Part shown: piece by piece, positions 1 through 64,000 of the stretch
How the letters are laid out: every line of letters begins with the position of its first letter
How positions within the stretch are numbered: the stretch's first letter is position 1
Assembly: GCA_963920705.1 (NCBI GenBank)
Contig: OY987232.1
Span: 19,933,442 to 19,997,441 of the forward strand
From: Odiellus spinosus
Taxonomy: Eukaryota > Arthropoda > Arachnida > Opiliones > Phalangiidae
Reading direction: 5' to 3'
Length of the DNA stretch: 64,000 nt
Translations under genes and position numbers: made by a program
The notes under the pieces: generated by a model
What the model saw: the letters and a program-made list of their open reading frames with translations, nothing else
What the model was told of the DNA's origin: nothing
The model's database searches: none

Positions 1-1444
1 GAAAATATAAGAAACAATATTTCAAATTGACTTTTAATTCGAAGAATAGAAATAAAACGATAAGATTTTAAATCATCTTTTTATTCGTTATTTTTCAGGG
101 AAAATAAATTTTGAATTCAATATTTATCCTCGCGTATAACGCGATGGATAATATTCTAAGATAAGGCGGCCATTTTTGGATAAAAACGGATATGGATTAT
201 GTTTATCTTGGAATAAGTTAACTCGAATTGCAAATAGTCTATTTTTAATCAAACAGATAATTAGAATTTAGTAGATTTTATCCAATTAATAAAAATTATA
301 CGAATTCCGAGCTCTGATTTCGAAGATAATGAAATCAGTGTGTCTTGGAATGTATCAATTGGGTGGCGTGTTATTTTAATAGATCACGCGTGTGGGATGT
401 CCTTCGCGTGACGCGAAACGATGCTTTCGTGACGCGAGGAGGAGTTTTAACTCTGGCTACCTGTTTAAACTTCTTCATAGATAAAAGCTGGCGCAAATGA
501 CCGTTAGATAACCTTTTTAAATGACCCTATAATCACTATTAGAGCTAACTTTACATATATGACTCGGCTTAGATCCACTGTAGGCGGGAACCAACACGCT
601 AAGCCTTAAAAAAAAAAAAAACTTCTCCCATGATATGAGTGAAATACCTCGAATCTATATATCTTATAATATCGATCACGGATATGATATAGATTTTGCC
701 TATTTTAAAGGGATAATGAAATGTAAAATATATTTATGTTTAGGCTAAAAAGTAAATTTAAATATTTTTCGATTTATTTTTAACTGCAAACTTAAATGGT
801 GGTTAAGCTTATCACGAAAACGTATTAATTTTAACGATTGTAATCAGACATAAGAATTTGAAAGCTTTGATAATTATTCCGAATATATTATTTTATTCAA
901 ATTGAAAGCCAATTTAAATTATTTTAATTAATTATTTTACCCTAATTATATGAAATGTGGATTATTTTCGCGTAACTCATCACTGGATTAAGCTTTAATC
1001 TTGTTTATCTTGGGATTAACTCCAACATACATTTAAATATGATCTGAATTAATTACATTAATTTAATTTATTAGTTACAAATGAATTAACCCCAAAATAA
1101 AATATCTTAACACTCGGGTTTATTCTCGAAAAATTCCTGTTCTTAGATACGTTGCTAGTCCTTTAAGTCTAATCTCCATTAACAGCTGTTTGGTTTTTCG
1201 TCAGGGATAAGCCACGCCCCCTTCACTACCCCGAGACTAAACGTTTAATTTAATTGAATTTGGTTCGATATTTATAAGACGCGTAGACTACACTATAATG
1301 GACAGTTATGAACTGAGTTAAGTCTTAAGGCGGTCGCGGAAATATATACGGGATATTTAATAATGGATTGGAGTTTTATATGTTCTGGCGAAAGACTTAA
1401 TCACGTGACGAAATACCAAATAAACACTTTGTTCTCAGATTATA

Positions 1445-1875
1445 AAATTAAAATATTATTATATTACCGATATATTAATTAAAATATAATTATATTACCG
1501 ATATATTAATTAAAATATAATTATATTACCGATATATTAATTAAAATATAATTATATTACCGATATATTAATTAAAATATAATTATATTACCGATATATT
1601 AATTAAATTTTAATTGATATACCTATATATTAATTAAATTTTAATTATTATACCGATATATATATAAAAATATAATTATTATACCGATATATATAAAAAT
1701 ATAATTATTATACCGATATATATAAAAATATAATTATTATACCGATATATATAAAAATATAATTATTATACCGAAATATATAAAAATATAATTATTATAC
1801 CGATATATATAAAAATATAATTATTATACCGATAAATATAAAAATATAATTATTATACCGATATATATAAAAATA
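1445..1875. repeat. A/T-rich tandem array, 31-bp then 29-bp units
   Basis: About five copies of a 31-base unit containing ATTACCGATATATTAATT are followed, after a transition near 1620-1660, by about seven copies of a 29-base unit containing TTATACCGATATATATAAAA. The two unit types share the ACCGATATAT core, so the second probably arose from the first. Confidence 0.9.
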
Positions 1876-4264
1876 TTAAATATAATTAAATATAAAAATA
1901 ATTTCAATTTAATCTATAAATTAAAATAATAATGAAAATATATTTATTATAAGTTAAATATTGTTTTAATTTTCACTACTAAATAATGAATTTATATTAA
2001 ATAAATATACATAATAATAAATTATATATCATTGAATAAAAAAAAAAGGTTCATTTTCATCATTAATTTAATTGAGACGTGGGAATAAACATAATTTCTT
2101 ATTCTTAACAACACGCGTTCGTTTGGATATTAAAAGTCTGATAAATAATTCAATATGTCGTGACTAGAGCGTCACCAACGCTACACTTATTTAGATCACT
2201 TCGGGCACGACAAATCCAGCCAAGGCCCAAAAATTCTCGTTTCTTATAAAACAATAACCGAAGAAAAATATTATTTTTTAAAGGTAGAGTAACCATCAAA
2301 ATAAAACTACAAAATTCATTTGATAGAAATTGAAATTTTGCTTTTAATTTACTTTACCTTTAAAACTTGTAACCATTTGATTGGACAAGAACGCCAAAAC
2401 GTCATAAAACAACAGCTATTTCTCGGGATAGTTTCCGTGACCTCGTAAGAATATCTCGCCTTTTAAAGTTGCAATTGCTTTGGTCATGCACTCCTTCGAT
2501 AATAAAAAGGTATAACTCCATCACAGACACACAAAAACACACACGAAAAAATTTTATATTTTATGTTACGCTACGCAAATCGACTTTATCACGCGATTTG
2601 TTTCGTGACGCGAACTATTTTTATTCATCAAGTTTAACATTGTGTACCAATACACCTTTATCATTGATCATGGTGACAATTCACTTTGAACACGGGATAC
2701 TTAAATAATATTTAGCTGGCGAAACGAAAATAGAGCTTGGAATTCGTGTAACTTTATTAATTGAATAAGAGCATCTGTGAATGTCAATCGGATATTATTA
2801 TTCGAGATATTAACGGATACCCGAATGTAACGGCAAAGTAACGCGATTCCTACTCATTGTTAAATTGGGAAATTGATACGAGTTATAAAGTTATTCATTC
2901 GCCGATAACGACAATTTGAAAGCAAAGAGTTTCTTCGTCTATTTTAACCCAAAATTGAGATCTCGAAGCTAGAACCGTTCCTTTCGATTTAGACGAACAA
3001 AATGGAATTATTATATTTCATTCTATATTACGGATTTCGAGAAACGTCGTATTTTTATCTCGGCCCGTTATCCTTAATTAGTTTATTAATTGAAGCCTAG
3101 TTATTAATGGATTAAGTTATTAATTATCCAATTCCGAGCTCTATTTTTTATTACAAAGTAATAATACCGTGTAAAATAAATTAAAATACCAAAAATTTCA
3201 AATAATTTCGAAATGGTGAAAACGTATCTTTAATAATAAATTGGCGGGTTAGGTTTTTCTATAAGTACTAAAATTGTATCTGGGCATAATTTTCGATCAT
3301 GATAGTCTACTATAATAAACTTTCCTAGCTAGATCGTCTGAAAATTATCTGCCTTTATTTTACTCGAAGAGCTTCGGGAAATCGCGGCACAAAATACCTT
3401 TTTTTTTCCGAACACCCCCGTCCTAAAAGATTGATTTTTATATCGAGAAGGTTTCCTCCAATCCTCCAATCAAAGGAATAGTCTAACGTGTGATGGGATA
3501 TTTTAATTTTCAACAAAATAATCCAATAGATGGGGTTTAAACTCTTCTAATAATAAAATATTTCTAATTTTCTCTACGCAAATAGATAGTGAAATTCATA
3601 ATATATTTAACTAAAATGAAACAGTTAAAAAATTAAAATAGGTATGAAGTTTAAACATTATAATCTTCTTTTAAAATAACCTTGAAAGGTGTCATACTTC
3701 TACGTATATTATATTACTTATGCTAACAATAAGGACAGGTAAAATCATATATATATATGTAAATCGTTTTGTGGGGGGATACTATGCTCTATGCTCTGAC
3801 ATATCTGGGATACATAAACCCCAATCTATCCGTGTTCTTGAGGGGGACAGGGGGGTCTTTTAAAGGGGGGGCACCCCACCTTATTCTGATCGATGTACCA
3901 AGCTATCATTGACAGGCGTAATTGCTCCGCTTGGCACACGGCTAGGAACTCAAAAGATAGGGAGAATTTTTAGACCGTATTATGTTTTATCTATATGGAC
4001 TACTTTTTAAGCTATGATGGTGTAACATTTTGTATCAAATCGCCACGGCTTTTATTCTTACGCAATCTCATCTTGTTTAAAGATAAATATGCTATACAGA
4101 TTGCCTGCTATAAAAAAATCTATATGGGCTAAATGGATGCGCTGAAATTCAACCCGCATTCAAGATTTCTTCCAATCTTTTTGAATTAGATTCACGCAAA
4201 AATTCCCCTACGAAAATTAATATTTTTTTCCTAACGGATTGACGAAATTTAAAAATTATGAATT

Positions 4265-4640
4265 TATTTTAACCATATATTATTTTAAACTTATATTATT
4301 TTAAACTTATATTATTTTAAACTTATATTATTTTAACCATATATTATTTTAAACTTATATTATTTAAACCATATATTATTTTAACCATATATTATTTTAA
4401 CCATATATTATTTTAACCATATATTATTTTAACCATATATTATTTTAACCATATAATATTTTAACCATATAATATTTTAACCATATAATATTTTAACCAT
4501 ATAATATTTTAACCATATAATATTTTAACCATATATTATTTTACATATAATATTTAACCATATATTATTTTAGATATAATATTTAACCATATATTATTTT
4601 AGATATAATATTTTAACCATAAATTATTTTACATAACACC
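4265..4640. repeat. 16-bp tandem array
   Basis: More than twenty copies of a unit close to TTTTAACCATATATTA, with TATATTA/TATAATA variants in blocks, and AAACTTATATTA variants at the left end. Confidence 0.9.
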
Positions 4641-5524
4641 AATATAATAATTATAATTCGTGTTATTTCCTGCTAAATAATAATATTTTTAATGTGTTAA
4701 CTCTAGTTTTAAAATAAGTAATAATTCCGCGTAATAATTTTAATTTTATTACATTGGCATTACAAATGATCATAGCAATTAAATCTAATTCGGTTTTTTT
4801 TTTCTAAGGTATAAGAAATTTCGGTGAATAAATCTATGTAATTTATTTCTTGGCCCGTCAGAATTTCAGTCCCTAATTCTTTTTCTGTGGCGACACTAGA
4901 GAGAGAGAGAGCGAAATTTTTTTTTACCCAAATTACAGGACAGTGAGTTTAAGATAAGATTTATTTCCCTGGGCTTGACTCGTAATGGCCCACCAGAGAA
5001 AAAAAAAAAATCTAATTTTATTTTTAAAGTCCAGGTGTCACCATTTTTTCCAATACCGTATCACGTGACCATAGTGATGACTGGGAATTTTAATTTTAAA
5101 ATGTGTGTTTTTAGTGTCGCTGTAATTTTGTTCTATGACATATGTATATATATTTTGAAAAGTTTTTTAACGATAAACCCGAAAATTTGACTCAATTTTC
5201 ATTTGTAGTTGGTGAAAAATAGGGAGAGTTTGACTTTAATTTGGGTTGTGGCTTGTCTCTCGAATTGGGTACTCGAGATCTCTTCTACAAATTATTATAG
5301 ACTTTCAATTTCCTTAGAGGGCGTTTGCTATCTTTAAATGCAAATATGTATTAATTTATAAAAGATTTATTATAATTTTAATTATTATAATAGGGGAAAA
5401 TTAATTTTTTTTTGTACTTGTTACGGGAAAATTACCAAAAAAATAACGGTAATAAGTATTACTAATTGTTTAACTGAACTCGAAATAGAAATTAAAATAT
5501 TAATGGGTAAACGTATATAATTCA

Positions 5525-6195
5525 AACAAGCAAACATAGAAATTCACCAAAATCAACCAAACAAACATAGAACTTCACCAAATTCAACCAAACAAACATA
5601 GAACTTCACCAAATTCAACCAAACAAACATAGAACTTCACCAAATTCAACCAAACAAACATAGAACTTCACCAAATTCAACCAAACAAACATAGAAATTC
5701 ACCAAATTCAACCAAACAAACATAGAAATTCACCAAATTCAACCAAACATAAAAATTCACCAAATTCAACCAAACATAAAAATTCACCAAATTCAACCAA
5801 ACATAAAAATTCACCAAATTCAACCTAACAAAGGTAAAAATTCACCAAATGCAACCTAACAAAGGTAAAAATTCACCAAATTCAACCAAAGAAACGTAGA
5901 ACTTCACCAAATTCAACCAAACCAACAGATTTTTAACCAATTCCAACCAAACAAATAAAGATTCACCAAATTCAATCAAACAAAGACAGAAATTCACCAA
6001 ATTCAACCAAACAAACATAGAAATTCACCAAATTCAACCTAACAAAGGTAAAAATTCACCAAATTCAACCAAACAAACGTAGAACTTCACCAAATTCAAC
6101 CAAACCAACAGATTTTTAACCAATTCCAACCAAACAAATAAAGATTCCCCAAATTCAATCAAACAAACGCAGAAATTCACCAAATCACCAAATAA
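5525..6195. repeat. 31-bp tandem array with a higher-order block
   Basis: About twenty copies of a unit containing CAAATTCAACCAAACAAACA, mostly 31 bases with some 24-base variants. A variant block (ACCAACAGATTTTTAACC...) occurs at about 5925 and again at about 6105 with similar flanks. This suggests duplication of a multi-unit block. Confidence 0.9.
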
Positions 6196-7599
6196 TTATT
6201 ACACCAACTAAATCCAAATTAAGTATAGGCTACTTCAAAAATTTTCCAAATTCTTTGAACAAAAAGAGGTGTGGCTTAGGTTAGTTATTATTAACCCTAA
6301 ATCTTGTCCGGTAATTTTTAGAGTTGCAACATTTTTGCAGTAAATTTCGACTAGATTGAAATCGAAATTGTAACTTTCTTTGAAGGTTCCCATATACGTC
6401 GGGTTTCGTATAGTCAAATTCATTCTTTGAAATCACCAAAAATATTAGGTTAAAACTTCAAATTGTCACGTTAAGTACGTACCATTTCTAGAATGCGAAT
6501 TCCTTCGAGTGTAAGGTTTGCGATTCAAAATGGGGTTACACCCTTCAAGGGGTAGGACTAGGAGGGCATCCCTAACGCGTGATTGATTCGATTTCAAACC
6601 AAAATTTATCTAAACTCGGTCCACCCAAAGCCGCCGAATACGTAGAGCTTAATTATTTTAAAGGTGCGATGAAACGCAATTTTAGAACCAGGTTATTTCG
6701 CAATTCTAATTTCAATCATTTCTATAGCTAATTTTATCAAGGACATTTAAACAACAAAATTTAATACGTATAATTAAATAATTAACTAATCATTCGAATT
6801 AATGATCGATATATAATTGACATTAATTAAAGTGATAATGACACTATTTTAATTCAAATATAAACCTCCAAATAAAATGACAAAAATATTTAATTTTTAA
6901 TTTATCTAACGTAATTAACCGTAATTTTCGTACGAAAGATAGTTAAATTAATCTGGATTAAGTACTTAGTTAAATTTCACCGTGATTAAATTTAATTTAT
7001 CCGTTATTCAAAGCAATTTTATTATTATTATTTTTTCTCTCCACAACTGCCAACTCGCAAAGTGGTTTTGGTTAACAATTTAGTCCGAAATTACTGCCTT
7101 TCGATTGGATATCACGATTGGGAAAGAAATCTGACCACATGAAAGTGCACGGACATATAAATATCTAAACGGGGTTCGGGACGATTCGGCATTTTATCGC
7201 TTACAATTTATTTGTCAATCTTGTATTCCTCGGCGCGTTTCTTTCCCCAACATCGTTTATAGCGTGGCAATCTTTCTACCATTTGTCTGATTGGGTGTGT
7301 TATAGTTTGCTAGAGCCACGCGAGGGCCCCATTTCGATCGGTTCACTCTCAGGGGTTACGTATTTAGATTGAATCCGACACGGATGGAAGATTGCCCGCT
7401 TTTATTCGCCCTCCTTCGGATCCCTCGGGATCTCGGACAAAATACCCGGCCTAAAAACATCGCTTACCGTCAAAGAATACCCGTCGACCAAGCTCTCAGT
7501 AACACTAACTAAATTATATACTTATTATTTCATTTTTAAAATTTAAACTAATGTCAAGAATAAATATTAACCAATCGCAAACAAATTATATTTTTAATA

Positions 7600-8260
7600 T
7601 TATTTTATTTTAATTTAATTTAATATTATTTAATTTAATTTAATATTATTTAATTTAATTTAATATTATTTCGTCTAATTTAATATTATTTCGTCTAATT
7701 TAAAATTATTTCGTCTAATTTAAAATTATTTCGTCTAATTTAAAATTATTTCGTCTAATTTAAAATTATTTCGTCTAATTTAAAATTATTTCGTCTAATT
7801 TAAAATTATTTCGTCTAATTTAAAATTATTTCGTCTAATTTAAAATTATTTCGTCTAATTTAAAATTATTTCGTCTAATTTAAAATTATTTCGTCTAATT
7901 TAAAATTATTTCGTCTAATTTAAAATTATTTCGTCTAATTTAAAATTATTTCGTCTAATTTAAAATTATTTCGTCTAATTTAAAATTATTTCGTCTAATT
8001 TAAAATTATTTCGTCTAATTTAAAATTATTTCGTCTAATTTAAAATTATTTCGTCAAATTTAAAATTATTTCGTCAAATTTAAAATTATTTCGTCAAATT
8101 TAAAATTATTTCGTCAAATTTAAAATTATTTCGTCAAATTTAAAATTATTTCGTCTAATTTAAAATTATTTCGTCAAATTTAAAATTATTTCGTCTAATT
8201 TAAAATTATTTCGTCTAATTTAAAATTATTTCGTATAATTTAATATTATTTTATTTAATA
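7600..8260. repeat. 20-bp satellite-like array, highly homogeneous
   Basis: About thirty head-to-tail copies of TTTCGTCTAATTTAAAATTA. Most are identical. A patch near 8055-8180 carries TTTCGTCAAATT instead, interleaved with the main form. The edges decay into TTTAATTTAATATTA. Confidence 0.95.
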
Positions 8261-8689
8261 CTATTTAATTATCTGTCGACGTTTGAACAAATTATCTGTT
8301 AAACAAAGACCCGGTTTGTTCGTTGTATAATATAGGTAGCGTATTTTATTAGACGTAGCTTTATGAGCCGTGATTATAAACCTTGTTACGGATTCAAACT
8401 GTGATTCTCACTCAACGCCCCATTGAGACTGCGATTGGGTGTGACTCCCAATTAAAAACATATATAGATATAGATATGACGTTGTAATATATAGATACAT
8501 TACAATTACTAATGAACGTTGAAGATTAAAGTGATACTGTCACCCCTATTTAATTCCAATTTAAAATTGAGTCATACTTTCGGGTTGATCGTTAAAAAAT
8601 GATTCAAAATATATATACAAATGTCATAAAACAAAATTACAGCCATAGTAAAAATACATTTGATAATCACCCATTTTCAAAATTTTGAA

Positions 8690-8810
8690 AATTTAAAATA
8701 TTACGTCATGGCCCGATTTCGCTATTGTAGAGCCACAAGTTGATTTCCCGCTGTCTTTCGCGTGAAAGTACTTAATCCGAATCAACTACCTTTCGTATTA
8801 CGTTCCATTT
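8690..8810. repeat. Dispersed repeat, copy 1
   Basis: Shares AGAGCCACAA, TTGATTTCCCGC, GTGAAAGTACTTAATCC and ACCTTTCGTAT, in the same order, with 12525-12695. No coding sequence is visible in either copy. Confidence 0.65.
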
Positions 8811-9194
8811 ATCGAAAAATACAATACAGATATTAATTAAGGGTATAATTTAAAATTAAAATATCTCTATTTCGACTTTTAAAAGACCGCGATTTTATTA
8901 AAATTTTAAATTTAAAATGTCTATATTCGAGTATAAAAAGGCTTACGTTTCTACAATCGTTCAAAATGTCGTTAAAATAACATTAACTTTTTTCCTCCTC
9001 TTAACGTTAATGAAGCAAATAGAGCCGCGCACGCCTGAGATAGAAATTAAATTCAAATTCAGCGGATCACGAGTCTATAAGTCAATGTCTTAAAGAAAAT
9101 TAGTTAAAAATAAAATTAAACAATTTAACTTTAATTAGAATTATTTTATAATTAGAATAAATAATATTACGCTTAGTTTACTTAAACAAACTTA

Positions 9195-9510
9195 TACCAG
9201 AATGTTTTCAGAATTTTTAGACACGTTTTTCGTATTTAAATTAATTTCTAAAATGAAATTTTAAATATAAAATCCGACCAATCATATTATTTCAGCCTTC
9301 AACAATGCTTGTAATGTCCGGTATTTGATGGTCAAGGTCTAAGGCATCAAATATCGGCTTATTATTTTATTATTAACACGTTACAAAGTCTGTTGAAGGC
9401 AGAAATGAATATGATTGGTCGGATTTTATATTTACTAAAATTCAAATTTCACCAAAAAATTAAACTTAAACACGAAAAAGTGTCTAAAAATTGGGTAAAA
9501 ATCCTGTAAT
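9195..9510. mobile_element. Foldback (MITE-like) element, family A
   Basis: Long imperfect inverted repeats flank a short core. The left arm contains AATCCGACCAATCATATTAT near 9270 and TTCAGCCTTCAACA; the right arm has TGTTGAAGGCAGAAAT and ATATGATTGGTCGGATTTTA near 9400-9435. The core carries its own small stem (TATTTGATG...GGCATCAAATA). Outer arm sequences (AGACACGTTTTTCGT / ACGAAAAAGTGTCT) extend the pairing to over 100 bases. No coding capacity, so non-autonomous. Confidence 0.8.
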
Positions 9511-10034
9511 ACATTTCCCTTTAATTAATATTGATGATATCTGATTTAAAAGGTATTTTTTCTAACGATATATTCGGAGCGTGTTTAGTAGGCGAAAATT
9601 CTCCTTTTTTTTCGAAGTGTCTATATGGGGATATAGATCACTAGCTGTTTAATGAGGCATAAAGAAGTTGCTTTCACGCTTACCTGACTATTCGTAAACT
9701 CTCCTTTCAAGAAAACCGAACACCGAAACCTTGATTATCGATGCAATTTCAATAATCAGTGAAGGTTAGGATAGTTAATACGGTTATTTTGTATTTAACT
9801 ATAGCTTTGAACCTATTGTAAAATCAGAGTGAAAATTCAACCATAAATCAAAGTCAAAAACTGACTTCATCCGAAATCAGTTTGTTTCAATAATGTAATT
9901 TCGACTAAAAATATGGATTCAATTTTTATGACTCAATTATAGTAAGACACGTATTCTAGTTTCGTGTAATATTGAAACTTTAATACGTATAATTATCATT
10001 TGGAATATTTTTATTATTAAATTGTTAAATATAT

Positions 10035-10325
10035 GGGTCTTTTTTGGGAATTTTGTTCGATTTGTATCGAGTGGCGAAACAATATTTTATGATCTTAAAT
10101 TAATCTAGGGAATGTCTTCTTTCTAATGGCGCGATCGGTTTATGTCTAGGAGATCGTTGAGAAAAATTACGGCCATTTTAAGATGGGGGCCTTTTTTGGG
10201 AATTTTGCTCGATTTGTAATAAGTGTCGAAACAATATTTTATGATCTTAAAATATACTAGGGAATGTCTTCTTTCTAATGGCGCGATCGGTTTATGCCTA
10301 GGAGTTCGTGGAGAAAAATTAGAAT
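10035..10325. repeat. Direct tandem duplication of about 150 bp
   Basis: Two copies (about 10035-10180 and 10185-10325) share TTTTTTGGGAATTTTG, AACAATATTTTATGATCTTA, GGGAATGTCTTCTTTCTAAT and GGCGCGATCGGTTTATG in the same order, with scattered differences. A recent local duplication. Confidence 0.85.
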
Positions 10326-10662
10326 AATTTCAATTTTATTATTTTAAATTAAATTCTGAAAAAACACGGGCACCTTTTTCAATACCTGGTAAAGATATAG
10401 GTATATCTTGCGGGGGTAATAATGGGTCCGTATAGTTTGTAAGGGGAATATCCCCTCGAACCCCCTTCCTTATAAGGCGCGGAGATCAGCGCTCGTCAGT
10501 CGAGGAAGGGCTCGCTATCTTCTCTGATAATGAAAATTTCATTTATTCTTGGTCGTATGTCCGAGATGCCTTCGAGTCTAAATGGCGCGGCAGATTACGC
10601 TTCCATTACTCGTACTTGAAAAGGGGGGAGGGGGTTTAGGACGCACGTGACCGGTCGATGAC

Positions 10663-10676
10663 GTTGCTAGGGCAAC
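10663..10676. promoter_or_regulatory. X-box-like palindrome (RFX-type site)
   Basis: GTTGCTAGGGCAAC is close to the RFX X-box palindrome GTTGCCATGGCAAC. It sits in a locally G+C-richer patch (10380-10700) that also has CACGTGAC and GACGTTG. No gene start can be tied to it. Confidence 0.35.
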
Positions 10677-11486
10677 CGACAGGTAAACGTCACCCGAAAA
10701 AGATGCGTCACGACCACAGTTTTACCTTTTATACTGTTGGAATATTCCGTACCAACTCAATTTACTGAGACTCTATATGTCTTATCGTATTCCCCAATTC
10801 AAGGCAAAATTGTATTAACTTTCATTTTGATTATTTTACAAAAATTGAATATTATTTGTTTCATACTTATTCAGGGAAATATGTGTTATGCCTAAATTAA
10901 ATGTATTTATTTTAATTATTATTTATGATTTAATTAATTTTTATATATTTATTTTAATATATTAATTAATTTAAATAATTATTTAATTATGGTTGAATTA
11001 AATTTTAAATAATTATTTAATTATGATTGAATTAAATTTTAAATTATTATTTAATTATAACTTGCATATTTAATATTTTAATCACTTATTTATTTGATTA
11101 TTTACGTAACTTATTTATTTGATTATTTACGTAATTAAAATCTTAATTATTTGATTATTTACGTAATTAATATCTTAATTATTTGATTACTTACGCAATG
11201 AATAATTTAATTAATGTTCCTGGGATATATTTAAATATTTAATTAATGTTCCTGGGATATGTTTAAATATTTAATTAATGTTCCTGGGATATATTTAAAT
11301 ATTTAATTAAAGTTAAGCCATCACCGTTTTTAAAAAATTAAATTTCTTTTGTGGTTTTCCAAAATAAGAAAAATTATATAAAAATTAAAATTAATAATTT
11401 AGGCATATAAATTAATCACAATTATGTTAAAATAGAGTTGTAATTAGTATATATATTAATGAATTTTATTAATTGTTTATTTTTAG

Positions 11487-14400
11487 GCGCTTTACAACGT
11501 GAGAAAGATAATCACTCATCATCGGAACACACTCACAAAGCCAGGGACCTATTCTACCCCGAAACACTAATGGAAGGCGATCTCATCCTACAGGTAATTC
11601 CCCAAAAACACATTTTTACTTAAGTATCCCTGGTCTTTTAATCTTATTATTACGCAATAGAGTGTCAATTGAAATTATTAGCGTCGTAAGAATATTATAG
11701 GCTTATTATGGCCCCCAAAAAGGTACTCCCTCGGAGGTTAAGGATTAGATGAATGAAGTGGCTTCGAAAGGCTATTATGTAAGCTACCCGCTGGTTTATT
11801 TTGACACCTAGCTACCGTAAAAAACCACCCACGGAGTCTAAAAAACGAAACCCCCCTTTAATAATATCAAAGAAAAACATGAACATTTATCAAGTCTACT
11901 TTTGACTTCTATTTAAAGTGAAACTGTTACAGAGTTGCAAAATAGAACAAAATTTACAATAATAATATTTTATAATCGACCATTAACATTCGTGGATAAG
12001 AAAATTCACCTTTCATTATAAATTAAATTTAATAAAACTAATTGAGTTTAAATTTTATTATTAATATTATTTTTAAATAGTTAATTAAATTATATTTTAA
12101 TTTGCAATTTTCTTGGATAAAATAGGATACCCTAGTTAATTGGAATTATAAATAATCTATGTTTTAATCATTTAAATGGACTATAATTAGATTAATTTAA
12201 TTAATGAACACTAGTCGAAACGTAAATTAGCTTTAGTTAATGGTCGTAATATTACGTTGAATTTTCTACTAAAAATGGTACCTGTCTAGTTGAATATAGC
12301 TTGAAGCATTTACACGGCCTATCGCTTTTGTCCGAAACCGGCTTCCATGGGACGCGGTGGTGGTCCTACTCAACAATGGACCCACTTCACTTCTATAAAC
12401 GATTACTCTTAAAAGGTGTCAGAAATTATTATCCTTAAGGGGTCATACGTTAAAAGAACAAAATTCAAGGGAGGCTGTAAAAGAATTTTACAATTTTCGA
12501 AATTAAATTTAAAATAAAAATTCCCCGCAAACTACGTCATCATTATTGTCACGTGATTTAGCTATTAATAGAGCCACAAATTAATTCTCCCGCGTTCTGA
12601 CACCACTATAGTAGTGATAAGGTTCGATTTCGCGCGGTCGTTCTTGTAAAAGTACTTACTTAATCCAGATCAATCAAAAAACCTTTCGTATGGAAATTAT
12701 TAGTTAGAAATAAAGTTATTTGGGGTTGAATTAATTTAATTTAATTCAAATTAATTTAAGCTCTCCATCAAGGCTATCTAAAGATTATTTTTTAGTAGTG
12801 TGGGAACATGCCTGAAGATATGATTTAAAATTCACTCTTAATTTGCAATACATTCAAAGGCGGGGTATATATATTTATATGTTAAAATCAAACCTTAGTA
12901 ATCATCCTGTCTATATAAGATTGTGATGAATAAACCAGGTGGGTTAAAGTTAGGCAATATTATTGGCGCTTACAAAATTGGGCCTCCCTAACTATTCCAC
13001 CCCCTGCTCCCAAGCATACTATACCTAAATGATTTATTATCCGCACTTAAGGAAGGTATTTTTCTTTACGTAATCCCATAACCAATTCCATGAAAAAACT
13101 TTACTTCGCTTCTATGGGTTGCTATAGTTTTGGATTAAAGTCCGCATGAAATAGAAACACGAAAAATATGTGTCAAAAAAAATCGGGAAAATTCTGGGAT
13201 ATGTTTTAGAACACGGTGATTCTGAAAATAATTTCGAAATTCTTCCATTTGGTCTTTACATACATGCAGGCAGGTACGTACTTGAAAATGTAATTCAGTA
13301 GGCACATAAAATATAGTGTTATATACGACATTGAATAGCGCTTATATCCCTCTTGAGTTTTCCTGCCATGTCTATTTCAAAGGTAACTTTCTTGGTAGAC
13401 TTTCGGGGGATCACCTATTAAGTTTGCTTTACGAAATATTTTATTTTGAATACTCACGCGATTTATATTTTTTATTTGCACGAACTATTTTCATTTATAC
13501 GAAGTTTAACATCAGGTATTATTCCGCGACTAGTTTAACTTCAATCTCATATTTTTATTAATGATTTAAACTTTTATTTGTTTTTTAGGAGTTTAGCTTT
13601 AGCCTGATTTCAAATTAAGGGGACGGGGGAGGGCAAGAATTTGACCTTTTAACAACTAAATACAGATATGGTTTTGTTTAATATTAAGATTATTAACCCT
13701 CTCCTGTAATTAAGTCTTAATTAAGTATTTTAAATAAGTTTGAAACAGATTTTAAAAAAAAATTCAAAATATTTTCGGTCATTTTAATTTTCTAACTAAT
13801 ATCGTTAGTGTAATATCACCTTTATTTTAATTTATTCATAACCTAACCTAACTTTATCACGCTATTTGATGTCGTCTTTAAATTCTTAATGTTTAAACAG
13901 TCAAATATTTATACACACGACGTTTAAAATATAATTAAAAAAAAATGAATAAATTAATTTTTGAACAATTTTTTTGTTGTTACAGGCGTTGAATGGTTTC
14001 CTATTAATATTAACGTGTGAAGGAGAGGTCTTCTACGCGTCGCATACCGTCGAGACGTATCTTGGATTTCATCAGGTAAATAAATATAAACTATACCTTA
14101 TTTTATGATATTATGCCCTTGGAAATTATAATTTTCTAATGCGTACACCTGCCTACCCCTTTGACCCCTGTTCTTTGAAAATAAGCTATAAATTTAACCT
14201 TTAACCTTACGATCTCAATTTACTATAATAAAAGCTTATTACACGCTTATTTACATTTCAAGCCAGTTTAGTTAAAAAACTTAAAAAACGCCCAAGTTAT
14301 TATCGTTAAAGTGTGGAACCGAAAAATATATGGAAAAAGAAACCGCTTTAATTTGTTAAATTGTCTGTTACTTAAATGAATTATTTTGAAGGAAGAGACA

Positions 14401-17400
14401 CCCTCGATAAGACCAAAAGTATATAACTTCATTCTCTATAAAAGTAAACAACTCCCCGTATTTAATTCTATCAGAAAAGTTAAAAATAGATAAAAAAGTC
14501 ATCACCCCTGTGTCTCGTGTGATTTGGACTCTTCCGCTCGATATTTTGAGTCTGGAAGAGAGAGAGAGAGGGATGGAATTAGGCGGGCGTTGTTTACTTT
14601 TATGGAGTAAATAGACTTATGATAATATTAATGAATTAATTATTAAGTGGGTTCTATTTCCAAAAGTAAATATTATTTCTTTATTTTATTTTTACAGTCG
14701 GATATTTGCCACCAGAGCGTTTATGAGTTGGTACATTCGGAAGACCGTGAAGAATTACAACGCCATCTAATGTGGAATTCACATTTACCCACCGATAGAT
14801 CAGGAATCAGTCTTCAAGAAGGTCTTTTACCTGGTAAGTGAAAAAACAAATTATTAAAAATTATCCGACGTTGATTTAAAATCTATGAGCTAGATTAGAT
14901 TCCTTAGGCCTATTCGGTAACTGTTAATTACCATGGTAATGATAATTTAAAGTTTGCTCTGGTAATTAAATGATCAAAATGGTAATTTTATAATTTAAAG
15001 TTTGTTGAATTAAAATTTAACAAATTACTTAGAGGTTAAAAGTTATCGCGTTTAAAATCATAGAAATTCAAATAGAATTACCCCGTAATTTACCATAATT
15101 ACTATAATTTGTCTAACTTATATTATAAATAAAATATTTACTTCTGATAAAAAATTCAAACCCAGATTTGAAAAATGGAAAAATTCACGTGATAAGAAAA
15201 CAATTTGAAAAATTGAAAATTGAAGAATTTTTTTGGTTTTTATTATCTTCCCGTTTACGATAAGAGGGCGTTACTAGTCATGTACCATGGATTAATATCT
15301 CTTGACACTGCTATTAAACGTGGGGATACATAGCCTCCTTTATGTCCTTCATGGACAAGTAGAACAGGTATAATTTTTTTCCCCATTCTGAGTTTATCTA
15401 GGGAATCGGCATCACCCTGCTTTTGACGTAATTATTTTAAATAGGGAAATATTACTGTGTGTCGACTCGATAGATGGGTGTTTAAAATTGAATCTGAACA
15501 GGACATGTCGTCAATTTTAACCTGTCATTCAGATTAACAGACAGATAACAGACTTAAGCGACCATATCAGCTCCTACCATATTGGAAAAAAATGGATAAA
15601 TATTTAATATTTTTTTCAAGGGATAATGAAGACGAATTAAATGTTAATTGTAATATTAATTAGATTTCTAGTAAATCTTCCCAATTATAATCGCCGCCTT
15701 TATACCATAGTATCAACTCGTCATGAAATAAGGTTTTTATCTTTAAATTTAAATTAATAAAATGTCACTACTAAATTCGTTTAATTTACGCTAGAAAGTT
15801 ATCTTTCAAAATGTATTTTCGCGATATCTTTGGACATTTCGTGTATGGGGTCCATTTATTTTGGAAATTCTCACACTTTTGCCTCGTTTTTTATCAATGG
15901 GCGTCGTATTATAAGCCGAAGAACTGGATATTAGCGTTATCTGTTACACGCATAATGACACCCATCCAATGGTCGTGATATCGTGATCGTGCGAGTCAAG
16001 CGTCAATGCCACTTATCACCTTATAGACAGTTCATTTTCGTAAGATTTTAACGCAACCAGAGACCTAATATTATGTAATTCGCGTGACAACTTTGCGCTT
16101 TTATCTAAATTGATTGTCAATTCAATTTTTCAAATATAAATTTTATTTCATCATTAAACAAAATTTTCTATCAAGAAAATTTGAAGTAAAATTATGATTA
16201 AGAAGGAATTAATTTAATTTGATTACTTATTATTAATTATTACCATTTTTTAATTACCAATTACTATTACTTATCAATTAATTTAATTTATTAATTATTA
16301 TTACTTAAAAAATCCTTTTTCAAATTCCAATTTAAGTAACTCTTTTTAAAGATTCAGATATCTTTTTGCTGTAATATTTAAGGGTTGGCCCCCTAGCTAA
16401 CTTTTTCTAGACCTTACGGCGCCCAAGAATATACTTTCGTGGCCTATAATAATAGTCCTAACTGTATACCCTACTGTAGTTGCAGTTACAGTTTGCAGCG
16501 ATTAGGAATACGGAGCACCCAACTATCTCTAATAAATAAAACCATCTCGTTTCAGATCACTTATAGCAATTTTCTAACACAAATATAACCACCACTTTGG
16601 TAACTCCATTCAATATGGTGTTACAAAGAAAAATAATAAAATACGCGTAGATAAAGGCGCGTTTTAAAAGTAACTAGCCAAGGCTTAAGTAATTTAGTTT
16701 TAAAGCGAGACACAGGGTTAAATAAATACCATTCAAACCTCTAGACTAGAGATGTTAAAAGATGCCCTATAGAGATATATCTCTTGGGGGGGGGGGGGGA
16801 GGATGTGGCTACTAGAGACGTGTGGCACCATCTTATGACGTCAGTTATTCACCATCTACCAAAATATGGTAGTAATCGACCACTAATTCGTGTTTTTCAA
16901 TGCTTAAAATTCGGGCCTTTTTTAAATACGCGCGAAACACGTCATGGTTGATAAAATTAGATTAATTCGCGTATATTGTCGATGACCTTGACCCCCAATC
17001 TCGAGGAGGTACTCTTCAAAGTCCCAGACAACTCATAGATGTCGCTACTGGTTTATCTCTGGTGTCAATTTCATAAGGAATCTTAAATTCAATTTAAGGG
17101 ATGAACCTAAAACATGGCTAGCTATTTGAACCCCCGAAATAAGGAGGCAATCCAATGATTTGTATTGAGGGGGGGGGGGGTGAAATCAGGTAGCCATAAA
17201 CCCCCCCAACTATTAGTTATATTCTATTGTCGTAGACGAAAAAAAAAGGTTACTTTGAAATATGTCCATGTTCGCAAATTGAATGAAGATAATCCCAAAA
17301 GCTTAAGGTATACCTTGACCAGACGCGAATAAAAACTCTATTCGTTTTGAGCGGTTGTCGCTAGGGGGCGTGATGGCGAGAAAAAGTATTAGTCTATTGT

Positions 17401-20400
17401 GTTTCCTTGTACGATAAATTTCTAGCCAGGACGTTTTCATTTATAATGACGTAGGTTTCTTTGTATTTTTTGGATGTAAGAGTATATAGTAGACTTGGTA
17501 GCACAATGATTTTGGGTGTGGTTACACCCTGACAACTTTTTCAATATTTACCTTATAGAGATGCTGGGAACACTCGATTTTTACGACGTATTTCTATACT
17601 AATTGTTTTACAGCGCAATTATTTCATTACGAAACATAAAATTAAATATTTTATGTCATGAATTACCCGTGGAATAACACCTTAACCTTATTCTGAATAT
17701 ATATATTAATTTTTATCCTATATTTTCCTATCATTTCGCTAATTTTTATCCTATATTTTCCTATCATTTCGCTAATTTTTATCCTATTTTTTCCTATAAA
17801 TTAGCTTGATTTTTATCCTATATTTTCCCATAACTTTGCTTAATTTTTTCCTATAAATTAGCTTGATTTTTATCCTATATATTTCCCATAATTTTGCTTA
17901 ATTTTATCCTATATTTTCCTATAATTTAGCTTAATTTTATCCCATACTTTCTAAAATTTCATTAATATTTATTGTAAATTTTCCTATAATTTCGTTAATA
18001 TTTATCCTATATTTTCCTATAATTTCTCTGTTTATCCTATATTCTCCAATAATTTCGCTTAATTTTATTTACCCTATATTATCCTATAATTTCCATTAAT
18101 TTCGTTTAATTTTATCATATATTTTCCTATAATTCCTCCAATTGTATCCTATATATTCCTATAATTTGAAAACTTACTCCTATATATTTTCCATTAATTC
18201 ATTCCTAAATCTCCTATTTTTTCCTATATTGCTCCCATATTTTCGAAGCACCAAAGTTGAATTACCGTTCGATTGTAATATCGATTTATTTTATCCGTAT
18301 TTGTAGTTACAATATTTATTCACCGAAAATAGCGAACCCTATATATAGCAATATATATATAACCATATTTAGACCAATGGGGTAGGGAGTAATATCTCGT
18401 AATCCCTCGCTAGATGAGATATCCTAGACAGAAAATCCTGGCTGACATAATTAAAACACGCGAAGCCAATCTAGTATTAACCCTAATCCAACCAGCTAGG
18501 ACTTATTTTAACAAAAAATAAACCCTTTCTGACTGAACGAAGACGGGTTATAAAGTGCTAGTAAAACCTATTTATTTTACTAACACAACCTGACATTTAA
18601 GCTACGTTCACACTTGATTCTTTCAAACCGTTTCGAATGTTCAAATCGACTCTTCGAGATCTTAGTTGGATGTTTTGATGAAAGATCTACACGGGTGACC
18701 CCAAAATATTATAATTTGACCTTTCCAAAATGGTTCAAAACGGTTTCAAAGTCTCTAGTGTGAACGCGGCTTAAGTCATCCGCAAATAACGAGACGAGTG
18801 AGACACTGTACATTTACCTGGACCAATATTGATAGTATTTAGCTACGTTTTATGGAACAAAGTCATTAAAAAATTCACCGATAGATGGCGAGAGTAAGCT
18901 GTTTCTTTAAAAAGTTACGGACGAACGTAGGGAAATTTTTAAATTATATTTTTACGATGCTTCCCCTTTAAAATCTCTGGTATAATTTTTATTTTGTATC
19001 ACTATGTGTAAATGTCGACTTTATCGTCTAATTTACACCTCATTCGTTTATTAGACCAGATTTTGAATTCATATTACAAATACTACAAGGTATGAGATGT
19101 CAACCGCAATTATAATTTAGTTTTATTTAATATTACAAGGTAATGTTGGTTTTGGCTCCAATGTAAACTAAGGATGATTCTGAGTCGTATGATAATAACC
19201 AGGGTGTCTTTTCCAATTAATCTTCTTTGGTCCGATGAGTTTTCATCATGGGCAAGCGATACGTAGATAAGTTAACGCCCTAAATATGGATTTCAACTCG
19301 CCCCCCTTACTAGCCCATCCGCGATAAACATATACACCTTTATTTACTATTTAAAGTTATATTTTGTTGGGTTGCAAATAAAATAAGTTAGATTATTTTT
19401 TCCGGTTTCTTGAAGAAGACGTTAAATTAATTACTACGTAAGCAAGGCTTATTAAATCTAAAAATGGTGTATGGATTAATTTTGATTATTTCATCTTGCA
19501 TGTGGTCTTGAAATTTCCTGATTATCTTTGTTCAATTTCTCATAATTTAATTGGTGAGCTTGGCTGGCTCAGAGAGATTAATTTCTGTCTACTATAACAG
19601 AGTTGCCATAGGTCAGGGAAAGGTCAGGGAATTTGAAAATGAACCAAAAAAATCAGGGAACTTTAAGATATTTTAAAAAGTCAGGGAATTTAAAGACCTA
19701 TCGAGAAGCCATCAGGAAATTGCGATCATAATCCGCGGATTGGATTCTCAGGTGACGGCGTGTCAGTTGTATAGATTAGAACAAAGATACGCAGGCTGCA
19801 GTTTGGCCAACGCGATTATATAAAACAATAAAAGCTTAATAATTGTGTAGTATTAGCCGAAAAGGTCAGGGAAAATCTCTGGAAAAGGTCAGGGAAAATC
19901 TCTGGAAAAGGTCAGGGAAAAACCTGCAAAAGTCAAGGAATTTCAATCTGAAAAAAACTGTGCCAACCCTGTTAAGTAAATGAAGAGTCCATCCCAATCA
20001 GAGAGTACAATTCATTCCCAGATATAGTAACCATTAAATTATTTATAAGATACTTTATGTACCTAATGAATATTCAGATTGCTTCATTTGCAACCCTACC
20101 ATATTAAGTTCGTATTTTTTTTTATTTCGATCTAGCTGGCATAAGGTTTATCATTTTTTTTTTAATTAGATAATTTTGTCTGACGTCAGGTAATTGTCCA
20201 GAGCAGGTGATGAATTTTTTTCTTCACCTCCTGCCTCTCCCGAATAGAATATTTATCTAATTATGGTACAACTCTTTAGCCCACCCCCAAATATTGTATC
20301 AAAAATTGAACAATTGTCGAGCAAAAATGGTGTAAGTCAAATTTAAGTAATTTGTTAATTACTTAAATTAAAATACTTTAAGGGGGGAAATTAAAGATAT

Positions 20401-23400
20401 TGATTGATGGAATAAATTCTAGATTTTATTTATGAAAAAAAATTTAAATTAATTAACATCAAATTGTGATTAAAATTAAATATGTAATTATTTTTATAGA
20501 AAATTCGAGTATATTGGAACGAAATTTTACCGTCCGATTTCGATGTTTACTCGACAACACATCCGGGTTCCTGGTAAGTTAATTATTATTTAAATTAGTT
20601 TCGTAATTATAAATTTATACAATTTTATTTTAATTAAAATTAGAGATTAGATATTAGGGGTAGAATTAAAGTACTTCAGGGTCAAAATCATAAAACGGAA
20701 GAGCCACCAATGGCTTTATTCGCCGTTTGCACGCCATTTGGACCTCCATCTTTATTAGAAATGCCACAAAAAGATTCCATGTTCAAAAGCAAACATAAAT
20801 TAGATTTAACACTCGTCTCTATGGATCAACGGTAAAAAAACCTAACTAACCTTTAATTGTGATTATATTTAAATTCGACAAACAAATTTAAATTTAAATG
20901 TGGTGTTTTAGTGGGAAACATTTGTTAGGATATACTGATTCGGAAATGACTAATCGTGGGGGTTATGACCTGGTCCATTTTGACGACCTTGCTTACGTTG
21001 CCAGTGCTCATCAAGAGCGTATGTATGCTTTCACAGCTAAATATCATTTTAAAACATCCAAACACTTTGAGTCTACTTCATACAATTTATATAATTATAC
21101 TTTTAAAATCGACTTTTCGTATGAACTAGACTTAACAAGAGTTAGAACACTGCGCTATAGAAATATGTCTGTTTTGGGAGAAAATTGACATTTAGAGACG
21201 CGTGGTGATGTCCAAGTCAGGGGAAAAAGACATATCTCTATAAAGTGCTAAGATCTCTGTTGAACGATGTAGAAATCTGTAATATTGTTAACAGTTTTGA
21301 AGACCGGAGCATCTGGTCTAATCGCGTATCGCCTCGTAACGAAAGACATCAAATGGCAATGGTTGCAAACGAGCGCCCGTTTGGTCTACAAGAACAGCAA
21401 ACCTGATTTCATATTATGTACTCATAGACCATTAATGTAAGTACCATCGTTTCGTTATACCCTTCATCAAACCCATTGTTTAGCAATCCCGCGTTAGGCC
21501 TAATATAATTACGGATATGACGTTAAATTCGGGATACGTCGCGAAGTCACTTGTCTGAAGTTGTCTCTATGGGTGTTGGTACCTTTTTTTCTAATTACAG
21601 TGAGGAGGAAGGCCGCGATTTGCTAGGCAAAAGAACAATGGATTTCAAAGTGACTTATCTCGATGGTGGTCTTGGGGCAGTGACTGATCGTAGTGGCATC
21701 GCTAAGTGGTAATACCACTCTATTTTAACCAAAACCATTCCCCCCAAACCACCACACAATCTTATACGCAAAAAAACATATATTTAACCACCGATAGATA
21801 GTGAAGAAACATATCCTTTGGGTAATTGCGAGCGGGAGTTAACTAGTGACCCATTAGTTCTAATTTCAAACTGACCTTACTTACTCGTTAGAATATGAGG
21901 GGAAATATTTATTCTTAAATTCCAGGGAAGAAGAAGGTCGTGACCTTTTGGGTAAACGTACGATGGATTTCAAAGTTACTTATCTTGACGGTGGTCTTGG
22001 TGCCGTAACGGACCGTAGTGGGTTATTATCCGATAGCGACTTCATTATGAGATGTCAACGAAATCGGCGTTATAAGACTCAAATTCGGGATATTTTAACT
22101 TGTCGTAATAAAAGACCGAAGACGAGTAGTGGTCCGGAGGGTAATTACTTAGATGACGCGAGTGCCGCGAGTACTTACAACAGCGTCTACACGTACACGG
22201 CTGAAAACATTAACGGTTTAACGCCATACGCGGCGGCTGCGGCAGCCGTACCTCAAAATATCTTCACCGCCATTGATAACACCAGGTTTTTAAGTCCAGA
22301 TTTTTTACACTACCGACATTTGGCGACTGGGGCTTACTACCCTGATTACGGTCATCATACGGCGCCACAATACGGTGGAAATGGTTTTTTAGACATTACT
22401 AGCGCGGCTGCCAGAACTTGTTTTACGACGTATCCCCCCGAAACTGGTCATCAATTAAAAGATGATAAGATATACTCATGCCAATTAGATACCACCAAGT
22501 TTAACGGAGATACTTCCAGACTTTTACCCCAATTATCTCAGATATCTCAGATATCTCAATTACCACCTCCCCCGCAAATGAAACCTTCGTGTTGCGAAGC
22601 CTACGATCCAGGGGCTTCTTTACGTAGTTGTCTGATGAGCGCTACGAGTACCGGTAATATTCAACCGTTATTACCACCATCTTTAGATCGAGAGAGTAAG
22701 ATTACCGCGGAACAAATTACCAACTGTCGTAATTTAAATTTCGGACATTTTCAAACGGTAACTTCGTCGCCTAATCATCATCATCATCATAATAATAATC
22801 ATAATAGTCCCGATTGCGTTAAGCCTAAATCGAATAATATTTCGCTGAGTCATCATCGCGATAAAGACGATAAAAGTACGATTTTAATGCGCGTGACGTC
22901 ATCGTCGTGTGATAACTCCATCGTCATGTCCAATAATAACTCGACTTATTCGAGTAACGACCCGGTAACTAGGCAAAGCGTTTTAATGTGGGGTAATTCT
23001 ATGTCACGGTCGAATAGCGCGAATTCCATGTCCGGTAATGGTGGTAATTCGAACGCTCAAAAATACGGTTCTTCGACACCAAATTCAGTTTCGCCGTCTT
23101 CGTCGTCGCGTCACGATGGTATGACGACACCTACGGATAAAACGTCGATAGAATTGAGTGGTAATGGTGCCGGTGGTGATAGTTCCGGTGTCGTGACCAG
23201 TTGTAAATGGGGTGGCAGTGGTGGTAACGCCGCTACTACGCCTAAATCTCATTCCCCACAAAGTAGTACTAGTCCAGCCAGTGGTAAGGTAGCCCCGTCA
23301 GTATCATACAACGCTAACTACGCCTCCGAAGCCATTAATGAGGTAAATACTAGTTTTTTTTGTATAACCGGAAAATTTTAACCAGTTTACTGGTTAATAA

Positions 23401-23817
23401 TCGTTAACATCGTAATGTTTGTCAAAAATGAAATGGTGAGGATTGGTTTTGGGTTTATCGATAGGTTTGTAAGCGACGAATTTGCGTATTTATCGCTAGA
23501 TGTAATCGGTGATTGTTTAAATCGATATATTTATAAAATTATCGATATATTTTGTTTTCGATATCGACGTTACGATGTTAATTATCATTAAATATTTTAT
23601 TATTAATGTGCTGGGGCAAAGGCTTGTAGTACCCTAAGCTGCAGTTTTAAATAGATGGTTAGATTGTATTTGGAATGCTTGATTATGAATTAATTAATTG
23701 GATGATGTGAATTTGCTAATTGATGACGTGATGACTAAGCCGTCCCCTGTTCTTTAGGGCTGGCATCCCATAGAGCCGATAACCACCTGGAGGCCGCATT
23801 TGCGTAAGTCACCTTAA
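11487..23817 (+). CDS. Ahr: Aryl hydrocarbon receptor / spineless (bHLH-PAS transcription factor), 5'-partial
   Basis: Exons read by eye, all phase-consistent: 11487-11593, 13986-14075, 14698-14833, 20500-20573, 20644-20831, 20912-21018, 21295-21436, 21926-23342 and a short last exon from 23758. The first four carry PAS-A (motifs [47 protein letters not shown]). The next three carry PAS-B ([63 protein letters not shown]). The big C-terminal exon has [10 protein letters not shown] followed by low-complexity Ser/Asn/His-rich sequence with a His/Asn run near 22780, typical of an activation region. By family, the protein pairs with ARNT/tango and binds GCGTG-core sites in the nucleus. The bHLH exons were not found between 1 and 11486, so the gene starts further left. 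The residue pattern is closest to insect spineless. Introns are long, with GT-AG ends throughout. Confidence 0.95.
12525..12695. repeat. Dispersed repeat, copy 2
   Basis: Same ordered blocks as at 8690-8810, with an insertion of about 45 bases around CTGACACCACTATAGTAGTG. Lies in an AhR intron. Confidence 0.65.
14430..14530. repeat. Dispersed repeat, family E, copy 1
   Basis: TATAAAAGTAAACAACTCCC, CTATCAGAAAAG and AAAAAGTCATCACCCCTGTG occur in the same order at 60175-60275. Lies just upstream of the AhR exon at 14698. Confidence 0.65.
17700..18235. repeat. Degenerate tandem array, about 33-36 bp units
   Basis: About fifteen diverged copies of a unit built from TTTTTATCCTATATTTTCCT and ATAATTTCGCTTA. 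Older-looking than the 7600 array because the units vary in length and sequence. Confidence 0.8.
18595..18778. mobile_element. Small foldback element
   Basis: The ends pair as an inverted repeat of about 35 bases: TTTAAGCTACGTTCACACTT... on the left and AGTGTGAACGCGGCTTAAG on the right, extending inward through CTTTCAAACCGTTT / AAACGGTTTCAAAG. Non-coding. Confidence 0.75.
19598..19975. mobile_element. Non-autonomous element with AGTTGCCA/TGCCAACCCTG ends, copy 1
   Basis: The left end (CAGAGTTGCCATAGGTCAGG) and right end (ACTGTGCCAACCCTG) form short inverted termini. Inside are repeated GTCAGGGAA words and the conserved block ATTGCGATCATAATCCGCGG. The same ordered blocks form the element at 60921-61208. 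No transposase is present. Confidence 0.75.
21601..21708 (+). CDS. Ahr: AhR alternative exon, duplicate of the start of the next exon
   Basis: A 108-base segment begins after the acceptor ...ctaattacag at 21600. From its second codon it repeats the first 32 codons of the exon at 21926 ([20 protein letters not shown] and on to DRSG). Both copies accept the same incoming phase: upstream AT plus T or G gives Ile or Met. By my count 19 of the 32 codons differ between copies and every difference is synonymous, so both have been held at protein level. After DRSG this copy reads IAKW and then TAA at 21710-21712. A good donor, AAGTG|GTAATA, lies at 21708/21709, just before that stop. Read through, it gives a receptor truncated right after PAS-B. 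Spliced to 21926, it adds 36 residues in frame. Confidence 0.8.
23758..23817 (+). CDS. Ahr: AhR last coding exon (alternative ends)
   Basis: An acceptor (tgttctttag) precedes 23758. Spliced from the donor GAG|GTAAAT at 23342 it reads [19 protein letters not shown] and stops at 23815-23817. Spliced from the stronger-looking donor AGTG|GTAAGG at 23283 it reads [15 protein letters not shown] and stops at 23805-23807. Without splicing, the big exon ends at a TAA just after 23378. I cannot tell which is used; the second looks most like a designed C-terminus. Confidence 0.5.
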   Translation, partial: GWHPIEPITTWRPHLRKSP

Positions 23818-24689
23818 AACTTTTTCCCAAATAACAAAATTAAATTAACCCACTAATTAATTATACCTTAATTAGGATTTTTTTGCTTTAATTAACTAAC
23901 GTGCTGGTGGGGGTAGACCTTGCTCCAGCACATTAACATCTCTCTTTCAAACAATTAAAACTCATTTAGCCAATTAAAGTTAGATTTTAATTACAAATTA
24001 ACACTTTGATTGTCCGCTAGATATAGCTGGTTAATTTTGATTTACTATGAAAAGCGTCTGCTTAAACGATCTAGGTGGCTTCTTATTGGTCCATTTTATT
24101 TAAATAATATTTTTTTTCCATCAAAACAGAAATTTGAAATTGAAAAATTATAATTTGTAAATTTAAGCAGACGACGTTTTATGGCCAATTAGGGTGGAAG
24201 GAATCGAGTAGCCCCTCTTTATGAACTAAATAATAGTATTTAAATGGCTATTATTAATCGTGAAATTACAACTTTTCCTATTTTTAATTACTTGACCAAT
24301 TAGCACTCATTGGGTAGAGTGATGACGTCAATTGGCCGATCAGCCATTGGTCTAATCATCAAACAGGAAGGGAATCCTTTGCTCTCTATCTCCGAAGTGA
24401 CTAATACCCTTTTAAATCATCACGAATGAGATCGTGATATGTCGTGACCTCTTGTTACTTCCCGTGACCTTGGTGACCCCTACCTATTAACCAATAATAA
24501 TAACAATTCGAGTTTCTATAAGTGATTTATATAACTCATTGATACATACATACCTATGTACAGAACTCTAATCTCAGTGCAAGATCTCTCTAGATAAATT
24601 TATAATCTTATTAAAATAATTAATGATAATTAAATATAATTAAAGTGTATTTAATAACATCGGATTCGATTAGAACTTAATCTTAGCTT

Positions 24690-24880
24690 CAAAATGACCC
24701 AAGTTACGACGAAATCGGTTCATAAATAAAGAAGTTGTTAATTTTTAAAATCCATCATGACGTCAGAGAATTTTCATAATGACGTAATATAATATATTAA
24801 TATTTTAAAAAATTCGTTTCTCCCTTATTTATTAACCGATTTTTACGTAATTGGTCGCGTTTTAAAGCTCTTTTCGAGTT
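24690..24880. mobile_element. Foldback element, family D, copy 1
   Basis: Arms AATCGGTTCATAAATAAAGAAG and CTTATTTATTAACCGATTT flank a core with ATGACGTCAGAG and AATGACGTAA. The same design recurs at 26555-26740. Confidence 0.7.
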
Positions 24881-25283
24881 CTTTCCGAATCTATTAAAAT
24901 AATCTGAGATTATTAATAAAAACTCTAGTAATTTAATATACTAAGAACTAGTCATTAAAATGATGAATTAAGAAAAAAATATCAAATATTTGAAAGTGTT
25001 TCAAACAACGAATTTCGCGCGAAATCCCACCCAGTTTTACGAATTCTTTATCTTTTAGTACGAACAGTTAGAACCGTATGATCAAAAAACCCCCCAAAAA
25101 AATGATCATGAACTAAGGAATCGTGGTATTAACCGAAATATAAATAATGTATAAAATGTATATAATTATAAAATCATTAAGAAAATTATTATAAATTTAG
25201 CTCTAAGTGTTTAATCGAATCGCGCCAGTAATAATTGAAATTAACATTCATTTATCCGTAAAAATAATTAACAGCCAAATAAT

Positions 25284-25590
25284 CGTTAAAGGGAGAGTGA
25301 AACATAATAAAAAGCTTTTTTTTTTATCGTTTAAAAAGGCCTAATCTACCAGTAAACAAAATTACTATAAATAGGCTTAGATCCTGAATTTCTTCGCAAG
25401 TTCGCATTGATGAGTCAACAACCAATGAGCGAAGGCGAGATCTCCGTGAAACTTCCAATATCATTCGATTGACCAATCAACGCGAAGAAATTAAAGATCT
25501 CCATAAATCTAATTAAGCCTATTTAGATGGTAAGTTTTAAATTTGTTTATAAATTCTTTTACTTTGTTAGGCTGCATTCTCCCTTTAACG
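25284..25590. mobile_element. Foldback (MITE-like) element, family B, most complete copy
   Basis: The ends are CGTTAAAGGGAGAGTGAAAC on the left and its near-complement CATTCTCCCTTTAACG on the right. Inner arms pair through AATAGGCTTAGATC...GAATTTCTTCGC and GCGAAGAAATT...AAGCCTATTTAGA. Related copies lie at 53590-54035, 55300-55415 and 61965-62270. No protein is encoded. Confidence 0.85.
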
Positions 25591-26554
25591 ATAAATTTAA
25601 TCAAAAGTGAATAAATAAAACTTCATTAACCAAAAAAACATAAGTTTAAACTACAAGCAATAATTATATAAGCATAAGTAATATAAAGCTACGAAGTATG
25701 ATAGGCCCATAAAACTAATTACATCCCGGGTTTATTAGTCCATGATATACTAGACTATTACTGAATATTGCAATAACTACCATGACATGACTTAGATAAA
25801 ATTTGAATTAATATTTTATTGTTAAGCCTTGGCTGGCTATTTACTAGAAGTTCGAGTGAAACAAAGGAATAAAACCGTTAAGCCTTGGCTACAATTACTA
25901 GCATCATGGTTATAATTAAGATTTAATTATTCACTAACTTACAAGTTAGTACGAATAAATGAATGGTAAATTTTCGAGTTTGTCTTTAAATATTAAGTGA
26001 ATCGGAAGGTGGCATTAAAAATATTAACAGGGTACTTAAATATTAAGTAGTTGTCGTCTGACAGAAGAAAAAAAATATCCGAATTGTCTGGAAATATTTC
26101 ATAAATTCTAATCGAATTATGCCTATACATATCTATAACACACGTCCCCGCTTTTAACTTTCAGATTATCTCGCTTACGTAACAAAATATTCTCAGTACA
26201 GATAAAAAGGTTAAAAATTATTTTTCATATTCATTAATTCTGCCAAATTTCTCGCCTTAATTGGCGAGTGGAATACTATGACGTCATTAATGTATCATCA
26301 TGACAAAAGTTATGTTAAAATTTAAGCTCTCTAATAATAATAATACTAACTTGTCACGTGACCACTACATTATCACGAAGTCCAAAAACAACATTTTAAT
26401 TTAATTTCAAACATGACTTCCAAAGTAAGTTGTATAAGAATTGAATAATTATTCATTTTTAAGTCAGTTTGACGTTAAATAATGATAAGCCTATTTTTTT
26501 ATTTAAATTAATTACCGGTGAACAAATTTAATTAAAGATTCGGATAGAGTATGA

Positions 26555-26740
26555 CGAGAGCTTTAAAATAAAACCAATCCCGTTCAAATCGGACCATTAA
26601 TAAAGAAGTTGCGATTTTTGATGACGTCATAGAAGGGTCAAAATGGACGACGTCATTTTATAAAATCCTTCGTAACTTTCTTATTTATTGGACGATTTAG
26701 ATCGGGTTTGTTTTATATTGAAGATCAAATTGAATTTATT
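26555..26740. mobile_element. Foldback element, family D, copy 2
   Basis: Arms CGGACCATTAATAAAGAAGTT and AACTTTCTTATTTATTGGAC flank a core with GATGACGTCATAG and GACGACGTCATTT. Matches the layout of 24690-24880. Confidence 0.7.
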
Positions 26741-29313
26741 CCAAATCTAGATAAAAAATACTAATAATTAAATAACGCTTAATTACTATTAAATATTACA
26801 GCAAATGTTCTGGCCGCTTTTTAAATACTCAAATTGCATTGTAAATAATATTAATAATATTTCTGTGGTTGGAATATGCCAAAGATCGTAAAAGTTATCA
26901 TACTCAAGAAAAACCTGCTCTCGCAATTAGGAAATTTTTTAAATAATTTTCGGAAAGGTACCGAAATATTAATTAATGGTATTGTTAATGTACCAGCGGG
27001 TTTGCAAAATGACTAAAAAAACTAGTCATTTTTAGATGAAACAATTGTTGTAAGAGTTTACCCCCATGGTCCTAAGTTTTGTTTCCTAGTTTTAAGTCAA
27101 TTTTTGTGAAAAATTAAATTGACTTTACGTAACCCTTGACCCGTCGTTCTATAGTCCTTCAGCTGAAAATTGATGTTCAATTCCTAAGCATATTTTATTT
27201 ATTTAAACGAATCCCGGTGATTTCGGCACCAAATCGAAATTTTAATAATTTCATCCCAAATTTTCTATTCCTTCCAATTTGACGAGAATACTTGATTAAA
27301 AATTAATCCAAAGGTTTAATTTCGATTTTGCGTTCGTGTATTATTAAATTGTTTGATTTCAATAACCTATTCATGAGATAAATGGATTTGAATGTGTATA
27401 ATATATTTAGACCTCATATTAAAAAATTGCTTAAAATTAGTTGAACGGGCTATAGTTCGTGAAAGCGCATTTTGTAATATAAATTCTTTTTCTCATTAAA
27501 AAAAAAGTTACGAAATATGTCATTAACATTTTTTTAATATTTGCGTTTTTTATATCTAGATGGTTTTACCGGATATTTGGATGAGAAAGTAAGTTTTTGT
27601 CCCTCAAGCGGCCCGAACTCCGTCTGCCAAGGCTTAACCAACTAACGATGTCCATAAGTATTCATTTGAGATTGCGCAAGCGGGTAAAGTGTGGCGCAAT
27701 GGATTAATAGGTAATAATTTCAATCCGAAAAAAGGATAGTTGGTTCATAGAGTTTTAAAGAAGTTTTGAACCAGCCAGCTGTTTTTAATTCTTCTTTGTA
27801 AGTAAGCTCTAGGGATAAATCAAGATTAGTTTCCCAAAATCAGTTTTTAATGTATTAGAGTGAATCTCAAATTACTTCATCTATCATTTCCACTCTTACC
27901 CGTGTTATAATGTTTTTACTCCAGGTCTAAATAAACCTCTTTGAATAATCGCGTTAATTTTTAAGGTATAGCGTATATAGATGTGTTTTCGAACTTGTTT
28001 CTACGGTCAATATTTACGTGAAGTTGATTTTTCGTGTTAAATTGAGGATTTAGTTGGCCGTCAATGTTATTTCCGTTTCTATCCCTTTACCAGATTTTCT
28101 TTTTCTTCCAGATCCGGTTACTAGTTTGAACGCTCGGTGTTCATCCGGAAGCTTGAAACTGAACTGAACCAGAAAATAATTGCATGAAAGAAGGCTGTTT
28201 TCTCTTTTTTCTCTCCGGTTTACGGGCGAGAGAATGCCAGTGTTTTGTAAGTATGTTTTTCATTAGGGTTAATTTTGCTGTTTTTGAGAAGCCATTTTCG
28301 TGAGGCTTAGTTAGAAATATAGTTAGCAACGTGAGATTGTTAATTAATATTAATATATTATAGGTTTTTTTACGCGATTTATCAGCGATCGGTGTCTATT
28401 TACGAATAAAGATTGGCGATCCTTCTCAATTTCGCCTTAAAGATAAGCCGTAAGATTAAGCCTTGGCTCTCGTGAACTTTGACAGTTTTCTACATGTATT
28501 TCTTGACAATGAAATATAAGTGTCCAGCTCTAGCGTCCTCCTACCACTACGAGCAACAGATAGTCTATTAATCGTAAGTTTTTGTTTTAAAGTTTGACGT
28601 CTTGCTTTTGTAAATAACGAGAGGGTAATTATCTAATCTAATACTTAACTACAATTAGATTAATTGAGGTAGGCCTAGATCTTTGTTTTAGGATTTTGGG
28701 AATCAAATTCTATAACAGTGGGAAAATAGCCCTCTGTATCTAACTGATGTTAGTGAATTTGTATTTCAAATACATTAAATACGTTGTTTATTAATGGTAC
28801 AAGGCCAGAATTACGTTAAAGAATCAACAAAAGGCATTAGTGAATTAATTATTAAGGAAACCACCACACGATTTAATTGAGGCAATTCTTTAGGAAACTG
28901 ACCTCGCTGTTGAATAGATTTCTTTAGGTTTAATTGTGGTCCTTCACTCAGAATTATGTTTTGACACGGTGGCATTCTCACCCCAATAGAAGGAATGCTG
29001 AATTCTTGTTGATTAATGCCAATAATTTTGTTGTTTGCTTACACTACTTTCTTTTAAATAACAATTAACAATTTAAAGGGACAGAAACTGATATTCTTTT
29101 GATCAGAATACGATATTTGAGTGTAAAATTTCCTAATTTTGGTAAGACTACAATCAGAGCGGTAGTTGTAAAAACCCCCATTAATTAGTCGTAGATTTGG
29201 TTCAAGTTAAGATTAGATCAGGTTAATTTGCGTGTCATTAATTGCTGGCCCATTATTTAACGCCGATTCCTTTTAATTATTCTTTAGCGCCAGACTGTGA
29301 TAAAGTTACCAAG

Positions 29314-29352
29314 ATGAACTTGAGAAATATCTATCGGGAAATTTTACTTTAA
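29314..29352 (+). other. Short upstream ORF in the RhoGEF leader
   Basis: ATG followed by 11 codons and TAA (MNLRNIYREILL), ending 32 bases before the RhoGEF ATG at 29385. An acceptor-like tattctttag precedes 29288, so this uORF would be retained in an mRNA whose last leader exon starts there. It could dampen translation; this is inference. Confidence 0.35.
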
Positions 29353-29384
29353 GAATCTTTTGGCTGCGAAGATAATTTTTAACG

Positions 29385-32300
29385 ATGGCGGGTAAAGTAC
29401 CGTATTACTATAGCGATCTTACGGGTAAAGCGGGTGCCAAAAAAGCGGCGGAAGATCTTTTAGGAGAACTAGATCAACCACCGCCTGAAGAGAAACCTCC
29501 CATCGTCGTTCCCGAACCAATTTATAGCGAAGACCCCGAATCGGGTCTTCCTGGTTTCTACAATCCTTTACTTTCGATCGAACCTGACATTTCGATGGGA
29601 GATAGTCACGAAACGCGTCGTAAAATGTCTTTAACGCAAAAGAAAAAGAAAAAGAAGAAGAAGAAATCCGGTTACGGATCATTTTATAAACAATCAAACT
29701 CTAACGGTAACTGCGATGTTAAAAGTCCAACTCGTTCGGCTCGACTTCCGTTACCTTCCGAAAGAATTTACGGGTTTCGAACTCAGAGAAGAAATTCGGA
29801 ACCAAATTTATACGAAGAAATACCAGAGAATGTCGTAGAAGAAGGAGGAAATTCCGTTTGTTATTCGGGAAGTTTAGCCGGTTTCGCGCTTCATCATCAC
29901 AGTCAACAACAAAGGCGTAAAAGTAGCGGACCACATTATTCATCCTCAGGACGTTTACCCGAAGTTCTCGATGAAGTTCAAGAGGTTAGTTTCATTTCAT
30001 TTACGTATTTAAATAAAATTAGCTAGTTAGGTGGTGTGGATTTCAAATTTGTTCCTGAGAAAAACATCATCTGCTAAAAAGATGATTTTTTTGGGCCCAA
30101 ATCCAACTAGAAAGATTCTAGATAGGGTGAGCGAGTACTCGTTTCTTACGAGTACTCGGTACTTGTTTCATTTTTCAGTTTTTAAGCTACTCAGTGAGGA
30201 TTTTAAGTAGTTAGCCCTCAGGCTTTAAAAGTTGTTTTTTATCCTATTTGCTTAGCCGGAAGTAATTGTGATTTTGAATTGATTGTAACATATAGCAATT
30301 AATTTTTAACTTACTGTGAAAGTAGGCTTAACAATGATGCATTGAGATCATCTATATCTCGTAATTAGCCAGTCTCCAACCAATGAAACTAGTTTTAAGC
30401 ATCAAAATCAAGTGATTCTTGTTTGATTGTCTGGAGATTTGTTAAAAATTTGTTTTCAAACGATCTCAATGGATCCTTGTTAAGCCTAGTCAAGATAGTC
30501 TATAGCACGCATTTAACCAGTCTCCAACCAATCAAATTCATTGATGCTTAAGCATTTAAATAAAGTGATTCTTGTTTGATTTTCTGGAGATTTGTTAAAA
30601 ATTTGTTTTCAGACGATCCAAATGGATCCTTGTTAAGCCTACTATTCTAGTAAATTAGTGTACAAAAACTAGTTTGCTTCAGACTTCTAAAAAAAGTACA
30701 TTTATACGTGATGGGGGTTAAGTTTAGTCCTTTAACTGTCAATTTGGTTTATAGGTACATCAAAAACACGCTTTAATTTTGGAAAACCTTAATCTGGACT
30801 TTGAAACGATGCTAATGCCAGAGGGAGGTTCTCAAACATCGGAGGGTTCCGTTAACATTTCTAGTAACTTTCCCAATAAGTTGTCTCTGGGTAAAAAGAC
30901 TTCGTTAGCTTGTCATATCGGGAGTAAGGAAACAGCTAGTCAAGAGTGTCTGGTTTCTTCGACTACCCAATGGCCGACGGCTAAAATATACTCTGACCCC
31001 GTTGACGCCGTTAATCGGCACGTTAACAATTATTCCTCGAATCAATCGGAAGCTTGGAATCTCAACGCTTCTTCTTCATCGGGCGAAAACGTCTACTATC
31101 AACATCATCGTTGCCAAAGAGGTTAGTTCTTATCCAATCATATTTAAGATAGAATTACGAACGAACCAATGGCTATTTTTTCCTTCTTTTTAGTATCTTC
31201 TATTTCTTATATACGGGTTTTTCTAATTTTTCTAAAAACCAAGAAAGTATTGATAATCCAAGAACGTAATAAATAATACGTAAAACGTTCTCGGATTTCA
31301 AATTGTTTCTTGGTGGTAAAATTTATTATCAACAGCCGCTTTTTAGTTTCTGGCTTTAGTTAACTCTCGTTAATGGAATATTATTTCTATCTTAATATCT
31401 CTTAGGGCTAGTGGCGAATCAGGCTTGTTCAATGGGGTCTTTACGCTCTCTGCGGCAACAGGGGGGTTGCGAACCCCTTTACATGCTCTATGATGACGCT
31501 CATAAACACGAGCGGAACAATATTTACGCTCGTAACTCCGCAGCCCCTGGAGGTTGGTGCTGGTCTTGCGCTTTTTTTCCATTCTTTCAATCCCTTGTCT
31601 CGATAATGCACGCGCTTATGTCCTTTTCTTTATCACTCAAATATTTGTGCGCTACTTTTCTGTCTAATATTTCAACATTTTTCTTTGAAATCTGTTGGGA
31701 TGGAGTTAGATATGTGTTAGAATAAAGCCATACCATTGGTTATTTATCATAAATATTAGAAAATAGGCTTAACTGGAAAATAAGTGATTTTTTTTCCATC
31801 TTAAATGTCGTATCGCGGGATTGCCAGAGGTCCTATAATTCCTTAAAAATCCTAAAATTTAATGATTAGTACTGTAAGTTCTCTTCTGTCTCATCGCGTG
31901 ATTAGATTCCTGAATAATTTAGTCCATTTTGATTATTTAACTTAGTTAATCTGATAGGTTATTTTTTAATTCAAATATTTTGGTCAGTTTTAAATCAGTT
32001 TTAAATCGACTTAATTTTGATAAATTTTTATAATCATTATGTTTAAATTGTAGTTTAAGATCTCTTCTGTCTCGCCGTGCGTTAACATTCCCCTTAAATT
32101 TGACCTATTTTGGTCTATTTTAATTTTTGAGCACAACTCCAAACTCATTAGATACAATGACGGTGAAGATACGAAGTTCAGTCTTGTTCCAAAAAATTAA
32201 AATAGACCAAAATAGGCCAAATTTATGGGAAATTTGAATGCACGACGAGACAGACGAGATCTTAAGCTACAATTTAAACATAATCATTATAAAAATTAAT

Positions 32301-35300
32301 CAAAATTAAGTCGATTTAAAACTAATTTAAAATTGACATAAATATCTGAATTAAGAAACGTATTTGATAAACTATGTTGTATAATCAAAATGGTCTCTTG
32401 AGAATTCTAAGCACACGACGAGACTTATGATAACTTAAACTACAATTTAAATCTAATCATCATTAAATTTAATCAAAATTAAACGCTTTTATAGTTAATT
32501 AAAAAATGATATTTAGACAGTATGACAGAAAAGATATCATTTTTTCATTAACTATAAAGGCATTTAATTTTGATTAAATTTAATGATGATTAGGTTTAAA
32601 TTGTAGTTTAAGTTCTCCTCTGTCTCGTCGTATGATTAGATTAATCAAGAATTTAGTCCATTTTGATTATTTTAGATTTTCCCGTAGATCATTCCTTAAT
32701 TCAGACAGACATTTTGCCAATTTTAAAGCGATTTTAAATCGACTTAATTTAGATTAATTTTTATAATAATTATGTTTAAATTGTAGTTTAAGATCTCTTC
32801 TACCTCGTCGTACGTTAACATTCCCCGTAAATTTGACCTATCACTTATTGTCCGCTTCCTGTTCTGTAGCTAAGCTTGAGGTTAAACAAGAATCCAAGTT
32901 TTTCTTATAAAAGGCTAGTCTTACCCCTTTTGAGAATCGTCTATTTTTTGTCCTTTGAGCAGTTGATTTGACCGACGTTTAGCATGCGTGTATTATAATC
33001 GTTTTGCAATGTCTCGTGAACCGTGGGAACGTACCTTTTATCTTTAAATTAGCCGATATGGTTCCCGGGGATGACAATATATACGAAGAAGTGGATCATA
33101 TGGCGATCCACGGAGGTCATCACCACCCGGAGAACGGTCCTTGTTGTCAAGGCGAGGAATTGAGCGACCGTCTGAGCTGGAGTAGTACAAATTTCCTAGA
33201 AAACAATCTAGCTCATTCTGGGAGCGAACTCGAAGACGAAGAACCTGGTGCTAGTACACCGGGAGGTTTCGCCGCTAGAATAATTAGCCTTAAAGGGGGA
33301 AAGAAAAGAACCAAGAAGAAAGATTCCGACGTTAGTTTTTTCGGACATTAAAACAACCGTCAATTAAATCTAATTGGGTTTGTTCAATTTAAATTAAATT
33401 AGAGCATCACTAGCGGCTTTACGAGGTGGTTTTCGACGAGGAGAAAAGAATATGAACTCGAAAAGATGAATAAATTAAATATTAAACCACCAAATGGTAT
33501 GTTAAAGTAAACCATTTTGATTTTTCTAAAATTAACCATCTTCGCTTTTATTTGACAGAAGATAATTACGGAGATATTAAAATGTCTAAAAAACAAAGAC
33601 CGCCTCTGACGTTACCTCCACCAATATCTGGTTTAAATCACGAACAGGTTAAACGTCGTCTTATCGTTCAAAGTATCGTTGATAGCGAAAATAACTACGT
33701 CAATTCGTTACAAAGGCTTATAAAGGTTCGTTCTTTGATTTTTTTACAAGATTAGAGTCGTAGAAGCGTCATAGACTTGATATTGAGTCAATATTGACTT
33801 TGACACAACGTGATGGAACCTCCGATTAACTTTTATCTAAAAATGTTTGTCTATCCTTAAACTTTTGGTATTTTAGGATTACAAAAGGCCGTTAGAGGAA
33901 AGTAGCCCTCCCGTTATTAGTCCGAGTAAACTTAGTATCATGTTCTATCGAGTGGAACAAATTCTTCAGTGCCACAGTATCTTCGGAATAGCTTTAACCC
34001 AATGCGTCAGAGAATGGGATTATGCCGAAAAGATCGGAGACGTTTTCGTCGCATCGGTAAGTCAATTTTATTTGCTCTTTAGTGATGTCAGTGTCCCCCG
34101 ACTTAGCCTCGAATTCCCTTATTAATTTTAAAGATGTTTATTGTTCAACTTCTTAATTTAAAAATTCTAATCCTACAAATGCGCGTACATTAGCTTGGTT
34201 TACAACTTTCTTCTTCATTTTATGATTTTTGGATCCTCTGCTTGTGGGGTTTCTATTTCTTGTACACCTGGTCCAAATCCCTGATCTTGTACAGTTTGCG
34301 CTTCCTGGCTTTGTCCAAATTCTGTCCCTCGACCAGTTAGTCCAAATTCTGTCCCTCGACCAGTTAGTCCAAATTCTGTCCCTCGACCAGTTAGTCCAAA
34401 TTCTGTCCCTCGACCAGTTAGTCCAAATTCTGTCCCTCGACCAGTTTGTCCAAATTCTGTCCCTCGACCAGTTTGTCCAAATTCTGTCCCTCGACCAGTT
34501 TGTCCAAATTCTGTCCCTCGACCAGTTTGTCCAAATTCTGTCCCTCGACCAGTTTGTCCAAATTCTGTCCCTCGACCAGTTTGTCCAAATTCTGTCCCTT
34601 GATCAGTTTGTCGACCCATCCCTTGACCAGTTTGCCAGCCTGTTCTTTGACCAGTTTGTCGTCGCATACCCAGACCAGTTTGTCTTCCCATACCTTGACC
34701 GGTTTGTCGCCCGGTCCCTTGATCAGTTTGTCTGGCTGTCCCTTGATCAGTTTGTCTGGCTGTCCCTTGATCAGTTTGTCTGGCTGTCCCTTGATCAGTT
34801 TGTCTGGCTGTCCCTTGATCAGTTTGTCTGGCTGTCCCTAGATCAGTTTGTCCTTCAGTCCCTTGACCAATTAGTCCATCTGTCCCTAGATTGCCTTGTC
34901 CTTCAGTCCCTTGACCAATTAGTCCATCTGTCCCTAGATTGCCTTGTCCTTCAGTCCCTTGACCAATTAGTCCATCTGTCCCTAGATTGGTTTGTCCTTC
35001 AGTCCCTTGACCAATTAGTCCATCTGTCCCTAGATTGCCTTGTCCTTCAGTCCCTTGACCAATTAGTCCATCTGTCCCTAGATTGGTTTGTCCTTCAGTC
35101 CCTTGACCAATTAGTCCATCTGTCCCTAGATTGCCTTGTCCTTCAGTCCCTTGACCAATTAGTCCATCTGTCCCTAGATTGGTTTGTCCTTCAGTCCCTT
35201 GACCAATTAGTCCATCTGTCCCTTGGTCAATTTGCGCATCTGACCCTAGTTCACTTTGCTGTTCCTCTCCTTGCACTATAAATAGTATAATTAGTATTTT

Positions 35301-38300
35301 AAATTTGTTTTAAATTTAATTTACATTACTTACCTACAAACATAGCCATGACAAATACTACGCAAATCTAATAATAAAAGAAAATACAAATTAGAAATAA
35401 ATTGCCATAAAATTTATTACTAAAGGTCAGGAAAGTTTAAAATTAGACCTAAAAGGTTAAGGAAGTTTAACATTTGGCCTTTAAAGGTCAGGAAAGTTTA
35501 AAATTCTTCCTATTTAGGTCAGGAAAGTTTGAAAATAGATTAAAAATCATTTTAAATTTAAAATTCTACGAAATGGTCAGGAAACTTTAAAATTTCACCA
35601 AAAAAGATCAGGAAAGATAAAAATTTGACCAAAAAAGGTCAGGAAAGTTTAAAATTTGACCAAAAGACCATAAAATAGATTAAATTTAGATGAAATAGCA
35701 ATTCTAGATAAAAATGGACAAAATGGTCATGAATTCTAAAGTATTCCAAAAAAGGTCAGGAAAATTAATCAAAAAATTTCTACTCACAATTTTGAAGCGC
35801 ATACTTAAAGATGTTTTCTTACTCTTTAAAATCAAATAATTGTAAATAAAAATTCAAACACCAGTCAGCTTTTATATAGTTAGCGAAAAAACAAATTCTT
35901 GGGAATATTTAGGTCGAAATTGATACGGATAATATCCCATATTATTCTAATATAACTCGGTAGTACTTAAATGTTGGCAGATATGGACAATTTCAGATGA
36001 TTTACAAGTTTACCAAAAAATATCCGATTTCAAAATACTTCTATCAGAATGACTCCCCAATTTTAACACAAAAAGCAATTAGGCGCAGCGCAACTGTTTA
36101 GAATCCTTGCAATCTTGATATTATCTTTTTAATAGTCATTTATTTTGACTATTAATTTAATCACAATCGATTATTTTTAATCATAATTTTTATTTTTAAT
36201 CATAATTATTATTTTTAATCAATCCTTTAATCTTAATCACAATCTTTTAATCTTAATCACAATCTTTTAATCTTAATCACAATCTTTTAATCTTAATCAC
36301 AATCTTTTAATCTTAATCACAATCTTTTAATCTTAATCACAATCTTTTAATCTTAATCACAGTCTTTTAATCTTAATCACAGTCTTTTATTAATTTTAAT
36401 CTCAATCTAACCAATTTTAATCGCAATTTAAATTACACGTAAGAATTATTCGTCGTTTAAACTGAATAGTTAAAAAGTTTAGGTTTAATTTTGTTTTCTA
36501 GTTTTCGAAAGCGATGGTGCTAGATATTTACAGCGATTTCATCAACAATTTTTCCATGGCAATGGATACTGCCAAACAGGCTTCGAAAAATAAATCAGCT
36601 TTTGCCGAATTTTTAAAGGTTCGATAAAATCTTAAATCTTTAAAAATTCGAGGCATTAAAATTAATTAATTTTAATTATAAAAATTAATTAAAATTAGGC
36701 GAAACAAGTTACTAGTCCAGATAGATTATCATTTTTTGGTTTAATGGTGAAACCAGTTCAAAGATTTCCGCAATTCATATTGCTTTTGCAGGTAATTAAT
36801 TAATTAAATTAATTAATTAATTAATTACGTTGCAATGGAGTTTGATTCTTCTTGCGCGTTAGGATCTTTTAAAACACACTCCCGGTGGTCATCACGATCG
36901 TATGTCATTACAATTAGCCCTGACGCAGTTAGAACTCTTAGCGGACACTCTCAACGAGCGGAAAAGGGAATCCGAACAATATCACGCCGTCAGGGAAGTT
37001 ATGAAACATTTGGGAAATAAATTTGCTCTCAAATCACTCAGTGACGGTCATCACTTTTTACTCAGACAAGATGACGTCATTCAGTTGGTGAGCCGAATAC
37101 TTTAAAGATCCATTTCTTCTTACGCTTCATTTGTCTTTGCTTTTCTTCGCTCTGTGGCTCATAATTATTTAAATTATTAGATTAGATAATTAAGGTTTGA
37201 GTCTAAAGATTTTCAGATTTTAGTCCAAATGTGGTGTAAAGATAGTAAGATTTTTGTAATCATCTTAATTTGATAATTAGTTGGATAGTTGTTTAATTAG
37301 GCAAATAGATAATTGGTAATTATAATTTTACTGTAACATACATTATTACATAGTTCATAGATAATTAGATAATCAGATTTAATAATTATAAGTAGATAAT
37401 TTAATAATTTATAAAAGTATTTATATTTAAGAAGATAATTGGATAATTAATTGGCAAATAATTAATGCGCTTTTATCTAACATGAAACTTTTACGCTTTC
37501 TTAATGCTTCTTAATTACGGACTGAGGTAATCTTCCCTTAATCCATCTCCATTTTCGTTAATTTTGATTAAAATCACTAACGAATGTACTTATCTCGCTT
37601 AATCCTCAGGATATGGACCAGAATGGAATGGTCATCAAGTCAAAAAGTCGTAGAATTTATCTTCTGAATGATCTTCTAGTCTGCGTATCAGTTTCCCCCA
37701 GGTATTTAAAGTTAAATTACACATCCGCCAAGGCTTAGATATTTTAGCCAAGGCTTAAACTGTCGATATTTTAGCCAAGGCTTAGCTATGGTTCTTTAAC
37801 TAAAGCGTAGAAATTTTATCATAAACTTAAATCTTAGGTCTACGGATGGCGTGAATTCGACTGAAAGATTTAGTTTGAAGTGGGCAGTCCCTTTGAACGA
37901 AGTTGAAGTTGAGGAGGACGTAGCTCCAGCCACCAAAAATTTAATGGCTGTTTCTGGTCGAACGAGAAACGCTCCAAACAGATCGAGTTCCGGTTCCCTC
38001 GGAGAAAGAAACTCCGGTTCCTTAGCGGTTCAGGCTTTATATGATGACCTTAGCGACCTCGTGCATGACCTGGAAGTCATGAGTAGGATTAGTTCCCTCG
38101 TGGGAACGCTCAGAAGACCGTATCCCGTAAGTCAGACACGCTTTTACATAGAAATGAGTCCAAAATGTAACGGGTGTGCTTTAGGGTTTATCGAATAATA
38201 CGGTTCAAGAAGTTTCGTTGAGTATCCAAGAAGGTATTAGGAAAAAAGACGACGAGATCACGTTGCTGGACAGTTGTTGCCTTCAATTGGTTCTTCCGGT

Positions 38301-41300
38301 CAAACCAAAAGGAAGCAAAGAAGTACTTTGCTTCCAAATGATGACACCCGGAATTAAACTCGATTGGATCACTGATTTAAGGCTCGCCAAACTGGCCATG
38401 GGTAAGTAATTCATCACTTTCAATAATTACTTAGATTTAGGCCTTATTTAGCAGACGAACTTTGCTATTTTGGGACTAGTTTTAGCAGACGAACTCTACT
38501 TATTCCCAGTTAGATTGAGGCCTTTCTAGTCTAGTTTGAGCAGATGGAACTCTGGTTATAACGAAATTTACCTTAAATATTAACTTTTTTCGTTACAACC
38601 TGTTGGGTTTTCAAAGCCAAGGCTTAGCTACTATTTCGTGTCCATTTATTTGTAGCTACTTAAACCCTCAACCCCTTGCACTCTTTTTAATTTAGACGCG
38701 AGTAACGCTCCATCTTGGGACGTCCAAGAACAAGAGAAACGTCCCAGCAGCAAAATGCCTCTCTTCGTTAAAACATTCCCAGTACATTCGGGAGATATCA
38801 ACTCCGAAGTCAAATGCGGTTGTTATTACGCCGTTTGTTCGTCCGATGGTTCCGGGGGACATTGCCAAAATTTGGTTTGTCTGGTTAGCGGTGACGGGAT
38901 CAATAGTCATATCGTCGTCATGACTATACGTCTAACGCAAGTCAAACGTATTGGCGGTGTGACGTTGAACGAAGTTTGTATACTATCGTTGGAAGCCGCC
39001 CCATCTTTCGGGACTGAAATGGGGATAGCTGGTGCCGGACCGAGTTATTATCCGCAACCGAGTCCTCAACCGAGCGCCACCGATGACAGGGGGAGTCAAG
39101 AAGGATTGGGTGGTGAACAAAATGAAGCCTTTGCTGGTGGATTGGAAGAAACATTGTGGGTTGGGACTCAGGATAGGAGGTAAGTCAATTTTTATAACGT
39201 ACTTGTCCCCCTAAAAGTAATTGTCTTGTACTTGTAGAATATTACTTGTGGATGGAAGACATCCTGAAGAATGGCAGGAATTAGGCGAAGTCTCTGTAGC
39301 GGCCCCCGTTTTACACATTAAATACTTATGTAGACACGTTTTTGCCGCTTTGTCAAACGGAAGCGTCCTCATATTTCGCCGAAATTCCAGTAAGTCCCCT
39401 GTTTTTTATTAGTTACTAGGATTCTTGGTAAATTTGTTGGATTTAGGCGGGATATGGGATATGGAAGGTCCCCAAATCGTTACGCTTGGTACCGAAGCCG
39501 TAACTTGTTTGCTTCCAATTGGACAATCCCTGTATTGCGCTTGCGAATCCAAAGTATGGGTAATTGACGCGCCATCGAGGGAAGTTCAGAGGAGTTACTC
39601 GTTAGGTCAAGGTCACGAGGGTGAAGCCAATTTATTGGCTCATTCGGGAACCGGGTTATGGATAGCTTTGCGCAATTCCGCCACTATTTGCTTATATCAC
39701 ACGGAAACTTTTCATCATTTGCAAGATATCAATATCGCCGCTAACGTTAACAGACTTTTAGCCGGTAATCCAATCTACGGTAAGTTTAACTCCCTTTTAC
39801 TTTCCCCTTAATCGTTTGTGATCCAATTTCCCTTCGAACGTCAAATTTAGCTCATTTACAAGAAACTCCGATAACTCTCCCAGAGGTTCACGTGACGTCA
39901 TTAATGGCGACGCGAGGTCTTTTATGGGTGGGAACGAACGTAGGGGTTGTGGTTACGATTCCAATGCCTCGTCTGGAAGGAGTTCCTATTATAACTGGTC
40001 GTAGCAACGTCGCCTACCACGCCCACCTTGGCCCAGTCTCCTTTCTATTAAGCCTTCAACAGAGAACGGTCGTAACGTCATCGACCGTTCCTTTGCCTTG
40101 CGACAGTGAACCAGTCGTTTCGGCTCCTGGTTCTCCCAACGAGAACAATGTCAATGGAGAAAACTTAACATCCAAAAATAGTCAAGATGGCGTCGATGTT
40201 AAGAGCGACGTTGAGTTACTAGAAAGCGGCACTGGACCTCATTCCAAAGTTCATAAACAGAAATCCGATTCTTTGTTACCATCTGGATGGCTTGGAAGAA
40301 AAATAATGGGCAAGTTCCGCGTTAAATTAAGATTTTATCGGTATATTTAATAAATTCAATTAACAGGTCAAGGGCCAAGGCCTAGTAACACCATAAACTC
40401 TGTTGGGGAAGTTCATATGTCAGGGGCGAAAACATTACCACGAGGAATGACCTTTTGCCGACCAAATTACGTCGCCACTCCTCATCAAACTATGCCTGAT
40501 AGTGATAATGATGTTTACGGTTTGTACGCTGATCTGATGAACGTACAGGATTACGAGAAAGACAGTCAAGAGAAGCTCTACGAAAGGTTGAATCACAGTG
40601 ATCCTGAATTAGTTCATTTTCACTTGGCAACCCTCGATAGAAGGTCAGTTTATTTCGTTTTTTTCTTTGCATGTAATTAAGCCTAAACTAATTATGTAGG
40701 AGTATAGATAAAATTTGCCATAATTAATCTTGGGGACTTAAATTAATTTAAAATACTAGTTTTTGTAGACCACAAATTAGTTTATATATCGTTTAAATTA
40801 GCGTATTCCACTGTCTAGAGTAACAGCCAACCAGCCATGTGGGGTCTGCGTAATAATTTTCAAAACCTTAAAGGTTTCGCGAAAAGTAAAAAAAATAAAA
40901 AGTAAAATATTAAGCTACAAATCAATCTTACTCAGATAGTAGGCTTAACAAGGATTGATGATGATAGTATTAATATTTCATCGTTATTGAGTCTCCAATC
41001 TAGTTCTAAACATCTTACTCATGGAATTAAATGTGATTGGCTGCAGACTCGTTAACGACGAAATATGAAACGATGTCCGTGGATCCTTGTTAAGCCTACT
41101 TTCGTAGTAGGTTAATTTGTAGCTTTTCTTTTTAAAATTTTTTTAGTTTTCGTGAAATCTTTTAAGGTTTTGAAAGATATTACTCTGACCCAACATGGCT
41201 GGCTGGATTAAGAATTAGTCTAGTTCAGAGCTCTTAAAGTTAGATAAAGCCCACTAAACGTTTATTTACGATCGTAAATCGACCGATTCAGGCTTCAAAG

Positions 41301-41799
41301 TAAATCGGGTCGTCCTAGATCGTGGGATCTTTCAAATATGGCCGTATCCGAAGATTCGGATTCATCGGCAGTTTACGATCCGTCGTCATTAGCCCCTTCG
41401 AGTATATCTTGCCCCGAATCTCGTACGATACAACAACAAGGCTTAGCGTCGCAAACTCAAGCGATTATAATTCCCCCTCAACCGATCTATCAGCAAAACC
41501 TCCGCGCCACCCATCACCATAATCAACAACCTAAAATTCAAATACAAAATCAACAAAAAGCTCATACGATGGCTATGACCAATACGGCCGTTAACGCGGC
41601 GATGGCGAAGAACCAATCAAACGCTAGAGCCATGCATCGTAGATTACCGAAGCATTTAATCGATCCCGCGCAAAAAACTGTCCTCGTATTAACGGGTGGG
41701 TCCGGTTACGCTAATTGGAGGTGGTGCGAAAGAGATTTAGCTAACGATACGAATCGAGGCGGAGATTCTCACGTTATTCTATGGGAGATGAAACTTTGA
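29385..41799 (+). CDS. ARHGEF10: ARHGEF10-type Rho guanine nucleotide exchange factor, complete
   Basis: Nineteen exons, all phase-consistent, total 5079 bases (1692 residues): 29385-29984, 30755-31121, 31406-31552, 33053-33330, 33403-33496, 33559-33725, 33877-34056, 36502-36618, 36699-36791, 36863-37087, 37610-37701, 37838-38126, 38185-38401, 38696-39179, 39238-39389, 39447-39779, 39851-40309, 40367-40643, 41292-41799. The N-terminus is low complexity with a Lys run near residue 86 and an IYEEV motif. The DH domain spans about 523-710 ([54 protein letters not shown]), then a PH-like region, then a WD40-like C-terminus ([42 protein letters not shown]). By family it activates RhoA-type GTPases. 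The exon 3 donor (GGAG|GTTGGT) is weak but the phase fits. Intron 17 begins with GC. Confidence 0.92.
30300..30650. mobile_element. Foldback element, family C, with an internal tandem duplication
   Basis: Left end AGGCTTAACAATGATGCATT pairs with AATGGATCCTTGTTAAGCCT. The right half (CCAGTCTCCAACCAAT ... GGAGATTTGTTAAAAATTTG ... GGATCCTTGTTAAGCCT) occurs twice in tandem, at about 30370-30490 and 30507-30640. Lies in RhoGEF intron 1. Confidence 0.8.
31553..33052 (+). other. ARHGEF10: RhoGEF intron 3 with repeated inverted segments
   Basis: From about 31860 to 32860 related segments alternate in orientation. GATCTCTTCTGTCTCG, TTTAAATTGTAGTTTAAG, TAAATCGACTTAATTTTGAT and GACCTATTTTGGTCTATTTT appear on the + strand and again as complements (for example 32185-32340 and 32400-32560). 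The transcript could form several long competing hairpins. No coding sequence. Confidence 0.75.
34120..35848 (-). CDS. Nested antisense gene for a secreted Gly/Gln/Thr-rich repeat protein
   Basis: A gene on the - strand lying wholly inside the RhoGEF intron 34057-36501. Coding exons are 35802-35788, 35367-35334 and 35275-34215 (stop at 34217-34215), total 1110 bases, 369 residues. Exon 1 gives MRFKI; exon 2 gives [11 protein letters not shown]; exon 3 continues VQGEEQQSE. This makes a textbook signal peptide with cleavage likely after VQG. Splice sites are good (ATT|GTGAGT, TTATTATTAG|ATT, GTAG|GTAAGT, TTTATAG|TG) and phases match. The mature part is three repeat blocks: about eight 16-residue units ([15 protein letters not shown]), about six 8-residue units (QGTARQTD, then diverged ones), and about ten 9-residue units (GTEFGQTGR). 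A non-repeat tail ends DPKIIK. I do not recognise a family. It looks extracellular (silk, mucin or glue-like), but that is inference. Confidence 0.75.
34137..34142 (-). terminator. Poly(A) signal AATAAA of the nested gene
   Basis: AATAAA on the - strand, about 73 bases past the nested gene's stop at 34215. It lies inside the host intron and about 80 bases from the host exon end at 34056, so the nested transcript need not overlap host coding sequence. Confidence 0.55.
34315..35245. repeat. Compound minisatellite with 27-, 24- and 48-bp units
   Basis: On the + strand: about eleven 27-base units (GTCCAAATTCTGTCCCTCGA...), about six regular 24-base units (TTGATCAGTTTGTCTGGCTG...) with diverged ones between, then about eight 48-base units (CAATTAGTCCATCTGTCCCT...). 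All units are multiples of three, which keeps several frames open on both strands, including a 350-codon + frame. They encode the repeat blocks of the nested - strand gene. Confidence 0.95.
35420..35770. repeat. Degenerate GGTCAGGAAAGTTTAAAATT repeats
   Basis: About eight scattered copies of AAAGGTCAGGAAAGTTTAAA and variants, within intron 1 of the nested gene. The GTCAGGRAA word recalls the elements at 19598 and 60921, but the rest does not match them. Confidence 0.7.
35869..35878 (-). promoter_or_regulatory. TATA box of the nested gene
   Basis: TATATAAAAG reads on the - strand from 35878 to 35869, about 67 bases upstream of the nested gene's ATG (35802). Transcription would start about 30 bases downstream, near 35845, leaving a leader of roughly 40 bases. 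Confidence 0.6.
36180..36400. repeat. 20-bp tandem array
   Basis: About nine near-identical copies of CTTTTAATCTTAATCACAAT, just upstream of the RhoGEF exon at 36502 and upstream of the nested gene's promoter. Confidence 0.9.
40310..40366 (+). other. ARHGEF10: GC-AG intron in the RhoGEF gene
   Basis: The exon ends ATGG and the 57-base intron begins GCAAGT. The acceptor is attaacag at 40366. The phase (G + GT gives Gly) and the protein continue correctly into [16 protein letters not shown] is the usual form of a functional GC donor. Confidence 0.75.
40820..41215. mobile_element. Foldback element, family C, long-arm copy in the last RhoGEF intron
   Basis: Outer arms CCAGCCATGTGGGG...TTTCAAAACCTTAAAGG and CCTTTTAAGGTTTTGAAAG...CAACATGGCTGGCTGG (written as read on +, approximate) pair over more than 100 bases. 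Inner ends TAGGCTTAACAAGGATTG and GGATCCTTGTTAAGCCTA match the 30300 element. Confidence 0.8.
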
Positions 41800-42095
41800 T
41801 TTCAAAATTAAAATTTTTCCCCAAATACAATCAAATCCTTAATTACAAAAATTAAATATTTTATTTTTCGCGATTATAATTTAATTAAGGTTTTATTATT
41901 TAGGGCTTTTTGTTGTTGTTAATATTTCATTTGGAAATATGTTGGGCGCCGCTAGTTTTTAATATAATTTGAAAAAACAAGCGTCCACTCGATTGTAATT
42001 AGCTAACGTATATATCTTTTTTTTTTTTGAAAAAGTAACGCACGAAATACATATTTAAGTTAAACTTAAATTAGGCGTACCAATCTACGCAAGTG

Positions 42096-42101
42096 AATAA
42101 A
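42096..42101 (+). terminator. ARHGEF10: Candidate poly(A) signal of the RhoGEF gene
   Basis: AATAAA about 297 bases after the stop at 41799, the first canonical hexamer I see downstream. Another lies near 42489. Confidence 0.4.
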
Positions 42102-43798
42102 AAGTTAGGCTTAGCTGATATGAACCGCGACATTGTTAATTAACTTGACATTAATTAAAAAACGTTTTGCGAGTTAAAGTAACAATGTAGCGCCCTTTTT
42201 TCGTTCATAGTTAAGTTACCCGTCTTTATTAACCTTAACTATATTTAAAATTAAATATTTTCACTACCGAGACACGTCTGCTACAGTAAAACTTTCAAAA
42301 TACCGGTATACTCAAACAATTAATGGGAAAATTTAAATATTTACCGTAAAAACCCCGCAATTTCATTTTTTCTGTATAGAATGTTATATTTCGACTGATA
42401 TTAAGTTTATCCAAGCCGTTTTTTTTTATTTTTTACGCGTCTCTAACTTACGAGAGATAATTTTAGTTATTTAGTTTAAAAGAAACTAAATAAAGCGGAA
42501 AAATACGTAAAAATCGTCTGCTAAATGTACCTAGATAAAAAAAGGCTAAAAATATTTAAATTATATAGCAGGCATTTATATGAAACAAAAAATACAAAAA
42601 AACATAAATTTTTATGAAAAAATGTACACTTTTTTACCATATGTAAAATAGAAATCGACAAAAAGACACGTTAATAGTAACCAAAGTTTTTAAATATATT
42701 TTATTAGTGCACTTTTTTTCCTCTTAATAATGGTATTATAATAAAATATACCGTACATTGAATATAAAAATAAATAGGCAATATATATTTGAATGATATG
42801 AAACTTAATTATCCTTAATTATAATTTTTATTAATTAATATCAAGAACTTGTGAAAAAATTCTTAAGCCTTGGCTAATTTTTTACGGGACAAAGTTTAAT
42901 CTTAAGCCTTGGCGAATTAATTTAAAGTTTAAAAATTAATTTTAATTAATATCAAGAACGTGTGGAAATATTCTTAAGCCTTGGCTGTTTTTTTTATCGG
43001 ACAAAGTTTAATCTTAAGCCTTGGCTTTTTTTTTTTTTTTATGCGACTCAAAGTTAAAATATCTTGAAATACTGAAATCTTTCCATTATGATCTGAAATC
43101 ACAAAAATATTTGAGTTAAATCTCAATATTTTTACTCAAAATCTTAAAATCTCATCTAAAAATCTCAAAATCCCTTAATTTGAGTTTAAATTTGCGAAAT
43201 CTCACTTTAATTATTAAATATTTGAATCTCAGTTTTTATATCTCAATATCCCAAAAATCACCAAATCTATCAAAAGGAAATTTCACACGTTCAAACTTAA
43301 TTTGTAATTAATTTTTAATGAGCCTTAATTGAATTTAAATATATCTAAAATTAAATACTAATTAAACTATAATTTACAGAATGTGAATTCCTATTTCTAT
43401 TTGCCATTTTATTATAATTATTATTATTATTATAATTCATATCAGCTTATTTATTTTATACAAAAAAATACGTTAATAATCCCCTGCAACGTAGTTAATT
43501 AAGGAAAATAACCAAAAGGCACAAATATTACGCGCATATCATTATCATTAATATATATTGCGTCTAGTCTGTAAATCTATGATTTTTATTTAGAATTCGC
43601 TTGTTTTGCGTTTATTTTTTTACCACAAGTAGCGGCACGACTAAAGGGTAAAGTTTTAGTACTCAATTATCGAGTTAGACATTTTATTACTAGTTGAAAT
43701 GTTTAAAAATAATACCAATATTACAACAAGGGTAGGTTTTTTTACTCCGGTTGGGAAATATCCCCGCTAATTTTAACGTCACCAAGTTGTTAAGTTCA

Positions 43799-43812
43799 CC
43801 ACCAGGTGGCGC
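43799..43812 (+). promoter_or_regulatory. CTCF-like insulator motif
   Basis: CCACCAGGTGGCGC matches the CTCF core consensus CCASYAGRKGGCRS at every position. It lies in the intergenic spacer, in a locally G+C-richer patch. Confidence 0.4.
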
Positions 43813-45519
43813 TGTTAACACGATTGTTGGGATATATTCAAAACTCTTTTGTTTCATGACCCGAGTAAACTAACCGTACTTTGGTCTAATCCTGAAATAG
43901 TTGTTTAATTCACTGCGTCTGTGAAAATTTATCATTAAAACGACCAAGAATAGATCTAAAACACGCAAGAATAATGAAACAGCTTTGTTTGAGCGCTAGT
44001 TACAATTGGGAGGAGCTTATGGGGGCCTTAAGCCGCGCCTCTTGTCACGTGCGCAGGAAACCATTTCTACAATAAGCGCGTAATACGGCTTACAAGAGTC
44101 AGCAGGCAGAGAGGAAATCTTGGACCCGTGATAGGGTGTAAATTATAACGTATATTACTTCAAAACTAACAAGCTCCTCCCTTTTGTGACTAGCATTATA
44201 CGGTTCATAATTCTTGCGTATATGGATCTATTCTTCATATTGCGTATAAAATCTCTAATTCGATAATTGGTTATTAAAATTAAACCTTTAAATATTTAAC
44301 TATATTCTAATTACCGTAAAAAAAGCCAAACAAATAATATTCAAGCACGAACAAATTTTTAGTTATACTCGAATTTTTTTAATTCTATATTTTACTTATA
44401 ACTAGGTCAAACAATTATTATTTTAGCCATTTATTACTAGAATGAAATTCTAATGGAAAACATAGGTTTAATAACCTACTTAACCACAAGCCAGCGCAAA
44501 AAAATGACGGAGATAAATTTCCCTGGTCCACCCAGGTTCTATTCCTGTTAAAAGTAGGGCTAATTAAATTGTTACGCATTCAGAAAGGTCTAAAAAAATT
44601 TAAAAGCTTTTTCAAGATTGGGTTAACAAGCCTTCTTGTTGGAAACACGTTTGGATAATTAACAAGGTGCTCAAGGCGACACATTGCGTAATTTCTTAAA
44701 ATATAAATGCGTATTTGCCAAATTTCTACAATTCACGCATCATTATGAAATATGTTCTTGCTGCTCGGCATGTGTTGACCTTTAGTTAGTTTTGAGAGGT
44801 CTTTTTCAATAGTTTTTGAAGATTGTAAGCTGTGTGTTGACATCGAAAATACAAAGTTTTAAATGAGATCTATCTGAATATGTTTCTAAGCGTAGGTTTT
44901 AAAATCGTCTTCAAATTGGGCCATGTAATTTAAGTCGTACAAATTCGTCTGCTAATCGAGAGAAAGGATAATTTCAATTGGTTCATTATTGAGCCATGTT
45001 ATATTTGAAGTTAACTTTTTAACTAGATAGCGGGTGACGTAACTTAAATTGGGCTCTACGTAATGGAAGATAATTTTCTTGTTCACAAGCAGTATAGGGC
45101 CTTTAATATACGCGTTTAAAACTTATCTGGTCATAGATTTGATCACGCGCAGACGATTCCATTAAAATAACATTCAAAATCAATCATAAGATCGTAATTA
45201 AACCGGTGTAATTAACGACTATCGTTTAAATTAAACCCAGTGAGTATTAAGGCCACTCGTTAAAAATTCCTATCTACAATTATTTTTTTTATCATCTTAA
45301 ATGGTGCTTTTTTTTACACTTAAATTATTTTGCTCAGTGTTTTTGGCTTAAATTTCTGTATAGATTTAGTACGATATACCTCCTGTACATTATTTTAATT
45401 TTACCTCTCAAATAGAATAACACCTAACAAGACTTCTCTAGCAGCACTTTGTAAAAAAATGCAATATTTGAAAATAACCCTGTTAGTTTTTATATTCGAA
45501 AATCTTAATTAATTAAGAC

Positions 45520-45622
45520 TGCATTCAGTGACACGTACCAAAGTGTATGGTAAGCTACCGGTTTGTATTCTCTATACATGTGGTACTTCTGTTACGTGTC
45601 ACTAAACGGAGTTAAAAATTAC
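45520..45622. mobile_element. Small palindromic element
   Basis: Left arm TGCATTCAGTGACACGTACCA pairs with the right arm TGGTACTTCTGTTACGTGTCAC...CGGAGTT across a loop of about 40 bases. Non-coding. Confidence 0.65.
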
Positions 45623-47682
45623 GATTTTAGATCGTTATAAGATTTGAAGAAAATTTGGGGAGAGTTTTTTAAATTAAACAGTTAATGATGGTTAAAATTA
45701 CAACGTTTAAAATACACTCAATCAAAATTAAATGGTATGATATGTAATTTAATCGACTTTGAAAGCCTCAAACTTAATTTCCATAGGTTTGATAGGAAAT
45801 AGCGTGCCCTTGAAGAGGTATTCGGGAATTTTTGGAAAACTTAGGCCCTCTTTAGATCGCGAAAACTAATTGAGATCTAAGAAGTTCAGACCTGAGATGT
45901 AATTGTTCAGAAGAAACCGTGTTTCAATGAGCTTATTGTCAAAAAAAAAAAATTCAAGAAATTAAATAAGCGCGTTACCGGTAATTACACTAATTTAACA
46001 TTACTTGGTATAATCTTTAAGGTAATTCAACATCTCAAATTGCCATAGACCTACTTCTTAATTATTATTTCTGTAAAATTTAAAGCTCTCTGTAAGTGGG
46101 ATTCAAATCCTTAATTATCTAATCTAATCTCTTAATAAATTAATTTCTATAAAACATTAAATTAATTTAATGTTTTATATAAATTTAAAGAAGAAAAAAA
46201 ATCTTGAAGCTCTACAAGTATTAAATAATTTTTTTGCGAGTGATTATTTAAAAATTAATTAGCGCATGACTATTATGCTCTGAAATTTTGCAATTTAAAT
46301 GATTAGTAACGTGAAAATTCATATTTCTAGGGATTTATTTTTAAAATCCTCATTTTGCAATTAATTTTTGCAATTAATTTGAATCTCTTGGACCTAAAAG
46401 TTGAATTTTAATGAAACTTATTATTTAAAATTATATCTTCAACAAAATAAATACTCCGTATTTAATTCTGACGTGTTTTTCCTAGACCATTTGAAGTAAA
46501 AGTTTAGCTTCTGCGTTCTCCATAGCGTATAAAATAAAATATAAATTAGTTTTGAGTGTTTGCGCATTTACCTACTTAAAACTGTTGTGAATTAATGCAA
46601 GCTATTATATGATATACAAAGAAAAAAACTATTTTAACGATTAAGCCTAATTAGTGAATATAGTGTCTATATTTTATTTTTATTTGTTTTTTCTTATATT
46701 GTAGTCAACGACAAAAAAATATAATGTTTTTGTTTGGCAGCTGTACAGTTCATATTTAAAACTACCAAACTGAAAAAAAAAAAAAAAAAAAAAAAAAATT
46801 ATAATATTCCCATAAAGCAAAAACCAAGTTGATTGCAACTTGAAAATATCTTGGAAAAACAATTTTTGTACTATTATTTGTATAGATATTACTTGGAATA
46901 AAATACTTGCTGCTAAAAGATTAGTTTTGGGGAAAATCTGGGAAAATTGCCTTTAAAAATGCAGTTTTTATTAATTATCTTCGCCAGCATGTTCAAAAAT
47001 AGCGCCTCTTTTTGGGGGTAAAAGACTTTACCTATTACGCAATTGCGGAAATTATTATAGTACAGGAAGTTGACTTTTTTAAATATCGAGTCTAAATCCA
47101 TGGAACTGATCCATTCGGTTTCGCTCTGAACGCTGTAAATATGAAATTTATTGTAGGAAGCAGACGACTTTGGAACTGCCTATTCCAGTGCAACTTCTAC
47201 CCATTTAATTTTTACACTCTTTTCATTGGTCGGCACTCGTCAGGGAGCCTCGCTCGCACCACTTTAATGATTGCACAGTGGCAAGGCTTAAAGTTTGTCG
47301 TGGTTAATGATATAATTAATTTAATTTAAATGTTATATCCTTACGTAAAAATTAAAATAATGAATATAAATAGTTCAAAGAGTAACGTGTTTATAAAAAC
47401 TTAACGATATTGAAGAACTATTAAAATTGAAGGTAAATATTGAAATAATTCCAATGCTGTAATTTGACTTAGGGAAGTTAGGGGGATATTTGCCGGCCCG
47501 CCCACACAAACGTTTAATAACAATTAGGCATCAAATCCTGATGAAATTAATGTTGTTTTAATTATAATTATCAATAAATAGCGTAATTAAATTAACTAGG
47601 CGTAGCGTAACGACCTTTAATAGGCTGATTTTATATTGATTGTAGTTTTATGGAATTAGTTATTGATAAAGTTTGTTTACAG

Positions 47683-50600
47683 ATGATCTACGTATGGAGA
47701 TGGTTATTCATTGCCATATTTTTATTTATTCTAACTTTTGGTTTAAAAGCCTGCGCTGTCGCAGTTTTATCATCTCTAGCGTGTCTTTCTGGGTAAGTTT
47801 AGATTAAAACAAACACTTTAATTTGTGACTAACATGGGCTGAACTTTCAGGGTACTCCTGTCACTATACAGCCGGCGCAAAAAGCGTATTGATGCTAATA
47901 TGAGGTCATATTTAATATCAACTTCAAACTTGGCTATACCTAGTCCAGTTTGTTTGACAAACTCAGCTCAGATTACTTTAAACCCTGTTATAAGAACCCG
48001 TAAACACGATAAAAGATTAACGGGAGCTATAATCATTGATGAACCTCTTCAAGAGGTTTTATTTTACGCTTTTCGCGATTATATCTACGCTTGGTATCAT
48101 CAGTTATCAGGGAATGAAGATTTTCCTTTTTATATTCGCGAAACTGTTCAACAAGTAATAATCGCCAGCGCTAATCGGTCTAAAGAAGTGGAATGGGTTC
48201 ATTACGCTACCACTAGACTCGTCGACGACTTTGCTTCGCACTTGAGACTCTTTCGAAAAGCTCAAGCCAAGCTCAAAGAAGAGAAACTCAATGCTGGTAA
48301 GTTTTTACCTTCAAATCTATTTCATATTTTCGTTCAATTTGTTAAGTTTAACTCTGTAATTAAGCGCCAGCGACGGAAGGCAGCTCTCCTGTTCCTAAAT
48401 CAAACTTATTGAGCTATTTTTTCCAAATGGAAAATTCGATGGAGCGTAATCTCTGTCGAGATCTTGTTTGTACATCTTCATCTCATTTAAATAGTAAGTT
48501 ACTTCGGTTAATTTTAAATTAATATCTCCCTAATTATAAATTATGTTTTCTAGCCTATCTTCAAGATTTAGCGCAAGTTTTACTATACTTAGTGCTTCCT
48601 CCTGAAGATTTTAATAATAAAGCGCTCAGATTTTTTATCAGGGTTTGTATTTTCTTATTTTTAATCGTTTTACTTTTAAATCATATAGTTTTGTGCTAAG
48701 CCTTGGCTAAATGACTGACCAAGGCTTAGCAGAAGTTTAGTTAAAAAATGTAATTTATTTCAATTTTTAAAGGAAATCCTAGTCAATTGTGTGTTATTGC
48801 CAATGATATCTTTGTTTACGGATCCCGATTACATTAACCAAATGATTGTCTGGCTGGTGAGTTGCTTTTTTGTGATTAAGCCAATTTACAATCAATTATC
48901 GAGTATTGAACAATTTAATCATTCACGAATTTGAGTACTCGTCTATTACCATAAGTAATTAACCCTAATAAGTAATGAAGCACTCTATAATTGTGAATTT
49001 TAAGTGACAAGGCTTAATGAGAGTTCACTTAATTTCGAGTAATAGTTTTCACCAATCGATTAATTTGATTAATCGTATAAATGAACAGTGTAAAGAAAGT
49101 TTACCAACGCCGGAAGCTTTCTTGATGGTTTTGCGGACTACAGACTCTGCTGATGAACTCCAAGCCGTTAAGGAACGCGTTAGTCACGAGATTGCCGTTT
49201 TAAGATCGAAAGATACGGGAGGAGATTTTGGTTTGTTAAATTATTATTTAGTTTAATTATTTCGTTAATTAAGAATAATTTTAATTTATCTCTGGAAGAT
49301 GCTGAAATTAAACAACAATTAAGCAGCTTAATCTACGTTAAGAAAGCGGTCGACGCTCGCTTACGTCGTCTGCTGGAAGGAAATCTAGATACTGATTCCA
49401 GTGGTATTCCAACCGTAAGTTTTTTTTGGTAGAATTTAGATGAAGATCGAGTGTTTCAAAGCTTCATTCTTGATAGGAAATTGATTGGAAGAAATTAACG
49501 GAGCCAGGGACGAGACTCTTTATGCTTCCATTCGATGTCATCCTCACTAATAACATCGCTCTTCATTATTTCATTGGCAAGTTACTCATTAAAGATAATT
49601 TGGCTCTTAATTTAATTTCTATCCTTTGACATCAGAGTTCATGACGAATAAAAATGCTCAAGGCTTAGTTTTCTTCTATCACGCCATTGAGGTAATAATT
49701 AAATTAACGTCTTGAAAGAAGCGTTTATATTAATTGTGTAATTTAGGGATACAAAGTATCAGCGGAACAGCAATTATCATCGGTTCATTTAGCCCGCATT
49801 ACTAAAGTATCTGAATTTGACTCCACCACCCCCAATTCTTCTTCATTGGCTCCGATCTGTCCTTCAATCGACCTTGAAGGTTTGAGAGACGCGGCCCAAC
49901 ACATTTACGAACTATTCTTATCGGAGAAAGCTTCTCTTCGGGTAAAATTAGACGACGCCCTCTCGAAGAAATTGGTTCAAAGATTAAAGACGGAGAAACC
50001 GAACGAAACGTGGTTTGACGACGTTCAGACGCGCGTCTATGAAATGATGCAAGAAGATCAGTATTTAGGAACCTTTCGAAGAAGTTCCTCTTACGTTAAA
50101 TTACTCGCGGAACTCGATTTGCTCAAAGATCAAGGCAGATCTGACGAGGATGGTGAGTTAAACGAGCACATTTCGATTAATTTGGTCCTTAATTGCAAAT
50201 TGTTTCAGAAATATCTCTGGGATACAAAGCCGGTGTCAAAAATGTAAGAATTAACGAATTAACTCTGATTTTTTTTAAACGTGATTACTCGTTTTTAGCC
50301 TTCCGACGACGGTTCTTTGAGCCAATTTGATAATTTGAGCTTAAGTTCTTCGGAAGCGGACGAAGATGGAGTGTCAATTGGTAGCGGAGGTGATCGCGTT
50401 TCTGATCTAGAAGCCGCGCAAGCGGTGGAAGAGATTAATCACGAGGATTTAATAATCACGGCGACCATTTATAATACGGGGATTATGCGCAATAATGGTA
50501 GTCAATACGCGGTTTACGCCATATCCGTTATCATTCAGAGAATTTCTACGGGTGGAACTGAGAAGTGGTGCATCGTCAGACGCTACTCGGATTTCCATTC

Positions 50601-53506
50601 GTTCCATCTTGCCTTGATGGAGAAGGTACGTTACTTTTTTTATCTAAGCCTTTGCGCTTTTAGGGTTTAGGCCTAAATAGATATTGGACCCTTGTTTTTA
50701 TTATTTTTTCCGTAGTATCCTAGTCTTTCAAGCGTAGTACAATTTCCCGGCAAAAAAACGTTCAATAATTTAAGCCGACAGTTCCTGGAAAAAAGAACGC
50801 ACCTGCTGAACACGTACCTACAAACGCTCTTATCGCATCATACGTTATCCAGTCATAAAGGATTACAAGCTACCGTTTTTCATTTTCTCGAACCGGGAAT
50901 GTACGATACTCGACAACGAAGGCAGTTTTCCAAAGCTGTAAATATTATTTCTAATTAATTTCGCTAATTTATGTCAATTAAATTGACATTTATTTAATTT
51001 TCTTAATTTTTTAGATGGGAACATTAGTTAGTCCGTTGAAACATTCCATGAAGTCAGTCGGGGATCGAGTCAAGACGATGCCCGATGTATTATTTGATGG
51101 TATTAAAGATGGCCTGACCAAAGTTTTAGGCGGAGGAGGTCCCGGACCCGGCGTTTCCAAAATATTACCAGGGGCTCTCAATCCGGCCGGATTTCCCATA
51201 GGTGGAAGTGAAAAAGTCGCAGCTGGTCTCGATATTGAGGTATTTAGTCTTTTTTTAAAACCAAAGTTATACACTTTTAAAAAATGGGGTCTCTAACCCT
51301 TTATATTCGATAATTTTGAGATTTTATCCCATAATTCCTATAGTTGGTTTGTTTTTGAGGCTATTTTACACGGGATGGATGATTTTAATCAAAATTGGAT
51401 TCATGTAAAAAATTGGGTCTCTAACCCTTTAAATTCGATAAATTTGAGATTTTATCTTATAATTCCTAGATTTGGTAGCTCAGGTTTGTTTTTGAGCTTT
51501 TTATACATGAGATGGATCATTTTAATGAATCAAAATTAGATTCATTTGAAAAAATTGGGCCCCTAACCCTTTAAATTTGAGATTTTATCCCATAATTCCT
51601 AGATTTGGTTGTGCGGTGTTGATTTTTAGCTATTTTATATGGGATGGATCATTTTATTAAGGCAATTTATTCTTTAAAATCCAAATTAGATTCATTTAAA
51701 AAAATTGGGCCTCTAACCCTTTAAAATGTATAAATTTCGGATTTTTGTCCCATAATTCCAATATTTGGAAGCAAGGAGTTGTTTTTGAGCTTTTTTACAT
51801 GGGATGGATAATTTTATTAAGGCAAAAGGTACTTTAAAATCAAAATTAGATTCACTTAAAAATAATTGGGCCTCTAACCCTTTAAAATCAATAAATTTCG
51901 GATTTTTATCCCATAATTACAATAATTGGCAGTGCAGAGTTGTTTTTAAGGATTTTTAACACCAGTTGGATGATTTTAATGACATAAGAGATCCTTTAAA
52001 GTCAAAGTTAGAGTCCCTAACCCTTTAAATGTGATAAATGTGAGATTTTATCTTATAATTCCTATATTTGGTAGCACAGAGTTGTTTTTGAGGGTATTTT
52101 ACATGTGATGAATATTTTTAGTAAAGCAATAGATACTTTAAAATCAAAATTACATTCATTTAAAAAAATTGGGTCTCTAACCCTTTAAATCTGATAAATT
52201 TGAGTTTTTATAATATCAATTGTACAAAACCCGTAATGTTTTGATTGTTTACGATTGATAGGAACCCGGCGCATGTTTTTAAACCGTAATTTTACTTATC
52301 AAGCGTAAATTTCAATAATTTAGGGTGACGACAACATTCCGTTGCGAATCGTTTTACTTTTAATGGACGAAGTATTTGATCTGAAAAGCAAAGACCAATG
52401 GTTTAGGCGAAGAATCGTAGTTCTTCTGAGACAAATAATCAAAGCCACTTACGGAGACACCATCAATAGAAAGATTTTAGATTACGTCGGATGGTTAACG
52501 TCCGCTGAACAATTTGCCGAATACGTTAAATCTTTTCGACAAAGTTTCTGGCCCAATGGTTCCATGGCTCTTCCTCAACCCGAACGGGATAATCATACGC
52601 GAATGAGAACGCGCGTTGCTGCCAAGATGATTCTTCTTTCCTCGATACCGGGTGAGTTTCATTTTTAATTCATTTTGATTAGTTTTAGGGAGAAATTGAG
52701 TTTAAAAATCAAAATTATCAAATAGAACTTAAATATTATTTTCGGAAACTTAAAAAAACCGTAAGAAAATAGTACAAAGACGTAAAATTTAATTTTTTAA
52801 CTTAAATATCTTAATTACGTACTAACTTAAATATTTAGCATTGTCAGTTTATAAATTATATTTTTTTACGGTCATGATAAGATTGAAAATATATTTTTTA
52901 CAGTTATGATAAGATTATAATGCATTTTATTGTTATGGTAAGATTATAATAATTTTCTTACTGTTATAGTAAGATTATATTTTTACAGCTATGATAAGAT
53001 TGAAAATGTATTGTTTTACGGCTATGATAAGATTGAAAATATATTTTTTATGTCTATTACAAGATTATAATTATTTTTTACGGTTATTGTAAGATTATAA
53101 AGTCGTGTATTTTTAACTTTCCGAAAATTCCATTGAAATTATATTTAATATTCAAGGAAAAAGAATCGGTTTCAGAATCCGATTAAATTTAATTTAATTT
53201 CTAGACGAATTAAAACACGTAATCGGAAGCGAAACAACTAGAAAAGGCGTTTTATCTATTTTCGAAATGTTTCAACAACCCGAATTAAATCGGCGTCTTT
53301 TGTTAGTTTTAATGGAAGGTATTTTAGAAATGCTTTTCCCCGATAATTACATGCCCGAGCTATTTCGTAGGCTGCATTCCGTGACCCCATTGACCCCGGT
53401 TGATCCCATTTTAAAATCGCCTCGAGGGGGAACCCCTAATCCCCCAAGCGACGTTCCCTCTAATAACCAAAGCGATTCCAAAGGCTCGTCAAACTCTCAA
53501 AGATGA
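47683..53506 (+). CDS. SNX13: Sorting nexin 13-type protein (PXA-RGS-PX-nexin C), complete
   Basis: Sixteen phase-consistent exons, 3117 bases, 1038 residues: 47683-47792, 47851-48296, 48365-48493, 48554-48642, 48773-48856, 49089-49230, 49299-49414, 49477-49576, 49636-49691, 49747-50152, 50209-50243, 50299-50625, 50716-50937, 51015-51239, 52324-52651, 53205-53506. N-terminal hydrophobic hairpin (about 5-48), then PXA from about 93 (RLTGAIIIDEPLQEV, VDDFASHLRLFRKAQAKL, CRDLVCTS, FTDPDYINQMIVWL). RGS spans about 375-545 (LFMLPFDVIL, LFLSEKASLRV), PX about 610-750 (WCIVRRYSDFHSFHLAL, FPGKKTFNNL), and nexin-C from about 832 (LLLMDEVFDLKSKDQWFRRR, ATYGDTINRK, WPNGSMALP). The order and motifs fit SNX13 better than SNX14, 19 or 25. 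By family it is anchored in the ER and contacts endosomes or lipid droplets. The start is the first ATG, directly after an acceptor-like ttacag, so the leader exon is upstream. Confidence 0.93.
49577..49635 (+). other. SNX13: GC-AG intron in the SNX13 gene
   Basis: The exon ends CATTG and the 59-base intron begins GCAAGT and ends atcag. The join keeps the RGS domain in frame (LHYFI|EFMTNKNAQGLVFFYHAIEG). Confidence 0.75.
51285..52215. repeat. About seven tandem copies of a 130-140 bp unit in a SNX13 intron
   Basis: Each unit carries TCTAACCCTTTAAATTCGAT, GAGATTTTATCCCATAATTC, TTGGTAGCGCAGAGTTGTTT-like and GATGGATGATTTTAAT words in fixed order. Units are diverged and some are shortened. All lie inside intron 51240-52323. 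Confidence 0.85.
52850..53105. repeat. Short tandem repeats in the last SNX13 intron
   Basis: About eight copies of a 30-35 base unit around TTTTACGGTTATGATAAGAT followed by TGAAAATATA or TATAAT. Confidence 0.8.
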
Positions 53507-53589
53507 CGCCAATCTCCTAACGGGAATGAAACTCAATGTCAATAATGGACAAAACATAAACGGACAAATACTTCGCGCGAAATTAGCGT

Positions 53590-54035
53590 CTCTTAGAGAG
53601 AAAATTCAACTTATTAAGTGATTTTTAATCATTTAAATAGGCCTAATCCAAAAGAAAACAAAAATTACAGACAAATATTAAACTAGAAATCAATTTAAAA
53701 CTTATCCCCAAAATAGGCTTAGCGAGATTCATCTAGATCTTGAATTTCTTCGCATTTAAGGGTCATCGACCAATGAGCAAAGGCTTAACGTTAATGTGTG
53801 ATATTGATAAGACTTACAATAACGTTTGATTGTTCGTTGACCCTTCAATTCGAAGAAATTCAGCTGATATCCATCAATCTCGCTAAGCCTATTTTCCGGA
53901 TTAAGTTTTAAATTAATTTCTAGTGTTAATTTTTGTTTGTAAATTTTTTTCTGATGGATTAGGTCTATTTAAACGATAAGTAATTGATTAAAAATCACTT
54001 AAATATTAGGTTGCATTCTCCCTTTAAGAGATGTG
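53590..54035. mobile_element. Foldback element, family B, directly after the SNX13 stop
   Basis: The left end CTCTTAGAGAGAAAATTCAA and right end GCATTCTCCCTTTAAGAGAT are inverted. Inner arms AATAGGCTTAGCGAGATTC and AATCTCGCTAAGCCTATTTT pair, as do AAATAGGCCTAATCCA and TGGATTAGGTCTATTT. It begins only about 85 bases after the stop codon at 53506, so it is likely inside the 3' UTR. Confidence 0.8.
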
Positions 54036-55299
54036 TGTTTAGATTCATCCATAAGTCAAAATGAGGGAAATTGAATGGCAAATATTCAACACAGGAACAA
54101 TATATACACTTCTGTAGATAGCCAAGGCTTAGCAACTTGGTTGTTACAGTTTAAGTAGATACAAACCGGCGACTGATTTCCGGCAGCTTGTGAAATTGAT
54201 CTCGGGGGGGCAAAATTCGCGAAATTAACCATGAAAGATTGAAAAAATTCAGAAATTGGTACAAAAAAACTTTTATTTTGGTCAAAATTTGGCCTAATTT
54301 TAAACTTTCAATAGAATTGAGCAAATATTTTGGTCGACTGCTGTTTAATTTGTGCTTTTTGGTCCAATTATAATGGAATTTTAAAATTAGGTCTAATTTT
54401 TACCAAATTATTTGATTTTTGGTAATTGGGAAAGCCATTGTCTTTGGTTATTTCATCGCATATTTTCAATTTTTCGACAAAACTGATTTTATCTACCATA
54501 AATGAATCAAAAACTTTATTGAGAAATTAATTTTGCCGATGTATTTGTCTGTTAATAGAAATTACTATTTTTGGGTCTAAGCCTATTTGTATTTCTTAAC
54601 GAAAACACCATTTTTTAGTTAATTTCTCAGTAATTATCCGTAACATAATATACTTTCGTATGAAATTCAAATTTAATGCCCAAAAAGAAGTTTTTTCCCC
54701 CAAAAAAAGTCCAAAGGTTTTCTTTAAAAGTGGCCAAAAATTGCTGATAAACGTCAAATAAGATCGGATGTTTGATGTTTTTTTTAATTTACCATCGTTT
54801 GTTTTGATGGTAAAAAAAGTCTGTAATTATTTTCTAGCTATTTCCAAACTTAGAAATTCTGTAAATAAAAATAAAACGAAAAAAATGAGTGTATTTAATA
54901 TATAGTATTTTAAAAATTGTAATTAGGGTTAAAAATCCTACAAATGTAAGGTAATCTATTCAAAATATATTGTTCATGGTCATTCGTTTTGATTTTATTC
55001 ATTCGCAGCTCTTAAAATTTAGCAGATTGCGCAAGGAAGGTGAGTTTTGCGGCCTCAACTTTTTTAGCACTCTTTTGAGAGAGATTTAGAATATTTTTTT
55101 AGCCTAGGTTTTCTAGCAGTTTGGATAATTAATTTATTTGCTGTTAATTAACCTAATAACAAGTGATTTTTTATCATTTAAAGGAACTATCTGCGATTTT
55201 AAAGCCCCTTTAAAGTCTACTTTTCGTTTAGCAGACGACACTGATCATAAATTGTACAGTTACAGCTGTGTGTAAGAGATGATTTTAAACAAGTAAATG

Positions 55300-55415
55300 T
55301 CAGAGCAGATAACGCCTCTAAATAGGCCTAATCCACCTGTAAACAATTTCCAAAATAGAAACCAATTTAAATCTAAACTCTATGAATCCAGCTAAGCCTA
55401 TTTTCCCGGGAAGTT
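55300..55415. mobile_element. Partial family B foldback
   Basis: Contains AAATAGGCCTAATCCACCTG, TAAACAATTTCCAAAATAGA and the arm GAATCCAGCTAAGCCTATTT. It lacks the central part seen in the 25284 and 61965 copies. Confidence 0.6.
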
Positions 55416-57539
55416 TTAAACTATTGACTGGTGTATGTATATAGCTCCTTCTGGCGAGAGAGTTTTTGGTTAACTATGACGTCATAATGTCTAATTTCAT
55501 TCCAAACGTGGCGAGCACCAAAGATAGGCAAGATATTTTTAGATAACGGCATATTTTTATTCCCCTAAAACCCATTAGGATAAAACAAGGTAAAAACAAA
55601 TATTTGCATTAATATGCGCGTGCGCTGAATTAATTTTATCGATCTAATCAAATGTTTTTTTCCAGACTTTACAACGAGTCAGCTTGCTCTTTACACACCG
55701 AGCCTACGTTACGTGAAGTTCTAGCTATAATCCCTCGGAGGTTAAAGGTTAGGTTTTGTAACGCTTGCTTGGTTTCGTAACCTTCGCAAGATCCGTAGGA
55801 CATTTCCATCCCAAGCTCGACTCGAAATGTAATTGTGATATTTAATAAGCCTAATAATTAGAATATTTAACCCTAAATCGCAATTTTAGTATCTAGTCGC
55901 GATTGATTAAAATAGTTCGCGTCTTATGGGATTAATTTATTCCGAAATGAAATACGCGCCGAAGATTTGACAGTCTTTAAGCCTCGGCTCCGTTCAGCAT
56001 CAGTTCTTGGAATCGTGGATATAAAAATTCAAATTAACTAGCTTCGACACCAGGTTCGCTAAAATCGCTAGAATAACTTAAAAGTGGAAGAAGTGATAAT
56101 CTGTGGAACTCCATCTATCGGTAAACTTCGTCAACTGTGTATTTTCGTCACTTCATCGGGAGAATTAGTGTAGATTAGACCGTGAAAATTTTCGCGCTAA
56201 GTTGAACGTTTCATTTCGGTTTGCGGAGATTCGGGAAGTCATTAATCCGTGTAATTGATGATCTTGAATATCCGGACTAAGCCGGAAATCTCGGGGATTA
56301 AACAATAGTCTGGATATTAGTGCAAGATTACGGTACAGTTAACAACTGAGCCTGGTATTCGTTGGCAACCTCCAGGCGTTTTTTATCAACCAATCAACCA
56401 CGTCTCGGATACAAGACGTCTTAATTGGAAACGCAAGTTTTAATCAGGTAATAATTTGAAGTTTTATTAAATTAAATCATGATTAAACCTATTCTTTCGA
56501 GGGAGACTTAATTACAAAAGGGTATTTTTAAGAAGCGTTGATTTGGCGGCAAAATTATTTCATAAAATGTAAAAATTGCTTCGGAGATGAGAATCAATTG
56601 CAATCTATCATTTTTGAAAGATTATGATTAATCTCATGATTATGAAAGATTAACAGTGGTTGACAAAACATTTACTGCTTAATATAATTAGCAAAATTGC
56701 CAAATTATGTCCAAGAGTGACGGCAAATTAGGTAATACAATTTGGAGTTTCCATTGTAGTCAATGAGAGGTCAAGGTTTATGACCCGCAGCTTATATCAT
56801 GTGATTTCAATTGTAATGGGTTTTCATTGCTGGACAATGACGTAATAATTTTACCAATGGAAAACGGGGCTGTCACAGCAGGGTGTCAATTGTAAAAAAA
56901 TGCATTGATGTTTGCCTCATGCTCTTTGCTATCGTTATAATAATTTCGTTAGCCTAAAATTCGTCTATTTTCGTACCGGAAGTGATGATGAAATTCCCGG
57001 TTGAATTTAGGCCAAATATTTTTTATTTTCCTACGCTTTTAATTTGAATTTACCTTTACCCCCAAATTTTATTTAAATGAGGCCTTGGTTAGTTTTAACC
57101 CAATTCTTTTGAACTTTGATGAAAGATATTGATTTAAAATTACTTGAAAACTTGAAACTATTTAGTACAAAATTTATAGACATTTTCTTTTAAGGAGCTA
57201 TTATTTTCATAACGTGATGTATTTTAAAAGGCATAAATTACTCATTTTCGAAAGAAAACGAGCTCTTTAAAATTATAATTTTGAAAATGTGTTCGTTGGT
57301 TGGCGTCTGACAATCTGAAGTGAAGTGTAGTGTCGTGAACTTCCGAGTGGGATTAAAAGGCGAAGTAGACTAGCTGAAGGAAAGTCTAGTTCGCTAATTA
57401 CAGCCCTCTTCCCATTTCAAACTTAAATCGATACTTACAAGGGAGGATAAGGTTACCTTTTTTAGTTACGCAAAAACTTGATTTTCGTTACTTAAGCGCT
57501 TACGGTTACGGGAGCTGTTCAAAGACAGGGGCTTCACCA

Positions 57540-57990
57540 GACTTTATTCTTTGTCCATTCCTTACTAGACTTTAGTATTTGTCCACTTATTACTTGACTT
57601 TAGTCTTTGTCCATTCCTTTCTTGACTGTCTTGGTCCATTACTTGCTATATTTTGCCTTGGTCCATCCTAACTATACTTTGTCTTTGTCCATTCCTTACT
57701 AGACTTTACTCTTTGTCCATCCTTATCCTAGACTTTGCCTTTGTCCATTCCTTACTAGTCTTTGCCTTTGTCCATTCCTTACTAGTCTTTGCCTTTGTCC
57801 ATTCCTTACTAGTCTTTGCCTTTGTCCATTCCTTACTAGTCTTTGCCTTTGTCCATTCCTTACTAGTCTTTGCCTTTGTCCATTCCTTACTCGACTTTGC
57901 CTTTGTCCATTCCTTACTAGACTTTGCCTTTGTCCATCCTAACTAGTCTTTGTCTTTATCCATCCTAATTAGATTTTGACTTTTTCCATC
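57540..57990. repeat. 27-bp minisatellite
   Basis: About fifteen copies of a unit containing CTTTGCCTTTGTCCATTCCT, most 27 bases with some 20-24 base variants. The 27-base stretch keeps a + frame open (repeated FAFVHSLL) but the irregular units break frame, and there is no signal peptide or splice context. Confidence 0.9.
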
Positions 57991-59124
57991 CTTATTTAAT
58001 TTTGTCTATTTCTGCCAACAAGATATTTCGATTCAAATGGATGGCTTATTTAATTATCATTTTATATTTGACCTTGAAAACGTCGTCTCTTTGCGTAACT
58101 ATCGTTATCGTACGAACCAGCTTGTTTTCATTATTTTAACAAGAGCAAAAACAAATATTAGTCGATGTAGTTTTGAAGTGATAATGAAACACGTAAAGAG
58201 TTTAGTAGATTTAAAATAGTTTCTCATTAGTCTATAAAAACAGTTAATTAACAAAGCTTTAATAATTATTTATCAAAGTAACAGCGTAATAGCGTCGAAA
58301 GTAGTCTTTACAAATAGTTCGTATATCTGGGGACGTGGAGAGAAGAGAGATAGTTTTTCTTCGCTCTAATCTATGCTAGAAAAAATATAACCACATCCAA
58401 ATTTATTTTAGCAAATATTTTAGGACCCTTTTTTGTTTGATTCGAACAAATTTTCAGTCATTTTTATCCACGTTTTACATTGGGGTGGTTTAGTCTCGAC
58501 CATCCCAGGGATTTTAAAAAGGTACAAGGGAATTGAGGGTTAAAAATCAATGTCGGAAGTGGGCTTTTGTTCCCTCGGCTACACGACTCGGTAATATTTA
58601 GTATCATAAGTGTATTATATAATAATAAGTCTGCCATCTTGTCGTATTGAATAATATAAGCCATAATATTCTCTTGAATCAGAACAAGATTCACCATCTT
58701 TAATATGTCATTTACTTAAGATCCTGGCGTTCGTAAGCGATCTCTAACGGCAAATAGAGGTTAAATACGTCAAGGTATTTGAATAACAATGATATAGTCT
58801 TAGCCAATTAGTGTGGCTTTAGTTTTAACGTAATAAGTTCGCAAAAACATGATTTTTGAATTTATCAATCTTTTGCTTGAGTTTTGTTTTTAAGCACCTG
58901 TCTCAGTGTCTGTCTGTATTCTTTCGCGCATGCGCTTAATCTCTTTTCATATCTATTTTGTTGTCCTTAACACGGTCTCTACTTCTTCAAGGCAACCCAT
59001 ATAGATTTAAAAGCATGGAGAACAAATACCCTATAGGAGTACCCATTATGGGTTGAATATTTTACCTCGTGGTAATGGTAAATAATGTTGGTAAAATTTT
59101 TGGAGGGCTTTAGTTTGATGGTCA

Positions 59125-59265
59125 AGATCTTAGGCATCAAATACAGGCCTATTCTTTTAATGTTAACACATTACAAAGTCTGTTGAAGGCAGAAATAATA
59201 TGATTGGTCGGATTTTATATTTACTAAAATTCAAATTTTACCATGAAATTAATTTAAATACCAAA
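59125..59265. mobile_element. Partial family A element
   Basis: Carries GGTCAAGATCTTAGGCATCA, TTACAAAGTCTGTTGAAGGC and ATATGATTGGTCGGATTTTA, matching the core and right arm of the element at 9195-9510. The left arm is missing. Confidence 0.75.
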
Positions 59266-60159
59266 AAATTTGAACAGGGCCAAATCTTTCAGCCACTATC
59301 GTAATTACCCTTGCCCCACATAAATTTAAACCACCATAATAAATTAGAGCAAGTATTGGATCTACTTTATCAATGAAGTTTAGCATTATTTATCACTCCG
59401 CCATATTATTAAATGCAGTGTAAACTATCTCGTGTAAACATAAGCGGGTATTTCGAGGCTAACTCCGTAAATAAACTAGAGAAATTCTTTGAACTAAATA
59501 CATTTAAAAACCAGCGTGCCACACCTGTAATAATTTCCCACGAACATTTATTTTCATTGCTTCAATTAATTTAAATATTATTGTAAAAACAAATGTATAT
59601 AAGCGCTCAGAATTGTTTCGCTCACAATGAAACTTAAGTTCTATATGCCTAGAGAGTCTGTTTTTAATTTGCACCTAGTGTATTGTTATTTTTAACAAAC
59701 ATTGTAACTGGAAATAGAGTTAAGCCTAATTAAAATAAACAAGAATTATGCCCTAAGACCTGACTTCTATGTTGTAGGGAAGAAAAATTGCCATATTCAA
59801 ATGAAGACAAAGAGTATGTAATTGCAAAAGTTTTTATTGATTGCTCTTTAAGTAAGATGCGTTTGTCTAGCGAAACTAGAAATTAATTTTTCAGAAAAAA
59901 AAGGAAAAAAATATTACTTAAGATACTTGTCCGTGTTAAAAGTAATTCATTTTCTTAATATTTTGAAAGTGGGTTAAAGTTCTAACGTATTAATTAATTT
60001 TTCATTAAATTAACTATCGAATTTTTTCGGGTTTTTAAATAAAAACGTGTGTTTTGTATTTTTAGTAATATTTTTTTTTTTTCCTTTTTTCTATGAAAAT
60101 CTAACTTTAAAAATACTTAAAAAGGTGTAAATGGGCCAATTCAAACCCCCAATACCAAA

Positions 60160-60280
60160 CGTCTATGACTTTCTCACATAAAAGTAAACAACGCCCCGTA
60201 TCTCAATACTATCAGACTCAGTAAAGGTCCATAAAAATAGACAAAAAAGTCATCATCCCTGTCTCTGACAGTTTACCTTT
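60160..60280. repeat. Dispersed repeat, family E, copy 2
   Basis: CATAAAAGTAAACAACGCCC, ACTATCAGACTCAG and AAAAAGTCATCATCCCTGTC match 14430-14530. Non-coding. Confidence 0.65.
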
Positions 60281-60920
60281 AAATAAATTATTGGTATTAT
60301 TAATTACAGACCTTAATTAAATATTTAAAAAAAAATTAAGAGCACTGTAACACGATCTTAATATAATTTTTCAAACCCTTATAATTTCCCGTTTGAAACC
60401 ATATTACCGTCTGCAAATTGATTTAGGCTTAGTTGGTCTTAAGCCCCCTGTTAATTCCCTCGCTGTTTATTTAGAGTTATCGGGTTATCCGGTTTTAAAG
60501 CTCTCCTAGACAAACAACTCGCGCAATTTTCAATTGGGATTAAAATCCTTGTAAGGCTTCAATCGTAAGGGATTATATCCCTTCAACTCCAACTCAATGA
60601 AAGACTTCAACCATTTCTAGTAAATAAAATTTTTAGCTCCAAGTCTTCGTTTAAAAAAATTAAGACTGAATCTAATAACAGCCTTAAAATTAAAACTTGC
60701 GTATCAATTATTGGTGCTTTTACATTATTTATCAATGCGCCCTACCTTTCCCTTAAGTACGCGATTAACTTGAAATGTTTCTAACTAGAACAGATGGTGT
60801 TTTTCTTCTAATAATATAAGGGTAAACCAAATTGTGAACTGGAGATTATCAAGATAAGAAAAAAACAGTCTGGCTTATTTTAGGATCAAGTGACGCTGCT
60901 TTCTTTCGATCGACCAAACA

Positions 60921-61208
60921 CAGGGTTGCCACGGGTCAGGGAAAAGTCAGGGAATTTGAAAATGAGCCAAAAAAGTCAGAGAATTTTAAGATAGTTTAAA
61001 AAGTTTGGGAATTTAAAGATCTTTCAAGAAACCAGGAAATTGCGATCATTATCCGCGGATTGGATTCTCAGGTGACGGCGTGTCAGTTGTATAAATTAGA
61101 ACAAAGATACGCCTGCAGTTTGGCCAACGCCAAAATTGGTAGTATTAGTGGAAAAGGTCAGGGAAAAACCTGCAATTTGAATCTTAAAAAACTGTGGCAA
61201 CCCTGCCA
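60921..61208. mobile_element. Non-autonomous element with CAGGGTTGCCA/TGGCAACCCTG ends, copy 2
   Basis: Inverted ends CAGGGTTGCCACGG and CTGTGGCAACCCTG. The inside has GTCAGGGAA words and ATTATCCGCGGATTGGATTC, continuing with GGTGACGGCGTGTCAGTTGT, all shared with the 19598 element. A 71-codon ORF overlaps it (61060-61275), but its reading includes element ends and shows no known domain. Confidence 0.8.
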
Positions 61209-61794
61209 GGCTATTTTAATTTATTATTTATTTATTTATTTTTGCATATTTTGGTGTAAGACTTGTTATAAATAAATATTTAAATTATTCTTGGACCAAT
61301 ATCAAAGATCGCATTTATTATTTGTAATCGTGAATAAACGGACAGTGGTCATCTTTAAAATATATTCGAGATTAAGTAGTTATTAAGCGATATTTATTTA
61401 CATTAGTAAATAAGGCTATGCGTATTGATACATAATGTTAAATCTCGTAGAATATATAAAATCAAAGTCAACTCGTCTTGGCTTCTATATTCTTGGCGAG
61501 CCCGGTCGAAAGGTCAACCAATCTTTTCGCTTTTTTGCGTCATAGGTATAAGTTAGATGCATCTAGATACTCCCTGGGCTCGCTTCGAGCTTAGAACTCG
61601 TTTCTAGTCTCAGGTTGGAGATCTAGATTTGGGTTGGCTTCGTCGTCAGGACAACGGGATGTTCCAATCTTAGCGCTCTTCACAGTCGAACTCTTAAAAC
61701 AACGACATATTTTACTGAAGTTCAAGTATCCATTGCTACACTTATTAGGAAAAAAATTACACCCTATTTAAAGGGAAACTTGCAGCTAAAAATT

Positions 61795-61965
61795 TAATTT
61801 GTTTTCGGAATCAGCGTGTTCTAAAACGTATTCCAGAAATTATTCCACAATTTTTAGACACATTTTTCGTGTTTAAAATAATTTCTTGGTTAAATTTTAA
61901 GTTTAAGTAAATAAAGAATCCGACTAATCATATTATATCAACCTAGGAAAATGTAAGGTACTTAA
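61795..61965. mobile_element. Partial family A element (diverged)
   Basis: Carries ACAATTTTTAGACACATTTT, TCGTGTTTAAAATAATTTCT and AATCCGACTAATCATATTAT, matching the left arm of the 9195 element; the right arm is lost. A fourth, older trace lies at about 13140-13220. Confidence 0.6.
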
Positions 61966-62270
61966 AGGGACAATGAAACCTAATAACAAGTGTTTTTATC
62001 GTTTAAATAGGCCTAATCCAACAGTAAACCAAATTTACGAACAAATATTAAACTAGAAATAAATTTAAAACTTACCCAAGAAATAGGCTTAGCTGGATTC
62101 ACGGAGATCAGCTGAATTTCTTCGCGTTTAAGGGTCATCGACCAATCAGCGAACGCCCTCTTTGAAACGAGATCTAGAGAGGCTATAAATAAAATTTGAT
62201 TGATCCTTGACCCTTCAATATACTTATAAACGTGAATTCAGCTAAGCCTAATTTGATTCCATTTTTAATT
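61965..62270. mobile_element. Foldback element, family B, just upstream of EPAC
   Basis: Left end TTAAAGGGACAATGAAACCT; inner words AAATAGGCCTAATCCAACAG, AATAGGCTTAGCTGGATTCA, GAATTTCTTCGCGTTTAAGG and TGACCCTTCAATA, ending with GAATTCAGCTAAGCCTAATT. It lies about 300 bases before the EPAC start codon, so it may be in the promoter or leader. Confidence 0.8.
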
Positions 62271-62417
62271 GTATACCTAGTGTATTTAATTTGATTTTTC
62301 TTTGTTTTCTTTATCGAATAGGATTTGATTGGCGTGATTGTTCGTTAGTTCAGACGCTTGTCGATGATATCTAATGTAATTGGTGGATATCTTGGATCTT
62401 GACGTATGACGGACGTT

Positions 62418-62428
62418 CGGTTGGCCAA
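62418..62428 (+). promoter_or_regulatory. CCAAT-box (NF-Y-type) near the EPAC start
   Basis: TTGGCCAATCAGC is a strong NF-Y-type CCAAT context in a locally G+C-rich stretch about 155 bases before the EPAC ATG. It suggests a promoter close by; no TATA box is evident. Confidence 0.4.
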
Positions 62429-62578
62429 TCAGCATTCGCCTTGGCATTGCTGGCAGAGTTCTTGTACTGGCTACGTTACTCTCGAAGAAACCCGTTGCGG
62501 TTGCAGTTGCAGGAAAGAGGAGAGGCGGAAGAGAAAGACAAGTAAAAGGAAAGAATCGTGGATACAACCGCAGCTCAG

Positions 62579-63117
62579 ATGATCATCATGGTGTCGGAGT
62601 GGGTCAGCTGCATGGACAAGAAGTAAGTCCATGGCATGGGGCGCAAAAACCTTTTCTTATCTGTTAAATAACTATTTGTTTGTTCCTTTTTTTTTCTTTT
62701 TTTTTTAGGCCTTCAGAGCGGTCAGATACAGACTTGGAAATTATTCTTGGTCGTCTTCGACATATTCGGGCTTTCGAAAGGCTTCATCCGGCTCTCCTGC
62801 AGCAGATCTGCTACTACGGATATTACGAAGATCTTGATAGAGGCGTTACTCGTAAGTACTTTTACAATTACTTTTTCTATAATTATCAATATTTGTTATT
62901 TTTCCTCGCAGTTTTTCGACAAGGTGACCGTGGTAATAACTGGTACGCGGTGTTGACGGGTTCTCTTGACGTACAAGTACTTCCGGCTCAAACGACTCAA
63001 CAACAGCAACAAAGACCCACGAGCACCACAACCAGCGGACCAGGACCACCTAATCCACGAGTCCCGACTCAAGAAACCAAAACTAAAATAATCAAGCCCA
63101 CCAATTACGCTTTTCAG
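62579..63117 (+). CDS. Epac: EPAC (RAPGEF4-type cAMP-regulated Rap exchange factor), N-terminal exons only
   Basis: Three phase-consistent exons: 62579-62622, 62709-62851 and 62912-63117; the rest lies beyond the window. They read [15 protein letters not shown], then [16 protein letters not shown] and [20 protein letters not shown], then [20 protein letters not shown]. This is the start of the first cyclic-nucleotide-binding domain of EPAC2-type proteins, following vertebrate RAPGEF4 closely. A Gln/Pro/Thr-rich insert of about 45 residues ([15 protein letters not shown]...) follows the β-barrel start, where the vertebrate protein is shorter. The ATG at 62579 is supported by an in-frame TAA at 62543-62545 with no ATG between. 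By family it exchanges GDP for GTP on Rap1/2 when cAMP binds. Confidence 0.92.
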
Positions 63118-64000
63118 GTAAAAAACAATTTTATTTTTATATTTTTAAACACTGTGGTAAACTTTGATTGGTCTATTGGACCTAATTACGTCATAAAATT
63201 GTGCTTTGGGGTTAAAATAAGGTTGGTCGTGTAGATGAGTTGCATCCGCTAAACTCAACGTAGTTTTATGGGGCTCACTTAAAATTAAGGTTTAATGACG
63301 TCGTCGAGCCTTAGTCCCTGATTTTTTTAGTATAGTAAATTAATACGAAGTTTAAAATCAAATTTGAAAACTGAGACCTTTGGGTATTATTACAATTGAC
63401 GTTTGGAAAACGCCTACCATAGATTGATTAACCAGTAATAAAATAATCTCAAATTATATAAGATTATTATCCCTAGATTTTATAAAAATATGTCAGAAAG
63501 TTAAGGTTGAATTAAGCTGTTAATTCAAAAATTCACGGTGTTATTTACGAAGTCAGGGCTTCCAGAGTATCTATAATACCTATAAAAACCTATAATTCAT
63601 ACATACATTTTTTTACGTTGATTAATTTGCCCTGAGAAAGTACAAAAAAAAGTATTTATGCTAATTTTGGTTAATGGAAGCTCGGTTAGAGGCTTTATTC
63701 TAAAACTATCCATATATTTAATTCCGTCACGAGTCCAGCTTCTTAATTCCTCCATTTCGCGTCGTCTGCTTGTAAGTTCTTCACCCATGCAAGGTCGACG
63801 TATGTTTAGTCCGGTTTTCAAAGTGTTTCTCGCGATTATAAAGTCTAATTTTATGATAATCGGTAATATTAAGCGTTAGTCGCGTCTAATTATTACAATT
63901 TTGGTCGCGGGATTATCGCGAAATCATCCGAAATAAGTTTGAAACGAATCTAAGGTAGGCGGTTTTGATATGGCATCGAATCGGCAGATTTCCGCGGCCG
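63118..64000 (+). other. Epac: EPAC intron to the window end
   Basis: Starts with GTAAAA after the exon ending TTTTCAG-coding Gln. No further EPAC exon (end of the first cyclic-nucleotide domain, DEP) could be seen before 64000. Confidence 0.65.

Follow-up and report, generated by a model that had tools for sequence, protein, structure and literature searches.

A probable antisense gene for a secreted repeat protein nested in an intron of an ARHGEF10-like gene of Odiellus spinosus

Odiellus spinosus, a chelicerate with a genome of 443 Mb, probably carries a real, independently transcribed and lineage-restricted gene that lies antisense in an intron of an ARHGEF10-like gene and encodes a low-complexity protein that is secreted and has a structural or adhesive role. 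Here, we focus on this locus in a window of 64,000 nucleotides, the whole stretch of DNA that was analysed. The full coding model, as drawn from the sequence, lies within the intron of another gene, and its three exons, when spliced, predict a product of 369 aa (outlined in table 1). A sequence-only reading had described a complete gene comprising a TATA box, an ATG, exons joined in phases 0 and 1 and an AATAAA; all of these pieces lie at the coordinates it gave and the 369 aa are reproduced, while the placing of the gene inside the intron that splits the DH domain of the RhoGEF gene (34057–36501) is confirmed. Its interpretation of the locus, as a gene nested antisense and encoding a repeat protein that is secreted, has the best support. 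That the gene is complete is unproven: two of the four modelled splice sites have low scores on a matrix trained on the host gene, and chance alone readily supplies a TATA box or a poly(A) signal.

Table 1. Components of the predicted antisense gene and its host intron (window positions).
Feature	Position	Strand	Details
Host intron	34057..36501	+	2,445 bp; splits DH domain of ARHGEF10-like gene
TATA box TATATAAAAG	35869..35878	-	last base 67 nt before the start-codon A
Exon 1, coding part	35788..35802	-	ATG CGC TTC AAA ATT (MRFKI), 15 nt; ATG at 35802
Intron 1	35368..35787	-	420 bp; phase 0; GTGAGT...TAG
Exon 2	35334..35367	-	34 nt; encodes hydrophobic core
Intron 2	35276..35333	-	58 bp; phase 1; GTAAGT...TAG; CTAAT branch-like motif
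Exon 3	34215..35275	-	1,061 nt; signal-peptide end (VQG), repeats, tail and TGA
AATAAA poly(A) signal	34137..34142	-	begins 73 nt past the last base of the stop

The element of this model that stands above chance is the spliced signal peptide. Signal peptides were judged by a crude score of our own for the n-, h- and c-regions, on which the core reaches 3.25. When splice rules are strict, exactly one signal-peptide model, the one described, comes from the real upstream DNA. Any such model appears in only 4 of 2,000 dinucleotide shuffles, and the hydrophobicity of the described model in none of them, in a control that is partly post hoc, since a first strict rule (pyrimidine content and a branch window) gave no models even at the real site and was then relaxed. 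Strict models occur in 3 of 2,404 overlapping segments of the window outside the locus; all three are intronless and none has a core of at least 2.5. When the rules are loose (any GT, any YAG), a signal peptide as hydrophobic as this one is found in 8 of the 2,000 shuffles and 10 of the 2,404 segments. Of 123 open frames with repeats, 121 of them drawn from 20 array loci and two from the window (frames of the same array not being independent), only one has a strict spliced signal peptide, namely that of the antisense gene. The frames kept were repetitive, had at least 150 codons and at least 650 bp upstream, and were taken from all six readings; the array loci are 20 of 40 distinct places, by our own count, picked by weak similarity to the product. 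The rarity that had been claimed for a signal peptide made by splicing is borne out by these shuffles, segments and frames.

The remaining signals vary in strength. Both introns of the antisense gene have GTRAGT donors and CTAAT branch-like motifs. On the host-trained matrix, the intron-2 donor ranks first of the 88 GTs in the host intron and the intron-1 acceptor second of 163 (18th of 163 on a short matrix). The intron-1 donor GTGAGT ranks 11th of 88, with a score of 2.3 where the lowest host donor has 5.8, and the intron-2 acceptor 51st of 163 (52nd on the short matrix), with −2.9 where the lowest host acceptor has 5.9; the donor matrix was trained on 12 of the 13 host donors, a GC donor being dropped, and the host scores are not leave-one-out. 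With a short leave-one-out matrix, both acceptors of the antisense gene fall within the host range. The TATA box stands at promoter distance from the gene, and its exact sequence occurs just once in the window, both strands counted. A looser TATAWAWR is met within 70 nt with a chance of about 0.06 and an AATAAA in 80 nt with a chance of about 0.16, and neither the AATAAA nor a loose TATA box says much for a gene when taken alone. The AATAAA lies about 80 bp from the 5′ splice site of the host intron, which is the longest of 13 assembled host introns (median 80 bp).

Exon 3 contains 27 octad units, of which 16 form eight doublets of 48 bp, and 11 nonad units, followed by a unique 28-residue tail that closes the protein before TGA. 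Unit lengths run 48, 24 and 27 in succession, so the frame is kept throughout, and GC is 0.48 in exon 3 versus 0.25 in intron 1 and the 3′ UTR. As evidence of a gene, the open repeat exon counts for little, because this genome has many long open minisatellites. At 40 other genome places (own count) the product weakly matches open repeat arrays, and all 20 places that were fetched have long open frames. Of 11 loci read in a single orientation, in which the frame of a - strand match is not the matched one, 10 show a repeat frame of at least 168 codons (several ending with the locus) and the other only 8 codons; the six-frame reading of the 20 places supersedes these values. The + strand is likewise open across the array, as an ORF of 350 aa (34229–35281) that is hydrophobic.

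The stated frame is favoured by its codon usage and, to a small degree, by the substitutions. Its codon match to the host gene is the best of six, at 0.077 versus −0.187 for the stop-free + frame. In diverged units its dN/dS-like ratio is the lowest (0.35); over all 11 distinct octads it is 0.66 and not the lowest of six (others 0.61 and 0.65). Third-position change is in excess at a level that is no more than suggestive (p of 0.055 by column shuffling in the diverged block and 0.20 in all distinct units), and 14 of the 67 tandem-repeat rows in the unit analysis were hand-chosen.

Searches for copies of the locus were made at several levels. Intron 1 holds a 31-bp minisatellite (35422–35665) that is dispersed in the genome, and a genome DNA search from the promoter to the start of exon 3 gives 63 other matches, all at query positions 133–493, inside intron 1. 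Exon-3 DNA finds its own locus alone, in a search that is not proof of a missing paralogue because such searches leave out simple repeats and frequent words. The 30-nt stretch spanning the exon-2 donor is not repeated anywhere in the window when up to three mismatches are allowed. A 27-bp array at 57549–57994 was rejected as a paralogue, with no frame stop-free through the array, as was a transposon or insertion, the seven inverted-repeat pairs (14–26 nt) in the host intron including none that flank the gene as terminal repeats. RNA families (at the gathering score) and tRNAs were absent from the window.

No known family was recognized, in agreement with the earlier reading: Pfam returns none at E≤0.1 for the product, and hence no spidroin N- or C-terminal domain. 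A full-length search finds nothing at E≤0.001 among 7,997 candidates scored, in a database from which close relatives are absent. With the repeats written as X, search words come from the unique parts, and this search of the product ends (366 letters) gives none of four candidates at E≤10; the PDB gives one match only, at E 0.09. These negatives are weak evidence of orphan status because the closest full-length match to the host gene itself is just 56% identical. AlphaFold models the product with low confidence, the mean pLDDT being 45.9 for exon 3 and 61.9 for its first block. As to a beta-solenoid fold of the antifreeze type, the first block has regular strands but a pLDDT of only about 60–70, and Foldseek with the low-confidence exon-3 model has a best E of 0.17, with none of 259 at E≤0.001. 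The 369 aa include 60 Thr, 3 Pro and 3 Ser; there is neither a Pfam domain nor a Pro/Thr/Ser mucin tract of the kind expected for a chitin-binding mucin or cuticle protein.

It is unlikely that the locus is a non-coding intronic minisatellite, open by chance, whose signal exons, TATA box and AATAAA coincide in AT-rich DNA. The open arrays elsewhere, the open + strand, a product without homologue, cheap TATA and AATAAA signals and two splice sites poor on the host matrix would all fit such a minisatellite, whereas the presence of a strict spliced signal peptide in this frame alone of the 123, its absence with an intron from all 2,404 segments, and the codon usage and diverged-unit ratio of the stated frame argue against it. 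A real transcript from a young, de novo gene that is untuned and has no settled function, in which a minisatellite was captured and its product is secreted as noise, is a doubtful alternative: synonymous-leaning change among diverged units hints, weakly, at constraint, and the apparent youth may be a sampling gap in view of the distance of the best host-gene match, although the lack of a homologue, the DNA search that returns its own locus alone and the raw material offered by many open arrays accord with it. It is highly improbable that the + strand RhoGEF gene uses the array as an alternative exon, for despite its open + ORF this would put repeats within a DH domain that the flanking exons already make up without the array, and the codon match of that frame to the host is poor.

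Under the preferred reading of an independently transcribed gene, RNA polymerase II would transcribe the - strand, and the signal peptide would direct the chain to the secretory pathway and be cut near VQG|EE. The mature protein would have about 350 residues, acidic (pI about 4.3) and cysteine-free, built of Gly/Thr/Gln octads and nonads, and might form a hydrated, beta-prone extracellular polymer, such as a glue made by glands, a coat or a material of cuticle type. The structural or adhesive role is inferred from composition, and silk, glue, mucin and cuticle identities are guesses. The repeats would have grown by in-frame duplication of units, in blocks. A less likely reading is that the open 24/27-bp minisatellites in which this genome is rich serve as a reservoir of repeat sequence ready for coding, a promoter and two very short signal-peptide exons having captured this array de novo within the intron to create a new structural protein that is secreted. 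Such a gene could be missed or masked by plain ORF or homology-based annotation, and it offers a test case for the origin of secreted repeat proteins, with the signal-less open arrays of the same genome as controls.

Spidroin and spider-glue proteins are repetitive in composition. Spidroins and aggregate spider glue are secreted proteins of chelicerates (PMC4753498), as is predicted for the repetitive product here, which has no Pfam spidroin domain at E≤0.1 and is just 369 aa long. The glycine-rich cement proteins of ticks (PMC2901319) are likewise secreted Gly-rich adhesive candidates of a chelicerate; the present product resembles them in its Gly content and predicted secretion but has no sequence match found to them, and in a quick host-gene tree that includes just three ticks the species is not placed with them. 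The intronic antisense nested arrangement is of a known kind, with no relative of the product found. Drosophila 2mit, within tim2, is also a protein-coding gene in an intron on the opposite strand (PMC3786989); 2mit has been studied by experiment, whereas the antisense repeat gene is known from sequence alone and without known relative. Gadid antifreeze glycoprotein genes (PMC8622921) share a signal peptide 5′ of a long exon-3 repeat block, are reported to be de novo and have a proposed slippage expansion; their repeats are tripeptides (Thr-Ala-Ala/Thr-Pro-Ala), in contrast to the octads and nonads here. If relatives show the array to be older than the signal exons, this would document how a secreted protein arose step by step, as has been reported for cod antifreeze glycoproteins.

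The gene model that the sequence-only reading drew for 34120-35878 on the - strand (TATA box, ATG, three exons, two introns and AATAAA) agrees exactly with the sequence. In exon 3, 27 octads (one GSDAQIDQ, 16 alternating units that form eight 48-bp doublets, five identical GTARQTDQ and five diverged singles) are followed by 11 nonads of the GTEFGQTGR type, the last of which has diverged beyond GTEFGQ, and then by a unique tail of 28 residues; the frame is kept at every change of repeat unit. The model was also correctly placed in the intron that splits the DH domain of the host, as the flanking + strand exons join into this domain (Pfam RhoGEF, E 4.6e-43). The ARHGEF10-like host was assembled over 33582-41799 (+), and the intron (34057-36501) spans 2,445 bp, whereas the 13 host introns have a median length of 80 bp. 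In the 443 Mb genome, the window corresponds to C8:19933442-19997441.

Elements of the nested gene
Feature	Position	Strand	Basis
TATA box TATATAAAAG	35878-35869	-	sequence
Start ATG, exon 1 (15 coding nt)	from 35802	-	sequence
Intron 1, 420 bp, GTGAGT...TAG, phase 0	between exons 1 and 2	-	
Exon 2, 34 nt	between introns 1 and 2	-	
Intron 2, 58 bp, GTAAGT...TAG, phase 1	between exons 2 and 3	-	
Exon 3, ending in TGA	34217-34215 (TGA)	-	
AATAAA	from 34142	-	

The spliced signal peptide is what really counts as evidence for the nested gene, while the TATA box and AATAAA come cheaply by chance here. All models with zero to two introns in the 650 bp upstream were enumerated. Strict rules (GTRAGT donors, and YAG acceptors with CTAAY upstream), loosened after their first form had failed to recover the real site, return a single upstream model, identical to the one claimed, and the earlier view that such a peptide is rare by chance holds. 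Under these rules, any model at all arises in 4/2,000 dinucleotide shuffles, none of which has equal hydrophobicity on our crude signal-peptide score, and in 3/2,404 overlapping window segments outside the locus, all three intronless and none with a core of at least 2.5. When any GT and any YAG are allowed, some model appears in 100/2,000 shuffles and 254/2,404 segments, an equally hydrophobic core in 8 and 10, and a core of at least 2.5 plus a TATA box in 4 and 1, respectively. The 123 repetitive frames open for 150 codons or more (20 array loci contribute 121 and the window two, and they are not mutually independent) include one strict spliced signal peptide, the nested gene's own; permissive rules give some model in 21 and a core of at least 2.5 in five including the nested gene, which alone reaches 3.2.

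The openness of the exon 3 array is not beyond chance in this genome, because many long open tandem arrays exist elsewhere in it. A search of the genome with the product gave 105 matches, of which 104, at 40 other places, are weak (E 8e-16 to 6e-4). Long open tandem arrays occur in the 20 places fetched; some exceed 1,000 codons, and many can be read without stops in several frames of both strands. Examples longer than 1,000 codons are L023, L026, L029, L030, L034 and L037, the last exceeding 2,000; the very long arrays consist mostly of units of 8 or 9 codons, and several lack stops in many frames of both strands. A 27-bp repeat encoding SKRGSLLGQ recurs on C8, C18 and C9 (array loci L014 and L018; also L025 and L026), and the array ends are shared between L014 and L018, as in a mobile or duplicated unit. 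Within the window, the 27-bp array at 57549-57994 is a non-coding counterpart with no frame stop-free throughout.

GC is 0.48 in exon 3, 0.45 in the host CDS and 0.25 in intron 1 and the 3′ UTR, a contrast that is not specific because many other arrays are GC-rich too. For the 11 distinct octads, codon match to the host is best in the product's frame (0.077; the runner-up, 0.034, has 6 stops). The dN/dS-like ratio for the five diverged units and GTARQTDQ is lowest of six frames in the product's frame (0.35; next 0.38, with 5 stops); across the full set of 11 distinct units the ratio is 0.66, above 0.61 in a frame with stops and 0.65 in the stop-free + frame. Third-position excess gives p 0.055 in the diverged block and 0.20 across the distinct units. 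When a host-intron matrix is applied to the 88 GTs and 163 AGs of the host intron, the donors take ranks 1 and 11 and the acceptors ranks 2 and 51. Two of the four sites, the donor of intron 1 (2.3) and the acceptor of intron 2 (-2.9), score below the lowest host sites (5.8, 5.9); the other two lie inside the host range. A short leave-one-out matrix gives the acceptors 4.2 and 2.9, placing them 18th and 52nd of 163; host sites span 0.2-8.0 on it. The best reading is that the nested gene is probably real, lineage-restricted and of a known kind, with confidence somewhat reduced by the low score of the intron-1 donor; a young gene devoid of function appears improbable.

DNA searches of the genome, with simple repeats and common words skipped, recovered only the own locus with exon 3, which is not proof of single copy, and 63 other matches with the promoter-to-exon-3 stretch. 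Every one of the 63 falls inside intron 1, their source being a dispersed 31-bp minisatellite of CCTGACCTTTT type at 35422-35665; short arrays at 19859-19940 and 60942-61020 likewise carry a GGTCAGG-like or GTCAGGG motif. Neither full-length nor ends-only searches found a homologue of the product, a PDB search gave no significant relative, and it has no Pfam domain, in keeping with the claim that it matches no known family. Since the closest full-length host relative among the best 120 of 1,846 matches is only 56% identical (Centruroides vittatus; spiders and Tachypleus are also among the top matches), this means 'not shared widely', not 'unique to species'. In a quick tree built with 13 chosen relatives (three ticks included, mites and harvestmen absent), the host groups with scorpion, spiders and horseshoe crabs, apart from the ticks (support 85, not starred, long branch). 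Elsewhere in the window, two domains at 47843-50247 (+), PXA (E 1.6e-18) and RGS (E 3.1e-10), mark a sorting-nexin-13/25-like gene, and an open frame of 505 codons at 21864-23381 (+), which carries His/Asn/Ser-rich tracts and matches nothing in Pfam, is perhaps, at a guess, a transcription-factor exon.

The 369-aa product (Gly 98, Thr 60, Gln 53) begins with MRFK, 12 further residues and VQG, and this predicted signal peptide suggests secretion. The mature part is acidic and cysteine-free (pI about 4.3, 35.7 kDa if cleaved after VQG). Run without an alignment, AlphaFold predicts short regular strands where the 48-bp units lie (pLDDT about 60-70) and nothing structured outside them; a structure search with the exon-3 model found no significant match (best E 0.17), and many of the 50 rows shown are beta-helix proteins. 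The suggested silk-, glue-, mucin- or cuticle-type product is a guess, and Pfam search and composition gave no spidroin, chitin-binding or mucin features. Composition makes an extracellular polymer or adhesive, hydrated and beta-prone, the likeliest role.

No paper on the nested gene itself was found, by searching that could not target it directly. The fresh point is one array with gene signals against many open arrays without them in one genome, a contrast that puts array capture within reach of a direct test. Genes lying antisense within introns form a well-known class; the 2mit paper (PMC3786989) gives the intronic share of Drosophila genes as about 6%. The closest architectural parallel found is the cod antifreeze glycoprotein gene, reported as de novo, in which a signal-peptide region is reported to lie 5′ of the repeat block in exon 3 (PMC8622921).
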